In this document: piece by piece, positions 1 through 64,000 of the stretch | Numbering within the stretch: the first letter of the stretch is position 1 | Layout: each line of letters starts with the position of its first letter | DNA from: Desulfuromonadales bacterium | Lineage (GTDB): Bacteria; Desulfobacterota; Desulfuromonadia; Geobacterales; Pseudopelobacteraceae | Reading direction: 5' to 3' | DNA length: 64,000 nt | Assembly: GCA_013349405.1 (NCBI GenBank) | Contig: DUZS01000012.1 | Coordinates: forward strand, 1 to 64,000 | Position numbers and translations under genes: made by a program | The notes under the pieces: model-generated | The model's input: the letters and a program-made list of their open reading frames with translations, nothing else | The model's database searches: none | Told to the model about the DNA's origin: nothing

Positions 1-43
1 AATCCTCAAAGACAAAACAGCAGTACTGCGATAGGAGACCACC

Positions 44-955
44 ATGAAAACACTATTAATCGGCGAATACCGCGACGGCAAACTGCTTGAATCCACCTAC
101 GAACTGCTCGGCTTTGCCGATCAACTCGGCGCTGAAAGCGCGCTGCTCCTCGTCGGCAGCGACAGCCAGCTCCCCGCCTATCCCGGCACCCTCTATCTGG
201 CCGACGCAGCAAGCTGCGGCGAATACAACCCCGACCTGCACAAACAGCTGATCCTCGACGCCGTCCAGCAGGAGAACCCTGACTACATCGTCTTCCTCCA
301 CTCCTCCTACGGCTGGGACCTCGCCCCGCGCGTCGCCGCATCGCTCAAGGTCGCTCAGATATCCGAAATCATTGCCGCTGCCGACGGCAGCTTTGAAGTC
401 GGCTGCTGCAACGCCAAAATGCGCCGCAGCGTCAAAACGAACAGCGGCACCACCGTACTGACCATCCAGGCCGGCGCCTTCCCGGTTCTGCAGCCGGGCG
501 GCTCGCCAACAATAAAAAAGCTGAGCACGACCGGCAGCAGCGCCCTTGAATTCATTGGTTATGAACCGGCCGAAAAGAAAGACGTCGACCTCGGCAAAGC
601 TGAAATAATCGTCACCGCCGGTCGCGGCATCGGCAAAAAAGACAACGTCCCGGTCATCCTGGCTCTGGCGAAAGCCCTCGGCGGCGAACTCGGCGCCAGT
701 CGTCCGGTCGTTGATGCCGGCTGGGTCGAGCACAGCCATCAGGTCGGCACCACCGGTCAGACGGTCAGCCCCAAACTCTACGTTGCCTGCGGTGTCAGTG
801 GCGCCATCCAGCATCTTGCCGGCATGAAGAAATCCGACTTCATCCTCGCCATCAACAAAGACAAGGATGCCCCGATCGGCGAAGTTGCCGATGTACTGGT
901 GGTGGCTGACGTCATGCAGTTTGTACCGGCGCTGACCGCGAAGCTGGCGAAATAG
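44..955 (+). CDS. etfA: Electron transfer flavoprotein alpha subunit (EtfA)
   Basis: 303-aa ORF after AGGAG; C-terminal FAD-domain signature [48 protein letters not shown]. Confidence 0.93.
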
Positions 956-1220
956 ACGGAAGTAAAATGAAACAGTGTTTAGTGTATACAAAATTCCAGA
1001 ACGATGCCGCTTTCTTAAAACTAAATATATTTTGTTAGATTATAATAGCTTGCGTCTTGTAATGATTTTGAGGTAAGAGAGATACACCGCATAGGTAATT
1101 GCTTTTTACGACAAGGTATGATCAGTGCTATCCGGCTGCCGGTGTAATACCTGAACAGCGGCATTTCGAATAAATACGTCTGAGAAGTCTGCAGTTATCA
1201 ACCTCCCAGGAGAGGGATTC

Positions 1221-2036
1221 ATGCTGATAGTCGTCTGTATTAAACAGGTTCCGGATACAACCCAGGTCCAGATCGATCCGGTCACCAATACCCTGGTTCG
1301 CGACGGCATTCCGTTCATCGTCAACCCCTATGACACGCACGCCCTCGAAGAGGCGCTGCGCCTGAAAGACCGCTTCGGCTGCAAAGTTGCCGCCATTTCT
1401 ATGGGCCCCCCCAACGCCGAGGGGACACTGAAGAAGGCGCTGGCGCTTGGAGTTGATTACGCAATACTGCTCTCTGACCGCGTCTTCGGAGGGGCCGATA
1501 CTCTTGCAACGAGTAACGTGCTGGCTGCCGCGATAGCCAAGCTGCATACGGAGGTTGATGAAGTCGCCCTGGTGCTCTGCGGAAAACAGACCATTGACGG
1601 TGACACTGCCCAGACCGGTCCCGGCATCGCAAGCCGCCTTGACTATCAGCAATTGACGCTGGTGGACAAAATTATCGACCTTGATTTTTCTGCTCAGAAA
1701 ATTCGCGTCAGCCGCAAGCTGGAGGGACGTCATGAAATCGTCGACGCTCCTCTCCCGGCGATGCTGACAGTTGTCCGCGAGTTGAACCGGCCGCGCTACC
1801 CAAAGGTGCAGATGCGCCTCGCTGCCGCTGAGGTCGTTGTTGAAGTATGGAACAACAAGACCCTGCAGCTGGATGAACAAAAAATCGGCCTGAAAGGTTC
1901 GCCGACCTGGGTTTCCAAAATATTCTCTCCGGAGCGTGACAAGGGAGAAATTATTGGCGACGGGTACGCCGACCCGACTGGAACCGCAGCGCTGCTGATC
2001 GAAAAACTGATGGCGAAGGATATGCTCCCGTTATGA
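1221..2036 (+). CDS. etfB: Electron transfer flavoprotein beta subunit (EtfB)
   Basis: 271 aa; MLIVVCIKQVPDTTQVQIDPVTNTL N-terminus and GKQTIDGDTAQTGPGIASRL motif; 4-nt overlap with next gene. Confidence 0.94.
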   Translation: MLIVVCIKQVPDTTQVQIDPVTNTLVRDGIPFIVNPYDTHALEEALRLKDRFGCKVAAISMGPPNAEGTLKKALALGVDYAILLSDRVFGGADTLATSNVLAAAIAKLHTEVDEVALVLCGKQTIDGDTAQTGPGIASRLDYQQLTLVDKIIDLDFSAQKIRVSRKLEGRHEIVDAPLPAMLTVVRELNRPRYPKVQMRLAAAEVVVEVWNNKTLQLDEQKIGLKGSPTWVSKIFSPERDKGEIIGDGYADPTGTAALLIEKLMAKDMLPL

Positions 2037-3352
2037 GTGAAATTAAACCGAAAATCAAAAAACCCCGCGGCGTTGCCCGCCTGCTCGACGGCAAGTGCAT
2101 CGCCTGCGGTGCCCGCTGTCAAAGTGCCTGTCCGGTCAACTGTATCGAAATGACCGAGACCGGCGAGCCGATCATTGAAACAGCGAAATGTATCGGCTGT
2201 CTGAAATGTGTCAAAATCTGCCCGGCCGTAGCCCTGGAGATGTACTTTACCCCTGAAGAGTTGCAGATCCTCGCGGAACTGGCAGCATCTGCCGCACCGG
2301 TCGAAGAGGAGCTTGACCCCGAAGCGGCCGCTCTTGCCAGAAAACTCGCCGAATACCGCGGTGTCTGGGTTTTTGTCGAACAGACCGAAGGCGAACCGGC
2401 CAGGGTCTCCTGGGAGCTGCTCGGCGTCGGCGCCGGACTTGCGAAGACACTGGGCGTTGAACTCTGTGCCCTCGTCATTGGTGAAAAGGTTGAACACCTC
2501 TGCCACGAAGCCTTTGCCTACGGCGCAACCAAAGCCTATCTGATGGACGCCCCGGTCTACTACCATTACCGCACCGAAGCCTACGTAGAAGCCTGCTGCC
2601 ATCTGATCGACACCTACAAACCGGAAGTCATCCTCATGGGCGCCACCGGCATGGGGCGCGACCTGGCAGGGGCGATTGCCACACGGGTCGGCACCGGCCT
2701 GACCGCCGACTGCACCGGCCTCAGCATCGACGACAAACGCAACCTGATGCAGACCCGCCCCGCCTTTGGCGGCAACATCATGGCAACCATCATGTGCGAC
2801 AAATACCGTCCCCAGATGTCAACGGTTCGTCCTAACGTCATGCCGATGACGGAACGGCGCGACGGCGCCGTTGGTACGATCATCCGTGATCCGTTTACCG
2901 TGGCAGAAGAGAGCGTGCTGACCAAGGTCATCGAAATCATCCGTGACGGTCATGGCAAAAGTGCCGTTGATATCACCGGCGCTGAGTTCATTGTTTCCGG
3001 CGGTCGCGGCATGATGGGACCGGAAAACTTTGCCATGCTCAAGGAACTGGCTGACGAACTTGGTGGAGTGGTGGGCGCCTCCCGCAGCGCTGTCGATGCC
3101 GGCTGGATGCCGGGTGACCGTCAGGTCGGCCAGACCGGCAAAACGGTACGACCGAAGATCTACATCGCCTGCGGCATATCGGGTGCCATTCAGCACCTGG
3201 TCGGCATGCAGGATTCAGACATGGTTATCGCTATCAACCGCGACAGCAGTGCGCCGATCTTTGAAGTTGCCACCTACGGCATTGTCGGCGACCTGTTCCA
3301 GATTGTTCCGGCGATTACAGCGAAAATCAGGGAAATGAAACAACATAATTGA
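2033..3352 (+). CDS. etfA: EtfA with N-terminal 2x[4Fe-4S] ferredoxin domain
   Basis: N-terminal CIACGARCQSACP and CIGCLKCVKICP clusters fused to EtfA domain (GGVVGASRSAVDAGW...IYIACGISGAIQHLVGM). Confidence 0.93.
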   Translation: MSEIKPKIKKPRGVARLLDGKCIACGARCQSACPVNCIEMTETGEPIIETAKCIGCLKCVKICPAVALEMYFTPEELQILAELAASAAPVEEELDPEAAALARKLAEYRGVWVFVEQTEGEPARVSWELLGVGAGLAKTLGVELCALVIGEKVEHLCHEAFAYGATKAYLMDAPVYYHYRTEAYVEACCHLIDTYKPEVILMGATGMGRDLAGAIATRVGTGLTADCTGLSIDDKRNLMQTRPAFGGNIMATIMCDKYRPQMSTVRPNVMPMTERRDGAVGTIIRDPFTVAEESVLTKVIEIIRDGHGKSAVDITGAEFIVSGGRGMMGPENFAMLKELADELGGVVGASRSAVDAGWMPGDRQVGQTGKTVRPKIYIACGISGAIQHLVGMQDSDMVIAINRDSSAPIFEVATYGIVGDLFQIVPAITAKIREMKQHN

Positions 3353-3361
3353 GGTTTTAAC

Positions 3362-5359
3362 ATGACACCAAATCCGTACCTATTCGCTCCGCTCCTGTTC
3401 GCCTCTCTGGCCGTTTTTGCCCTGGCCTGCTGGAAACGCCTGAGCCTGATTTCACTTGGCAAGCCGGAACAGCGCTGCGACAGCCTTGGTGCCCGCTTCA
3501 ATGATATGCTGCTCTATGCGTTTGGCCAGAAACGGGTGCTTGCAAAACCTTTCGGCATTAACCACTTCGTCATTTTCTGGTCATTTCTGATACTGCTGAT
3601 AGCAAACACCGAGTTCATACTCAATGGGCTTTTCCCGCACTCGATCAAGCTCATCATGCTTCCCTTTGAGCTGTATGTACCGCTTGCCTTCATGATAGAT
3701 ATTGCCTCTCTGCTCGCCCTTGCTGCGGTAACAGTGGCTGCCGTGAGACGGCTTGTTGCGCCTCCGTTTCCCGAAGCGCGCACTCCGGAGGCCTTTTTCA
3801 TCCTGACTCTTATCGCCACTCTGATGCTCGCCTCCTTTGCTCTCAATGCATCGGAGCTTGCGGCATTCATGCTGAAATCGGGGGCGGATCCGGCCTCGTT
3901 TCTGGCGGAAGCACGTAAAGTTATGCCTGTATCCGGGCTTCTTGCCGGCCTGTTGCCGTCATTGCAGCTCGGTACAATCCACGCTGTTGCCTGGTGGGCT
4001 CACGCGCTTGCGCTGATGGCATTTATCTGTTATCTGCCGAACAGCAAGCACATGCATATCCTCACCGCCATCCCGAACTGTTTTTTTCAACGCCTCGAAA
4101 AGCCGAATACCCAGCCGCGAGAAGATTTTGCCATCGGCAATACCTTCGGTGTCGACCGGGTTGACCGCTATAGCTGGAAGGATCTGCTCGACTCTTTTTC
4201 CTGTACGGAATGCGGTCGCTGCCAGAAGGTCTGCCCTGCCAGCATCACCGGTAAGCCGCTCAATCCGCGTGCCGTTATCCATGATATCAAGGTCAACCTG
4301 CTGGAGAACGGTAATGCCCTTAAAAATGGGACTGCTCCGCGGGTGCCGCTGATAGGCGAACATGGTGAAGGGAGTGTCTCGGAAGAATCAATCTGGGGCT
4401 GTACCACCTGTGGCGCCTGCATGGAAGCCTGCCCGGTCTTTATCGAGCAGATGCCGAAAATTATCGAACTGCGCCGTCACCTCGTCGAGAGTGAAGCAAA
4501 ATTCCCGGAAGAGCTGCTGAACCTTTTCGAAAACATGGAGGGGCGCAGCAACCCCTGGGGCATTGCGCCGTCAGAGCGTGCCAAGTGGTGCAACCAGCTC
4601 AATGTCAAACCCTTCGACAAAGATACGACCGAATATCTGTTTTATGTCGGCTGTGCCGGCTCCTTCGATTCACGGGCGAAGCATGTCAGCGTTGCGTTGA
4701 CGCAGCTGCTCGACAAAGCGGGCATTTCATGGGGTATTCTCGGCAAGGATGAAAAGTGCTGCGGCGACAGTGTGCGCAGGCTCGGGAACGAATTCGTCTT
4801 CGACAAGATGGCCAGGGAAAATGTCACCATGTTCATTGAGCGCGGTGTCACCAAAGTAATTACCCAATGTCCGCACTGCTTTACAACGCTGAAAAATGAC
4901 TATCGCCAGTATGGACTTGAACTGGAAGTCATTCATCACAGCGAGCTGCTGCGTAATCTCGTTCGGGATGGCCGGCTGACCGTCGACAAAGCGACGACGG
5001 AGATGGGCGCAACCGTTTTTCACGACTCCTGTTATCTGGGCCGGCATAACGACGTCTACGAAGCTCCGCGCGAAGCGCTGGCAGCCGCGACCGGCGCGGC
5101 TCCGGTCGAGATGGAGCGTAATCGTAACAATGCCTTCTGCTGCGGCGCCGGCGGCGGCAGGATGTGGATGGAAGAGCATGTCGGTGAGCGCATCAATATC
5201 ACGCGTGTCAAAGAGGCGCTTGAGCAGAAGCCGGATACCATCTGTGTCGCCTGTCCGTACTGCATGACCATGTTTGAAGATGGCCTCAAAGATGTCAAGG
5301 CTGATAACGTCAGAGTGCGTGATGTCGCCGAGGTTATGGCTGAAGCGATACTGCGCTGA
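3362..5359 (+). CDS. Membrane-bound heterodisulfide reductase-like Fe-S oxidoreductase (candidate ETF:menaquinone oxidoreductase)
   Basis: N-terminal TM segments, CTECGRCQKVCP and CTTCGACMEACP clusters, two CCG-type domains (CCGDSVRR, CCGAGGGRMWMEE); directly follows etfBA. Confidence 0.85.
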   Translation: MTPNPYLFAPLLFASLAVFALACWKRLSLISLGKPEQRCDSLGARFNDMLLYAFGQKRVLAKPFGINHFVIFWSFLILLIANTEFILNGLFPHSIKLIMLPFELYVPLAFMIDIASLLALAAVTVAAVRRLVAPPFPEARTPEAFFILTLIATLMLASFALNASELAAFMLKSGADPASFLAEARKVMPVSGLLAGLLPSLQLGTIHAVAWWAHALALMAFICYLPNSKHMHILTAIPNCFFQRLEKPNTQPREDFAIGNTFGVDRVDRYSWKDLLDSFSCTECGRCQKVCPASITGKPLNPRAVIHDIKVNLLENGNALKNGTAPRVPLIGEHGEGSVSEESIWGCTTCGACMEACPVFIEQMPKIIELRRHLVESEAKFPEELLNLFENMEGRSNPWGIAPSERAKWCNQLNVKPFDKDTTEYLFYVGCAGSFDSRAKHVSVALTQLLDKAGISWGILGKDEKCCGDSVRRLGNEFVFDKMARENVTMFIERGVTKVITQCPHCFTTLKNDYRQYGLELEVIHHSELLRNLVRDGRLTVDKATTEMGATVFHDSCYLGRHNDVYEAPREALAAATGAAPVEMERNRNNAFCCGAGGGRMWMEEHVGERINITRVKEALEQKPDTICVACPYCMTMFEDGLKDVKADNVRVRDVAEVMAEAILR

Positions 5360-5580
5360 AAAGGACATGAATCAAAGAAACCGGGCACCATTATGTGGCT
5401 GTCCGGTTTCATTGTCCCTAAAAAATGCCCCCCCCCGCGTCACCCTCATGACCAACGCCTCCGGAAGCATAATCTCTCAATGAAAAGTATTTTTCAGAAC
5501 TCCTATATAGTGCTTTTTTTTTAGCCATCGGTATGCTATTTAATCGAAACTAAATTTTAATACCTCATCGGGGAGGCATC

Positions 5581-7428
5581 ATGAGCAACCAAGGCAAAAA
5601 TGAGCAACTGACCAAGTGGGTAGCAGAAGCCGCAGCATTGTGTGAGCCTGAAACGATCCATTGGTGCGATGGTTCGCAGGAAGAGTACGATACGCTCTGT
5701 AATAATCTGGTCGCGAGCGGCACTTTCAAAAAGCTGAATCAGGAAAAACGCCCGAACAGTTATCTGGCATGGTCTGATCCAGGTGACGTTGCCCGTGTTG
5801 AAGACCGCACCTACATCTGCAGTATTTCCAAGCAGGATGCCGGTCCGACCAACAACTGGATGCACCCCAAGGAGATGAAGGAAACCCTGAACAAGCTCTT
5901 CAAAGGCTGCATGAAGGGTCGCACCATGTACGTCATTCCGTTCAGCATGGGCCCTCTCGGCTCGCCGATTGCCAAAATCGGCGTTGAAATATCAGACTCT
6001 CCCTACGTTGCCGTCAATATGCGTATCATGACCCGCATGGGCAAGGCCGTTCTCGAAGTGCTCGGCAATGGCGAGTTTGTCCCTTGCCTCCATTCGGTCG
6101 GTGCTCCGCTTGAACCGGGCCAGAAAGACGTGCCGTGGCCCTGCAACAAGGAAAAATACATTGTCCACTTTCCCGAAGAGCGTGCAATCTGGTCGTTCGG
6201 AAGCGGTTACGGCGGTAACGCCCTGCTGGGGAAAAAGTGCCTTGCGCTCCGCATCGCTTCCAAAATTGCCAAGGATGAAGGATGGTTGGCTGAGCATATG
6301 CTTATTTTAGGCATTGAATCCCCGGAAGGTGAAAAGACCTACCTCGGCGCTGCGTTCCCGAGCGCCTGCGGCAAGACCAATCTGGCGATGCTGGTTCCGC
6401 CCGAAAGCTTTTCCCAAAACGGCTGGAAAATAACGACTGTTGGTGATGACATCGCCTGGATCAAGCCGGGACCTGACGGCAGACTGTATGCGATCAATCC
6501 GGAATACGGATTCTTCGGAGTTGCGCCCGGTACCTCGGACAAAACCAATCCGAATGCCATGATTTCCTGCGCTTCCAATTCAATTTTCACCAATGTGGCA
6601 TTAACGCCGGATGGCGATGTCTGGTGGGAAGGGATGACGGAGGCAAAACCACACCTTCTGACCGACTGGCAGGGCAACAAATGGACGCCTGATTGCGGCA
6701 GAAATGCAGCACATCCCAACTCCCGCTTCACCTCGCCTGCCGGGCAATGCCCCTCAATCGACCCGGAATGGGAAAATCCTGCCGGCGTGCCGATGGCAGC
6801 CTTTGTCTTCGGCGGCCGTCGCAATACGGTAATCCCTCTGGTATATCAGGCGTTCAACTGGAGTTTCGGCGTTTATATGGCAGCCACCATGGGTTCCGAG
6901 ACGACCGCCGCAGCGGTCGGTGCCACCGGTGCCGTACGGCGTGACCCGTTTGCCATGCTGCCGTTCTGCGGGTATCATGTCGCTGATTATTTCGCACACT
7001 GGTTACAGGTAGGGCGGACGACCCCCGTGCCACCACGAATCTTCAGTGTCAACTGGTTCCGTAAAGACGAAAACGGCAACTTCCTCTGGCCTGGCTACGG
7101 GGAAAATATGCGCATCCTGAAATGGGTCGTTGAGCGGGTTAACGGTAATGCCGCAGCGGTGGAAAGCCCGCTCGGATGGATGCCGAAATACGAAGATCTT
7201 GATTGGACAGGCCTGGACAGTGTCACCCGCGATCAGTTTTACGAGCTGATGTCGGTCGACCGCAATGCCTGGAAGGATGAACTCGTTTCTCACGAAGAGT
7301 TGTTTGTTAAAATGTATGATCGTCTGCCGAAAGAGTTTTCACACATCCGTGAACTGATTCTGTCAGGTGTGTGGCGATCACCGGAACATTGGGAGCAGTT
7401 TCACCCTTCAACAGATCAGAACAGTTAA
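5581..7428 (+). CDS. pckG: Phosphoenolpyruvate carboxykinase (GTP)
   Basis: 615 aa; kinase motif [13 protein letters not shown] and GTP-PEPCK signatures; GGGGAGG upstream of ATG. Confidence 0.96.
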
Positions 7429-7455
7429 TTTCACGGTAACTGCATCTTGAATCGT

Positions 7456-7487
7456 AAAAGGGCACTGCGTCGGCGGTGCCCTTTTTT
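7456..7487. terminator. Bidirectional intrinsic terminator between pckG and hypA
   Basis: AAAAGGGCAC-N10-GTGCCCTTTT with T-run; reaches the hypA stop codon. Confidence 0.8.
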
Positions 7488-7821
7488 AGTCGTCCACCTC
7501 GATTTCTCTCACGCGCAGCTCTTCGCCAGACACGATGGTGACTCTATTGCTTCCGCACTGTTCGCACGAACCATAAAGTTCTGTGAGTGGCGTCTCCTCA
7601 CGGCAATCAAGACACTGTCCCTTACCGGGGATCCTGATGATGTTCAGCCTGGCTCCCTCCAGCAGGGTCTCCCGGGAGCAGGCGTCAAAGCAGAATGCGA
7701 TCGCTTCCGGTACAACACTGCTCAGGACTCCAATTTCAATGTCGAGTGAAGTGACACGCCGTCCCCCGGCATGATCAAGGCAGAGTTCAATAATTCCCTG
7801 AGTAATAGACATTTCATGCAT
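7486..7821 (-). CDS. hypA: Hydrogenase nickel incorporation protein HypA
   Basis: MHEMSITQGIIELCLDHA start and Zn site CLDCREETPLTELYGSCEQCGS. Confidence 0.95.
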   Translation of the reverse strand: MHEMSITQGIIELCLDHAGGRRVTSLDIEIGVLSSVVPEAIAFCFDACSRETLLEGARLNIIRIPGKGQCLDCREETPLTELYGSCEQCGSNRVTIVSGEELRVREIEVDD

Positions 7822-7843
7822 GGCTTCTCCTGTTGACCATAAA

Positions 7844-7877
7844 AAAAGCCTGCGAGGCTGAAACCCCGCAGGCTTTT
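7844..7877 (-). terminator. Intrinsic terminator of the small lipoprotein gene
   Basis: AAAAGCCTGCG...CGCAGGCTTTT 11-bp stem with T-run on the minus strand. Confidence 0.8.
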
Positions 7878-7902
7878 ATGCACTCCCCTGAGGGAAAGCA
7901 AA

Positions 7903-8100
7903 TTACTTCTTAGGAGCTTCCGGAGCAGCTGCAGGAGCAGCAGCAGGTGCAGCGCCACTCTTTGCGGTCATCGGAGCCTGAACAGGCTTCGGTGCCTCAA
8001 CAGCAGGTGCAGGTGCAGGTGCTTCTTCTTTTTTCTTGCAGCCAGCTGCGAAAACAGTTGCAAGTGCCAGTACGAGTGTCAAGGAGATCAGCTTTTTCAT
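7903..8100 (-). CDS. Small Ala/Pro-rich lipoprotein
   Basis: Likely internal start MKKLISLTLVLALATVFAAGCKKKEEAPAPAP (lipobox AAGC), preceded by GAGGTAA; the longer ORF start lacks support. Confidence 0.7.
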   Translation of the reverse strand: MKKLISLTLVLALATVFAAGCKKKEEAPAPAPAVEAPKPVQAPMTAKSGAAPAAAPAAAPEAPKK

Positions 8101-8221
8101 GTGTGTTACCTCTTTCTTTTGTGAGTTTACCATTTGAACGCAATGCGCATGGTTTCTAAATCGACCTAGGAATATACGCATATTATTGAGAGAGTCAAGT
8201 CTTTTATTGCATAGCTTTGAT

Positions 8222-8662
8222 TTATTGGCCTTGATTGGCGCCCTGCATGTCATTTTCTAAAGCGCACATAAGCTTTTTAAGGTCAAGTTGAATGGCTGTG
8301 CCTTCAATAATGGTAAGCGTACTTTGTGCAAAGACGCTATCCGGAGGTGAGCTGAAGGAAACTTCTTCTTCGCAAGCGATTCTTATTATTGAATCGACAA
8401 GAAAAGCAAGTGAGGCCACCTCCTGCCTGAGTACAACTATTTTACCGGGCTGGTGTTGTTGGCGAAGACCAAGGAAACGTGACAGTATCATTGCCGCAAC
8501 AATGTCTCCGTGAAAACTCAAAACGCCCGCATAGTATGCTGGAGCAAGCGGTATCGGCCACATCTGCGGGGGATCGGCGACCTCAGCCACATCGGCAACA
8601 TCCAGCGCGTACAGCGAATCCTGAAGTGAAAAAACAAGAAATTTTCTGTTACTGTTGTTCAT
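8222..8662 (-). CDS. cheW: CheW-like chemotaxis coupling protein
   Basis: Start MNNSNRKFLVFSLQDSLYALDVADVAEV; CheW fold pattern. Confidence 0.82.
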   Translation of the reverse strand: MNNSNRKFLVFSLQDSLYALDVADVAEVADPPQMWPIPLAPAYYAGVLSFHGDIVAAMILSRFLGLRQQHQPGKIVVLRQEVASLAFLVDSIIRIACEEEVSFSSPPDSVFAQSTLTIIEGTAIQLDLKKLMCALENDMQGANQGQ

Positions 8663-8672
8663 ACTGTTCAAA

Positions 8673-9938
8673 TTACCCGTGATCGACCTGAAAACGTTCC
8701 ACGACAGCCATGAGCTCTTCCGCAAGATGGGCAAGCTCTTTCGTCGCGAGTGCCATGTCCTGCATCGCGGCAAGCTGTTCTTCGGTTGCGGCAGAAACCT
8801 GCTCGGTGGAAGCAGCGTTGTCGTCGGCCAAGCGAGCAATTTCGTCAATTGCTGTTACCATTTTTTCCGAGCCATCTTTCTGCATCAGGGAAAGATCGGC
8901 AATGCTGGAGGCTTTACGTTCAGTATCAAGGACTGTTTTGAGTATTTCCTGGAAAGCAGTGGCGGTTACATCGACATTTTTTTTCCCCTCTTTGATGCTT
9001 CGTGAGCTTTCAACGATTGCTTCAAGGACCTTGTGGCTCTCTTCACGGAGAGTCTCGATCATGTCGTTGATGTCGGAAGCGGATTGAGCAGAACCATCGG
9101 CCAGTTTGCGCACTTCTTCGGCGACCACCGCAAAACCTTTGCCGTATTCTCCCGCTCTGGCGGCCTCAATCGAAGCATTCAGGGCAAGAAGGTTCGTCTG
9201 ACGGGCAATGTTTCCGATGCAGTCAGCAACTTTACCGACCTTCTGGAGCTTGCTGTTAAAGGTATCGAACTGCTTACCGATCGACTCCTGCGCGGCAAAA
9301 AATTCTTTCATTCTCTCCAGAGACTCATTCGCCAAGGCGCCACCGTGCTGTGCGGTCATACTTGTTTCCCGTGCCGTTTTTGCCGTCTCATGGGCGCGTG
9401 TGGCAACCATTTCAATTGAAATTGCCATTTCACGAATGGTTTTTGCCCCCTTTTCAACCAACTCGGCCTGGGTTTCCGCACCGCGGGAAATCTGTTCAAT
9501 TGCCTGCGCAACCTCTTCAGTCGAAGCATTAATTTCCAGAGCCGTTGAGCTTAACTCCCGGGCAGAATCGGACAGCTGGCCGGAAGTTCTTTTTATGTGG
9601 CGAATCAGGTCGCGCAGATTCTGCAGCATCAAATTGATCAAGGCCGCAAGTTCGTGGCTTTCGTCCGGAACCGCTGATGGCCGTATGGCAACGTCTCTGG
9701 TCAGATCGCCACGGCTTATGGATTCAGCCGAATCGGTCAGAATCCCAAAATTAGCGGTAAAGCCTTTTGAAAAAATCCATCCAAGGATCAAGCCTATCGT
9801 CAGGGCAACTACATAGCCAAGAATGACACTGATCTCTGCTGAATAACCGAGCAATTCTACCAGGCGGGGACTGAATGCGACAACTGCAACCACTACGACG
9901 AAACCGATGATAAATTTATAGCCTATAGGAATACGCAT
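8673..9938 (-). CDS. Methyl-accepting chemotaxis protein
   Basis: Two TM segments, HAMP-like region, hairpin tip [38 protein letters not shown]. Confidence 0.95.
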
Positions 9939-9969
9939 GCTCTACCCTCCATAAATATGCAATGATTCG

Positions 9970-10839
9970 TTACAAACGACGATATATCCGCTCCACCGGG
10001 CAGATGGCAGCAAAAAGATGGCGTACTCCGGCTGTCACTGTTTCAGATTTTCCGAGCACCAGTATACCACCGGTCGGCAAAATGTCTGCAATACCGCGCA
10101 CTATTTTTTCCTGATCATGCCGGGTAAAATAGATGAGAGTGTTGCGACAGAGGACCAACTGGCACGGGTCAAGAGTTTCAACATCCATAAGATTGTGCTG
10201 ATGAAACGAGACCATATTCCGGATTTCAGCTGTTAACTGCAGGCGCTTTCCCTCTGGGACAAAGTAGCGCTCACCGAAGGAGTGCGGAAGGTCCTTCAGA
10301 CGGTCCTCGGTATATTCTGCACGAACAGCAGTCTGTAAAATATCACTGTCAATGTCGTATGCAGCAATCTCTACCGGTGTATGCAGGAGTTGTCGAGAAT
10401 AATACTCACGCAGAATCATGGCCACAGTATAGGCTTCTTCCCCGCCGGCACAGCCGAGACTATAACAGCGAAGCTTTTTCCGTTCGGCAATCGCCTTTTG
10501 AAACAGAGAGGGAAGTATGCCCGTTTGCAGCTTTGCAAACATGGAAGGATTGCGAAAAAAATGGCTTACATGGATGGTTAGCGTCTTCTTGAGGTGATCA
10601 AGTTCCTGCTCGCTTTGCTGTAACAAAGTACAATACTCAGCAGCGTCACTGCAGCGACATGAGCGCATCCGAATGGCAATGCGGCGCTTCATGCAGTTGT
10701 CCTTGTAGATTGACATGCTGAAGCCGCGGCGCATGTTGAGGACCCTGCTGATCTCAGTCAGCGCATCATCACTTATTTCCAGTGAATCCACCAGGGAATG
10801 TCCTGACAAAAGGTGCATCATGGTAACCTCTTCATCCAC
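9970..10839 (-). CDS. cheR: CheR-type protein-glutamate O-methyltransferase
   Basis: 289 aa; LRCYSLGCAGGEEAYTVAMIL and LVLCRNTLIYF motifs. Confidence 0.92.
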   Translation of the reverse strand: MDEEVTMMHLLSGHSLVDSLEISDDALTEISRVLNMRRGFSMSIYKDNCMKRRIAIRMRSCRCSDAAEYCTLLQQSEQELDHLKKTLTIHVSHFFRNPSMFAKLQTGILPSLFQKAIAERKKLRCYSLGCAGGEEAYTVAMILREYYSRQLLHTPVEIAAYDIDSDILQTAVRAEYTEDRLKDLPHSFGERYFVPEGKRLQLTAEIRNMVSFHQHNLMDVETLDPCQLVLCRNTLIYFTRHDQEKIVRGIADILPTGGILVLGKSETVTAGVRHLFAAICPVERIYRRL

Positions 10840-10966
10840 TTTCGCGCGTATTCTTTAGTAGCACGAAGCCGTCTGCGACGCAACCGCTAGAAAAGAGAGG
10901 CATTAAACTCGCCACCGGCATTTCCTTTGGAAAAAATATTGCGGTGCCTTAATAGGCAGTGCTACA

Positions 10967-11788
10967 GTGCAGACCATGTCTCAGGAACCGGACCACACAT
11001 CTCTGCTGACTGATAGCCCTGTGAATGTCGCAGACAGCGCTGCGCTTCTGCTTGAAGCCCTCACTGCCGACAAGGATCATCTGTTTACTGTCATCCAGAC
11101 GCACCGTGCAGAGGTGCTTCAGGCCGCGCTGCGTAATCCGAACCTGGACTCGAAGCATCTTGGTGCTTTTTTTAAACGTCGGGGAGTTGGCCCTCTTCTC
11201 GCCGCCATCTACGCACACAAGCGGCTTATGGAGTCACATTCTGTCAAAGTGGCTCTGGTTGCTCATCCGGATACTCCGCCTCATATTGCGCAAACGGTGC
11301 TTCCTCTCCTGTATATCTTTGATTTGCTCAAGCTGTGCCACATACCGGGGGTTCCGGCTGACATACATCTCGCCGCAGAACGTAAAATAGTCCAGCAGTT
11401 GCCCACTCAGCCGCTTGGGAACAAGCTGACAATGGCGCGGCGGGGAACTGCTGCAATTGTTGAGGCATTGCTGCGTGAAGGTGCACAGAATATCATAGAA
11501 ATATGTCTTGATAATCCGCATCTGAAGGAGGGGGCGCTGCACCAGTTTCTTACCTCGTCACACGCAACTGCGGAAAATGTCTCACTGGTTGCCCGGAACA
11601 GCCGCTGGAAAAACCGCCCGAATATTCGATTGGCAATCCTTAAAAATCCCCGTACCCCGTTGATCTGGTTCACCCTGTTTCTGCCCGGCCTACCCGCCGC
11701 TACACGGCTCGATCTGCTTGCTTCACCCCGCCTGACGTTTGCTCAAAAAGAGCTTGTCCGAAAGTCCGGATCACGGTCTCCCGCATGA
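10967..11788 (+). CDS. Hypothetical helical-repeat-like protein
   Basis: 273-aa ORF with repeated AALRNPNLDSK / ICLDNPHLKEGA / AILKNPRTPL motifs; overlaps next CDS by 4 nt. Confidence 0.65.
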   Translation: MQTMSQEPDHTSLLTDSPVNVADSAALLLEALTADKDHLFTVIQTHRAEVLQAALRNPNLDSKHLGAFFKRRGVGPLLAAIYAHKRLMESHSVKVALVAHPDTPPHIAQTVLPLLYIFDLLKLCHIPGVPADIHLAAERKIVQQLPTQPLGNKLTMARRGTAAIVEALLREGAQNIIEICLDNPHLKEGALHQFLTSSHATAENVSLVARNSRWKNRPNIRLAILKNPRTPLIWFTLFLPGLPAATRLDLLASPRLTFAQKELVRKSGSRSPA

Positions 11789-12711
11789 AGCATTTTTTAA
11801 TTTTTATTATAGCACTTTGTGTTACCCCTCTTTTAGCGGTTGATGCTGCTGAATATGGGGTAACCGTGACTTCAACCCCGGTGTTGAATTCTCCCGATTT
11901 TAAAGGCGTTTTTGGAGGGACGAGCGGGGCGGCTTTGAAGACAGATCGCTGCGGGCAGGTGCGTGAACTCGAGTACATCGCCTTACCGGGTACTGTATTT
12001 ACGATTGTGAAAAAACAACCGTCTGCGTCAGACACTATTTACCAGGTTGAGACTGATGAATATACCGCTCCGGCAGATACCCGACTATATATCGACAGCC
12101 GCTTTTTACGTCCGGCGCGGTCGGCTGTTCCGCCTAGTCGAGCGCCGTTGCCGTCACGTGAAGCAATTGTGTCAGCTCTCACGGCAGCAGTCGGCAGTAG
12201 ATATGTCTGGGGTGGTAACGTTCTCGGCGGCGTGCCTGAGCTCTCTGCATGGTTCTACAAGGGCATTCGAGAGGAGGAAAGAGGCCGACTTACACTGGCG
12301 GGACTTGATTGCTCAGGGCTGCTCTATCAAGCAACCGGAGGTTGGACTCCCCGTAACACAGCTCAGCTGCTCATGTATGGACAAGGTGTTGACATCGCAG
12401 GAAAATCCTCCCGTGATATTTCTAACGTGCTTCTGCCGCTTGATTTGATTGTCTGGAACGGCCATGTCATCATCGTGCTTGATCAGCAGACCGCTATTGA
12501 AAGCCGGCTTGTATGCGGCAAACCGGGAAACGGCGGGGTGGTAATGACGCCATTGTCGCTGCGGATAGCAGAGATAATGCGAACGCGTCACCCTGTAAAC
12601 TCGTGGCCAAGCGGTACAATACAGAAGAATATTTTTATTGTGCGCCGCTGGTATGCCGAACCGCAGACTGTTTCAGAAATTAAATTTCCTCTACCTGTAA
12701 AAAATAATTGA
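11785..12711 (+). CDS. Secreted NlpC/P60 (C40) family peptidase-like protein
   Basis: Signal peptide; LAGLDCSGLLYQATGGWTPRNTAQL and NGHVIIVLD catalytic pattern. Confidence 0.85.
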   Translation: MKHFLIFIIALCVTPLLAVDAAEYGVTVTSTPVLNSPDFKGVFGGTSGAALKTDRCGQVRELEYIALPGTVFTIVKKQPSASDTIYQVETDEYTAPADTRLYIDSRFLRPARSAVPPSRAPLPSREAIVSALTAAVGSRYVWGGNVLGGVPELSAWFYKGIREEERGRLTLAGLDCSGLLYQATGGWTPRNTAQLLMYGQGVDIAGKSSRDISNVLLPLDLIVWNGHVIIVLDQQTAIESRLVCGKPGNGGVVMTPLSLRIAEIMRTRHPVNSWPSGTIQKNIFIVRRWYAEPQTVSEIKFPLPVKNN

Positions 12712-12800
12712 CTTACATGCAATAGTTGGGTATAAAAACCATCCTTCCCGCGCTTCATGGGCCTGATTCCTTTAATGGAACAGCGCGGCAAGTTTCAAAC

Positions 12801-12878
<78 letters not shown>

Positions 12879-12887
12879 AATTATCAG

Positions 12888-12923
12888 AAAGGTCACTTTT
12901 CTTCGGATTAGTGACCTTTTTTC
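12888..12923 (+). terminator. Intrinsic terminator downstream of tRNA-Glu
   Basis: AAAGGTCAC...GTGACCTTTTTT stem-loop with T-run. Confidence 0.75.
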
Positions 12924-13065
12924 TTTTGCAACTTGATACCCGGTTCCAGATCCTTTACCGAAAACCAAAATTTGTGCTATTTGCCGAATAAGCTGTTGCA
13001 CACGCATAGCAAATAAATTACAGTAACCGCCATTACCATTAATGCATTGGCGGTGGTGTGGGTCT

Positions 13066-14403
13066 ATGAAATTCTACAATCGTGTCAGCGAACTGGAAGA
13101 GCTTGCCAGTCTCCACGAGCAATCGGCATCATCCGGCAGAATGACCGTTATTACCGGTCGCCGGCGGGTCGGCAAGACGATCCTGGCTCTCGAATCGGCA
13201 AAAACATCCAAACACCTCTACCTGTTTGTCTCCCGCAAGGCGGAATCACTACTCTGCCAGGAATACCTTGAAGAGATCCGGCGCATCGGCACATTGCCTG
13301 TCATCGGCGAGATCCGTAACTTTCGCGACATTTTCACTCTGTTGATTGAACTTTCCCGCTCCGAATGCATTACCCTGATCATTGACGAATTTCAGGAGTT
13401 TTTCAGCATCAATCCGGCTGTTTATTCCGAGATTCAGGGTATCTGGGACCGCAACAAAGCAACCTGCAAACTGAACTTGATCTGCATCGGTTCGGTTCAC
13501 TCTCTCATGCACCGCATCTTTCAGGATGCCAAGGAACCACTCTTCGGTCGGGCCGACCGGATCATCTTTCTCAAACCCTTCAGCATCGCTGCTATCCATG
13601 AAGTCCTGACTGATCATGGTCACAGTGACACACCGTCCCTGTTCGACAGCTACGCTATAACCGGCGGACTCCCCAAATATCTGGAGATGCTGGCCGAGAA
13701 CAAGTCACTGACGCATAAGAAGATGCTCGACTTTATTCTCAAGCCGCATTCACCTTTTCTTGCCGAGGGGAAAAACCTGCTGGTGGAAGAGTTCGGCAGG
13801 GAATATGGCACCTACTTCTCCATTCTCGAACTGATTGCCTCCGGCAAAACGGCCCGCAGCGAAATCGAATCGGTTCTGGAAATCCACAGCGGTGCATACC
13901 TGGCCAAACTGGAAGACGAATACGCCCTGATTGCCAAACACCGTCCGATCAACGCCAAACCTGGCGGCAGGTTGCAGAAGTACTATCTGCGGGATAATTT
14001 CCTCAGTTTCTGGTTCCGCTTTATCTACCGCAACCTGTCAGCGATCGAGACCGGCAACTTCGGTTATGTCCGTGAGATCATCGAACGCGATTACGCCACC
14101 TGGTCCGGCAAGATCCTGGAGCGCTTCTTTCACGATCTGTTTGCCGCCAGCGGCAAGTATAACCGGATCGGCAGCTACTGGGAACGAGGCAATAAAAACG
14201 AAATCGACCTGGTTGCGGTGAACGATCTTCGTAAAGTGCTGGTCATTGCCGAGATCAAACGGAACAAATCCCGCATCAGCTTGCCGGCCCTGCAGCACAA
14301 GGCCGAGCGACTGCTGCAGGAATATCAGGGCTATCAGGTTGAGTATCGTGCTCTGGGGCTGGAAGATACGATGGAGTTTTTACCGTCGGGAGTGAAGAGT
14401 TAG
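13066..14403 (+). CDS. Archaeal-type AAA ATPase with C-terminal nuclease-like (DUF234) domain
   Basis: Walker A GRRRVGKTIL, Walker B ITLIIDEFQEF, C-terminal YWERGNKNEIDLVAVNDLRKVLVIAEIKRNK. Confidence 0.85.
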   Translation: MKFYNRVSELEELASLHEQSASSGRMTVITGRRRVGKTILALESAKTSKHLYLFVSRKAESLLCQEYLEEIRRIGTLPVIGEIRNFRDIFTLLIELSRSECITLIIDEFQEFFSINPAVYSEIQGIWDRNKATCKLNLICIGSVHSLMHRIFQDAKEPLFGRADRIIFLKPFSIAAIHEVLTDHGHSDTPSLFDSYAITGGLPKYLEMLAENKSLTHKKMLDFILKPHSPFLAEGKNLLVEEFGREYGTYFSILELIASGKTARSEIESVLEIHSGAYLAKLEDEYALIAKHRPINAKPGGRLQKYYLRDNFLSFWFRFIYRNLSAIETGNFGYVREIIERDYATWSGKILERFFHDLFAASGKYNRIGSYWERGNKNEIDLVAVNDLRKVLVIAEIKRNKSRISLPALQHKAERLLQEYQGYQVEYRALGLEDTMEFLPSGVKS

Positions 14404-14427
14404 GGGGTAGCTGCTCATCATTCAATA

Positions 14428-14528
14428 CGTCGCGACAGCTTTCACAACAGTGTTCGCGACGATTTGCGACAAAATTAGTTGCAATTCACGACGATTAACG
14501 ACATTATTACTGTCGCTATTCGTCGTCA
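14428..14528 (+). promoter_or_regulatory. Iterated CGAC motif array upstream of the Fic gene
   Basis: CGAC/GTCG cores at 14433, 14457, 14467, 14489, 14499, 14512(inv), 14522(inv), many spaced 10 bp apart. Confidence 0.5.
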
Positions 14529-14550
14529 ATATCAACAGCGAGACTTGAAC

Positions 14551-15948
14551 ATGACTGTTACATTGCTGTCTCCCCAACAAGAAGAGATCCTTGCTTCCCT
14601 TGCCCGTCACCCTGATGGACGTAATAGTGAGAGCATTCGGAACGAACTGAGTTACCCTCCGCACCTGCGTACGGTACAGCGCTGGCTCGCCGAACTGGCG
14701 GCAAAGCGTCATATTGCTGCTATTGGCAAAGGCAAGGCAACGATCTACCGGCTGCTCGCGCCAACTGACATCCGTATGGCTTCACCCGAATCAGAAACAC
14801 CCGGTGCGGAAGAAACCTACGAAACGTACATTCCGCTCTCCGAAGAGGGCCGCGAGATATTCTCCCAGGTTCGTCGCCCACGGGGAGCGCGAACCCCTGT
14901 CGGGTATGAACGCTCATTCCTCGATGCTTATATCCCCAACACAACATGGTATCTGGGTGAGATGACCCGCAAACACCTGCATCGCATTGGTGATACGGGT
15001 GAGCTTAAGCGACCTGCCGGGACCTATGGCCGGGCCATTCTCAACCGGCTGCTGATCGATCTTTCCTGGGCATCCAGCCGCCTGGAAGGGAACACCTATT
15101 CCCGCATCGACACACAAAACCTGATCGAGTTTGGCCGTTATGCGGAAGGGAAGGACGCCCAGGAAGCGCAGATGATTCTCAATCACAAGACGGCCATTGA
15201 GCTGCTGCTTGATGAGGCAGAATCCGTCGGCTTTGATACACATACCTTCCTCAGCCTGCACGGTCTGTTATCAGAAAACCTGATGCCTGGCCCGGACGCC
15301 AGCGGACGCCTGCGTTCCCGGCCTGTCCAGATCGGCGGTTCTGTATTTGTGCCGCTTGCGGCTCCACAACTCATCGAAGAATGTTTCCACGATATACTCG
15401 GAAAAGCTTCTGAAATCGAAGATCCCTTTGAACAGGCGTTTTTCATCCTGGTGCATATCCCCTATCTGCAACCTTTCGAGGACGTGAATAAGCGGGTTTC
15501 CCGACTCGGGTCCAATATCTCGCTGATAAAACATAACCTCTCACCACTGACGTTTATCGATGTGCCGGATCGGGCCTACATCGACGCCATGCTGGGTGTT
15601 TACGAAATGAACCGGATCGAACTGCTCCGAGACCTGTTTGTCTGGGCCTATGAACGATCTACCAGGGAATATGTCCTGGTCCGCAAAAGCCTGGCGGAGC
15701 CTGATCCTATTCGGCTTCGCTATCGTCTACAGTTGCACGAACTGGTAGCGGATATCGTTCGCAACAAGCGGCTGGATATTCTGCAGACAATTGAACAGTT
15801 CGCAGAGAAGCGCATCGACGAGCAAAATCGCTCCGCCTTTGTCGAAATGGTACAGGATGAGATCAAGCGTCTGCATCCGGGGATAATTGCCCGCTATCGC
15901 CTGCGCCCTGCGGAATTTGCGGCGTGGCAGGAGACGAGAAAGTTGTAG
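14551..15948 (+). CDS. Fic family protein with N-terminal winged-helix domain
   Basis: N-terminal HTH (SPQQEEILASLARH...TVQRWLAELAAKRHI) and degenerate Fic motif PYLQPFEDVNKRVSRL. Start choice (MTVTLLSPQQ) is inferred. Confidence 0.82.
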   Translation: MTVTLLSPQQEEILASLARHPDGRNSESIRNELSYPPHLRTVQRWLAELAAKRHIAAIGKGKATIYRLLAPTDIRMASPESETPGAEETYETYIPLSEEGREIFSQVRRPRGARTPVGYERSFLDAYIPNTTWYLGEMTRKHLHRIGDTGELKRPAGTYGRAILNRLLIDLSWASSRLEGNTYSRIDTQNLIEFGRYAEGKDAQEAQMILNHKTAIELLLDEAESVGFDTHTFLSLHGLLSENLMPGPDASGRLRSRPVQIGGSVFVPLAAPQLIEECFHDILGKASEIEDPFEQAFFILVHIPYLQPFEDVNKRVSRLGSNISLIKHNLSPLTFIDVPDRAYIDAMLGVYEMNRIELLRDLFVWAYERSTREYVLVRKSLAEPDPIRLRYRLQLHELVADIVRNKRLDILQTIEQFAEKRIDEQNRSAFVEMVQDEIKRLHPGIIARYRLRPAEFAAWQETRKL

Positions 15949-16046
15949 TGCTGATCAAGCTCGTCGGATTCCCGTTTAATTATCGACCTGACTCGTGAAG
16001 ATGAAAAGGTAACAATTGAAAAGCTTAGAGCACTGGAGAGAAATAA

Positions 16047-16286
16047 ATGACATCTGAAACCCACCGACAACTTGCCGACTTTATCTGGAAAATATGCAAT
16101 CTGCTCCGAGGCCCTTACAAGCGTAATGAATATCGCAAAGTTATCTTGCCGCTTACCGTTCTTCGCCGGTTTGACTGCCTGCTTACACCCAGTAAAGACG
16201 CGGTGTTAGAGAAATACCGGGAGATTAAGACCAAGCCTGATACGGTTATCCGTCGTCTACTGGAGGATATAGCGGCAAGAGCTTAA
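16047..16286 (+). pseudogene. hsdM: Truncated type I restriction-modification methyltransferase (HsdM N-terminus)
   Basis: RQLADFIWKICNLLRGPYKRNEYRKVILPLTVLRRFDCLL matches HsdM N-terminal domain; stops at 79 aa with no catalytic domain. Confidence 0.8.
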
Positions 16287-16406
16287 AAATATCAGGGAGT
16301 GCATGGAATCAGATTGAAAGCCGGGCTTTAACGAGCCAAAATATGTAGGTATTATTCATTTATCCGTGCTATACTGCGAACAAATACAGCTCAGTTCGGA
16401 ATTTAT

Positions 16407-17714
16407 ATGTTCGAAAGCGTAATTGTCGATCAAAACGCACATTGGGACGGTCCGCTCTATTGCGAGGGAGTTCCCCGTGAAGCGCTTGCCAAAGTAAAAG
16501 AGTACCTTGACATTCCTCATATCATAGCCCTGGTAGGTGTGCGTCGTTCCGGCAAGAGTACACTGGTGCGCCAGGTGATTAATCATCTGATCCGGGACAA
16601 GGGCGTTCCGCCCCGCAATATCCTTTTTCTGAATCTGGAAAACCCTCAGTTCAGTCGCTATCGGAGCGATGTTTCCTATCTGGAACGCGCCTACGAAGAT
16701 TACCTCAAGCTTGTTGCTCCGCAGGGTACCGTCTATTGCTTTCTCGATGAAGTACACTATTTTACTGAGTGGCAGGTGTTTGTAAAAGCCAGATACGAAC
16801 AGCAGCAGATAAAGTTCATCGTTACTGGTTCAAACTCGCATCTGTTGTCATCGGAATTTATAACCCTGCTCTCTGGAAGGGCGCTGCCGGTTGAAGTCTA
16901 TCCGTTTTCGTTCGCTGAATATGCGTGTGCCAATGGTCTGGAGCTTACGGATGCCGTTGCGGTTACGCGGGAACGCAACCGACTGCGCAAACTTTTTGAT
17001 GATTATCTCTGTCAGGGAGGATTTCCGGAAACAACGTCCATCAAGCTATCGGCTACCCAAAAAGAAGTCCTGGTCATGTATGCCCGCAATATTCTTTATC
17101 AAGACATTGCACCGCGCTTCGCGATCAAAAAGGCCGTTGAACTTGAAAATATGTTTTTTTATCTGGCATCGAACATCTCATCGCTTTACAGCTTCAATAA
17201 ACTTGCACCGCTGGTCGGGCTTAACGACAAGACGGTAAAGGAATATATGGGATATTTCAGTGACGCATATCTGCTGTTTACCCTCGATCTATTTGCCTTT
17301 TCGGTCAAAGAGCTGATCAAGAGCCCGAAGAAAATCTATGCCATTGATACCGGCATGGCCGGAGCCGTTGGCTTCAGTTTTAGCGAAAATCGCGGACATC
17401 TGCTGGAAAATCTGGTTTATCTCGAACTGAAACGCAGGGGCAATCAGCTGCACTATTACAAGACGGCCAATGGGCAGGAAGTTGACTTTGCCTGCAGCAG
17501 CAAGGGGAAGATCACAAGCCTGATTCAGGTAGTCCTTGATCTTGGTGATGACAAAACCCGCAACCGTGAATTGCGTGCACTGGTAAAGGCACTTAATGAA
17601 ACAGGTTTGAAGAGTGGCGAGATTGTTACTTACGAGGAAGAAGGTGAACTGAGCGTGGATGGCAAGAATGTCAGGCTGATCCCGGCTTTTCAATATCTCC
17701 TCAACACGCAGTAA
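16407..17714 (+). CDS. AAA ATPase, DUF4143-type
   Basis: Walker A GVRRSGKSTLVRQ, YCFLDEVHYFTEWQVFVKARYE, C-terminal NLVYLELKRRGNQLHYYKTANGQEVDF. Confidence 0.87.
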   Translation: MFESVIVDQNAHWDGPLYCEGVPREALAKVKEYLDIPHIIALVGVRRSGKSTLVRQVINHLIRDKGVPPRNILFLNLENPQFSRYRSDVSYLERAYEDYLKLVAPQGTVYCFLDEVHYFTEWQVFVKARYEQQQIKFIVTGSNSHLLSSEFITLLSGRALPVEVYPFSFAEYACANGLELTDAVAVTRERNRLRKLFDDYLCQGGFPETTSIKLSATQKEVLVMYARNILYQDIAPRFAIKKAVELENMFFYLASNISSLYSFNKLAPLVGLNDKTVKEYMGYFSDAYLLFTLDLFAFSVKELIKSPKKIYAIDTGMAGAVGFSFSENRGHLLENLVYLELKRRGNQLHYYKTANGQEVDFACSSKGKITSLIQVVLDLGDDKTRNRELRALVKALNETGLKSGEIVTYEEEGELSVDGKNVRLIPAFQYLLNTQ

Positions 17715-17840
17715 CCGGCTGTTCATATACCATCGTCCTGACTCCCATCGCTCCATTCCATGAAAAAATCAGCGCAATAAAAACTATGGACTATTTTAAG
17801 GCTATTGATTATATTTATCGCATCAAGAGTCCTAAATAGG

Positions 17841-18158
17841 ATGTTTATGCAAAATACTAAAACACCAGAAGAGATGGAAGCTGCCTTCGGGCAGCAGTTG
17901 CGCGATCTGCGCTTGCGCCGGAACATTGATCAGCGCCAGCTGGCCGAGCAGGCGGGTATTGCCCTGAATGCCGTGAAAAATCTGGAAAACGGCAGAGGGG
18001 CTACGCTTACGTCACTGGTGAAGGTGCTGCGCTCCCTTGGGCGGGCTGACTGGCTGGAAACCCTGGCACCGGCAGTTACCATCAGCCCGATGCAGATGCT
18101 GAAGGCAAAACAGCCGCGACAGCGTGCCTCCAAAACCAAAGGTAACGCCAATGCATAA
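17841..18158 (+). CDS. hipB: HipB-like XRE antitoxin
   Basis: LRDLRLRRNIDQRQLAEQAGIALNAVKNLENGRGATLTSLVKVLRSLGR; overlaps hipA. Confidence 0.85.
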   Translation: MFMQNTKTPEEMEAAFGQQLRDLRLRRNIDQRQLAEQAGIALNAVKNLENGRGATLTSLVKVLRSLGRADWLETLAPAVTISPMQMLKAKQPRQRASKTKGNANA

Positions 18159-19377
18159 ACCTGTTCAAGCCATTGAAGTACGCATCTGGGGCAAAACCGT
18201 CGGCGCAGTCGCCCTGGCTCCTAATCTGGGATACTACGCCTTCGAGTATGACAGCAAATTCGTCAAGACTGGTATCGAACTGGCTCCGCTTACCATGCCG
18301 CTGACAGAAGCCCGTGAACCCTTCATCTTTGTCGATCTTCCCGAGCTGAGTTTCAAACGGCTGCCCGCGATGGTGGCAGATGCCCTGCCGGACGATTTCG
18401 GCAACGCCCTGATTGATGCCTGGATGGCAAGTAAAGGTATCGATAAAAAACTGGTGACGCCGCTTGACCGCCTCGCGTACATGGGCAAGCGCGGCATGGG
18501 GGCACTTGAATTCAAGCCGGCCAGAACGCCGGCCATTGCCAGCAGCACCGCTATCAAGCTCTCACGCCTGGTCGAAAGTGCCCGTCAGGCTGTTCATGGT
18601 CAACTGGGTTCAGACCACCTTGCCAAAGCAGCTCTGGCGCAGATTATTCAGGTCGGCACCTCAGCAGGCGGCGCTCGGGCCAAGGCGGCTATTGCCTGGA
18701 ATCCTGAGACTGGCGAGATCCGGTCGGGACAGTTTGATGTGGAATCAGGCTTTGAACACTGGCTGCTCAAATTCGACGGTATGGGTGTTGATCGGGAGCT
18801 GGGCGGCTCACAGGATTGTGGCCGGATCGAGTATGCCTACTACCGGATGGCCTGTGCCGCCGGCATTACCATGTCACCCTGTCGCCTGCTGGAAGAGAAC
18901 GGTCGGGCTCACTTCATGACCCGTCGCTTTGATCGTGACGGGAACCACAAACATCATCTGCAATCACTCTGCGCCATGGCGCATCTGGACTACAAACAGA
19001 AGGCGACCCATGATTACAGCCAATTTTTGCAGACCGTTGTCCGTCTGGGACTGGATTATACCGCGCTTGAAGAAGCATTCCGGCGCATTGTTTTCAACGT
19101 TATGGCGGTAAACTGCGACGACCACACCAAGAATATATCCTTCATGCTGCGGGAAGGCGGGCAATGGGAACTGGCACCGGCATATGATGTGACGTACGCC
19201 TTCAATCCATCCGGCGAGTGGACCTGGCAGCATCTCATGGCGGTGAACGGTAAATTTACCGGCATTTCTCAGGCGGATCTGCTGGCGGTTGCCGATCGGT
19301 TCGGCGTTGGCACAGCACATAAGGTTATCAGGCAGGTGCAGGAAGCAGTTGCCGCCTGGCCTGATTTTGCCGGATAG
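18151..19377 (+). CDS. hipA: HipA family kinase toxin
   Basis: HipA features: FMTRRFDRDGNHKHHLQSLCAM, NVMAVNCDDHTKNISFML, WELAPAYDVTYAFNP. Confidence 0.93.
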   Translation: MHKPVQAIEVRIWGKTVGAVALAPNLGYYAFEYDSKFVKTGIELAPLTMPLTEAREPFIFVDLPELSFKRLPAMVADALPDDFGNALIDAWMASKGIDKKLVTPLDRLAYMGKRGMGALEFKPARTPAIASSTAIKLSRLVESARQAVHGQLGSDHLAKAALAQIIQVGTSAGGARAKAAIAWNPETGEIRSGQFDVESGFEHWLLKFDGMGVDRELGGSQDCGRIEYAYYRMACAAGITMSPCRLLEENGRAHFMTRRFDRDGNHKHHLQSLCAMAHLDYKQKATHDYSQFLQTVVRLGLDYTALEEAFRRIVFNVMAVNCDDHTKNISFMLREGGQWELAPAYDVTYAFNPSGEWTWQHLMAVNGKFTGISQADLLAVADRFGVGTAHKVIRQVQEAVAAWPDFAG

Positions 19378-19490
19378 GCCGGGGTAAGCCCAGTCGAGAG
19401 CAACAGAATTCGTGAACAGAATTACCTGCTGTAGAGGTGTCTGAGCATTCGCGAATTGTGGAGGCAGTACGGAATTTACATTAATACCGG

Positions 19491-20099
19491 TCAGCCGAGG
19501 TCTTTTTCTTGCATTGTTCTTTCAATGCGCGAATCTGGAATAAGCCACATAACTGCAACGGCAGCATAAATGCCGAGCGCCACAAAAGGCTGCCAAAAAG
19601 CTATCGGAACGGAGGCTGCATACAAAACCACCGATACCTTTCCTTTAAAATCCTTACCTATCGCTTGAGCCAGTACTGAATTTTTCCCGTGAGTGGAGAT
19701 TATGGTTTTCGAAAGAATGAAATAGGCCACGGCAGCCATGAAAAGCACAATCCCGTATAGGGCAACAGGCAATGGACTAAAGTGATTCTCGCCAGACCAT
19801 GCAGTAACAAATGGCACTAATGAAAGCCAGAACAGTAAATGGTTGTTAGCCCATAGTATTGATCCATTAATTTTTTGGATGGTGTGCAGCAGATGATGAT
19901 GGTTGTTCCAGTAAATGGCAATATAGATAAAACTTAATACATAGCTAAGAAACAACGGCACCATATGCACAAGAGCATTCAGGCTGACTTCATGCGGCAC
20001 TTTAAGTTCAAGAACCATTATTGTAATTATGATGGCTAGAACCCCATCACTAAACGCTTCTATACGATTCTTCAGCATATCAAATTCCATCCCTAACAT
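19491..20099 (-). CDS. TMEM175-family (DUF1211) potassium channel-like membrane protein
   Basis: RIEAFSDGVLAIIITIMVLELKVP signature plus TM segments. Confidence 0.88.
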   Translation of the reverse strand: MLGMEFDMLKNRIEAFSDGVLAIIITIMVLELKVPHEVSLNALVHMVPLFLSYVLSFIYIAIYWNNHHHLLHTIQKINGSILWANNHLLFWLSLVPFVTAWSGENHFSPLPVALYGIVLFMAAVAYFILSKTIISTHGKNSVLAQAIGKDFKGKVSVVLYAASVPIAFWQPFVALGIYAAVAVMWLIPDSRIERTMQEKDLG

Positions 20100-20215
20100 G
20101 TAGTTGGTGATCGCAGCCGGCAGCCCCGCCCTAAAACAAGGCAGGCAGACGGAAACTACAAGCGATTTGTGACAAATGACAGTCGATGAGAGGCGGTAAA
20201 GTCTGGTAACACCCG

Positions 20216-20914
20216 TCAGTCCAGATCAAACAGGAGCACTTCCGCCGGTCCGTCACCGGAAACAGTCAACCGCTCTTCGTTACTTACCGCCAGCCCGTCA
20301 CCACGCATCATTTTCTGCCCATTCACCACAACATACCCGCGAGCAACCTGCAGCCAGGCATGGCGGTTCTGCGCAATTTCGTGAACGATTTCATCGCCTG
20401 AATCAAGGAGAGTCGCATACAGGTTGACATCCCGATGGATGGTAACAGAGTTGTCCCGGCCATCCGCTGAGGCAATCAGTCGCAATTTCCCCTGTTTCTC
20501 CTCATCAGGATAAAATTTTTGTTCGTAGCTCGGTTTCACCCCATCCGTATCGGGCACGATCCAGATTTGAAGGAAGTGCACCAACTCCGTGCGGGAGTGA
20601 TTGAACTCACTGTGGGTGATGCCGGTTCCGGCACTCATGCGTTGCACTTCGCCCGGAACAATAACCGATCCGTTTCCCATGCTGTCCTTGTGCTCCAGCG
20701 CCCCTTCCAGGACGTACGAAATGATTTCCATGTTGCGATGCGGATGAGTCGGGAATCCCTCACCCGGCTGTACCCGGTCCTCGTTAATAACCCGCAGATC
20801 CCTGAACCCCATGTGCTCGAGATCGTAATAATTGGCAAAAGAAAACGTGTGATAGGTATTCAGCCAGCCGTGATCGGCATGGCCACGTTGATCTGCTTTT
20901 CGAATAGTGAACAT
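20216..20914 (-). CDS. Pirin family protein
   Basis: Start MFTIRKADQRGHADHGWLNTYHTFSFANYYD; pirin pattern with VQPGEGFPTHPHRNMEIISYVLEG. Confidence 0.93.
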   Translation of the reverse strand: MFTIRKADQRGHADHGWLNTYHTFSFANYYDLEHMGFRDLRVINEDRVQPGEGFPTHPHRNMEIISYVLEGALEHKDSMGNGSVIVPGEVQRMSAGTGITHSEFNHSRTELVHFLQIWIVPDTDGVKPSYEQKFYPDEEKQGKLRLIASADGRDNSVTIHRDVNLYATLLDSGDEIVHEIAQNRHAWLQVARGYVVVNGQKMMRGDGLAVSNEERLTVSGDGPAEVLLFDLD

Positions 20915-21062
20915 TGTATATCTCCTTGTATTTATGGCAAAGCAAGTGCAGCCAATCCCCCAGCTGCCACGCTCGCCGGTTACCGTATTCCCCCCTAACA
21001 ATCCTTGATGACCTCAATTGAAAAATCGACACCCCCAAACAGTTGGGGCAACACACCTTTTC

Positions 21063-21689
21063 CTATGCCGACAATCCCCTGACCATCATTTCGGAGACGC
21101 CTTCGCCAATAGGGAAGATCTGCTCCGGCGTTATGTCCAAAAAACGCAGTTGTCCGTCAAGTTGCAGCATGGTGAGACCATGAACTGCCGACCACACTTG
21201 CAGCCCAATCTGTTGGGCATCACCGGCTCGGAAATCGCCGCTGGACTGGCATGTTTCTATCGTCTCGATGAGCTGATTGAATGTCTGCATACCAGCGGCA
21301 TGTAATTCCGGATATTTTTCGGGATTTAGGGCACAGGCTTCATTGAACATCACACGATAATACTCCCGTTCTGTCATGGCAAACCGGAAATATACCCGCC
21401 CGGACTCCCTGAACGCTTCAAGCGGCCTGTCGCGAAATTGGTCAATACTTTGCTTTGTTGTTTCGTAAAGGATCTTGAATCCCTTTTCTGCAATTGCAGC
21501 CAGCAAGGCATCCTTACATGAAAAATGCCGGTACAGTGCTGATCTGCTCACTCCAGCTTTAGTACCTACAGACCTCAAGGTCAAATTATGAGCTCCCTGC
21601 TCCCTCACGATCTCAATACCAGCCTGGATCAATGCATATCTTAAATCGCCATGATGGTATTTTTTTGGCCCCATTGCCGGATCAGTCAT
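21063..21689 (-). CDS. TetR family regulator (copy 1)
   Basis: N-terminal HTH TLRSVGTKAGVSRSALYRHFSCKDALLAAIAEKG; divergent from efflux operon. Confidence 0.92.
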   Translation of the reverse strand: MTDPAMGPKKYHHGDLRYALIQAGIEIVREQGAHNLTLRSVGTKAGVSRSALYRHFSCKDALLAAIAEKGFKILYETTKQSIDQFRDRPLEAFRESGRVYFRFAMTEREYYRVMFNEACALNPEKYPELHAAGMQTFNQLIETIETCQSSGDFRAGDAQQIGLQVWSAVHGLTMLQLDGQLRFLDITPEQIFPIGEGVSEMMVRGLSA

Positions 21690-21738
21690 TTACTTCTCCT
21701 CGAATCTTCAGATGTCATCTTTATAGCACAAAAAATAC

Positions 21739-21757
21739 ATGTTGACTACGACAACAT
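21739..21757. promoter_or_regulatory. Putative TetR operator O1
   Basis: ATGTTG-N7-CAACAT inverted repeat in divergent intergenic region. Confidence 0.75.
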
Positions 21758-21772
21758 TCTTTTGATATTTAT

Positions 21773-21791
21773 ATGTTGACAGTAACAACAT
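21773..21791. promoter_or_regulatory. Putative TetR operator O2
   Basis: Second ATGTTG-N7-CAACAT repeat 34 bp from O1, overlapping a TTGACA -35-like element. Confidence 0.75.
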
Positions 21792-21827
21792 TAGTAAATG
21801 GTTTATCGCACCATCAAGAGGTTGATC

Positions 21828-22973
21828 ATGTACTCCATTGCCATAAAGATGCTTTTTGCCGACCGGTTAAAATATTACGGTCTGATTCTGGGCATATCTT
21901 TTGCCGCCATGCTCATAGCTCAGCAGGCATCCATCCTGGTCGGCTTGACTGAGCAAACGGGAGCATTTATCCGAGACACCGCACAGGCTGATCTCTGGAT
22001 AATGGATTCACAGGTGCGCTTTTCACAGGATTCACTTCCGATACGAGACATGGTGCTACAGCGGGTACGGGGTGTAAGCGGGGTTCAATGGGCAGTGCCA
22101 CTGCGACAGGGTTTCATGAAAGGACAGATGACCGATGGGACACGTTTTTCCCTGATTCTTGTCGGAATTGACGATGCGACTCTTATCGGGGGGCCACCGT
22201 TTATGGTTAACGGTGACCGTTTAGATATCCGGAGTGACCGTGCTGTATTTATAGATGCCGATGCCCCTGACAAATTGCGGATGAAACGTGGCGGCGGTCG
22301 TTCCATGACGGTTGGTGATCGTTTTTCAGTCAATGAGCATGACGCCAAGATTGTCGGGAGCTATCGAGGACGAAGATCATTTTTCTGGGAACCGGTGATG
22401 TACACAACCTACAGCCGCGCCCTGAGCTTTGCACCAATGGAGCGCAACCTTATGTCATTCGTTCTGGTAAAGGTCGAACCTGGCGAAAGCATAACAAACG
22501 TTGCAAAAGAAATTGAGACCAGAACCGGCCTGAAAGCCCGCACAAATAAAGAGTTTATCCATCTCACCGCCCGCTACATAACCACAGCTACCGGCATCCT
22601 GATCAATTTCGGTACGGCTGTGGTATTGGGAATAATCATAGGGCTTCTGGGAGCAGGCCAGACTTTTTACAACTTCACTCTCGACAACCTGCGCTACTAT
22701 GGCGCTCTTAAGGCTATGGGGGTTACTAATAGGACTCTGACAAAAATGGTTATGCTGCAGGGGCTTGTAGTCGCAGCGATCGGCTATGGACTCGGCGTCG
22801 GTATTGCGGTCGTAATAGGCGAACTTCTTATCAAGGGCGGGCTGGCGTTTTCTATGATCTGGCAGATCCCGCTCTTCACCGCCTTCTCGATTGTGACCAT
22901 CTGCCTGCTGACCAGCGTAATCAGCCTGCAGAAAGTCTACAAGCTGGAACCTGCCGTTGTATTCAAGGGGTGA
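21828..22973 (+). CDS. ABC transporter permease, FtsX/DevC-like (copy 1)
   Basis: MYSIAIKMLFADRLKYYGLILGISFAAMLIAQQASI; four TM segments with FtsX-like C-terminus. Confidence 0.88.
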   Translation: MYSIAIKMLFADRLKYYGLILGISFAAMLIAQQASILVGLTEQTGAFIRDTAQADLWIMDSQVRFSQDSLPIRDMVLQRVRGVSGVQWAVPLRQGFMKGQMTDGTRFSLILVGIDDATLIGGPPFMVNGDRLDIRSDRAVFIDADAPDKLRMKRGGGRSMTVGDRFSVNEHDAKIVGSYRGRRSFFWEPVMYTTYSRALSFAPMERNLMSFVLVKVEPGESITNVAKEIETRTGLKARTNKEFIHLTARYITTATGILINFGTAVVLGIIIGLLGAGQTFYNFTLDNLRYYGALKAMGVTNRTLTKMVMLQGLVVAAIGYGLGVGIAVVIGELLIKGGLAFSMIWQIPLFTAFSIVTICLLTSVISLQKVYKLEPAVVFKG

Positions 22974-22977
22974 TGTC

Positions 22978-23712
22978 ATGACTGAAATGACCTTGGGAAA
23001 TAGCAATAAACCCTTTGCCGTATCGTGCTCCGGTCTGACGAAGGTGTTCGGAGAGGGAGACAACCGGGTTGAAGCGTTGCGTGGTATCGATCTGCACATT
23101 GAGGACGGCGAACTGATGATGCTGGTCGGGCCTTCCGGGTGCGGCAAAACAACTCTGATTTCGATTATTGCGGGCATATTGGATAAAAGCGACGGTTCGT
23201 GTTCGGTGTTTGGTCGTGATATCAGCGCGCTGTCGGCCGATGAAAAGGTGCTCTGGCGGGCAGATTCAGTCGGCTTCGTTTTCCAGTCCTTCAACCTGCT
23301 TCCGGCACTGACTGTACGAGAAAATGTTGCCGTGCCTCTCCTGATAAATCAGGTAACCCATAAAGAGGCATTGGAGCGTTCATCGGTGCTCCTTGAGAGA
23401 GTGGGCCTCGGTCACCGTATGGACAAGTACCCGCAGGAACTTTCAGGAGGCCAGCAGCAACGGGTTGCAATCGCACGTGCTCTGGTTCATCGACCACGCA
23501 TAGTTGTCTGTGATGAGCCCACCAGTGCTCTGGACAGTGAAACCGGCCATGGCGTAATGGACCTCTTGCGTGAAGTTGCCGTTTCTCCAGATCAGGCACT
23601 TGTGGTTGTGACCCACGATTCCCGAATTTTTAATTATGCCGACCGGATTGCCCGTATGAACGATGGCCACGTTGTCTCAGTGGAGGCCAAAAACGGATTA
23701 AACCGGTTATAA
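22978..23712 (+). CDS. ABC transporter ATPase, LolD/MacB/DevA-like (copy 1)
   Basis: Walker A GPSGCGKTTL, LSGGQQQRVAIARAL, Walker B IVVCDEPTSALD. Confidence 0.95.
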   Translation: MTEMTLGNSNKPFAVSCSGLTKVFGEGDNRVEALRGIDLHIEDGELMMLVGPSGCGKTTLISIIAGILDKSDGSCSVFGRDISALSADEKVLWRADSVGFVFQSFNLLPALTVRENVAVPLLINQVTHKEALERSSVLLERVGLGHRMDKYPQELSGGQQQRVAIARALVHRPRIVVCDEPTSALDSETGHGVMDLLREVAVSPDQALVVVTHDSRIFNYADRIARMNDGHVVSVEAKNGLNRL

Positions 23713-23738
23713 CACTACAACAGTCAGGAGTAAATGCC

Positions 23739-24800
23739 ATGTTGAAACGAAACTATATCACCATAACCCTCTCCATAATCGGTTTGATACTGATGCTGAA
23801 AATGACGCTATCGCACGGTGATGTTCCGTTGGCACAACCAGTATCACCGCCTGCAGCAAAGCCCTTCAAAGACGTTGTTTCCGGTGCTGGGTTGATTGAA
23901 GCCAGTACACGCAACATAGCTATCGGCTCTCATTACCAGGGAGTCGTTTCTGCCATATTCGTGAAACTAGGCGACCACGTGGAAACCGGGGCGCCACTGT
24001 TCAAGCTCGATGACCGTCAGGCGCTGGCGGAAGTAAAGGTACGGGAAGCGGCGGTCCTTGTTGCCCGGGAATCTCTCAACCGGTTGCAGAGTCTTCCAAG
24101 GAAAGAGGAAATCCCGATATCAGCAGCCAGGGTAAAGGAGATGAGCGAGCAGGCCAGAGAGGCAGAAGATCGCCTCCGGCTTCAGGATGCAGTACATGAC
24201 CCCCGCGTTGTAAGTCGAGATGACCGGATTAAAACCAATTCTGCCGTGAAAACGACCAAAGCCCGACTGGAACAGGCTCAAGCCAGTGACGAACTGCTTA
24301 AAGCGGGTGCGTGGCAGCACGATATTGCCATTGCCACAAGCCAGCTCGTCCAGGCTGAAACAAATCTGCAGGCTGTCAAAACCGAACTGGAACGTCTGAC
24401 AGTTCGCTCACCCATAGCGGGAGAAATACTGCAACTTACTATCAAATTGGGAGAATTTGTTTCTCCCGGAACAGGCACGCCATTAGTCATCGGAGATACC
24501 AGGACCTTACACGTTCGAGTTGATATCGATGAAAATGATGCCTGGAGGGTAAAATCCCAAGCCAAGGCGGTCGGCAGCCTGCGTGGTAACAGCGGCATCA
24601 AATCTGAACTCAACTTTGTTCGTTTTGAACCAATGGTAATCCCCAAGAAATCATTGACCGGATCGACCGACGAGCGTGTGGATACCCGTGTCCTACAGGT
24701 AATTTATGCCATAAATGCGCAGAAACTCCCCCTGTATGTTGGACAACAGATGGATGTCTATCTGGAGGCCGGTAACGGACCGGACGGGAGGACGCCATGA
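23739..24800 (+). CDS. HlyD/DevB-like periplasmic adaptor (copy 1)
   Basis: Lipoyl-like VSAIFVKLGDHVETGAPLFKLDDRQ, coiled coil, ERLTVRSPIAGEILQ. Confidence 0.9.
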   Translation: MLKRNYITITLSIIGLILMLKMTLSHGDVPLAQPVSPPAAKPFKDVVSGAGLIEASTRNIAIGSHYQGVVSAIFVKLGDHVETGAPLFKLDDRQALAEVKVREAAVLVARESLNRLQSLPRKEEIPISAARVKEMSEQAREAEDRLRLQDAVHDPRVVSRDDRIKTNSAVKTTKARLEQAQASDELLKAGAWQHDIAIATSQLVQAETNLQAVKTELERLTVRSPIAGEILQLTIKLGEFVSPGTGTPLVIGDTRTLHVRVDIDENDAWRVKSQAKAVGSLRGNSGIKSELNFVRFEPMVIPKKSLTGSTDERVDTRVLQVIYAINAQKLPLYVGQQMDVYLEAGNGPDGRTP

Positions 24801-26227
24801 GAGTGATGTGTCTACTCCTGATACTATCGTTGTCAGCAGGCTGCACAACTATCACTGCAAACAAATCATCCGCTGAGCAGATGCCTGAACATTGGCAAAC
24901 AGAATCAGGGCAAAGATTGCCGCAGGTAAAAGACGTTGATCTGTCAACATGGTGGGGACAATTCGGTGATGAGCGGTTGAACACGCATATAAAGATGGTT
25001 ATTGAAGCCAATCATGACTTGAAACTGGCCAAGTCCCGTGTCATTGAGTCACGCGAATTGAGGAACGCGCGACAGGGATTCCTGGCACCACAGATTGATG
25101 CCACGGCTTCTTATTCCCGTGTCAGACAAAGTCAAAATGCATCGACGTTCCCACCGTTAGCTGGCAGTAGATCCAATTATACTATGATCAATAGCGGCCT
25201 GGAAGCATCGTGGGAACTCGACCTTTATGGTGGTGTCCGGGCTGGTGTGGATGTTGCCGATGCTGAGTTGAAAGTTTCAGAACTCGATGGCTACGCAATT
25301 CGGATCGCTGTTATTGCAGAGGCTGTCCGTAACTATGTGGAGTTGCGTGTACTCCAACAACAATTACTTGCTGCAGAGGAGAACAGCTCAAGTAGTCAAA
25401 GTATCGAAGACATCGTCACAATAAAAGAGTCGAATGGACTGGTTCCCCTGCTTGACGTGTATCGAGCAGAAGCAGAGCGTAGCTCAGCTGATGCCGAAGT
25501 TGCACGTTTGGAAGGTGAGGTCGAGCGAGTCAAAAATCGCCTTGCCGTACTTGCAGGTCAGCGGCCTGGCGCGTTGAGCGCCGTGCTGGGGAGCGGAATG
25601 GTTCCACATGTTCCTGATACGGTTGGTCTATACGCCCCGGCTGAACTTTTATCTCGTCGTCCAGATATATTGAAAGCTGAACAGGAAGTTATTGCAGCTT
25701 CGGGCAGGGTAAAGATCTCCAGGACTGATTTGTATCCGAGAGTTTCTCTGCTTGGTTCAATCGGTACACAAAGCATTTCGCTCAGCAACTTATTTGCCGC
25801 TGGCAGTAATTACTGGGCTGCCGGGCCTTCCATTCGATTCCCTTTGTTTAATTTCGGAAGACTTAAGTCACTGGTTAAAGCAGAAGAAGCACGCCAGCAG
25901 CAAGCGGTTGTCGGTTTTGAGAAATCCGTCCTGACTGCCCTCGAAGATGTTGAGAGCAGTATCGTGCTGTATATCAGATCCGAGGAGAGACGGAGGCATC
26001 TTGCTTCCGCTGTTGAAGCAGCGTTACAGGCAAGGAAACAAGCTGAGGATCTCTATCAATCCGGTATTGGCGACTATTTACCCGTTCTGGACACCCGGCG
26101 CACACATGCTGACTTACGTGTGCAACTTCACCAAGCTGAAGGCAATGCCGCTAAAGCGCTGATAGGTCTGAATACTTCTCTGGGAGGAGGATGGGATGTA
26201 GTGCAGCATGTTGTCTCAAATCAGTAG
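24797..26227 (+). CDS. TolC/NodT-type outer-membrane efflux lipoprotein (copy 1)
   Basis: Lipobox LSLSAGCTT; WWGQFGDERLNTHIKMVIEANHDLKLAKSRV; RRPDILKAEQEVIAASGRVKISRTDLYPRVSL. Confidence 0.93.
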   Translation: MRVMCLLLILSLSAGCTTITANKSSAEQMPEHWQTESGQRLPQVKDVDLSTWWGQFGDERLNTHIKMVIEANHDLKLAKSRVIESRELRNARQGFLAPQIDATASYSRVRQSQNASTFPPLAGSRSNYTMINSGLEASWELDLYGGVRAGVDVADAELKVSELDGYAIRIAVIAEAVRNYVELRVLQQQLLAAEENSSSSQSIEDIVTIKESNGLVPLLDVYRAEAERSSADAEVARLEGEVERVKNRLAVLAGQRPGALSAVLGSGMVPHVPDTVGLYAPAELLSRRPDILKAEQEVIAASGRVKISRTDLYPRVSLLGSIGTQSISLSNLFAAGSNYWAAGPSIRFPLFNFGRLKSLVKAEEARQQQAVVGFEKSVLTALEDVESSIVLYIRSEERRRHLASAVEAALQARKQAEDLYQSGIGDYLPVLDTRRTHADLRVQLHQAEGNAAKALIGLNTSLGGGWDVVQHVVSNQ

Positions 26228-26279
26228 TAGGAGATCAAAAAATATTTCAACAAAACGCTTTGGTAATGAAAGACATGAC

Positions 26280-26418
26280 GAGACACCTGCCATATATTCC
26301 GTTCGACAGTCCGGATGACTCAGTGGGGCGGCTTGCATGGTGCAAACGGGTAAATGGAATGAATCTGGAATGCCTTGGCGAAGCTCGCTTCGATGAGAGA
26401 ATACAATTACTGACTTGA
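26280..26418 (+). pseudogene. Fragment of an HTH (XRE-like) protein C-terminal region (copy 1)
   Basis: PYIPFDSPDDSVGRLAWCKRVNGMNLECLGE; shares YIPFD(C/S)PDD with the N-terminal fragment at 27847-28143. Confidence 0.55.
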
Positions 26419-26451
26419 TACCTCGTAGCTTGCTGAGTGGTAGTATATTAG

Positions 26452-26690
26452 CTACGCTGTTTTCCTATCCAGACTCCGGATCTGAATCGCCTCAGCGATG
26501 TGCTGCTCATGAATCGTCGCACTGCCTTCAAGATCGGCAATGGTGCGGGCTACCTTCAGGATGCGGGTATATGTGCGGGCGGAGAAACCAAGGCGGTCGG
26601 TGACAAGCTCCAGCATGCGGTTGCCACTTGCGTCCAGTTCGCAGTACTTTTTGATAAAACGTGGCGTCATCAGGGAGTTGCACTGTTTTT
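26452..26690 (-). pseudogene. comM: Diverged comM 3'-end fragment (tag A, copy 1)
   Basis: [72 protein letters not shown], near-identical protein to the ComM C-terminus but with many DNA differences. Confidence 0.9.
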
Positions 26691-26719
26691 GGCTATCCGC
26701 CAGTTTATATTTTCTGAAC

Positions 26720-27030
26720 CTAATCCAGCAAAAAAGGAACATCATCAACTACTGACTGCCAGACGGTTGACAGGTCAACACCAAAATATTGATGGATCAA
26801 TTTGTCACGGAAACCGGCGAGATCCTTCCACGGCAAGCCGGAGTGACTTTCCCGAAAACGAGCCGAAAGATTCTTGGTTGCCTCGCCGACAATTTCGAAC
26901 TGCCGTATGACAGCGTCCTGTACCAAGCGGTTCGCCCTAAAGCTTCATCATCCATGCCAATGGTGTATGTGGTTATCTGCTCCAGAGCATCCACAATAAG
27001 CGCAAGATAAACCTGATCGTCTCGAATCAT
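26720..27030 (-). pseudogene. hepT: HepT-like HEPN toxin, frameshifted (copy 1)
   Basis: N-terminal MIRDDQVYLALIVDALEQITTYTIGMDDEA in one frame, (L)VQDAVIRQFEIVGEATKNLSARFRE...RDKLIHQYFGVD in another; junction near 26936-26945. Confidence 0.85.
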
Positions 27031-27314
27031 GATGAAATTACCTTGAGTTCTTTCCTTATACGGTCAATCAGATGGGGGCTGACCGCCTGCTCAGTCAGCA
27101 AGTCAATCTTAACCCCCAGCAGTTCTGAAAGTTCCCGTTCTATTCGAATGACACCGAGGAGACTTTTCTGCTCTTTGAACCAGACCATAAGATCCAGGTC
27201 GCTGTTGGGACTGGCTTCATTTCGGGCATAAGAACCAAAAACACAAATTTTTTCCGCGCCGTGTTGGCGCATAAAACTAATTATCTTGTCGTCGAACCTG
27301 GTGACCTGTGCCAT
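27027..27314 (-). CDS. mntA: MntA-like minimal nucleotidyltransferase antitoxin (copy 1)
   Basis: VFGSYARNEASPNSDLDLMVWF motif; overlaps hepT start. Confidence 0.88.
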   Translation of the reverse strand: MAQVTRFDDKIISFMRQHGAEKICVFGSYARNEASPNSDLDLMVWFKEQKSLLGVIRIERELSELLGVKIDLLTEQAVSPHLIDRIRKELKVISS

Positions 27315-27364
27315 GAATAACCCTTTCTCAAACACCTACTCTTTTTTGTTCTCAGCATCAATTA

Positions 27365-27844
27365 TTACGCCGTTTTTCTATCCAAACTCCGGTACTGAAT
27401 CGCCTCAGCAATATGCTGCTCATGAATCGTCGCACTGCCATCAAGATCGGCAATGGTACGGGCTACCTTGAGGATACGGGTGTAGGTGCGGGCGGAGAAA
27501 CCGAGGCGGTCGGTCACCAGTTCCAGCATACGGTTGCCGCTGGCGTCCAGTTCACAGTATTTCTTTATGAAGCGCGGAGTCATCTGGGCATTGCAGTGGA
27601 TTTTGGTTCCTTTGTAACGTTCCAGCTGGATTTCTCGCGAATGCTCAACGCGTTTGGCGATTGCTGCCGAGCTTTCCGCTTCGCCCCGGTCGGCCAGATC
27701 ACGATATTTGACAGCGGGCACTTCGATATGGATATCGATACGATCCAGCAGCGGGCCGGAGATACGGGAACGGTAGCGGTGAATGGCAACCGGAGTGCAG
27801 GTGCAGGGGTGAGTCGGATCGGATAAATATCCGCAGGGGCAGGG
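27365..27844 (-). pseudogene. comM: comM 3' fragment (tag B), 5'-truncated
   Basis: Matches the last 480 bp of intact comM (37015..37494), then diverges abruptly at 27845. Confidence 0.95.
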
Positions 27845-27846
27845 GT

Positions 27847-28143
27847 GTGTTAACCTTTCTCTACTATACCCACTTAAAACGGCACTCGTTCTCAATTCAA
27901 ATTCCCCTCGAAAAACAGCAGCTTCCCGGTTATCCCGAATTTCCCATCACAGTCGGCGAACACATCCGCAAGAAAAGAATGGATCTCGGCCTCTTCCAGA
28001 GAGAAGTCGCGGAGATCATCGGCGTCACCGAATCCTCTATCTGGAACTGGGAGCACGGCACCGAACCAGAACTGCAATATAATCCAAGTATTATCAAATT
28101 TCTAGGTTATATTCCGTTCGACTGCCCGGATGACACATTCTAA
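27847..28143 (+). pseudogene. HTH (XRE-like) N-terminal fragment
   Basis: VGEHIRKKRMDLGLFQREVAEIIGVTESSIWNWEHGTEPELQYNPSIIKFLGYIPFDCPDDTF; stops where related sequence continues. Confidence 0.6.
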
Positions 28144-28164
28144 TTATCTTGCATTATCCGCCAC

Positions 28165-28257
28165 TGCCTGTCGGAACTTTCATTTCAAGTACCATGATGG
28201 TGATTATGCTCGCCAGCACTCCATCACTGAATGCTTCAAGCCTGTTCTTCCCCATAA
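28165..28257 (-). pseudogene. TMEM175-family N-terminal remnant
   Basis: Reverse strand reads MGKNRLEAFSDGVLASIITIMVLEMKVPTG, similar to N-terminus of 19491..20099, then lost. Confidence 0.75.
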
Positions 28258-28331
28258 ATAACCTCACCCAAAGTAGTTGTTCGTTGAAAATATATCTTGA
28301 AATTGACTGATTGGTAAAGTATTTTGTCCGT

Positions 28332-28937
28332 ATGGGACGAGTAAGCGATGCAAGGGAACGGATTTTGGCGGCAGCTCTTGAGTTGATCTGGGAGCAAAGC
28401 TATCACTCGGTAGGGGTGGATGCCATCTGCAAACGTGCCGGCGTACGCAAAGGCACATTCTACCACTTCTTTCCCTCTAAAGCTTATTTGTCTGCTGCGG
28501 CGATACATCAGCACTGGCAAGAGTATAAGCCGCTACTCGACAGCATATTCTCGCCGACAGTGGCGCCACTGGCAAGGCTCGACGCCTACTTCAATAAAGT
28601 GTACGAGTTTCAGAGCGAGCGCAAGCATTTGTCAGGTTTCGTCTGCGGTTGTCCCTATTTCGATCTTGGAATTGAAGTAGCTACCTTGGACAAGGAAATT
28701 CTTGTCCAGGTTCGCTGCGTGATCGATCTCTATTTCAGGTATTTCGCATCTGCGGTTCGTGATGCTGTAGCGCAAGAGGTTATTGCAGCAACGGATACCG
28801 ATACATCCGCGCGCCGGTTGCTCCATTATTTCGAGGGTACACTGATGAATGCCCGTATTCACAACGATCCGGAACTGCTTCGCGACCTGCCTGAAGGGGC
28901 AAGGCAACTGCTGGGAGTAACATCGGTCAATCGATAA
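28332..28937 (+). CDS. TetR family regulator
   Basis: MGRVSDARERILAAALELIWEQSYHSVGVDAICKRAGVRKGTFYHFFPSK. Confidence 0.92.
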   Translation: MGRVSDARERILAAALELIWEQSYHSVGVDAICKRAGVRKGTFYHFFPSKAYLSAAAIHQHWQEYKPLLDSIFSPTVAPLARLDAYFNKVYEFQSERKHLSGFVCGCPYFDLGIEVATLDKEILVQVRCVIDLYFRYFASAVRDAVAQEVIAATDTDTSARRLLHYFEGTLMNARIHNDPELLRDLPEGARQLLGVTSVNR

Positions 28938-29027
28938 GGACCGCCGGGAACGTCAGCAGATTCCCGGTATTTTTTACCCTTTTACTTGACCGCATGGTCA
29001 ACTACACAATTCAAAAAGGAGATCGTA

Positions 29028-29228
29028 ATGCCAGTTATCACTTTGGAAGGCGGCAAACTGAACCGGGAGCAGAAACGGGACCTGATCCACCGTTTCACGT
29101 CAGTGGCTTCGGAGGTAACCAACATCCCTCCCCAGTTTTTTTCGGTGTTGATCCGTGAGCAGGAGGATGCCAATCTAGGCTTCGGCGGAGAAACCGTCGA
29201 AGAGATCAAAGCAAGGATGCAGCCATGA
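29028..29228 (+). CDS. 4-oxalocrotonate tautomerase-like protein
   Basis: MPVITLEGGKLNREQKRDLIHRFTSVASEVTNIPPQFFSVLI; Pro1 tautomerase pattern. Confidence 0.85.
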   Translation: MPVITLEGGKLNREQKRDLIHRFTSVASEVTNIPPQFFSVLIREQEDANLGFGGETVEEIKARMQP

Positions 29229-29797
29229 ACCGTATTGGTCCAAATGTGTTTGTTCCTCCCATGCCGGTAGCACTGGTAGGAGCCATTGTTGAAGGCAAAC
29301 CTAACTTTATGACTGTAGGTTGGGTTACTCGGGTTAATTTTAAACCACCGATGATGGCAGTGGTACTGAACAAGGGGCATTACACCCCAAAAGGCATCAT
29401 GGAACATGGTACGTTCAGCATCTGCTTCCCACCGATCGCCATGGAGGAGCTTGCTGACTATTGTGGTGTCGTATCCGGTCGGTCTGTAGACAAATCGAAG
29501 TTGTTCGACATCTTTTATGGTGATACGGAAACGGCACCTATGATCATGGACTGCCCTTTAAACATCGAGTGCCGCCTTGCACAGACAATCGATTTGCCCA
29601 CCAATACGATTTATATCGGAGAGGTTGTCGAGAGTTACTGCAAACCTGGCTGCCTGACCGATGGTGTCCCGGATATCACTAAAATCAATCCACTGTTGCT
29701 GACCATGCCGGACAATCGCTATTGGTCAATCGGAGAGATGGCTGGCAGGGCGTTTAAAGATGGCTTGAATATCAAGGAGAAGTTGCACGGTAAATAA
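29225..29797 (+). CDS. Flavin reductase-like (FMN-binding split barrel) protein
   Basis: PMPVALVGAIVEGKPNFMTVGWVTRVNFKPPMMAVVLNKGHYTPKGI. Confidence 0.87.
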   Translation: MNRIGPNVFVPPMPVALVGAIVEGKPNFMTVGWVTRVNFKPPMMAVVLNKGHYTPKGIMEHGTFSICFPPIAMEELADYCGVVSGRSVDKSKLFDIFYGDTETAPMIMDCPLNIECRLAQTIDLPTNTIYIGEVVESYCKPGCLTDGVPDITKINPLLLTMPDNRYWSIGEMAGRAFKDGLNIKEKLHGK

Positions 29798-29814
29798 TTG
29801 GAAGGAGGCAAATA

Positions 29815-30450
29815 ATGAACATTGCATTCATCGGGTATGGAAATGTAGGGGCACCTCTGGCGGATCATCTGCAAAGACTAGGTCATACGGTGACCCTGGC
29901 AGCGAAAGACAGCGGCTCGGAGAATGTCAGGAAGGTGCAGTCGCTGAATGCCGGCATCAAGGCCGTGCCGCCAAAAGATGCGGTCCGGGATGCCGAGGTT
30001 GTGTTTCTTGCCACGCCGTTTCAGGCCAATGAGGAAGCACTCGCATCTGTTGCAGAGGAGTTGAAGGGAAAGATTCTCATCGACTGCACCAACCCGGTCG
30101 GGCCGGGACTTACCCACGGATTGAACAATGTTCAGTCGGGATCGGAAATGGTGCAGAAGCTGGTTCCGGAGGCAAAGGTCGTTAAGGCTTTCACCATATA
30201 CGGCTTTGAGAACTTCCGGGACAACGGATATGCGGTGTATAACGTCAAGCCTGCGATGCTGTTCTGTGGCAATGATGCCACGGCAAAAGGTGTCGTAACC
30301 GACCTGATAGCCCAACTTGGCTGGGAGCCGGTCGATGTGGGAGGGCTCGATCAGGCGCTGCATCTGGAACATATGACTCTCATGTGGGTGCGCATGGTAC
30401 GGGTCAACGGGCATTCACCGAATCTGGTGTGGGCGGCACTGCACCGTTGA
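29815..30450 (+). CDS. NADPH-dependent F420 reductase-like NAD(P)-binding protein
   Basis: MNIAFIGYGNVGAPLADHLQRLGHTVTLAAKDS; ILIDCTNPVGPGLTHG. Confidence 0.85.
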   Translation: MNIAFIGYGNVGAPLADHLQRLGHTVTLAAKDSGSENVRKVQSLNAGIKAVPPKDAVRDAEVVFLATPFQANEEALASVAEELKGKILIDCTNPVGPGLTHGLNNVQSGSEMVQKLVPEAKVVKAFTIYGFENFRDNGYAVYNVKPAMLFCGNDATAKGVVTDLIAQLGWEPVDVGGLDQALHLEHMTLMWVRMVRVNGHSPNLVWAALHR

Positions 30451-30566
30451 TCATTCCAAACTCCACAATGATGTCTCTATCTCCATCTGATCCTTGGGGT
30501 TTGTGTTAGGTATTCGCTACGGCGATTGTGCTATCTGCCGGTATGCAAATAGTCTGTCGCCTGGAT

Positions 30567-30600
30567 TCAAATCGTCTTCCGATCCAAGCTCCGATACTGC
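30567..30600 (-). pseudogene. comM: Short comM 3'-end remnant (tag C)
   Basis: Reverse strand CAG TAT CGG AGC TTG GAT CGG AAG ACG ATT TGA = [10 protein letters not shown]; 22/27 nt match to the comM terminus CGTTTTTCTATCCAAACTCCGGTACTG. Confidence 0.6.
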
Positions 30601-30712
30601 TGCTGGGTGACCGGTAAAAGGTGGATCGTCGAAATATCTCCGAGGGATAAAATAAACAATGTGACCCTCCCATACATATATAGACGAAATAGTTTTGCCT
30701 GCTTACCTTCAA

Positions 30713-31339
30713 CTATGCCGACAATCCCCTGACCATCATTTCGGTGACGCCTTCACCTATATGGAAGATCTGCTCCGGCGTTATGTCCAAAAAACGCAGT
30801 TGTCCGTCAAGTTGCAGCATGGTGAGACCATGAACTGCCGACCACACTTGCAGCCCAATCTGTTGGGCATCACCGGCTCGGAAATCGCCGCTGGACTGGC
30901 ATGTTTCTATCGTCTCGATGAGCTGATTGAATGTCTGCATACCAGCGGCATGTAATTCCGGATATTTTTCGGGATTTAGGGCACAGGCTTCATTGAACAT
31001 CACACGATAATACTCCCGTTCTGTCATGGCAAACCGGAAATATACCCGCCCGGACTCCCTGAACGCTTCAAGCGGCCTGTCGCGAAATTGGTCAATACTT
31101 TGCTTTGTTGTTTCGTAAAGGATCTTGAATCCCTTTTCTGCAATTGCAGCCAGCAAGGCATCCTTACATGAAAAATGCCGGTACAGTGCTGATCTGCTCA
31201 CTCCAGCTTTAGTACCTACAGACCTCAAGGTCAAATTATGAGCTCCCTGCTCCCTCACGATCTCAATACCAGCCTGGATCAATGCATATCTTAAATCGCC
31301 ATGATGGTATTTTTTTGGCCCCATTGCCGGATCAGTCAT
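30713..31339 (-). CDS. TetR family regulator (copy 2)
   Basis: Differs from copy 1 only near the C-terminus (IFHIGEGVTEMM vs IFPIGEGVSEMM). Confidence 0.92.
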   Translation of the reverse strand: MTDPAMGPKKYHHGDLRYALIQAGIEIVREQGAHNLTLRSVGTKAGVSRSALYRHFSCKDALLAAIAEKGFKILYETTKQSIDQFRDRPLEAFRESGRVYFRFAMTEREYYRVMFNEACALNPEKYPELHAAGMQTFNQLIETIETCQSSGDFRAGDAQQIGLQVWSAVHGLTMLQLDGQLRFLDITPEQIFHIGEGVTEMMVRGLSA

Positions 31340-31388
31340 TTACTTCTCCTCGAATCTTCAGATGTCATCTTTATAGCACAAAAAATAC

Positions 31389-31441
31389 ATGTTGACTACG
31401 ACAACATTCTTTTGATATTTATATGTTGACAGTAACAACAT
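31389..31441. promoter_or_regulatory. Duplicated TetR operator pair (copy 2)
   Basis: Same two ATGTTG-N7-CAACAT repeats at 31389-31407 and 31423-31441. Confidence 0.75.
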
Positions 31442-31477
31442 TAGTAAATGGTTTATCGCACCATCAAGAGGTTGATC

Positions 31478-32623
31478 ATGTACTCCATTGCCATAAAGAT
31501 GCTTTTTGCCGACCGGTTAAAATATTACGGTCTGATTCTGGGCATATCTTTTGCCGCCATGCTCATAGCTCAGCAGGCATCCATCCTGGTCGGCTTGACT
31601 GAGCAAACGGGAGCATTTATCCGAGACACCGCACAGGCTGATCTCTGGATAATGGATTCACAGGTGCGCTTTTCACAGGATTCACTTCCGATACGAGACA
31701 TGGTGCTACAGCGGGTACGGGGTGTAAGCGGGGTTCAATGGGCAGTGCCACTGCGACAGGGTTTCATGAAAGGACAGATGACCGATGGGACACGTTTTTC
31801 CCTGATTCTTGTCGGAATTGACGATGCGACTCTTATCGGGGGGCCACCGTTTATGGTTAACGGTGACCGTTTAGATATCCGGAGTGACCGTGCTGTATTT
31901 ATAGATGCCGATGCCCCTGACAAATTGCGGATGAAACGTGGCGGCGGTCGTTCCATGACGGTTGGTGATCGTTTTTCAGTCAATGAGCATGACGCCAAGA
32001 TTGTCGGGAGCTATCGAGGACGAAGATCATTTTTCTGGGAACCGGTGATGTACACAACCTACAGCCGCGCCCTGAGCTTTGCACCAATGGAGCGCAACCT
32101 TATGTCATTCGTTCTGGTAAAGGTCGAACCTGGCGAAAGCATAACAAACGTTGCAAAAGAAATTGAGACCAGAACCGGCCTGAAAGCCCGCACAAATAAA
32201 GAGTTTATCCATCTCACCGCCCGCTACATAACCACAGCTACCGGCATCCTGATCAATTTCGGTACGGCTGTGGTATTGGGAATAATCATAGGGCTTCTGG
32301 GAGCAGGCCAGACTTTTTACAACTTCACTCTCGACAACCTGCGCTACTATGGCGCTCTTAAGGCTATGGGGGTTACTAATAGGACTCTGACAAAAATGGT
32401 TATGCTGCAGGGGCTTGTAGTCGCAGCGATCGGCTATGGACTCGGCGTCGGTATTGCGGTCGTAATAGGCGAACTTCTTATCAAGGGCGGGCTGGCGTTT
32501 TCTATGATCTGGCAGATCCCGCTCTTCACCGCCTTCTCGATTGTGACCATCTGCCTGCTGACCAGCGTAATCAGCCTGCAGAAAGTCTACAAGCTGGAAC
32601 CTGCCGTTGTATTCAAGGGGTGA
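31478..32623 (+). CDS. ABC transporter permease, FtsX/DevC-like (copy 2)
   Basis: Identical to 21828..22973. Confidence 0.88.
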   Translation: MYSIAIKMLFADRLKYYGLILGISFAAMLIAQQASILVGLTEQTGAFIRDTAQADLWIMDSQVRFSQDSLPIRDMVLQRVRGVSGVQWAVPLRQGFMKGQMTDGTRFSLILVGIDDATLIGGPPFMVNGDRLDIRSDRAVFIDADAPDKLRMKRGGGRSMTVGDRFSVNEHDAKIVGSYRGRRSFFWEPVMYTTYSRALSFAPMERNLMSFVLVKVEPGESITNVAKEIETRTGLKARTNKEFIHLTARYITTATGILINFGTAVVLGIIIGLLGAGQTFYNFTLDNLRYYGALKAMGVTNRTLTKMVMLQGLVVAAIGYGLGVGIAVVIGELLIKGGLAFSMIWQIPLFTAFSIVTICLLTSVISLQKVYKLEPAVVFKG

Positions 32624-32627
32624 TGTC

Positions 32628-33362
32628 ATGACTGAAATGACCTTGGGAAATAGCAATAAACCCTTTGCCGTATCGTGCTCCGGTCTGACGAAGGTGTTCG
32701 GAGAGGGAGACAACCGGGTTGAAGCGTTGCGTGGTATCGATCTGCACATTGAGGACGGCGAACTGATGATGCTGGTCGGGCCTTCCGGGTGCGGCAAAAC
32801 AACTCTGATTTCGATTATTGCGGGCATATTGGATAAAAGCGACGGTTCGTGTTCGGTGTTTGGTCGTGATATCAGCGCGCTGTCGGCCGATGAAAAGGTG
32901 CTCTGGCGGGCAGATTCAGTCGGCTTCGTTTTCCAGTCCTTCAACCTGCTTCCGGCACTGACTGTACGAGAAAATGTTGCCGTGCCTCTCCTGATAAATC
33001 AGGTAACCCATAAAGAGGCATTGGAGCGTTCATCGGTGCTCCTTGAGAGAGTGGGCCTCGGTCACCGTATGGACAAGTACCCGCAGGAACTTTCAGGAGG
33101 CCAGCAGCAACGGGTTGCAATCGCACGTGCTCTGGTTCATCGACCACGCATAGTTGTCTGTGATGAGCCCACCAGTGCTCTGGACAGTGAAACCGGCCAT
33201 GGCGTAATGGACCTCTTGCGTGAAGTTGCCGTTTCTCCAGATCAGGCACTTGTGGTTGTGACCCACGATTCCCGAATTTTTAATTATGCCGACCGGATTG
33301 CCCGTATGAACGATGGCCACGTTGTCTCAGTGGAGGCCAAAAACGGATTAAACCGGTTATAA
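32628..33362 (+). CDS. ABC transporter ATPase (copy 2)
   Basis: Identical to 22978..23712. Confidence 0.95.
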   Translation: MTEMTLGNSNKPFAVSCSGLTKVFGEGDNRVEALRGIDLHIEDGELMMLVGPSGCGKTTLISIIAGILDKSDGSCSVFGRDISALSADEKVLWRADSVGFVFQSFNLLPALTVRENVAVPLLINQVTHKEALERSSVLLERVGLGHRMDKYPQELSGGQQQRVAIARALVHRPRIVVCDEPTSALDSETGHGVMDLLREVAVSPDQALVVVTHDSRIFNYADRIARMNDGHVVSVEAKNGLNRL

Positions 33363-33388
33363 CACTACAACAGTCAGGAGTAAATGCC

Positions 33389-34450
33389 ATGTTGAAACGA
33401 AACTATATCACCATAACCCTCTCCATAATCGGTTTGATACTGATGCTGAAAATGACGCTATCGCACGGTGATGTTCCGTTGGCACAACCAGTATCACCGC
33501 CTGCAGCAAAGCCCTTCAAAGACGTTGTTTCCGGTGCTGGGTTGATTGAAGCCAGTACACGCAACATAGCTATCGGCTCTCATTACCAGGGAGTCGTTTC
33601 TGCCATATTCGTGAAACTAGGCGACCACGTGGAAACCGGGGCGCCACTGTTCAAGCTCGATGACCGTCAGGCGCTGGCGGAAGTAAAGGTACGGGAAGCG
33701 GCGGTCCTTGTTGCCCGGGAATCTCTCAACCGGTTGCAGAGTCTTCCAAGGAAAGAGGAAATCCCGATATCAGCAGCCAGGGTAAAGGAGATGAGCGAGC
33801 AGGCCAGAGAGGCAGAAGATCGCCTCCGGCTTCAGGATGCAGTACATGACCCCCGCGTTGTAAGTCGAGATGACCGGATTAAAACCAATTCTGCCGTGAA
33901 AACGACCAAAGCCCGACTGGAACAGGCTCAAGCCAGTGACGAACTGCTTAAAGCGGGTGCGTGGCAGCACGATATTGCCATTGCCACAAGCCAGCTCGTC
34001 CAGGCTGAAACAAATCTGCAGGCTGTCAAAACCGAACTGGAACGTCTGACAGTTCGCTCACCCATAGCGGGAGAAATACTGCAACTTACTATCAAATTGG
34101 GAGAATTTGTTTCTCCCGGAACAGGCACGCCATTAGTCATCGGAGATACCAGGACCTTACACGTTCGAGTTGATATCGATGAAAATGATGCCTGGAGGGT
34201 AAAATCCCAAGCCAAGGCGGTCGGCAGCCTGCGTGGTAACAGCGGCATCAAATCTGAACTCAACTTTGTTCGTTTTGAACCAATGGTAATCCCCAAGAAA
34301 TCATTGACCGGATCGACCGACGAGCGTGTGGATACCCGTGTCCTACAGGTAATTTATGCCATAAATGCGCAGAAACTCCCCCTGTATGTTGGACAACAGA
34401 TGGATGTCTATCTGGAGGCCGGTAACGGACCGGACGGGAGGACGCCATGA
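33389..34450 (+). CDS. HlyD/DevB-like periplasmic adaptor (copy 2)
   Basis: Identical to 23739..24800. Confidence 0.9.
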   Translation: MLKRNYITITLSIIGLILMLKMTLSHGDVPLAQPVSPPAAKPFKDVVSGAGLIEASTRNIAIGSHYQGVVSAIFVKLGDHVETGAPLFKLDDRQALAEVKVREAAVLVARESLNRLQSLPRKEEIPISAARVKEMSEQAREAEDRLRLQDAVHDPRVVSRDDRIKTNSAVKTTKARLEQAQASDELLKAGAWQHDIAIATSQLVQAETNLQAVKTELERLTVRSPIAGEILQLTIKLGEFVSPGTGTPLVIGDTRTLHVRVDIDENDAWRVKSQAKAVGSLRGNSGIKSELNFVRFEPMVIPKKSLTGSTDERVDTRVLQVIYAINAQKLPLYVGQQMDVYLEAGNGPDGRTP

Positions 34451-35877
34451 GAGTGATGTGTCTACTCCTGATACTATCGTTGTCAGCAGGCTGCACAACT
34501 ATCACTGCAAACAAATCATCCGCTGAGCAGATGCCTGAACATTGGCAAACAGAATCAGGGCAAAGATTGCCGCAGGTAAAAGACGTTGATCTGTCAACAT
34601 GGTGGGGACAATTCGGTGATGAGCGGTTGAACACGCATATAAAGATGGTTATTGAAGCCAATCATGACTTGAAACTGGCCAAGTCCCGTGTCATTGAGTC
34701 ACGCGAATTGAGGAACGCGCGACAGGGATTCCTGGCACCACAGATTGATGCCACGGCTTCTTATTCCCGTGTCAGACAAAGTCAAAATGCATCGACGTTC
34801 CCACCGTTAGCTGGCAGTAGATCCAATTATACTATGATCAATAGCGGCCTGGAAGCATCGTGGGAACTCGACCTTTATGGTGGTGTCCGGGCTGGTGTGG
34901 ATGTTGCCGATGCTGAGTTGAAAGTTTCAGAACTCGATGGCTACGCAATTCGGATCGCTGTTATTGCAGAGGCTGTCCGTAACTATGTGGAGTTGCGTGT
35001 ACTCCAACAACAATTACTTGCTGCAGAGGAGAACAGCTCAAGTAGTCAAAGTATCGAAGACATCGTCACAATAAAAGAGTCGAATGGACTGGTTCCCCTG
35101 CTTGACGTGTATCGAGCAGAAGCAGAGCGTAGCTCAGCTGATGCCGAAGTTGCACGTTTGGAAGGTGAGGTCGAGCGAGTCAAAAATCGCCTTGCCGTAC
35201 TTGCAGGTCAGCGGCCTGGCGCGTTGAGCGCCGTGCTGGGGAGCGGAATGGTTCCACATGTTCCTGATACGGTTGGTCTATACGCCCCGGCTGAACTTTT
35301 ATCTCGTCGTCCAGATATATTGAAAGCTGAACAGGAAGTTATTGCAGCTTCGGGCAGGGTAAAGATCTCCAGGACTGATTTGTATCCGAGAGTTTCTCTG
35401 CTTGGTTCAATCGGTACACAAAGCATTTCGCTCAGCAACTTATTTGCCGCTGGCAGTAATTACTGGGCTGCCGGGCCTTCCATTCGATTCCCTTTGTTTA
35501 ATTTCGGAAGACTTAAGTCACTGGTTAAAGCAGAAGAAGCACGCCAGCAGCAAGCGGTTGTCGGTTTTGAGAAATCCGTCCTGACTGCCCTCGAAGATGT
35601 TGAGAGCAGTATCGTGCTGTATATCAGATCCGAGGAGAGACGGAGGCATCTTGCTTCCGCTGTTGAAGCAGCGTTACAGGCAAGGAAACAAGCTGAGGAT
35701 CTCTATCAATCCGGTATTGGCGACTATTTACCCGTTCTGGACACCCGGCGCACACATGCTGACTTACGTGTGCAACTTCACCAAGCTGAAGGCAATGCCG
35801 CTAAAGCGCTGATAGGTCTGAATACTTCTCTGGGAGGAGGATGGGATGTAGTGCAGCATGTTGTCTCAAATCAGTAG
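34447..35877 (+). CDS. TolC/NodT-type outer-membrane efflux lipoprotein (copy 2)
   Basis: Identical to 24797..26227. Confidence 0.93.
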   Translation: MRVMCLLLILSLSAGCTTITANKSSAEQMPEHWQTESGQRLPQVKDVDLSTWWGQFGDERLNTHIKMVIEANHDLKLAKSRVIESRELRNARQGFLAPQIDATASYSRVRQSQNASTFPPLAGSRSNYTMINSGLEASWELDLYGGVRAGVDVADAELKVSELDGYAIRIAVIAEAVRNYVELRVLQQQLLAAEENSSSSQSIEDIVTIKESNGLVPLLDVYRAEAERSSADAEVARLEGEVERVKNRLAVLAGQRPGALSAVLGSGMVPHVPDTVGLYAPAELLSRRPDILKAEQEVIAASGRVKISRTDLYPRVSLLGSIGTQSISLSNLFAAGSNYWAAGPSIRFPLFNFGRLKSLVKAEEARQQQAVVGFEKSVLTALEDVESSIVLYIRSEERRRHLASAVEAALQARKQAEDLYQSGIGDYLPVLDTRRTHADLRVQLHQAEGNAAKALIGLNTSLGGGWDVVQHVVSNQ

Positions 35878-36101
35878 TAGGAGATCAAAAAATATTTCAA
35901 CAAAACGCTTTGGTAATGAAAGACATGACGAGACACCTGCCATATATTCCGTTCGACAGTCCGGATGACTCAGTGGGGCGGCTTGCATGGTGCAAACGGG
36001 TAAATGGAATGAATCTGGAATGCCTTGGCGAAGCTCGCTTCGATGAGAGAATACAATTACTGACTTGATACCTCGTAGCTTGCTGAGTGGTAGTATATTA
36101 G

Positions 36102-36340
36102 CTACGCTGTTTTCCTATCCAGACTCCGGATCTGAATCGCCTCAGCGATGTGCTGCTCATGAATCGTCGCACTGCCTTCAAGATCGGCAATGGTGCGGGC
36201 TACCTTCAGGATGCGGGTATATGTGCGGGCGGAGAAACCAAGGCGGTCGGTGACAAGCTCCAGCATGCGGTTGCCACTTGCGTCCAGTTCGCAGTACTTT
36301 TTGATAAAACGTGGCGTCATCAGGGAGTTGCACTGTTTTT
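36102..36340 (-). pseudogene. comM: Diverged comM 3'-end fragment (tag A, copy 2)
   Basis: Identical to 26452..26690. Confidence 0.9.
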
Positions 36341-36369
36341 GGCTATCCGCCAGTTTATATTTTCTGAAC

Positions 36370-36680
36370 CTAATCCAGCAAAAAAGGAACATCATCAACT
36401 ACTGACTGCCAGACGGTTGACAGGTCAACACCAAAATATTGATGGATCAATTTGTCACGGAAACCGGCGAGATCCTTCCACGGCAAGCCGGAGTGACTTT
36501 CCCGAAAACGAGCCGAAAGATTCTTGGTTGCCTCGCCGACAATTTCGAACTGCCGTATGACAGCGTCCTGTACCAAGCGGTTCGCCCTAAAGCTTCATCA
36601 TCCATGCCAATGGTGTATGTGGTTATCTGCTCCAGAGCATCCACAATAAGCGCAAGATAAACCTGATCGTCTCGAATCAT
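36370..36680 (-). pseudogene. hepT: HepT-like HEPN toxin, frameshifted (copy 2)
   Basis: Same frameshift as copy 1. Confidence 0.85.
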
Positions 36681-36964
36681 GATGAAATTACCTTGAGTTC
36701 TTTCCTTATACGGTCAATCAGATGGGGGCTGACCGCCTGCTCAGTCAGCAAGTCAATCTTAACCCCCAGCAGTTCTGAAAGTTCCCGTTCTATTCGAATG
36801 ACACCGAGGAGACTTTTCTGCTCTTTGAACCAGACCATAAGATCCAGGTCGCTGTTGGGACTGGCTTCATTTCGGGCATAAGAACCAAAAACACAAATTT
36901 TTTCCGCGCCGTGTTGGCGCATAAAACTAATTATCTTGTCGTCGAACCTGGTGACCTGTGCCAT
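36677..36964 (-). CDS. mntA: MntA-like minimal nucleotidyltransferase antitoxin (copy 2)
   Basis: Identical to 27027..27314. Confidence 0.88.
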   Translation of the reverse strand: MAQVTRFDDKIISFMRQHGAEKICVFGSYARNEASPNSDLDLMVWFKEQKSLLGVIRIERELSELLGVKIDLLTEQAVSPHLIDRIRKELKVISS

Positions 36965-37014
36965 GAATAACCCTTTCTCAAACACCTACTCTTTTTTGTT
37001 CTCAGCATCAATTA

Positions 37015-38550
37015 TTACGCCGTTTTTCTATCCAAACTCCGGTACTGAATCGCCTCAGCAATATGCTGCTCATGAATCGTCGCACTGCCATCAAGATCGG
37101 CAATGGTACGGGCTACCTTGAGGATACGGGTGTAGGTGCGGGCGGAGAAACCGAGGCGGTCGGTCACCAGTTCCAGCATACGGTTGCCGCTGGCGTCCAG
37201 TTCACAGTATTTCTTTATGAAGCGCGGAGTCATCTGGGCATTGCAGTGGATTTTGGTTCCTTTGTAACGTTCCAGCTGGATTTCTCGCGAATGCTCAACG
37301 CGTTTGGCGATTGCTGCCGAGCTTTCCGCTTCGCCCCGGTCGGCCAGATCACGATATTTGACAGCGGGCACTTCGATATGGATATCGATACGATCCAGCA
37401 GCGGGCCGGAGATACGGGAACGGTAGCGGTGAATGGCAACCGGAGTGCAGGTGCAGGGGTGAGTCGGATCGGATAAATATCCGCAGGGGCAGGGATTCAT
37501 TGCGGCGACAAGCATGACCCGTGCCGGATAGGTGAGCGAGAGCAGCGAGCGGGAGATCGTGACTTTACCGTCTTCAAGCGGCTGCCGCAGCACTTCAAGA
37601 ACATTTTTCTTAAACTCGGGAAGCTCGTCGAGGAAAAGTACGCCGTTGTGGGCAAGCGAAACCTCCCCCGGCTTTGGGGTTGTGCCGCCGCCGATCAGGC
37701 CAACGTCAGAAATCGTGTGATGCGGAGAACGAAACGGTCTGACCGCCATCAGCGCCCGTTCTTTTTCGAGCATACCGCTGACACTAAATATTTTAGTTGT
37801 CTCTATTGCTTCGTCAAAAGACATGCGCGGCAGAATTGTCGGGATGCGGCGGGCGATCATTGTTTTTCCGGATCCCGGAGGGCCAATCATTAGAATATTA
37901 TGACTTCCGCTCGCGGCAATTTCCAGCGCGCGCTTGGCGTGTTCCTGCCCTTTTACTTCGCTGAAATCCTCACCGTATTCGCAGCCGCTGGCGAATAGCG
38001 CCTGAAGGTCAACTCGACTCGGTTCGATGATCTCGCGGCCACTTAAAAACTCGACAACCTGGGCAAGAGTGGTGGCGCCGATGACATCAATTCCCGTGAC
38101 GACAGCCGCTTCGGGGGCGTTTTCCGCCGGAAGGATCAGCCCGACCAGGCCGGCGCGCTTGGCGGCAACGGCCATCGACAGCGCACCCCGAATCGGCTTC
38201 AAACCGCCATCCAGAGAGAGTTCGCCCAAGAGAATATAGTCGTGAAGCTTTGGCCCCTTAATTACCCCGGTAGCGGCCAGAATACCAATCGAAATCGGCA
38301 GATCGTAGGCAGCCCCCTCTTTTTTGATATCAGCAGGTGCCAGGTTGGCGGTAATACGCCGGGCCGGGAAATCGTATCCGGAGTTCTTCAGCGCCGCTTT
38401 GACCCGGTCTTTGCTCTCCTTAACTGCTCCATCAGGAAGTCCGACTGTAGCAAAGGCAGGAAGCCCGGGGGCGAGGTCAACCTCGACATCAACCAGAATG
38501 GCATCAATCCCGATCAGGGCGCTGCTGAAAACTTTTGCGAGCACAATCAA
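37015..38550 (-). CDS. comM: YifB/ComM family Mg-chelatase-like AAA ATPase (intact)
   Basis: 511 aa; [32 protein letters not shown], zinc-binding [18 protein letters not shown]. Confidence 0.96.
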
Positions 38551-38561
38551 CCTCCAATGTT

Positions 38562-38624
38562 GAATTTTGAATTGTGGATTTTGAATTGAAATAATTCAGC
38601 ATTCAAAATCTAATATTCAAAATT
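38562..38624. repeat. AT-rich imperfect inverted repeat between comM and pgeF
   Basis: GAATTTTGAATTGTGGATTTTGAATTGAAATAATTCAGCATTCAAAATCTAATATTCAAAATT folds as two stacked stems. Confidence 0.7.
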
Positions 38625-38627
38625 GTC

Positions 38628-39425
38628 TTACGCCTTCAACATGATAAACCCCATCTGCCGCCCCGAGTCGTCTTTGTCGCGGCGATAGGAGAAAAACTGC
38701 TCACTGTGGCAGCAGACGCACTGGTCGGAGACCTGAATCGAATCAGCTGAAACTCCGGCGAGTACCAGCAGTTCCCGGTTGGCGATAGTTAGATCGAGCT
38801 GCCACGAGCCGGGGCTCTTTAATTCAGCACAGACATCCCACTCTATGCCACCGTGCAGGAACGCCTTCCTGACCGGTTCGTCTACTTCGTAACAGCATTT
38901 CTGGATGCACGGGCCGATTGCTGCCTGGACATTCGCCGGATTACAGCCGAATTCGGATTTCATTCCGGCCACAGTTTTGGCAACGAGGCCGGCAGCGGTG
39001 CCCTTCCAGCCGGCATGAACAACAGCAACAACTTTTTTCTCCGGATCACACAGCACGATCGGCACGCAGTCTGCCACGCAGACGCCGATCATGACGTTCG
39101 GCTGATTCGTAATGACGGCATCGCCCTCAACAGATAGAAAATGGCTGTAATCTTCATTTGGCTCGTTAATGACCAGAATGTCACAGCCGTGCACCTGCCG
39201 AGGTGCGACAAGCGCTTCCTGGTTGATCCCGAAAGCACGGGTAAGGAGACTGCGATTGCCTTCGACGGTAGGCTGCTGATCCTGAGTGTTCATACCCAGG
39301 TTAAGGGAGTTATAGGGGGGACGTGAAACGCCTTCATGGCGGGTGGTGAAGCCTTGTACTGAACATGGTGCCCCGGAAAATCCTACGTCAACGTACTGAA
39401 TTCGATCGATACGCTTCATCTGCAT
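38628..39425 (-). CDS. pgeF: PgeF/YfiH (laccase-domain) purine nucleoside phosphorylase family
   Basis: FTTRHEGVSRPPYNSLNLG, GVCVADCVPIVLCDPEKKVVAVVHAGWKGTAAG, AAIGPCIQKCCYEV. Confidence 0.95.
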   Translation of the reverse strand: MQMKRIDRIQYVDVGFSGAPCSVQGFTTRHEGVSRPPYNSLNLGMNTQDQQPTVEGNRSLLTRAFGINQEALVAPRQVHGCDILVINEPNEDYSHFLSVEGDAVITNQPNVMIGVCVADCVPIVLCDPEKKVVAVVHAGWKGTAAGLVAKTVAGMKSEFGCNPANVQAAIGPCIQKCCYEVDEPVRKAFLHGGIEWDVCAELKSPGSWQLDLTIANRELLVLAGVSADSIQVSDQCVCCHSEQFFSYRRDKDDSGRQMGFIMLKA

Positions 39426-39463
39426 GATGGATACCCCAATTTTTTTTTGCCTTCTGAGACGAT

Positions 39464-40072
39464 TTAGGCTTTACTATCACGCTTACGCAGTCGCCAGACA
39501 TAGATTGCCACCAAAGCGGCACAGAACAGGACGACCCAGAGCAGTGCTTTATGCGAATATTGTATGATCAACTGCTGATTTTCGCCGATGGCATAACCTA
39601 TCAGTGTCAGGATGGTACACCAGATACCGGCACCGAGCAGAGTATACAAGGTAAACTTGACATGGTTCATTCCGGCCACACCGGCCGGAATTGAAATTAA
39701 GTGGCGGATCACCGGGAGAAGTCGTCCGATAAAAGTGGAGATTTCACCATGCTTGAGAAAAAAGTGCTCGACCCGGATAAATTTATCGGGCGGAATCAGT
39801 ACATACTTGCCATATTTAAGGATCAGCGGGCGGCCCAGGTAGTGAGACACAAAATAATTGGCATATGCTCCGATGAGGCTGCCGACGGTTCCGCAGAGAA
39901 TGACAAGCGCCATGTTCATTTTGCCCTGATGGACAAGATAGCCGGCCGGCGGCATTACCAACTCGCTCGGTACCGGAATGATGGAGCTTTCCATGGCCAT
40001 CAGCAGCAGTATGCCGGGGTAGCCCATGGCTCCTATCGTGTTCAGCAGCCATTGTATGAGTGTGTGTATCAT
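39464..40072 (-). CDS. DedA family membrane protein
   Basis: MESSIIPVPSELVMPPAGYLVHQGKMN; FIGRLLPVIRHLISIPAGVAGM. Confidence 0.93.
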   Translation of the reverse strand: MIHTLIQWLLNTIGAMGYPGILLLMAMESSIIPVPSELVMPPAGYLVHQGKMNMALVILCGTVGSLIGAYANYFVSHYLGRPLILKYGKYVLIPPDKFIRVEHFFLKHGEISTFIGRLLPVIRHLISIPAGVAGMNHVKFTLYTLLGAGIWCTILTLIGYAIGENQQLIIQYSHKALLWVVLFCAALVAIYVWRLRKRDSKA

Positions 40073-40138
40073 GAGTACTCCCTTCAAATATAAGACTGTC
40101 TCTTATATCATATTCGTACAGAGTAAAAAGGAGAAAAA

Positions 40139-40558
40139 ATGATCCGATGGCTGACACATGGAATGGTGGTGCTTTCTTGCCTGGTGTTGACCGCCTGTGC
40201 AGCAGCAACCGAGGCCAATTTGAGTGAGGAGTTTGATAAGAGTGTTAAATCCTATAACCGCATGCTGCGCTGGCATGAAATTGAACATGCCGGCATGACC
40301 TACATTGATCCGGAATTGCGGAATCAGTACCTGAAACAGGCCGAGTCCCTTAAAAAGCGGGGTCTTGCTTTTGCCGATTTTCGTATTGTCACCTCCACAT
40401 GTCTTCCGGAAAATAAATCCGGTGACGTGATTGCCGAGTTTGACTATTACATGATGCCGTCCAGCAAAATCAAAACGGTTTCCTATCGACAGGAGTGGGT
40501 TTACCAGGAGAGCAGCAGGGGTTGGATACTGAAAACCGTACTGCCGGTTTTTGAGTAG
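40139..40558 (+). CDS. Hypothetical lipoprotein
   Basis: Signal peptide with lipobox [20 protein letters not shown] with ribosome-binding site. Confidence 0.7.
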
Positions 40559-40575
40559 CGCCGAGAGGTTCAGGC

Positions 40576-41481
40576 ATGTCACTGTTAGCAGAGCAGATTC
40601 AGCAGTTCACACTCTACCTCCAAACCGAGCGAGCCGTCTCTCCACATACTTTGGCAGCCTATGGCAGCGATCTGGCACAGCTGTTGAATTTTGCTGAGGC
40701 AGAGAAGGGGGAAAGGGTCTCTGCGGACGACGTCAGCCACCTGCTCCTCAGGCGCTATCTGGCGGGCCTGGCAAAGGATACCAAAAAAAGTTCCATTGGT
40801 CGCAAGCTGGCTGCCATCCGCTCGTTTTTCCGCTTTCTGGTACGCCGTGGCATACTGGCCCGGAATCCCGCCGAATTGATAGCGACTCCCAAAAAAGAAC
40901 AGCGCCTCCCCTTTCATCTCGATATTGACCAGACCACGACACTGATGGAGGCACCGGGCGGAGAGCAGAAGTACGCACTGCGAGACCGGGCTTTGTTAGA
41001 GTTGCTCTACTCAAGCGGTCTCCGGGTTTCCGAGTTAACCGGCCTCAATATCGGTGAGCTTGATCTGGCGTCCGGCATGGTCAGGGTGACCGGCAAGGGG
41101 GGGAAGGAACGCATCGTTCCGGTAGGCAGCAGAGCTCTGGAGGCGGTGCGGGCGTATCTTGACCACCGGGGAGGCGACCCGGTCTGCCCGGCACTTTTTC
41201 TCAACACGAGAGGAGAACGGATTAACCGGCGCAGCGTGGCACGGGTCGTCGATACTCATGTCATGCGGATTGCTGCATTCAAAAGAATCTCGCCACATAC
41301 GCTCAGGCACACGTTCGCCACCCACATGCTGGAAGGGGGCGCGGATCTGCGTGCCATACAGGAGCTGCTTGGTCATGCGTCTCTCTCCACTACACAGAAA
41401 TACACCCATGTCAGCATTGATCGTTTGATGGAGGTCTACGATAAATCCCATCCCAAGGCTCATACAAAAAGCGGGGAATGA
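40576..41481 (+). CDS. xerC: Tyrosine recombinase XerC
   Basis: [64 protein letters not shown] (R..H-R..H/Y). Confidence 0.94.
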
Positions 41482-41498
41482 GTCGCCTCATTCCCCGC
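41471..41498. terminator. Hairpin between convergent xerC and CoA-transferase genes
   Basis: GCGGGGAATGAG-TCGC-CTCATTCCCCGC perfect 12-bp stem; includes the xerC stop; no T-run. Confidence 0.6.
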
Positions 41499-41525
41499 TC
41501 CCGCCGTTAATGTAAATTTCCAGCC

Positions 41526-43124
41526 TTAATCTTCGCAGAGGTCAACTTTTACGTCCCAGTTTTTCAGTTTCATAGTGCCGTTCCTCTCAAGGTTGAGATG
41601 CATTTTGAAGGCACGATCCCACAGCTGAGGCTCATGACCGACCTTACGTTTAAGGCAGTCAGCTTCAGCAATATTAAGATATTCGGTCAGCTGATCCTTA
41701 TATTCAGGATGGGCACATTTCTCAATGATTCGACGCGCACGGTCTTTCGGTGCCAGGCCGCGAAGGTCAGCGAGACCCTGCTCGGTTATTACGCAGTCGA
41801 GGTCGTGCTCGGTATGGTCGATATGGGAACAGTGCGGAACAACACAGGAGATGCCGTTCGGGTCGGTCTTTGAGGGACGTGACGACGGAGTGTGCATCAT
41901 CTTCAGAAAACCGTTGCGGAGGAAGTCTCCAGAACCGCCGAGGCCATTGATCATGCGGGTACCGCCGACCAGAGTGGAGTTGGCGTGTGCGTAAATATCA
42001 ATTTCAACAGGGGTGTTCATGGCGATACAACCCAGACGACGAATCGGCTCCGGTGCATTGGAGACGGAAAGCGGACGAAGGGTTATTTTATCGAAGTATT
42101 TGTCCATGTTATCGAAAAATTTTGGAAAGCCGGGTGAGGCAGAAAGAGACAATGAGCAGGATGAAGCGCAGTCAAGCTTGCCCGAATCGAAAAGGTCGAG
42201 CATGGTGTCCTGCAGAACTTCAGTGTACACAGAAAGATTGGAGAACGGCCCTTTGGCCAAACCACCAATAACGGCATTGGCAATAGAACCAACTCCAGAC
42301 TGAATCGGCAGCAGGTTTTTCGGCAACCGGCCGGCTTTTACTTCCTGGGTAAAAAATTCTATGACATGGCCGGCAATCGCTTCGGACGTATCGTCCTGCT
42401 CAGCAAAGGCTCGACCCTGATCACGGAGTTTTGATTCGACGACGGCAATAATTTTACTCGGATCACACGCGATAGAGGTGGAGCCGATGCGGGAATTAGC
42501 TTTGGTTATGTTGAAAACCTGGCGGTTTGGTGGAGTCAGCGGGGTAAACAGGTCGTGGATACCCTCAAATGAAGGTTGTCCGGTATTGACCTCAACGATG
42601 ATCCGGTCACATATCATCAGAATCTCAGGAATAACGCCACAGGAGGAGGTTGGCACCAGACTGCCGTCTTCCTTGATCGCGGAAACCTCGATGATGGCAA
42701 GATCCAGTTTGCCGCTTGCGGAATCCTTGGTGTAGAAGCCGTAGCCGAGATCCTGGGCAAACAGGGAGAGGTGTTTGTCACCCATACGAATACGGCCTGC
42801 GTTGATGCCGGCAGCGATGTTCTTGCCGGTCTGGTATGGCCAGCGGCGGTCGATCATGTCGTTAACGGCCCAACGGTCCTCAGTTTCGGCGCCGACGGAA
42901 GCTCCAATAAAAAGATTGAACTTGAGTTTGCCCTGCAAGTTATTCTTTTCAACATGTTCTGCAAGTGCGATAGGTACAACCTTGGGGTATCCGGCCGGGG
43001 TAAAGCCTGACCAGCCCAGATTCATGCCGTCTTTAAAGAACGGGATGGTCTGCTCGGCGGTCATTACCTTGCTCATAAGGGATTTACACTGTACGCGGTC
43101 TTGAAGAGTTCCGTAATCTGACAT
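41526..43124 (-). CDS. Acetyl-CoA hydrolase/transferase family (succinyl-CoA:acetate CoA-transferase-like)
   Basis: 532 aa; SGVGSIANAVIGGL, GLGGSGDFLRNG, CVITEQGLADLRGLAPKDRARRIIEKCAHPEY. Confidence 0.92.
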   Translation of the reverse strand: MSDYGTLQDRVQCKSLMSKVMTAEQTIPFFKDGMNLGWSGFTPAGYPKVVPIALAEHVEKNNLQGKLKFNLFIGASVGAETEDRWAVNDMIDRRWPYQTGKNIAAGINAGRIRMGDKHLSLFAQDLGYGFYTKDSASGKLDLAIIEVSAIKEDGSLVPTSSCGVIPEILMICDRIIVEVNTGQPSFEGIHDLFTPLTPPNRQVFNITKANSRIGSTSIACDPSKIIAVVESKLRDQGRAFAEQDDTSEAIAGHVIEFFTQEVKAGRLPKNLLPIQSGVGSIANAVIGGLAKGPFSNLSVYTEVLQDTMLDLFDSGKLDCASSCSLSLSASPGFPKFFDNMDKYFDKITLRPLSVSNAPEPIRRLGCIAMNTPVEIDIYAHANSTLVGGTRMINGLGGSGDFLRNGFLKMMHTPSSRPSKTDPNGISCVVPHCSHIDHTEHDLDCVITEQGLADLRGLAPKDRARRIIEKCAHPEYKDQLTEYLNIAEADCLKRKVGHEPQLWDRAFKMHLNLERNGTMKLKNWDVKVDLCED

Positions 43125-43320
43125 CTACTACCTCCTGTTTGTTTTTGTGTTTACAGACACATGGTATGTGCTGGTAAAATCTTAAAAAATACATTTAAGT
43201 CATGATATATCAAACAATAACATATCGTTACGTGTTTTTGTGACGCAGAGGCGAAAGTAAAACCGGATTTTACGCATACGACCATGTTTCGTCAAGCTAA
43301 AAAGTGTATACACAATTTCG

Positions 43321-43611
43321 TCAGTTTTCGTAATCAACGGCTACGATAGCTGAACAGAATGCCTTCATGTGCGGGACGACCTCTCCGGCATGGTACGGAT
43401 GAACCTGATAGGCCTGCAGATCCTGGAGTGAATCAAAGCGGGTCGTGAGTGCAATATCGTACGAACGCTCCGACCGGACAACATCGACACCGACTTCGAG
43501 GTGGCGGAGCAGGTCAATTTTGCCGTCCATGCTGAGCAGCTTGTTTTTTGTGGCCTCGATATGTTCCATAGTTGGCTCAGCCAGTTTGAATAAGACAATA
43601 TGTGTGATCAT
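43321..43611 (-). CDS. Dabb (stress-responsive alpha/beta barrel) domain protein
   Basis: MITHIVLFKLAEPTMEHIEATKNKLLSMDGKIDLLRHLEVGVDVVRSERSYDIAL. Confidence 0.87.
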   Translation of the reverse strand: MITHIVLFKLAEPTMEHIEATKNKLLSMDGKIDLLRHLEVGVDVVRSERSYDIALTTRFDSLQDLQAYQVHPYHAGEVVPHMKAFCSAIVAVDYEN

Positions 43612-43715
43612 GGTAATACCTCTCATTGCAGGAATTTGCGTAACATATTCGTTTGTATACAGTGCCATAAAGAGGCTGTCAATGGGTGGTCGTTTTATGC
43701 AGGAAACTTCTGTCT

Positions 43716-44423
43716 TTACAGTGGAGGAGGCAGTCGCCGCAAAAAAACCACATAGGCACCGCTGCCGCCCATTTCACGGGGAGCGGGAGCAAATTCAAGC
43801 ACTGTTGCCCGCCCTGCATCGCGCAGCCACGAAGCTACGGCTTGTTGAAGCACCGGTTCTTCAGGAGAATGATTGCCTTTACCGGTAATCACCAGGACCG
43901 CTTTCTGGGACTTTTTCTGTGCGGAGAGCAAAAACCCCGGTAACGCTGCCAGAGCCTCCTCTCGAGTCAGGCCGTGGAGGTCCAGTTGGTGGTTGACGGA
44001 GACAACGCCTCGTTTCACCTGCCGCAGACGATTTCCCGCCAGTGGCTGTAACTCGCCGTCGTCAAGGGCAGAATCAGTAAATGTGGTGTCCAGCTTCAGT
44101 CTGCCGATTTCCTCCAGGAAAGCACTCTTTTCAATAACAGGAAGTTCTTCTCCTTTTTTCAGTGCTGCTTGCTGTACAGGGAGAGAATTTTTCCGAACCG
44201 CATTTATAGGGGAGGCTTGGAAGGGCTGCACATCACTGACCGCCTGAAGGAAAAGGTCGAGCCCCTCTTCAGGCGACTCCGTTTTTTGGGGGGGCAGAGG
44301 GTGAAGCGGTTGAGCGGGAACCACTTCAGAAACGGCAACCCCGACCCCTTTCAGAGCGCCAAACGGAGTAGTATGAAATTCTTTCGGTTTGGGTGGATGT
44401 TGCTGCCGTTGTTTTTTTGCCAC
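43716..44423 (-). CDS. Smr domain protein
   Basis: VNHQLDLHGLTREEALAALPGFL...VLVITGKGNHSPE...GGSGAYVVFLR. Confidence 0.9.
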   Translation of the reverse strand: MAKKQRQQHPPKPKEFHTTPFGALKGVGVAVSEVVPAQPLHPLPPQKTESPEEGLDLFLQAVSDVQPFQASPINAVRKNSLPVQQAALKKGEELPVIEKSAFLEEIGRLKLDTTFTDSALDDGELQPLAGNRLRQVKRGVVSVNHQLDLHGLTREEALAALPGFLLSAQKKSQKAVLVITGKGNHSPEEPVLQQAVASWLRDAGRATVLEFAPAPREMGGSGAYVVFLRRLPPPL

Positions 44424-44426
44424 ACG

Positions 44427-45269
44427 TCAGTCCTTTGCCACCAGAGTTATTTCAATACGACGATTCTTTGCCCGGTCCTCTTTCGTCGCGTTGTCAGCAA
44501 CCGGTTTATGTTCGGCAAAAGCTGCTGCCGACAGATTACCGGGATCAATGCCCTGCTCCTGTAAAAATTTGGTAACGTTGATGGCACGGGCTGCGGACAG
44601 TTCCCAGTTGGTCGGAAAGGTTCGCAGCAGAGCACCGGTAATTTGTACGTTGTCAGTATGTCCCTCGATCCGAATGGCTTTATCTTTGACATTCTTTAAC
44701 GTTTCAACCATCTTGGCCAGGATATCGACCCCTTCCGGCTTGACATCAGCTTTGCCGGAATCAAACAAAATTGCAGCCTCCATGTTTACCGTCAGCTTAC
44801 CCTTGAGTTCTGAAATGGTTACCTGCCCCTTTGCTATCTCATTTTTCATGTTGGCAAGCAGCTGTTCGTAGGTGCCGCTGACCTCTTTAACCTTTTCCTC
44901 TTTGGCTTTCTGGAGTTCGGTAATGTCATCGTTAAGTTTACTGTTTTCCACTTTCAATTCCGCCACCTGTTGGCGTAACTCACTGATGTTTTTTGACAAA
45001 ATATCGGATTTTGCTTTAAGAATCCCCTCCAGCTGTTTTTTGTCAGCCGCCAACACAGCAGTATCTTCAGTGAGCCGGTTAAATCTGGCTTTCAGTGCGC
45101 TGTTTTCGAGCACAAGTTTTTTGTGAACTGACTGCAGTTCGGAAAGCTCTTTCGACAGACCATCAGCTTCCTCCACTTTTTTCAAGTAAGTGCTTTCCGC
45201 GACCAGACAGCCGCTTGCAGACAACGTAAACAGGGTACCAACAACGATAACAAGCAGACGTTTGATCAT
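44427..45269 (-). CDS. OmpA/MotB-domain lipoprotein with coiled coil
   Basis: Lipobox SASGCLV; coiled coil; AAILFDSGKADVKPEGVDIL...IRIEGHTDNVQI...NRRIEITLVAKD. Confidence 0.9.
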   Translation of the reverse strand: MIKRLLVIVVGTLFTLSASGCLVAESTYLKKVEEADGLSKELSELQSVHKKLVLENSALKARFNRLTEDTAVLAADKKQLEGILKAKSDILSKNISELRQQVAELKVENSKLNDDITELQKAKEEKVKEVSGTYEQLLANMKNEIAKGQVTISELKGKLTVNMEAAILFDSGKADVKPEGVDILAKMVETLKNVKDKAIRIEGHTDNVQITGALLRTFPTNWELSAARAINVTKFLQEQGIDPGNLSAAAFAEHKPVADNATKEDRAKNRRIEITLVAKD

Positions 45270-45424
45270 GATACAACCTCCCGTGTAGGTATTCTTTCCC
45301 GTGTTATATCATATTTACCGTTGTTTGGAAGTGTAATTACGGTAGCTCATACTTGACATGGCACTGCTTTCCTACTACAAGAAACAAGATATTTCAGTTG
45401 AAATAATGAAGCGGCGGGGATCAG

Positions 45425-46204
45425 ATGGCAGCGAGACTATCTTTTGTAGGAGCGGGACCAGGGGCAGCTGACCTGATAACAATCAGAGGCGCGCGGCTTC
45501 TGCGCCATGCTGATGTTGTCATTTTTGCCGGGAGTCTGGTGGACCGGAAACTGGTTCAGCTCTATGCAACGCAGGCCGATGTCTTTGATTCTGCCGGCAT
45601 GACGCTGACCGAAGTTATTGCTGTCATGATGGATGCCGTCGCAGCCGGCCGCAGCGTTGTCCGGCTGCATACCGGGGACCCGTCGATATATGGCGCCATA
45701 CAGGAACAGATGGAGGCCCTTGACCGGCTCGGAATCGACTATCAGGTGGTTCCGGGGGTAACCAGTGCCTTTGCCGCAGCGGCGGCGCTCAAGCAGGAGC
45801 TGACACTGCCGGAGGTTTCCCAGACCGTCATCATTACACGCATTGAAGGGCGCACTCCGGTGCCGGAAAGGGAGCAGCTGCGTGCAATAGCCCGCCTTGG
45901 CGCCACGATGGTGATCTATCTTTCTGTCGGTATGATCGAAAAGGTTGTTGACCAGTTGCTCGAAGGCGCCTATACGGCTGCCACCCCGGCAGCAGTTGTC
46001 TGCCGTGCCTCATGGGAAGACGAGCTCATTATTCAATGTTCTCTGGCAGAGCTTGCCGAAAAAGTGCATGAGGCGGGGATCGACCGGCAGGCGCTTATTA
46101 TCGTCGGTAATGTACTGGCTGCCCGCCGCGAAGGGCTCAAGGCAAAATCATTGCTGTACGACAGCGGCTTTTCGCACGGTTTCCGGGACGTACACGTTGC
46201 CTGA
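45425..46204 (+). CDS. cobM: Precorrin-4 C11-methyltransferase (CobM/CbiF)
   Basis: LSFVGAGPGAADLITIRGARLLRHADVVIFAGSLV; LHTGDPSIYGAIQEQM. Confidence 0.95.
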   Translation: MAARLSFVGAGPGAADLITIRGARLLRHADVVIFAGSLVDRKLVQLYATQADVFDSAGMTLTEVIAVMMDAVAAGRSVVRLHTGDPSIYGAIQEQMEALDRLGIDYQVVPGVTSAFAAAAALKQELTLPEVSQTVIITRIEGRTPVPEREQLRAIARLGATMVIYLSVGMIEKVVDQLLEGAYTAATPAAVVCRASWEDELIIQCSLAELAEKVHEAGIDRQALIIVGNVLAARREGLKAKSLLYDSGFSHGFRDVHVA

Positions 46205-46205
46205 A

Positions 46206-47270
46206 ATGAACATCGCCGTCATTGCCATAACCAGGGGTGGTGTCCGGATAGGCCGGACGCTCTGTGAGAGCGGCCCCGGACTTCAGCTGTACGTTTCCGA
46301 CCGCTATGCAGATCAGGCCGGCCACCACTGCACTCTTTTTGCCCCGCACGAGTTGAAGACCCTGATCGCCTCCCTCTGGAAAAAACATGATGGTTTTGTG
46401 CTGATTATGGCAACCGGCATTGTGGTACGCATGATCGCACCGCTGCTTGAGTCGAAGGAGACGGACCCTGCAGTCGTGGTCATGGATGATGCCGGCAGGT
46501 TTGCCATTTCACTCCTGTCCGGCCACCTTGGCGGTGCCAACGCACTGGCCGAACGCTGCGCCCTGACAACCGGAGCCCGGGCTGTCGTTACAACCGCCAC
46601 CGATGCCAACGATCTCCCTTCCTTTGATATGCTGGCGAAAGAGCAGGGGTGGCTCATTGACGATATCAGGCGGGTCAAGACGCTGAACACCCTGCTGCTT
46701 GACAACGAAGAGATCGCCGTTGTCGACCGGACCGGTCAGGCGCGAATCTGGCTTCGTGGCCGGGGGAGGATTCGCTTTTATGATACATTTACCGAAGCGG
46801 CCGCAAGTGCCGCGCACGGATTTTTGTTTGTTACCGATCAGAAACAGCCACTGGAGGTCGCTCCGGAAAAGCTGCTCATTCTCCGCCCGCGCAATCTGGT
46901 AATCGGCATCGGCTGTAATCGCGGCACAGCGGCTGATGAGATCGAAGCAGTTGTTGCCGGTCACTTCAATGAGCTGTGCCTCTCCCTGAAAAGTGTCTGC
47001 ACCGTTGCATCGGTAGCGGCCAAGCGCGATGAGGCGGGGCTCATAGCGTTTGCTGAGCGCCTCGGCGTCGCGCTGCGCTGTTTTGACAGTTGTGAACTGA
47101 GTCAGGTGCCGTTCCCCTCTCCCGCTTCGGAACACGCCCTCGCAGCAGTTGGAGTCGCCGGCGTTGCCGAACCGGCGGCAATTCTGGCCTCCGGTGGCGG
47201 AGTGCTATTACTGAATAAAGTCAAGTCGGGAAATGTCACTCTGGCGATCGCTCAGCTCAAGGAGGCGTAA
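46206..47270 (+). CDS. cbiG: Cobalamin biosynthesis protein CbiG
   Basis: MNIAVIAITRGGVRIGRTL; MATGIVVRMIAPLLESKETDPAVVVMDDAGRFAISLLSGHLGGAN; IGIGCNRGT. Confidence 0.94.
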   Translation: MNIAVIAITRGGVRIGRTLCESGPGLQLYVSDRYADQAGHHCTLFAPHELKTLIASLWKKHDGFVLIMATGIVVRMIAPLLESKETDPAVVVMDDAGRFAISLLSGHLGGANALAERCALTTGARAVVTTATDANDLPSFDMLAKEQGWLIDDIRRVKTLNTLLLDNEEIAVVDRTGQARIWLRGRGRIRFYDTFTEAAASAAHGFLFVTDQKQPLEVAPEKLLILRPRNLVIGIGCNRGTAADEIEAVVAGHFNELCLSLKSVCTVASVAAKRDEAGLIAFAERLGVALRCFDSCELSQVPFPSPASEHALAAVGVAGVAEPAAILASGGGVLLLNKVKSGNVTLAIAQLKEA

Positions 47271-47274
47271 CGGT

Positions 47275-48270
47275 ATGCCGAACCTTCCTATAATTGTCAT
47301 CACTATGGGTGACCCGTGCGGCATAGGACCGGAGATCATCGTCAAAGCGCTGCAGCAACCGGAGGTCGCCAATACCTGCGTACCGCTTGTTATCGGTGAT
47401 CGAATGGCACTGGAACGAGCGTTGCTGGTCTGTAACTCGGCTCTGAAAATCCTGGAAATACCCGCTGTTGAAGATGCGCGGCATATCCCTGAACAGTGTA
47501 TCCCCCTGCTGGCACTGTCTCGCCTGACAGAGGCCGATATTGTCTACGGAGCGCCATCCATTGCCTCTGGTGACGCGGTCTATCGCTACATCTGCCATGC
47601 CGCCCGTCTCTGTCTTGACGGCCATGTTGCTGCAATGACGACCGCGCCAATCAGCAAAGAGGCCATGCATCAGGCCGGTCACGATTATCCCGGTCATACA
47701 GAACTGCTCGCAGAATTATGCGGTTCGGACAATTTTGTCATGATGCTGGCTGGAGATGTGCTGCGGGTGAGCCTTGTAACCATTCACGAGGCTCTGGCTG
47801 ATGTTCCGCGCCTCATCACGTTCGAACAGGTTCTCAAGACGATTCGCATCACTGCGGAAGGGATCGTGCGTCTGACCGGAATAAAATCGCCACAACTTGC
47901 GGTCCTTGCCCTCAACCCGCATTGCGGTGAAGCCGGAAAGTTCGGTGCCGAGGAGACAGAGATCATCGAACCTGCCATCAAAGCGGCCCGGGAGGAAGGT
48001 ATTACTGTCGAAGGACCATTGTCGGCCGACACCCTCTTCCACTTCGCCCAACAGGGCCGTTACGACGGCGTGGTCGCCATGTACCACGACCAGGGGTTGA
48101 TCCCGCTCAAAATGCTGCACTTCGATGACGCGGTAAATATAACCTTGGGACTGCCGATTGTCCGCACCTCGGTTGATCACGGCACTGCCTATAACCTGGC
48201 CGGCAGCGGCACAGCCTCGGAGAAGAGCCTCCTCGCTGCAATCAGGATGGCCGTGGAACTGGCCGAGTAG
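47275..48270 (+). CDS. pdxA: 4-hydroxythreonine-4-phosphate dehydrogenase PdxA
   Basis: ITMGDPCGIGPEI; TTAPISKEAMHQAGHDYPGHTELLAE; GVVAMYHDQGLIPLKML. Confidence 0.96.
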   Translation: MPNLPIIVITMGDPCGIGPEIIVKALQQPEVANTCVPLVIGDRMALERALLVCNSALKILEIPAVEDARHIPEQCIPLLALSRLTEADIVYGAPSIASGDAVYRYICHAARLCLDGHVAAMTTAPISKEAMHQAGHDYPGHTELLAELCGSDNFVMMLAGDVLRVSLVTIHEALADVPRLITFEQVLKTIRITAEGIVRLTGIKSPQLAVLALNPHCGEAGKFGAEETEIIEPAIKAAREEGITVEGPLSADTLFHFAQQGRYDGVVAMYHDQGLIPLKMLHFDDAVNITLGLPIVRTSVDHGTAYNLAGSGTASEKSLLAAIRMAVELAE

Positions 48271-48323
48271 CCTACTCTCCTTTCCGCTTGCACAAACGGC
48301 CTGTTTTTCGTAGACTCCCGCCC

Positions 48324-49403
48324 ATGACAACTTTCGCAACCATATCCGCTCACGTTCACGCCGGCCAGCGCGTCACGGCTGACGAGGCGCTGTTTCTGTT
48401 CAATTCAAACGATCTGCTGGCCATCGGTGAGCTGGCCGCGCTGGCCAACAAACGCAAAAACGGTGCTAACGTGTTTTTTAACGTCAACCGCCATATCAAC
48501 CCGACCAACGTCTGCGTCAACCGCTGTGCCTTCTGTGCGTTCTCGCGAACCGCCGGCGAAGATGGCGCGTACACTCTGGCACTGGACGAGATTTGCCGGA
48601 AGGCCCGTGAAGCTGCAGAAGAAGGGGCGACCGAAGTGCACATCGTCGGCGGACTGCACCCCGACCTTGCCTTCGAGTTCTATGAAGAGACCCTGAATGC
48701 TATCCGTCACACCGCACCAACGCTTCATATAAAAGCCTTCACCGCAGTAGAGATTGAATATTTTTCCCGTATTTCCGGTCTGACGATTGAGCAGGTGCTT
48801 GAGCGCCTTATAAGGGCCGGCCTCGGCTCCATGCCGGGTGGTGGTGCCGAAATCCTGGTCGAAGAGGTCCGGCAGAAAATATGTCCGGAAAAAATTTCCG
48901 GGGCACGCTGGCTGGAAATAATCCGCCTCGCACACCTGGCCGGCTTGAAGACCAACGCGACCATGCTCTACGGCCATGTTGAAACCGTTTCCGACCGGGT
49001 GGCCCATATGGAACTGCTGCGAACCCTACAGGATGAAACCGGCGGTTTCCAGGCGTTCATTCCCCTCGCGTTCCAGGCGGAAAACTCCGATCTGAAGCTG
49101 GATATCAAGGGTACCTCCGGCCTTGATGACTTGAAGACGCTGGCCATTGCACGGATCTTCCTTGATAATTTTGACCACATCAAGGCGTACTGGATCATGC
49201 TTGGTGAGAAAATCGCTCAGGTTTCACTGGCCTTCGGTGTCAATGATCTTGACGGCACCGTTGTTGAAGAGAAGATCGGCCATGATGCCGGTGCCACTTC
49301 GCCACAGTCACAGACAAAAGAGGGTATCATCCGCCTGATCAGAAAAGCGGGAAAAACCCCTGTTGAGCGCGACACACTGTACCACCCGATTCGCAGTTTC
49401 TGA
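48324..49403 (+). CDS. mqnE: Aminofutalosine synthase MqnE-like radical SAM protein
   Basis: CVNRCAFCAFSR cluster motif; INPTNVCVNRC; EVHIVGGLHPDLAFEFYEE; AGLGSMPGGGAEIL. Confidence 0.88.
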   Translation: MTTFATISAHVHAGQRVTADEALFLFNSNDLLAIGELAALANKRKNGANVFFNVNRHINPTNVCVNRCAFCAFSRTAGEDGAYTLALDEICRKAREAAEEGATEVHIVGGLHPDLAFEFYEETLNAIRHTAPTLHIKAFTAVEIEYFSRISGLTIEQVLERLIRAGLGSMPGGGAEILVEEVRQKICPEKISGARWLEIIRLAHLAGLKTNATMLYGHVETVSDRVAHMELLRTLQDETGGFQAFIPLAFQAENSDLKLDIKGTSGLDDLKTLAIARIFLDNFDHIKAYWIMLGEKIAQVSLAFGVNDLDGTVVEEKIGHDAGATSPQSQTKEGIIRLIRKAGKTPVERDTLYHPIRSF

Positions 49404-50461
49404 TGCGGCTTTGCAGTGCCACCGCCAAATCTGATGCTCCGGAGTTTCTGCTGCATGCCGTTGACCCGAGCTCCCTCCATAATTCCGTGCGCCGTTTGTA
49501 CGCCTTGTTCACTATTTATGCAAAGACCTGCCCTGTGCCGTTACCCGCTCCCGGGTTAATTATAACTCCGGAGATACGCAACCAGTGCCAGTGCTACGTG
49601 CCGATTGACGAGGTTTCCCCGGTCTTTTATCGCTTATACCGCTCTGCTCTGACCTATCCCCCGATTCTCTCCAGCACTCCATTCCATAACGCCATGAGTT
49701 GGGCCGATGTTTTTGTCACCCTGCCTCAGAATGCCCAGTTCAGCGCTAATCCAGCGCGTCTCCTGGAAGCTCTGATGTCCGACCGCTCCCTGCTGATAGA
49801 ATTTTTGTTTGCCTCCTTCCTGCCCTCACGCTTCTATAACGGATTTTGCCGGTATCCGGGGCAGCAGGAATTTATCAGAAAATGGCTGATGGAGAAAAAC
49901 ATGAAACCGGTATGCTGTCTGGATGCCGCGTGTGGAACGGGAGAAGGGACATATGATCTGGCCTTCATGCTTGCAAAGTTGGGGTTTTCGCCTGAAGAGC
50001 TTCTCATTGATGGCTGGACGCTCGAGCCGTTGGAAGTCTGGTCAGCGGCAACGCGTCGTTTTCCGCACGACCGGCGGCGCGAAATCACGCTGAGAAAAAC
50101 GACTTCACCCCTCATGGAAAACAATTATATGCGCCGTATCATGTTCAGCTGCCGGGATATATTGAGCCCGGTATCACGTTCGGCTTCTTCTGCCGTTGGT
50201 GAACAGCGCGATTTCAACATTATCCTCTGCAACGGCCTGTTGGGTGGTCCGATTCTTCATGAAAAAGAGGAGTTAGAGCTGGCGATCGGCAACCTTGCGG
50301 AGTTGCTGGCTCCGGGCGGAATGCTGCTTGCTGCAGACAGCTTCCACGGCGGGTGGAAACAGCAATGCCCGCAGTCGGAACTGCGGGCATTATTTGAGAA
50401 ACATCACTTGAAATCGAGTGAGGCTGGAGAGGGGATCGGAGGACTAAAACCGTATCAATAG
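49403..50461 (+). CDS. SAM-dependent methyltransferase-like protein of unknown function
   Basis: CCLDAACGTGEGTYDLAFML (motif I-like), NIILCNGLLGGPILHE; start overlaps mqnE stop. Confidence 0.7.
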   Translation: MRLCSATAKSDAPEFLLHAVDPSSLHNSVRRLYALFTIYAKTCPVPLPAPGLIITPEIRNQCQCYVPIDEVSPVFYRLYRSALTYPPILSSTPFHNAMSWADVFVTLPQNAQFSANPARLLEALMSDRSLLIEFLFASFLPSRFYNGFCRYPGQQEFIRKWLMEKNMKPVCCLDAACGTGEGTYDLAFMLAKLGFSPEELLIDGWTLEPLEVWSAATRRFPHDRRREITLRKTTSPLMENNYMRRIMFSCRDILSPVSRSASSAVGEQRDFNIILCNGLLGGPILHEKEELELAIGNLAELLAPGGMLLAADSFHGGWKQQCPQSELRALFEKHHLKSSEAGEGIGGLKPYQ

Positions 50462-51427
50462 GCCGCCCCAGGTCAGGCCGCCGCCAAAGCCCATGGCAAG
50501 GATCAGGTGACCCGGTTTGATCGTGCCGTTGCGCAGATTTTCATCGAGCACCAGCGCCACAGAAGCTGCAGAAGTGTTGCCGCACCGGTCGAGATTGAGC
50601 AGGAAGCGTTCCTTGGGGAAACCACTCTTTTTTGAGATGAAGTCGATCATGCGCACATTGGCCTGATGAGGAATAATGTAGTCAAGATCTGCCGGAGTTA
50701 TCCCGGCTTTGGCACAGAGTGAATTAATAATGTCGGGAATGACATCGGTTGCAAATATATAGACCTGTTTGCCGGCCATCTGGAAATAAATCTCCCTGGC
50801 CTCTATCGTCGCAGCTGAAACAGGGCTGCGCGAACCGGATGAGGGGACCTGAATCAGCGGCCACCCCTTGCCGTCACTGCGCATATAGGTATGCTGCACG
50901 CCGTTTTCGGCATCACCACCGCTGCTTAAAATAGCCGCACCGGCGCCGTCGCCAAAGAGCGGGCAACTGTTTTTATCATTAAAATCGAGAATTTTAGAGT
51001 AGGTATCGGCACCGATCGCCATGACGGTCTTGTATTTTCCGCACTTGATGAAGTTGTCGGCGATTTCAAGCGCATAGACGAAGCTGGAGCAGACGGCATT
51101 GATATCGAAGGCAAAGGCGTTTTTCGCGCCGATATTCTCCTGGACAATACAGCCGGTAGAGGGAAGGCTCATATCAGGAGTTGACGTGCCGACAACAATG
51201 CAGTCGATTTCGGAGGCGTTAATGCCGGCGGCCTCCAGAGCATTTTTTGCGGCAATTGTGGCAAGGTCAGAGGTCGCCTGATCTTCGTGGGCAAAGCGTC
51301 TCTCGCGGATGCCGGTGCGACTGAAAATCCATTCGTCCGCATTTTCTACCAGATAGTCAAAATGACTGTTGGGTATGACCCGATCCGGCAGGCATGAGCC
51401 GCTTCCGATGATTTTTGAAATTATCAT
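50444..51427 (-). CDS. fabH: Beta-ketoacyl-ACP synthase III (FabH)
   Basis: AFDINAVCSSFVYALEIAD active Cys; IIPHQANVRMID; LDRCGNTSAASV. Confidence 0.96.
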   Translation of the reverse strand: MIISKIIGSGSCLPDRVIPNSHFDYLVENADEWIFSRTGIRERRFAHEDQATSDLATIAAKNALEAAGINASEIDCIVVGTSTPDMSLPSTGCIVQENIGAKNAFAFDINAVCSSFVYALEIADNFIKCGKYKTVMAIGADTYSKILDFNDKNSCPLFGDGAGAAILSSGGDAENGVQHTYMRSDGKGWPLIQVPSSGSRSPVSAATIEAREIYFQMAGKQVYIFATDVIPDIINSLCAKAGITPADLDYIIPHQANVRMIDFISKKSGFPKERFLLNLDRCGNTSAASVALVLDENLRNGTIKPGHLILAMGFGGGLTWGGLLIRF

Positions 51428-51535
51428 TTTTCCCCCGATGTTTCTCGAACAGGCTGCGCGGATTTTGTTTTAATTAATATGGGCACCATTGCATAAAATA
51501 ACGTCGTTTGTCAAGGAGGCAGCTTTGATATCGGC

Positions 51536-51859
51536 CTACCGTTCCACTTTAGCCCGGAGTATATCGACAACAGAAAACGTCCAGACCAGAAAAAATGCTG
51601 CCAATACCGCTTTACCGAAACCGGTGCTGTCATCAAGCGACTTCATTACTTCAGTCGGCGTTATGCTGATTGCACCACCGGCTATCTGTGCAGCGATCAG
51701 CGGTGAAAGCCCCCGCAGCAGAACGAAAAGTCCAAGCACCAGTATCAGATTGACGATCACGATTATAATCCCGCCGATGGTCTTGCGCCCGAGATAGAGC
51801 TGCCCGAGTCCCGGCAGTACCAGGGCAGAAAGCAGCAGTGCCGATATTTTTCTGTTCAC
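51536..51859 (-). CDS. Small membrane protein
   Basis: Likely GTG start VNRKISALLLSALVLPGLGQLYLGRKTIGGII after GAGGAG; TM segments. Confidence 0.7.
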   Translation of the reverse strand: MNRKISALLLSALVLPGLGQLYLGRKTIGGIIIVIVNLILVLGLFVLLRGLSPLIAAQIAGGAISITPTEVMKSLDDSTGFGKAVLAAFFLVWTFSVVDILRAKVER

Positions 51860-51966
51860 GATCAGTTTCTCCTCTTTGTACCGGACTGGAAGTTTCTGTT
51901 TTGACTTTGGGAGCGCATTAAGGCATAGTAAGCACACTTTTACCCTGTACTAATGGGAGCATTACG

Positions 51967-52293
51967 ATGGTTTTAATAGCAAATATTCTGCTGGCGCTTG
52001 CCAAGCTGGTTGAGTTGGCAAGCGGGTTGCTGACGCTTTACAAATATATTCTCCTGGCAAGTGTTATTGTCTCGTGGGTTAATGCCGACCCCTACAACCC
52101 CCTGGTCAACTTTATCCACCGTGTTACGGAACCGGTACTGAGGAGGATCCGTCAGCATATGCCTGATACCGGAATGCTTGATGTGTCGCCAATTGTTGCT
52201 TTTGCGGCAATATACGTGCTTCAGATTGTCCTGTTTGATACCGCCTATCATTACCTGATTAGTATGAGTATGTCCCTTAAGATGGGGCCGTAA
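51967..52293 (+). CDS. YggT family membrane protein
   Basis: YILLASVIVSWVNADPYNPLVNFIHRVTEPVLRRIRQHMPDTGMLDVSPIV. Confidence 0.9.
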   Translation: MVLIANILLALAKLVELASGLLTLYKYILLASVIVSWVNADPYNPLVNFIHRVTEPVLRRIRQHMPDTGMLDVSPIVAFAAIYVLQIVLFDTAYHYLISMSMSLKMGP

Positions 52294-52357
52294 CGTATCG
52301 CATTCGCTGTGTACCTGATTCAGGGCCGCACTTTTTGCCGAGCATAAAACCGCAAAA

Positions 52358-52386
52358 AAAAACCCCGGAGAATATCCGGGGTTTTT
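52358..52386. terminator. Intrinsic terminator of cspA
   Basis: AAAAACCCCGG-AGAATAT-CCGGGGTTTTT. Confidence 0.8.
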
Positions 52387-52408
52387 CGGTTCTGATTGGA
52401 GCCTGAGC

Positions 52409-52609
52409 TTAAATTCTTGTTACGTTCGCGGCCTGAAGCCCTTTCGGACCCTTTGTTACGTCAAAAGTTACTCTATCACCTTCTGCAAGGGATTTGAAAC
52501 CTTCGCCTGCGATTGCGGAGAAATGGCAGAATACATCTTCGCCACCTTCCTGCTCAAGAAATCCAAAACCCTTGCTGTCATTAAACCATTTTACTGTTCC
52601 GTTTACCAT
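52409..52609 (-). CDS. cspA: Cold shock protein
   Basis: [30 protein letters not shown]. Confidence 0.97.
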
Positions 52610-52674
52610 GTGCTTACTTCTCCTGATTCTTCTTAATGATTTTACCCGGATATATCCGAATTTTCAACAAGCTA

Positions 52675-53634
52675 TCAGTTACCATAACACTCTGTCAAGC
52701 AAAATAAGTTATGATCAATCTTTTTTTTGATAATTTCCTCTGCCTGAGTAAAATGATCACCGCTGCCATCAATCCAGTTAATGGCAACACCATGCCGCTC
52801 TATCCTTCGGAACCAGTTTCCCTGCTTTTTGGCGAAATCATGGATTGCACTGTTCAGCTTCTGAAGCATGTCATTTCTCGCTATGGCACCCTGAAGATAG
52901 GAACCGACATAGCGGTATTCAAGTCCATAATAATCGAGCCGCTCCCAGGATATGCCGCTGGCAAGGAGACATGCAACCTCTTCTATCAAACCATTCTCAA
53001 GACGTTCTTTCAGGCGGGTGGTTATCCTCTGTCGCAACAATTCGCGCTCCCACCTGATGCCAATAACTACGGAATGTACCTGAGGCCGGGGTACAGTCGC
53101 AGCATCTTGTGCCAATTCCGCACGGGCAATTTCGATCGCCCGGACCGTACGCTCCCGATCAAGCAGATCAGTGCTGTTGTGCAGAGTCGCTTTGAGACGC
53201 CATAACTCCTCTGCCAGATCAGCGTCACTCTTCAGTGCCAGATCACTCCGCAGAGCGTCGTCCTTCGGTACTTCAACCATCCGGTAACCACGCAGTGCTG
53301 CATCCAGATACAGACCGCTGCCGCCGCAGAGAATCGGAAGCGCCTTCCGGGTGGAAATGTCAGCTACGGCGCTCAAAAATCTGCGCTGGAACTCAAAGAC
53401 GCTGAACTCTTCGCCGGCATCCAGAATATCGATCAGATGGTATGGGATCTGACCATATTCGTGGAGATCCTTACCGCTGCCTATGTCCATGCCGCGAAAA
53501 ACCTGGCGCGAATCAGCAGAAATGATCTCTCCGCCATATTTTTCCGCCAGAGCGGCGGCCAGGCGCGTCTTCCCCGATGCCGTCGGACCGAGTATGGTAA
53601 GAATATTGTGAGATATTTCTGCTTCACTCATCAT
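52675..53634 (-). CDS. miaA: tRNA dimethylallyltransferase MiaA
   Basis: ILGPTASGKTRLAAALAEKYGGEIISADSRQVFRGMDIGSGKD. Confidence 0.96.
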   Translation of the reverse strand: MMSEAEISHNILTILGPTASGKTRLAAALAEKYGGEIISADSRQVFRGMDIGSGKDLHEYGQIPYHLIDILDAGEEFSVFEFQRRFLSAVADISTRKALPILCGGSGLYLDAALRGYRMVEVPKDDALRSDLALKSDADLAEELWRLKATLHNSTDLLDRERTVRAIEIARAELAQDAATVPRPQVHSVVIGIRWERELLRQRITTRLKERLENGLIEEVACLLASGISWERLDYYGLEYRYVGSYLQGAIARNDMLQKLNSAIHDFAKKQGNWFRRIERHGVAINWIDGSGDHFTQAEEIIKKKIDHNLFCLTECYGN

Positions 53635-55465
53635 GCAGGCCTCTGTATACGGTTTCCGCAGTTGTCCGGTTGAAGCCCGGTACGGTCATGATATCTTCCA
53701 CGGAGGCCTCCCTCAGGCGCTGGAGACTGGCGAAATGCCTTAATAGCGTTGTGCGGCGTTTCGGGCCAATTCCGGGAACGCTGTCAATTCCCGATGCAAT
53801 GCCTTCCCTGCTGCGCAGCTTCCGGTGATAGCCGATAGCGAAGCGGTGCGCCTCATTGCGGACAGCTGCCAGCAGCAGCAGCGGCTTTGAATTCTGGCGC
53901 AGCACGACCGGATTCTTTCTACCGGGCAGAAAGACCCGTTCAGCACTTTTTTCTGCCGTTTCTGCAGAAGTGTCATGGCTAACGCGGCTTTTGGCCAGCG
54001 ATACCAGATCAAAACTCCCTGACAGCCCAAGTTCGGCAAGTATCTCCTGCACGGCATGCAACTGGCCTACCCCGCCGTCAACAATGACAAGATCAGGCCC
54101 GCTCTCTTTGTCATACGTTTCGGCACGAAAGCGTCGCTGCATAATCTCCCGGAGCATGGCAAAATCATCCTGACCTTCAACGGTTTTGATGCGGTAATGG
54201 CGATAGCTGCTCCGGTCAGCCATGCCGCCGGTGAACACGGCGCAACTGCCCACCGAAAAACGGCCCTGAATGGTGGAAATATCATAGCACTCAATCCGCC
54301 TGGGAAGCCGGCTCAAATGGAGCAGCCGGGAGATTTCGGCCAGAACCGCTGCAGCGGTCGCCTGTTCGTCACCACGCTCCCGGTATGCAGAGGCGGCATT
54401 TTTGCCGGCAAGGGCAACCAGTTCCCGTTTGGTGCCGCGCTGCGGGAGGGTAAGCAGCACCTTGCTCCCCTTCAGTTCGCCGAGCAGCTCGGCCAGTGTT
54501 CCCCCTTCTTCAATGGCACGCGGGAGAAGTATCTCTTCAGGAATAAAAACCGTGCCGGTGTAATACTGCAGCAGAAATGCCGAGATGGCGGCGGCATCGT
54601 CCAGTTCCCAGGAAAAGGAGAGCTGATGGGTGCCGGAGAGGACTCCGGCACGAATAAAGAGCAGCGCAATTTCAATGCTGCTCTCATTTCGATAGAAGCC
54701 GACGACATCACTGTCGCCGCCGCGCAGTACGACTTTCTGCTTCTCGACGGTCACTTCAATTGACCGGAGCAGATTGCGCCAGCGGGCGGCCTCTTCATAG
54801 AGCATATGCTCTGAGGCATCGTTCATGCGCCGCTTGAATTGTGCAACAAGCAGCCGACCTTTCCCCTCAAGAAAAAGCATCGCGCCCTCGACCAGAGCAG
54901 CATACGCCTCCCGCGTAATCAAGTGATGGCAGGGCGCGCTGCACTGGCCGATCTGGTGGTAGAGGCAGGGGCGCTTGCGGGACATGCAGGCAGCGAGCGG
55001 GTAGTGACGGAGGGGAAACATCCGGATCATCTGGCGAAGGACATCCCGTGCGGCAGAACCGGAGGAATAGGGGCCGAAATAACGAGCCCCGTCATGAGGG
55101 CGCTTACGAACGACCGTAAAACGTGCAAACTCCTCCTGCGGATCAATGCGCAGAGAAAAATAGGTTTTGTCGTCTTTGAGATTGAGGTTGTAGCGGGGGT
55201 GGTGCTGCTTGATAAGCGTGTTTTCAAGGAGCAACGCCTCTTTTTCCGTGTCTGTCAGCACAACCTCAATATCGACAACCTTGGCCATCAGAAATTTGAT
55301 TTGATAGCGCGCATCGCCAGCCTGTTTAAAATAAGAGCGCACCCGCTGCCGGAGATTGCGAGCCTTGCCGACATAGATTATTTCACCGGAGGCATCCCGC
55401 ATCAGGTAGACGCCGGGAGAGGACGGAAATTGCTGAACCTTGTTTTCGAGAGTCATGGAGGACAT
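53624..55465 (-). CDS. uvrC: Excinuclease ABC subunit C (UvrC)
   Basis: GIY-YIG N-terminus FPSSPGVYLMRDASGEIIYVGKARNLRQRVRSYF; HhH C-terminus. Confidence 0.97.
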   Translation of the reverse strand: MSSMTLENKVQQFPSSPGVYLMRDASGEIIYVGKARNLRQRVRSYFKQAGDARYQIKFLMAKVVDIEVVLTDTEKEALLLENTLIKQHHPRYNLNLKDDKTYFSLRIDPQEEFARFTVVRKRPHDGARYFGPYSSGSAARDVLRQMIRMFPLRHYPLAACMSRKRPCLYHQIGQCSAPCHHLITREAYAALVEGAMLFLEGKGRLLVAQFKRRMNDASEHMLYEEAARWRNLLRSIEVTVEKQKVVLRGGDSDVVGFYRNESSIEIALLFIRAGVLSGTHQLSFSWELDDAAAISAFLLQYYTGTVFIPEEILLPRAIEEGGTLAELLGELKGSKVLLTLPQRGTKRELVALAGKNAASAYRERGDEQATAAAVLAEISRLLHLSRLPRRIECYDISTIQGRFSVGSCAVFTGGMADRSSYRHYRIKTVEGQDDFAMLREIMQRRFRAETYDKESGPDLVIVDGGVGQLHAVQEILAELGLSGSFDLVSLAKSRVSHDTSAETAEKSAERVFLPGRKNPVVLRQNSKPLLLLAAVRNEAHRFAIGYHRKLRSREGIASGIDSVPGIGPKRRTTLLRHFASLQRLREASVEDIMTVPGFNRTTAETVYRGLHDE

Positions 55466-55601
55466 TCTACCTGTTTGCCTCCGGAATGTGAAGAGGCATC
55501 CTTTACGCAGGATCTGCCCTTTTATAGATTTGCGCGAGAAAAGGAATGAGAGGCGCGGTAGAGGCTCAGGTAACCCGATTAAAAAGGAGTGCCAGCTACC
55601 G

Positions 55602-55930
55602 TTATTGGCACAGCGGCCTTAACCGGCGCAACCACGACAAACTGATGGCAGAAAAGGTCAGCTTATAGGTGCCGGCTGCCGGCGTCTGGGTGCCGGGGAC
55701 AACGGTCGTTGGTGTGGTCAGTTTATGTCGCCTCTGCGAATGCCGCAGGCACCACCGCCGGCAATTGTTGCGGTAGTTGCTGGCTTGGCTACATACCCTG
55801 TACTGCTGTTGCCGCCGCTGACGAAGCGTCCGGCGTTGCTGGTTAAATTGGGGCTGTTCATGGTGGTTGCCAGCGCCGTCGTTGCACACACAAGTACGGC
55901 AGCGAGTGCTGAGATAATCTGCTGTTTCAT
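55602..55930 (-). pseudogene. Secreted hypothetical protein, apparently frameshifted
   Basis: MKQQIISALAAVLVCATTALATTMNSPNL signal peptide in one frame, TPTTVVPGTQTPAAGTYKLTFSAISLSWLRR in another. Confidence 0.45.
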
Positions 55931-56020
55931 AACCGGTTCCTCCGGTACTATTTATATGCTTGCTATATAAGACACTTTTTCATATCATAAAATCAGATTA
56001 TCTGATTCTGGGAGGTACTC

Positions 56021-56284
56021 ATGCAGACAATTACCGCAACCGATCTTTCCCGCAATTTTCGCGTCATGCTCAATCGAGTCGAATTCCAGCACGAAGAGTT
56101 GTTAATCGTTCGCAATAATTTCCCTGTCGCCCGGCTTATTCCCGGCCCTGCAACCATGACTGCCGCTGAAGCATTTGGCGACCTCTATCGTACTCTGCCT
56201 GCGGATGCGGGTAAAACCTGGCTTACCGACAGTCGCCTTGACGATAACTGTGACAGCGAGGTGCGTGATCCATGGGTTTCCTGA
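56021..56284 (+). CDS. Phd/YefM-type antitoxin
   Basis: MQTITATDLSRNFRVMLNRVEFQHEELLIVRNNFPVARLIPG; overlaps PIN toxin ORF. Confidence 0.85.
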   Translation: MQTITATDLSRNFRVMLNRVEFQHEELLIVRNNFPVARLIPGPATMTAAEAFGDLYRTLPADAGKTWLTDSRLDDNCDSEVRDPWVS

Positions 56285-56676
56285 TTGATACCTGTATCTG
56301 GATTGATGTCGAGCAGGGAAACCTTGCCCCTGCTGATATTGTTGCCGTCACCGGAGTAGAGCCGGTCTATCTCTCTCCGGTCACCATCGCCGAGCTGAAA
56401 TTCGGTGCCGAATGTGCGGCAACACCGGCGATCCGCCAGCAACGCCTGGCTTCGCTTGCCAGAATACGGGTTAAACCGGTTCTGCGGATTGATGAAACCA
56501 CCGGAGAAATCTTTGGTTCGCTTGCCGCTCAATTGAAAGCCGGTGGAAAGAATCCGCGGCCCCGCATACAGGATCTCTGGCTTGCCAGTCAGGCGGTTCA
56601 GCATGGTTTTTCGCTCCTTACCCGCAATGTAAAAGATTTTGCTGACATTCCGGGGTTAGTTGTAGTGACGGTGTAA
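56272..56676 (+). CDS. vapC: VapC-like PIN domain toxin
   Basis: MGFLIDTCIWIDVEQG; acidic residues and RPRIQDLWLASQAVQHGFSLLTRNVKDFADIPGL. Confidence 0.9.
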   Translation: MGFLIDTCIWIDVEQGNLAPADIVAVTGVEPVYLSPVTIAELKFGAECAATPAIRQQRLASLARIRVKPVLRIDETTGEIFGSLAAQLKAGGKNPRPRIQDLWLASQAVQHGFSLLTRNVKDFADIPGLVVVTV

Positions 56677-56754
56677 TTCTTCAAATGCTGTCAATCTTGT
56701 CATCATTCATCATCTGTGCTACCGTATTTTCACCAAAAGTGAGGAGGCGACATC

Positions 56755-56985
56755 ATGCCAACAGCACAAAAAAATCAACTTCAGCACCATTTGGTCGAGA
56801 CATTCTCTACCCTTACCTCTCCACAAAAACGTGAAGTTATTGATTTTGCGGAATTCGTCGCCAAGCGTGGCAGAGCAACAAAGCCAGTAAAGCGAGCCAC
56901 CGGTTCACTTGAGGCTCTTTTTGACATCGCGACTGATTGCAAGGACACTGATCTTTCCACCAGGCATGATGAATATCTAACCTAG
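56755..56985 (+). CDS. DUF2281-like small protein (orphan antitoxin candidate)
   Basis: LVETFSTLTSPQKREVIDFAEFVAKRG. Confidence 0.65.
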   Translation: MPTAQKNQLQHHLVETFSTLTSPQKREVIDFAEFVAKRGRATKPVKRATGSLEALFDIATDCKDTDLSTRHDEYLT

Positions 56986-57459
56986 CGCCAGTTCTTGCAA
57001 CAGGGCCTTCTATACTCCCAGGCCAATATTCCCTGTAAGATTTCCGCCCAAGATATCTGGTTCAAGTGTCTTATGGCTCAATGTCTTTTTAGCCCCACGA
57101 TATTCTGCCCATTGCTCAGATTCTGCATTCTTAGCCATCACGAGGATGGGTGTAATAAAATATTCCCAAACTGATTGAGACAACTGCAAAAAACGTTACC
57201 GTTATGCCGAAAATTCGCACAATGGCATTGAAGATGCACCAATGGAGACGTTCATTATATCCGCGCATTAAATGCTAACGACGAAATTTTCAGGGTTTTT
57301 ATCATTTGGTATTTTTCTCAGATAACGGGCATGAAGTTGACCCGCCGTCTTTTGGGCGGATCTAACTTTCTGGTTGGAAATTCGCCTTTCTTGCCTTTGC
57401 CTTGCTGCTTTTTCTGTCTTTTTGAATGATTCTGTGGGGATATTTAGTAGCAGCATTTT

Positions 57460-57756
57460 CTAGGCAAGTTCTACTTTCAAACGTTTTCCAAGTGCCAGAG
57501 CTGCCCTTTCGAGAGTCTGTAATGTTACGGAAACATTCCCAGGGTCGAGCAATCTGTCAAGTGCCGAGCGGCTTGTGTGCATTTTGTGTGCAAGTGCAGT
57601 TTTTGAGAGATTTGATTTCTGCATCTCCTGCTCAATTTGATACGCGACAACTCGCTTGATTGCTGTGGCCTCCACGTCAGCCAGCAAACCTTCCTCTTGC
57701 AGAAAATCGTCAAAGTTTGATCCCGAGTGAATGTTGTTCATTGTTTGTTCCTCCAA
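57460..57756 (-). CDS. higA: HigA-like XRE antitoxin
   Basis: MQKSNLSKTALAHKMHTSRSALDRLLDPGNVSVTLQTLERAALALGKRLKVEL; overlaps upstream toxin. Confidence 0.87.
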   Translation of the reverse strand: MEEQTMNNIHSGSNFDDFLQEEGLLADVEATAIKRVVAYQIEQEMQKSNLSKTALAHKMHTSRSALDRLLDPGNVSVTLQTLERAALALGKRLKVELA

Positions 57757-58094
57757 TAGTTACCGAGTCTTACTGTTGCCGTTTTGAGTTCGTTTAGTGG
57801 TGTCTTATTTGATTTCTTGATGAATCCATGAAGCAGAATCATCTGGCTTCCATCGACGGTGAATAAAACCCGCGCTATGCCGTCCGGCAATGATGAGCGG
57901 ACTTCCCACAGGTTCTTGTCCATTTTTCTGATAAGCGGCATTCCCAAAGGCCAGCCAAGTTGAGCTGTTTTGATGTCTTCACCAATAATTCGCTTATCGT
58001 CTCGGGGAAGTCCTTTCAGCCAGTCACGTACCGGCTCATTTCCGGCATCGGTACGATAAAAGTTCACAGTAAGGATGAAATTGGTCTGTTCCAC
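57738..58094 (-). CDS. higB: HigB/Gp49-like RelE-superfamily toxin
   Basis: YRTDAGNEPVRDWLKGLPRDDKRIIGEDIKTAQLGWPLGMPLIRKMDKNLWEVRSSLPDGIARVLF. Confidence 0.9.
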   Translation of the reverse strand: MEQTNFILTVNFYRTDAGNEPVRDWLKGLPRDDKRIIGEDIKTAQLGWPLGMPLIRKMDKNLWEVRSSLPDGIARVLFTVDGSQMILLHGFIKKSNKTPLNELKTATVRLGNYWRNKQ

Positions 58095-58131
58095 GTCAAC
58101 AGTGTACCATAATTGGTGCAGCCTTCAACAA

Positions 58132-58162
58132 AATAATGGCCGGGGCTTGCCCGGCCATTATT
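58132..58162. terminator. Strong hairpin
   Basis: AATAATGGCCGGG-GCTTG-CCCGGCCATTATT perfect 13-bp stem. Confidence 0.65.
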
Positions 58163-58191
58163 AATAGGGAGAATGTCCCTCTTTTCGCCGT

Positions 58192-58243
58192 GAGGCAGAG
58201 GAAACGCCAGTCGCCTACGGGCTCCTTCTGTTTCCTCTGCCTC
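58192..58243. repeat. 14-bp inverted repeat, third hairpin of a structured element
   Basis: GAGGCAGAGGAAAC...GTTTCCTCTGCCTC perfect arms; AGGGA-GAATG-TCCCT lies between it and 58132-58162. Confidence 0.65.
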
Positions 58244-58400
58244 TCTAAAACCCTCAACTTGCTACTCTCAAGTGAGGTAATAAATCGGGAATTATAATAC
58301 CACATTAAGCGCAGTTTAAAAAGGTCCACTTCGGGCGAATCTAAACTTTCATTAAAAAGTTTAGATTCATCCAGACGGTATCAATGCAGAGATGATTCGT

Positions 58401-58715
58401 TCAAATCAAGGCCTGAATTCCCTTACGATCAAGAATATTCAATAATTTTTGTGAAGGGCCGCCGGGGTGTTTTTCACCAATCTCCCATTTCTGAATCGTG
58501 GACAAGCTCGTGTTCAGTATAGACGCCATGACCGCCTGGCTAATTCGGTACCGTTCCCGTAGTGATTTTATCTGTTCGGATGAATAATCGGGAACCGGTG
58601 GAACACATAGAGTGTCGTAACGCTCCATTGATTGTTTACTAACAATGCCAAGACGGCAAAGGTCGGACGCAGTTTCATGTACAGCGTCAAGGATGCTACT
58701 GGTTTGCTTCCTCAT
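58401..58715 (-). CDS. XRE family antitoxin-like regulator
   Basis: EQIKSLRERYRISQAVMASILNTSLSTIQKWEIGEKHPGGPSQKLLNIL. Confidence 0.88.
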   Translation of the reverse strand: MRKQTSSILDAVHETASDLCRLGIVSKQSMERYDTLCVPPVPDYSSEQIKSLRERYRISQAVMASILNTSLSTIQKWEIGEKHPGGPSQKLLNILDRKGIQALI

Positions 58716-59076
58716 CGTTTACCTCCAGTAAGGCACCATCAATAACTGCTTGTCGGATCTGTTCTTCTTTCATGGAAAGAAGGTCGTCGGCAAGTAACTG
58801 AAGAGCCTCAAGTTCTTTTGTTGAAATATTCGCCCGTTCGTTTTTCTCAAATCCAAACACGAAAAACCATCGATTATTACGGTTGGTAGCCAACAATGTT
58901 CGAACGCTACCGCTTTTGCCTCTTCCCGGCAGTGCAATTCTTTTTTTGTAGACGCCACCACCGAGATCAGCGTCAACAAGTCCCATCACCATCTCTGCTA
59001 CTGCATGGCATAACAACTTATCGACCAATCCCGCCTTACGAGCCCAACGATCAAATTTTCGGGTTTTGATAATCAT
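58696..59076 (-). CDS. RelE-type toxin
   Basis: KTRKFDRWARKAGLVDKLLCHAVAEMVMGLVDADLGGGVYKKRIALPGRGKSGSVRTLLATNRNNRWFFVFGFEKNERANIS. Confidence 0.9.
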   Translation of the reverse strand: MIIKTRKFDRWARKAGLVDKLLCHAVAEMVMGLVDADLGGGVYKKRIALPGRGKSGSVRTLLATNRNNRWFFVFGFEKNERANISTKELEALQLLADDLLSMKEEQIRQAVIDGALLEVNDEEANQ

Positions 59077-59169
59077 GTCGTCAATATAGCACTAAGTGAT
59101 ACCAAGTTCAACTTAATGCTTGATTGAGTCAGCATCTTTCTCCCGACGTTACGCCGTAATCCCCAACAT

Positions 59170-59397
59170 TCATGCAATAAGGGGGGGCATTTGTAAAACT
59201 AGCAAAAAAACCTGGTCAGACTGCAATCGGTACCGGGAATGACCTATTGACTTCGTACCAGCCCAGCACGGCGATCTGCTGGGGGGGCTGCGAAGGAGGC
59301 TGACAGCTCCACCAGCCACTGCGCCATCCACATAGGCCTTGGTGGTGGCGTCCGTGGTCGCGGTGGGTACACCCACCAATGTAATCATGCGTTTCAC
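59170..59397 (-). pseudogene. Phage tail-fibre-like remnant
   Basis: MITLVGVPTATTDATTKAYVDGAVAGGA (TKAYVD motif), then a non-matching frame and a G-run. Confidence 0.5.
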
Positions 59398-59603
59398 TCA
59401 AAATCGATATCCTCTCATAACAAGAACGATTATTTGTACTGATTTTGTACCAAATGGTTTCCAAACACTCGACAAGTTACATATTTCCGGAAAGGTTAAT
59501 TCGCCCATTAATAATGCACGCTGCTTAAAATTAAGGCAGCAGCAAAAAGCGGCACCACTTTAATAATTAAATGATTTAAGTATGTTATGAGTGTATGAGG
59601 GGC

Positions 59604-59617
59604 GGCAAAGTTATTGC
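59604..59617 (+). promoter_or_regulatory. Putative sigma-54 -24/-12 promoter of amt
   Basis: GCGGCAAAGTTATTGCATA: GG-N10-GC spacing with TTGCA at -12. Confidence 0.5.
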
Positions 59618-59674
59618 ATAAACGAGAAGTTTGCCCAATGACGGGCAGACAGATACCAACGGGGGTAGTTCTGT

Positions 59675-60895
59675 ATGGAAGCGATGTCAACGATGACAGG
59701 CCTCAAGAGTAGTGCTGATGTGTTGTTTCTTATGCTGGGCGCGGCGATGGTCTTTGCGATGCATGCAGGTTTTGCCTTCCTTGAAGTCGGCACCGTCCGA
59801 AAAAAGAACCAGGTGAACGCACTGGTAAAAATTCTCACCGACTGGGCGGTTTCGACCGTCGTCTATTTTGTCATCGGCTTTCCGATCGCCTACGGGATCT
59901 CGTTTTTAAAGCCGGCCGAAGAGTTGCTCGGAAAAACGCAAGGCTACGATCTCGTCCATTACTTCTTCCTGCTCTGCTTCGCCGCCTGTATTCCGGCCAT
60001 CATCTCCGGCGGCATTGCCGAACGGGCCAAGTTCTGGCCACAGGTAACCGCCGGCGCCATCTTTGCCGGGCTCACGTACCCGCTCTTTGAATCGCTGATC
60101 TGGGGACAGAACATGTCCCACGTACAATCTCTGTTCAAATCGATCGGCGGTGCCGAATTTCATGACTACGCCGGCTCTGTCGTCGTTCATTCAATCGGCG
60201 GCTGGATTGCACTCCCTGCGGTTTTGATCCTTGGACCACGCATGGGGCGCTATGTGCGCGGTAAGTCGCATCCGATTCTGGTCAGCAACATCCCCTTTCT
60301 GGCTCTTGGTTCTTGGATTCTCGCCGTCGGCTGGTTCGGCTTTAATGTCATGAGTGCCGGTAATCTGGAAAAGATCTCCGGCCTGGTTGCGGTGAACTCT
60401 CTGATGGCGATGGTTGGCGGTATCATTGCGGCGCTTGTCGCCGGCAGGAACGACCCCGGTTTCATTCACAACGGTGCTCTGGCCGGACTGATTGCAGTCT
60501 GTGCCGGCAGCGACATCATGCACCCGTTGGGAGCTCTTGCGGTCGGAGCGATCGCCTCGATAATTTTTGTCTATGGATTCCATTTTGAACAGGAAAAACT
60601 CAAGATCGATGATGTGTTGGGAGTATGGCCGTTACATGGCGTCATCGGCACCTGGGGGGGGATAGCTGCAGGTATATTCGGCCAGAAATTTCTCGGCGGG
60701 ATGGGTGGCGTCAGCTTTGTTTCACAACTTGGCGGGAGCGCTCTTGCCGTTGTATTCGCCCTGGCCAGCAGCTTTATCGTCTACGGAGCCCTGCATAAAG
60801 CCGTCGGCATTCGCCTTAACCAGGAGGATGAATATAACGGCGCCGATATCGCAATTCACAATATCGGAGCCTATCCGGAAGACAGTATTCGCTGA
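59675..60895 (+). CDS. amt: Ammonium transporter (Amt family)
   Basis: 406 aa; DYAGSVVVHSIGGWIALPAVLILGPRMGRY; FNVMSAGNL; GVWPLHGVIGTWGGIAAGIFG. Confidence 0.94.
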   Translation: MEAMSTMTGLKSSADVLFLMLGAAMVFAMHAGFAFLEVGTVRKKNQVNALVKILTDWAVSTVVYFVIGFPIAYGISFLKPAEELLGKTQGYDLVHYFFLLCFAACIPAIISGGIAERAKFWPQVTAGAIFAGLTYPLFESLIWGQNMSHVQSLFKSIGGAEFHDYAGSVVVHSIGGWIALPAVLILGPRMGRYVRGKSHPILVSNIPFLALGSWILAVGWFGFNVMSAGNLEKISGLVAVNSLMAMVGGIIAALVAGRNDPGFIHNGALAGLIAVCAGSDIMHPLGALAVGAIASIIFVYGFHFEQEKLKIDDVLGVWPLHGVIGTWGGIAAGIFGQKFLGGMGGVSFVSQLGGSALAVVFALASSFIVYGALHKAVGIRLNQEDEYNGADIAIHNIGAYPEDSIR

Positions 60896-60917
60896 TTGCG
60901 GTAATAATTGGGGGGAG

Positions 60918-62216
60918 TTAAATCCCTTGGGAATTAAGGATGCCTTGACCTGCTAGATCCTGTCGCACAATCGCCTCCAGGGAGGCGTCCAGCATGGCGC
61001 GGCGGCAGTCAACACCGTTGATTGCGGCGGTTTTGAGCAGGCGGAAGAAACGGCAGCCACCGAAACAGAGCGGCAGATAGGCACACTCCAGGCATTCATC
61101 GTTTTTCCAGACGTCGAGGTTGTGGGATTCGCGGTAGTCGCTGATACTGTCGGCGAGGGTGCTGATGGCGTATTCGGGCCACCCCATCAAGGCGGGACAT
61201 TTGTAGAGCGAACCGTCATAGTTGACTACCAGGTTGTTGGTCAGTTCGATCATGCAGACACCCATGTGTGGCTTATCCACGGCAAAGCCGCGTCGCAGGG
61301 TTTCCTTACGCAGAAAGAGGTGTGCCTCAATCAGCCATGGTTCGCTGCCGATGGCACAAGAGGCGCTGTGCGGATCATGTCCGCCGGATTTTGGATGCAC
61401 AGGGGAAAATTGCACCGGCCCCAGTTGTGCCGGATCAATACCGGCTTCGAGCAGCGCATCAAACATGGCCGGAAACTCGCGGTAGTTTTCCCGGGTGAAA
61501 TTACCACCCGGTTTGAGAGTAATGAGATCACAGACAGCACACAGATTGTCCACGATTATTTGAAAACTCCCCTCCCCGGAAACAAAAGGGCGCTGACGAT
61601 TATGTACCGCCGCCGGTCCATCAAGCGTTATTTGCGCACTACGCAGTCCGAACGGCAGCAACTCCTCCACAACGGCACGGGTTAGCAGCGTGGCATTGGT
61701 GACCAGGCTACAGAAGAATTCAGTACCGGCGCTGACTGCTGCCTCCTGCACAGCACCGGCAATGTCCTTGAGTCGCGGGATCGCCATGAGTGGTTCGCCA
61801 CCGTAAAAGCGGAGTTCCACGTCACGGCCATGCTGGATTTGTTCACGCATTATATACTCGACCAGAAGCCGGGCTGTCTCTTCGCTCATAGCGTGGGCAC
61901 CGCGAAAGTGATCTTCAAAGCAATAGGGACAGGCGAGGTTGCAATCCAGGGTCAGGACCACCGTTGCCATAAACTTCCCGGAACAGCTATTGGTCTGATC
62001 AATCAAATGTATCATGGCTTCCCGCTCTGCCAGCGGGTCGTCTACCCAGAGTTCCAGACGCCGTAGTGTACCTCGATCCGACTCTGATAAAGAGCCGTCT
62101 CTGGCAGTGGCAAGAAATTCTTCCGGTACCCTGACCACCGAGCCTTTTCTGGTCGAGTAGAGCAGTACGTAACCGGGACGGTCAGGGTATATTTTCATGT
62201 AACGGGAAAGTGGCAT
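60918..62216 (-). CDS. Radical SAM/SPASM RiPP maturase (geopeptide-maturase-like)
   Basis: CNLACPYCFEDHF cluster motif; SPASM region CPALMGWPEYAIS...CLECAYLPLCFGGCRFF; start MPLSRYMKIYPD preceded by GGAG. Confidence 0.88.
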   Translation of the reverse strand: MPLSRYMKIYPDRPGYVLLYSTRKGSVVRVPEEFLATARDGSLSESDRGTLRRLELWVDDPLAEREAMIHLIDQTNSCSGKFMATVVLTLDCNLACPYCFEDHFRGAHAMSEETARLLVEYIMREQIQHGRDVELRFYGGEPLMAIPRLKDIAGAVQEAAVSAGTEFFCSLVTNATLLTRAVVEELLPFGLRSAQITLDGPAAVHNRQRPFVSGEGSFQIIVDNLCAVCDLITLKPGGNFTRENYREFPAMFDALLEAGIDPAQLGPVQFSPVHPKSGGHDPHSASCAIGSEPWLIEAHLFLRKETLRRGFAVDKPHMGVCMIELTNNLVVNYDGSLYKCPALMGWPEYAISTLADSISDYRESHNLDVWKNDECLECAYLPLCFGGCRFFRLLKTAAINGVDCRRAMLDASLEAIVRQDLAGQGILNSQGI

Positions 62217-62225
62217 AGTTGCTCC

Positions 62226-62254
62226 AAAAAAAATGGGGAGCATATGCTCCCCAT
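62226..62254 (-). terminator. Intrinsic terminator/attenuator between precursor peptide and maturase
   Basis: 22-nt perfect palindrome ATGGGGAGCATATGCTCCCCAT followed on the minus strand by TTTTTTT. Confidence 0.8.
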
Positions 62255-62276
62255 CGCAGGGTTAACGACAGATGCA

Positions 62277-62366
62277 TTAGCTGCGTACGCTTGAAACACC
62301 GCCGGTACAGCAGGCACTGACTACTTCCGTATTCTCCACCCCTTCATCCAAAATTTCGATTGACAT
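62277..62366 (-). CDS. RiPP precursor peptide (geopeptide-like), 29 aa
   Basis: Translates to MSIEILDEGVENTEVVSACCTGGVSSVRS*; GGGAGG upstream of ATG; immediately upstream of the radical SAM/SPASM gene; below the ORF-track length cut-off. Confidence 0.8.
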   Translation of the reverse strand: MSIEILDEGVENTEVVSACCTGGVSSVRS

Positions 62367-62502
62367 GAATTTATCCTCCCTGTGGATTGGTACCATTCGG
62401 TTAGAATGGCCTTAATCAGGTTTTGATAATAGACAAAGCCGCCAAATTAGGCTATAAGTTTTTGCCCTCAAGCTCAGTCATTGCTATTTCAGGAGTCATT
62501 AG

Positions 62503-64000
62503 TTGCGACGTATCGTGTGTCAAGAACTGCTTTTTGCCCTGCTGGTACTCCTGCTCAGCGGTGTTATGCCTGTTTTTGCCGCCGATGAATCCATTGATGT
62601 TCTTGGTTTTGTAGAACCTGAAAAAGCACTTGTATCCACCTACCGTAATCCCCACCCAAGCTCAAAGATTGCCGAAAACATCACAGTCATCACTGCTTCT
62701 GATATCGAACGCCTCAATGCCCACACTCTAGCCGAGGTGCTGCAGACTGTTCCCGGCATTGTATTCGATTACATGCGCACCCCAGCGACCTTCAGTGGCT
62801 TCAACGTTCAAGGTGCATATGCCTCCTCTGTACTGGTGCTGTTAGATGGAATCCGTCAGAACAGCTATAACGCAGGGTCTGCTATTCCCATCCTGATTCC
62901 GGTGCAGCAGATCGAACGGGTCGAGATCATCAAGGGTGCGGCCTCTGCCGCCTGGGGATCTGCGCTTGGCGGCGTGATCAATATCATCACCAAAACGCCA
63001 AACCCGGATCGTCAAATGTCCGGAATGGTTTCCGGATCGGTTGGCTCGCAGTTCACCGGTGACTCCCGTGCCGAGCTTAGCGGCACCCTGGATCGCCTTG
63101 GTTACTACCTGACCGCTGGAAATATCCGCTCAAACGGTCTTACCCCCAACAGCGCCACCAACATGAATCACCTACACGGCAAGCTCACCTATCGCCTCCC
63201 CGGCAGTGGGACGGTGACATTGGGTCTGTCACAGCTTGGCAATCACCACGGTCTGGACGAAGCGGACATGACGTCCAGTCGGGGGATATGGACTCATGAT
63301 AAAAACGAGTTCCACCGTAGCAGCGGCTATTTCAAGCTCAATCAGCCGTTAGGCAGCGAACTGACCCTTGATGTTAGCGGCAATTTCCTCCGTTTTGATG
63401 AGCATTTCTTTTGGGGAGAGCTTGATAACCAAGGTGGAGCAATATTTACCAATGATCTTACTGAACGCGCTACAGCCCGTGACGGTAGTGCCCGCCTGAC
63501 CTGGGGTGACGGCCAGCGCAATCTGGTAACCGGTGTTGAATACGGCCATGTAAAATCTCGTGGTGGCGACCTGCTCCACTTGCCGCTAAACTACGACCGG
63601 AGCTTTGACCATTCGGCAATTTACGGCAACGGCACCTGGACGATCAATCAACTGACGATTCTCCCCGGCTTCCGTCTCGACAAGACCGGTATATCCGGCG
63701 ATAAAACCAGCTATACTCTCGGCGCAACCTATCAACTTGCCGAGTCCACGACGCTGCGCGGCTACTACGCAGATGGTTTCAACCTGCCGCTACTGGGCTA
63801 TTCTACCGATCTTCAACGGATTAAGACGTCCCAGCTCGGTTTGGAGAGTGGTGCAATTCCCTATCTTTGGCTGAAGGGCACCTGGTTCTTCAACACCTTG
63901 CGCGATAGTCAGTCTGCAATGCTTATAACCACCAATCAGGATCGTCAGGGGTTTGAGCTTGAAGCCAGCACCACCCCGGTTTACAACGTGTCGCTCACCA
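62503..64000 (+). CDS. TonB-dependent outer-membrane receptor (partial, runs off window)
   Basis: TTG start after AGGAG: LRRIVCQELLFALLVLLLSGVMPVFAADESIDVLG; plug domain ENITVITASDIERLNAHTLAEVLQTVPGIVFDYM; open frame read through the plug region. Confidence 0.85.
   Translation, partial: MRRIVCQELLFALLVLLLSGVMPVFAADESIDVLGFVEPEKALVSTYRNPHPSSKIAENITVITASDIERLNAHTLAEVLQTVPGIVFDYMRTPATFSGFNVQGAYASSVLVLLDGIRQNSYNAGSAIPILIPVQQIERVEIIKGAASAAWGSALGGVINIITKTPNPDRQMSGMVSGSVGSQFTGDSRAELSGTLDRLGYYLTAGNIRSNGLTPNSATNMNHLHGKLTYRLPGSGTVTLGLSQLGNHHGLDEADMTSSRGIWTHDKNEFHRSSGYFKLNQPLGSELTLDVSGNFLRFDEHFFWGELDNQGGAIFTNDLTERATARDGSARLTWGDGQRNLVTGVEYGHVKSRGGDLLHLPLNYDRSFDHSAIYGNGTWTINQLTILPGFRLDKTGISGDKTSYTLGATYQLAESTTLRGYYADGFNLPLLGYSTDLQRIKTSQLGLESGAIPYLWLKGTWFFNTLRDSQSAMLITTNQDRQGFELEASTTPVYNVSLT

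Follow-up and report, generated by a model that had tools for sequence, protein, structure and literature searches.

A putative geopeptide locus with a linked receptor and binding protein in a Desulfuromonadales bacterium, and its possible role in self-sensing

The window analysed here (the whole stretch of 64,000 nucleotides from contig DUZS01000012.1 of a Desulfuromonadales bacterium) encodes a 29-aa peptide which, judged by its sequence, is a geopeptide precursor and so adds one more member to that class. The genes found as neighbours in about 140 related loci suggest that the producing bacteria may release such peptides, take them up again and sense them. The favoured account, namely an exported geopeptide RiPP that is recaptured through its own receptor and cassette and acts as a self-sensed polymorphic signal, is given an even chance of being right. 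The receptor/sensor cassette was absent from the preliminary description of this DNA, and it is the neighbourhood that says most about function. Geopeptides were named from sequence; with a receptor, a binding protein and a kinase conserved beside it, this orphan RiPP acquires a function that is specific enough to be tested.

Searches of the open literature for geopeptide, TIGR04229 and TIGR04280 returned only unrelated words (e.g. gageopeptide) and no paper on geopeptide chemistry or role, in line with the preliminary description, which had held modification and function to be uncharacterised; subscription literature could still contain some. A geopeptide with a linked receptor/sensor cassette was likewise not described in the open papers searched, and a prior account could exist in subscription literature.

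Precursor and maturase genes

The features of the locus are as follows (C12 is the contig carrying the window).

60918..62216, minus strand: geopeptide maturase, radical SAM/SPASM, 432 aa (TIGR04280, 634 bits)
62226..62254, minus strand: terminator-like hairpin, GGGGAGC-ATAT-GCTCCCC stem and 8-T run (fold z -3.06)
62277..62366, minus strand: predicted geopeptide precursor, 29 aa (TIGR04229, 29.9 bits, and conservation)
62367..62502, no strand: divergent intergenic region between the precursor and receptor genes (alignment of close relatives)
62375..62380, minus strand: Shine-Dalgarno GGGAGG, 8 nt ahead of the precursor ATG
62503..64000, continuing to C12:64365, plus strand: TonB-dependent receptor, 620 aa (Plug and barrel domains)
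C12:64365-65255, beyond the window and immediately after the receptor: PF04392 periplasmic binding protein

The minus-strand translation of 62277-62366 is exactly MSIEILDEGVENTEVVSACCTGGVSSVRS followed by a stop codon (29 codons), as had been claimed, and consists of a leader (MSIEILDEGVENTEVVSA), the invariant Cys19-Cys20 and the tail TGGVSSVRS. The GGGAGG that had been pointed out ahead of the ATG is present, and an AGG-rich Shine-Dalgarno is kept in most close relatives. The position directly upstream of a radical SAM/SPASM gene was also correct, 60 nt separating the peptide stop from the maturase ATG. All 17 aligned maturase homologues begin at the position of the ATG at 62216 (MPLSRY); a start further upstream, at the ATG at 62243 within the hairpin, was therefore rejected.

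Assignment to the geopeptide class, which the preliminary description had based on layout and core and had proposed to check by HMM search, is borne out by the NCBIfam models. The maturase scored 634.2 bits against TIGR04280 (geopeptide radical SAM maturase, cut-off 400 bits), with model positions 1-426 of 428 aligned, and is the one protein over this cut-off in the genome. The precursor aligned with the whole TIGR04229 (geopeptide) model, positions 1-22, at E 3.3e-7, and its score falls 0.1 bit short of the curated cut-off of 30 bits, so that automatic annotation would overlook it. The earlier label "unlisted" does not hold for the class, which is already in databases under these two models.

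Elsewhere in the window, three toxin-antitoxin-type pairs were observed within 3 kb: Phd/YefM-like and PIN genes at 56021-56676, HTH and Gp49-like (DUF891) genes at 57460-58094, and HTH and RelE-like (PF06296) genes at 58401-59076.

Conservation of the precursor

The preliminary description had made its proposal depend on conservation of the 29-aa ORF beside homologous maturases, and such conservation was found. A profile-free motif ([LIV]x[VI]L-x-x-G...CC) was searched over 2.3 Mb, the expectation being the background in the rest of the same loci: an ORF with the motif lies upstream, on the same strand, of 130 of the 145 homologous maturases (0.57 expected), and about ten of the 24 matches elsewhere are plainly further geopeptides. 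For the class-level comparison about 120 loci were retrieved, and a profile seeded with the window peptide detected precursors upstream of 115 of 126 maturases. The TIGR04229 threshold was passed by 13 of 100 distinct family precursors; the geopeptide family is therefore much wider than annotated, which suggests that most geopeptide genes have been left unannotated.

Only the leader motif [LIV]x[VI]L-x-x-G (VL[DE]EG) and the Cys-Cys pair are fixed across 128 distinct peptides, the leader Gly being present in 126 of 127 anchored peptides and CC in 126 of 128 (CxC in the other two). Positional entropy is 0.07 bits at the leader Gly and 0 to 0.23 bits at CC, versus 3.1 to 3.7 bits in the tail, a hypervariable segment of 6-15 residues which reads CCTGGxxSxR in the window's clade and CCWxxFxxY in others. 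Of the ACCTGG core and the Cys-Cys/Gly-Gly core proposed earlier, the CC is thus family-wide, whereas ACCTGG as a whole is clade-specific; Gly-Gly, clade-specific among the 128 peptides and outside the general core, was rejected as a core motif. The pN/pS ratio calculated from ten relatives is 0.34 for leader and CC and 0.63 for the tail; by this measure the leader codons are under purifying selection.

A tandem geopeptide array was observed at loci L104 and L123 (genome G187, contig C1), with two maturases and several near-identical precursors; beside them are a single set of receptor and binding protein and a further protein of 506 aa.

Maturase and predicted crosslink

By alignment, the radical SAM CxxxCxxC motif of the maturase is formed by C92, C96 and C99, and the SPASM region contains seven invariant cysteines (321, 340, 375, 378, 384, 388 and 404). 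In the structure model (mean pLDDT 81.8), a beta3-alpha domain at the N-terminus precedes the radical SAM barrel and the SPASM region. The first 78 residues are modelled as three strands followed by helices, with a pLDDT of about 90 over most of them, and this domain appears RRE-like in the model. CteB is the best PDB match both by sequence and by fold. Two otherwise high-scoring maturases of other genomes (G164:C1:1021298-1022569 and G217:C17:44496-45773) have one in-frame stop each (TGA and TAG, respectively), possibly through recent decay or sequencing error.

The Cys-centred modification that the preliminary description had put forward we infer as well, as it is consistent with the invariant CC and with a SPASM maturase whose closest solved relative is CteB. 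An Asp or Glu occurs after CC in 9 of 128 precursors, the window peptide having none, and this rarity argues against acceptors of the ranthipeptide type. Given this rarity, and as no residue identity is conserved at the acceptor positions, the bonds would most likely be sactionine-like thioethers between the two Cys sulfurs and carbons of the backbone in the short tail. The two Cys-x-Cys precursors (loci L187 and L149) offer a natural test of the crosslink.

Intergenic elements

The hairpin sits between precursor and maturase in the window, and comparable hairpins between the genes occur in 57 of 111 loci (2.7 in shuffles); from its sequence it is probably a leaky terminator giving an excess of precursor. 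Upstream of the precursor, a block TAGC(A)AAT...TTTGTCTA (62410-62460, minus strand) is partly conserved in close relatives and may be a promoter or regulator site. Of 115 loci, 22 have a sigma54-type site before the peptide (5.9 in shuffles) and 18 have one that faces the receptor (4.9 in shuffles), and no sigma54-like site was found ahead of the peptide in the window copy. A sigma54 promoter as a universal feature was accordingly rejected, the sites being enriched in a minority of loci and some lineages.

Receptor and sensor cassette

The neighbours of the window locus are an ammonium transporter, the TonB receptor, the binding protein and a TPR/DUF11 protein. When the neighbours of 116 loci were clustered, the commonest partner was a TonB-dependent receptor (110 loci), ahead of a PF04392 periplasmic binding protein (90), a HAMP histidine kinase (88) and an NtrC-type sigma54 regulator (52); the binding protein is typically followed by the kinase. 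The genome of the window carries its cognate kinase away from the locus, on contig C1 (53% identity). No exporter, leader protease, immunity or metal-handling gene is conserved among the neighbours of these 116 loci; an ABC importer was rejected, as neither a permease nor an ATPase is among them. Identification of the receptor as BtuB or another named receptor was rejected as well, all NCBIfam matches lying far below cut-off. The nearest solved structure to the binding protein is 3lft, which is L-Trp-bound, and the protein resembles TrpX, so that its ligand may be a small molecule and not a peptide.

Within the class, the maturase is over cut-off in 101 of 277 genomes, all from one order and several with two or more copies; in a sample of the phylum it is over cut-off in 31 of 395 genomes, many of them outside the class. 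Twenty loci of such outside genomes, from 11 families, were compared: all 20 have a recognisable precursor, 19 an adjacent receptor and 18 a binding protein. Strands and gene order vary among these loci, and where receptor or binding protein is lacking the contig is short or the locus sits at its end. Retention of gene content while order changes is good evidence of functional linkage. The binding protein was detected in 111 genomes of the order, and the rest of the class almost entirely lacks it: among about 140 genomes of the order, both genes are present in 98, the maturase only in 5, the binding protein only in 13 and neither in about 24 (Fisher p 4e-13, shared ancestry ignored).

Several genomes encode the receptor and binding protein (some also the kinase) although their assemblies yielded no maturase (e.g. 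loci L219 and L220, genome G247), and such receiver-only loci are as expected for a shared extracellular ligand. Cassettes of receptor and PF04392 protein, some with kinase, with no maturase or precursor nearby were observed at L219, L220, L227, L229, L235 and L238, the genome of L238 having a complete geopeptide locus elsewhere. Ligand-receptor co-evolution was assessed by a partial Mantel test in which maturase distance was controlled; the tail/receptor correlation (r 0.27) is no better than that of leader and receptor (0.31), so that the test gives nothing specific to co-evolution of ligand and receptor.

Proposed function and alternatives

In the proposed mechanism, the N-terminal domain of the maturase encoded next door would bind the acidic [LIV]E[VI]LDEG leader, and the enzyme would modify the invariant Cys-Cys by thioethers to tail backbone carbons, while the leaky terminator between the genes would provide more precursor than enzyme. 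The trimmed product would be exported by machinery encoded outside the locus and would re-enter through the TonB-dependent receptor, whose gene is divergent from that of the precursor; once in the periplasm it would be read by the PF04392 binding protein and the HAMP sensor kinase, which with the NtrC-type regulator would control the peptide and receptor genes, a feedback on the locus. Counting against this proposal are the lack of a conserved exporter or leader protease, the likeness of the binding protein to Trp-binding proteins, the unlinked kinase of the window's genome and its peptide gene without a sigma54-like site, and the partial Mantel result, in which the tail fares no better than the leader. 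The wide sharing of the cassette could also reflect co-regulation without a ligand relation.

A self-sensed, polymorphic signal is favoured over a nutrient scavenger. In a metallophore role, the crosslinked Cys-Cys peptide would be secreted, bind metal and return through the TonB receptor, the binding protein and kinase sensing the loaded form. The two invariant cysteines and a layout matching that of methanobactin operons (precursor, maturation enzymes, TonB transporter and regulator; PMC3621798) speak for it, and receptor-only cassettes in relatives would suit chelator piracy; but metal binding would be weak if both Cys become thioethers, the tails are without conserved donor residues and no conserved metal-handling gene is nearby, and we consider this role rather doubtful.

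In another reading, judged unlikely, some unrelated compound from outside is what the cassette senses, its tie to the geopeptide is one of regulation only, and the peptide is an output such as an antimicrobial or cell-surface agent. The receptor/binding-protein/kinase module does occur without a maturase, the fold of the binding protein matches a Trp-bound protein, and a hypervariable tail would also suit an antimicrobial arms race; however, the tight, rearrangement-proof link with the receptor exceeds what regulation alone needs, and no immunity or export gene is conserved at the locus. It is highly improbable that the peptide is converted to a redox cofactor or small messenger for use inside the cell, in the way PqqA gives PQQ, with the receptor importing something else: PQQ-type systems do pair one tiny precursor with a single radical SAM/SPASM enzyme, but a cofactor requires an invariant product and the geopeptide tail differs in almost every species, only CC being fixed.

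For the self-sensed signal that we prefer, a broader and more tentative extension is that geopeptides form a large family of polymorphic RiPP pheromones in Gram-negative bacteria, with private tails, a dedicated TonB receptor, a binding protein and two-component readout, and some relatives being receiver-only. Should the product bind the receptor and induce its own locus, then Geobacterales and relatives, key members of communities that reduce metals and produce electricity, would possess a modified-peptide system working through a receptor, for which few descriptions exist in Gram-negatives.

Comparison with known systems

The TIGR04229 / TIGR04280 geopeptide models share with the window locus the leader and Cys-Cys, a full-length maturase match and the adjacency of the two genes; they do not cover the receptor/sensor cassette. 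The thioether-forming CteB (5WGG/5WHY) has the same radical SAM and SPASM fold as the geopeptide maturase at about 19% identity, but its substrate is a SCIFF peptide with six Cys, in contrast to the invariant CC and short variable tail of the geopeptide. The defining feature of sactipeptides is a thioether from Cys S to an alpha-carbon, and the likeness of geopeptides to them is a prediction from sequence; ranthipeptides of the PapB type have an Asp/Glu acceptor downstream of each Cys, residues that are rare in geopeptide tails. TrpX-type binding proteins (PF04392, NF041285; PDB 3lft, 6hni) resemble the cassette protein in fold and by a weak sequence match (40.7 bits against a TrpX cut-off of 390), but the cassette protein accompanies a receptor and kinase, without an ABC permease or ATPase.

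The closest functional analogy is with methanobactin operons, in which a short Cys-containing precursor, maturation enzyme(s), a TonB-dependent transporter and a regulatory system are found in one locus (MbnA, MbnB/C, MbnT and MbnI/R; PMC3621798), and for which re-entry and sensing of the metal-loaded peptide have been proposed. The geopeptide locus differs in having a radical SAM/SPASM enzyme and not the MbnB/MbnC that mark methanobactins, neither of which is present at the window locus; in its regulation, by a two-component kinase and NtrC-type regulator and not by sigma/anti-sigma factors; and in having no conserved exporter where methanobactin operons have a MATE exporter. By this analogy, recapture and sensing of the geopeptide through its own receptor would be the best reading of the locus.
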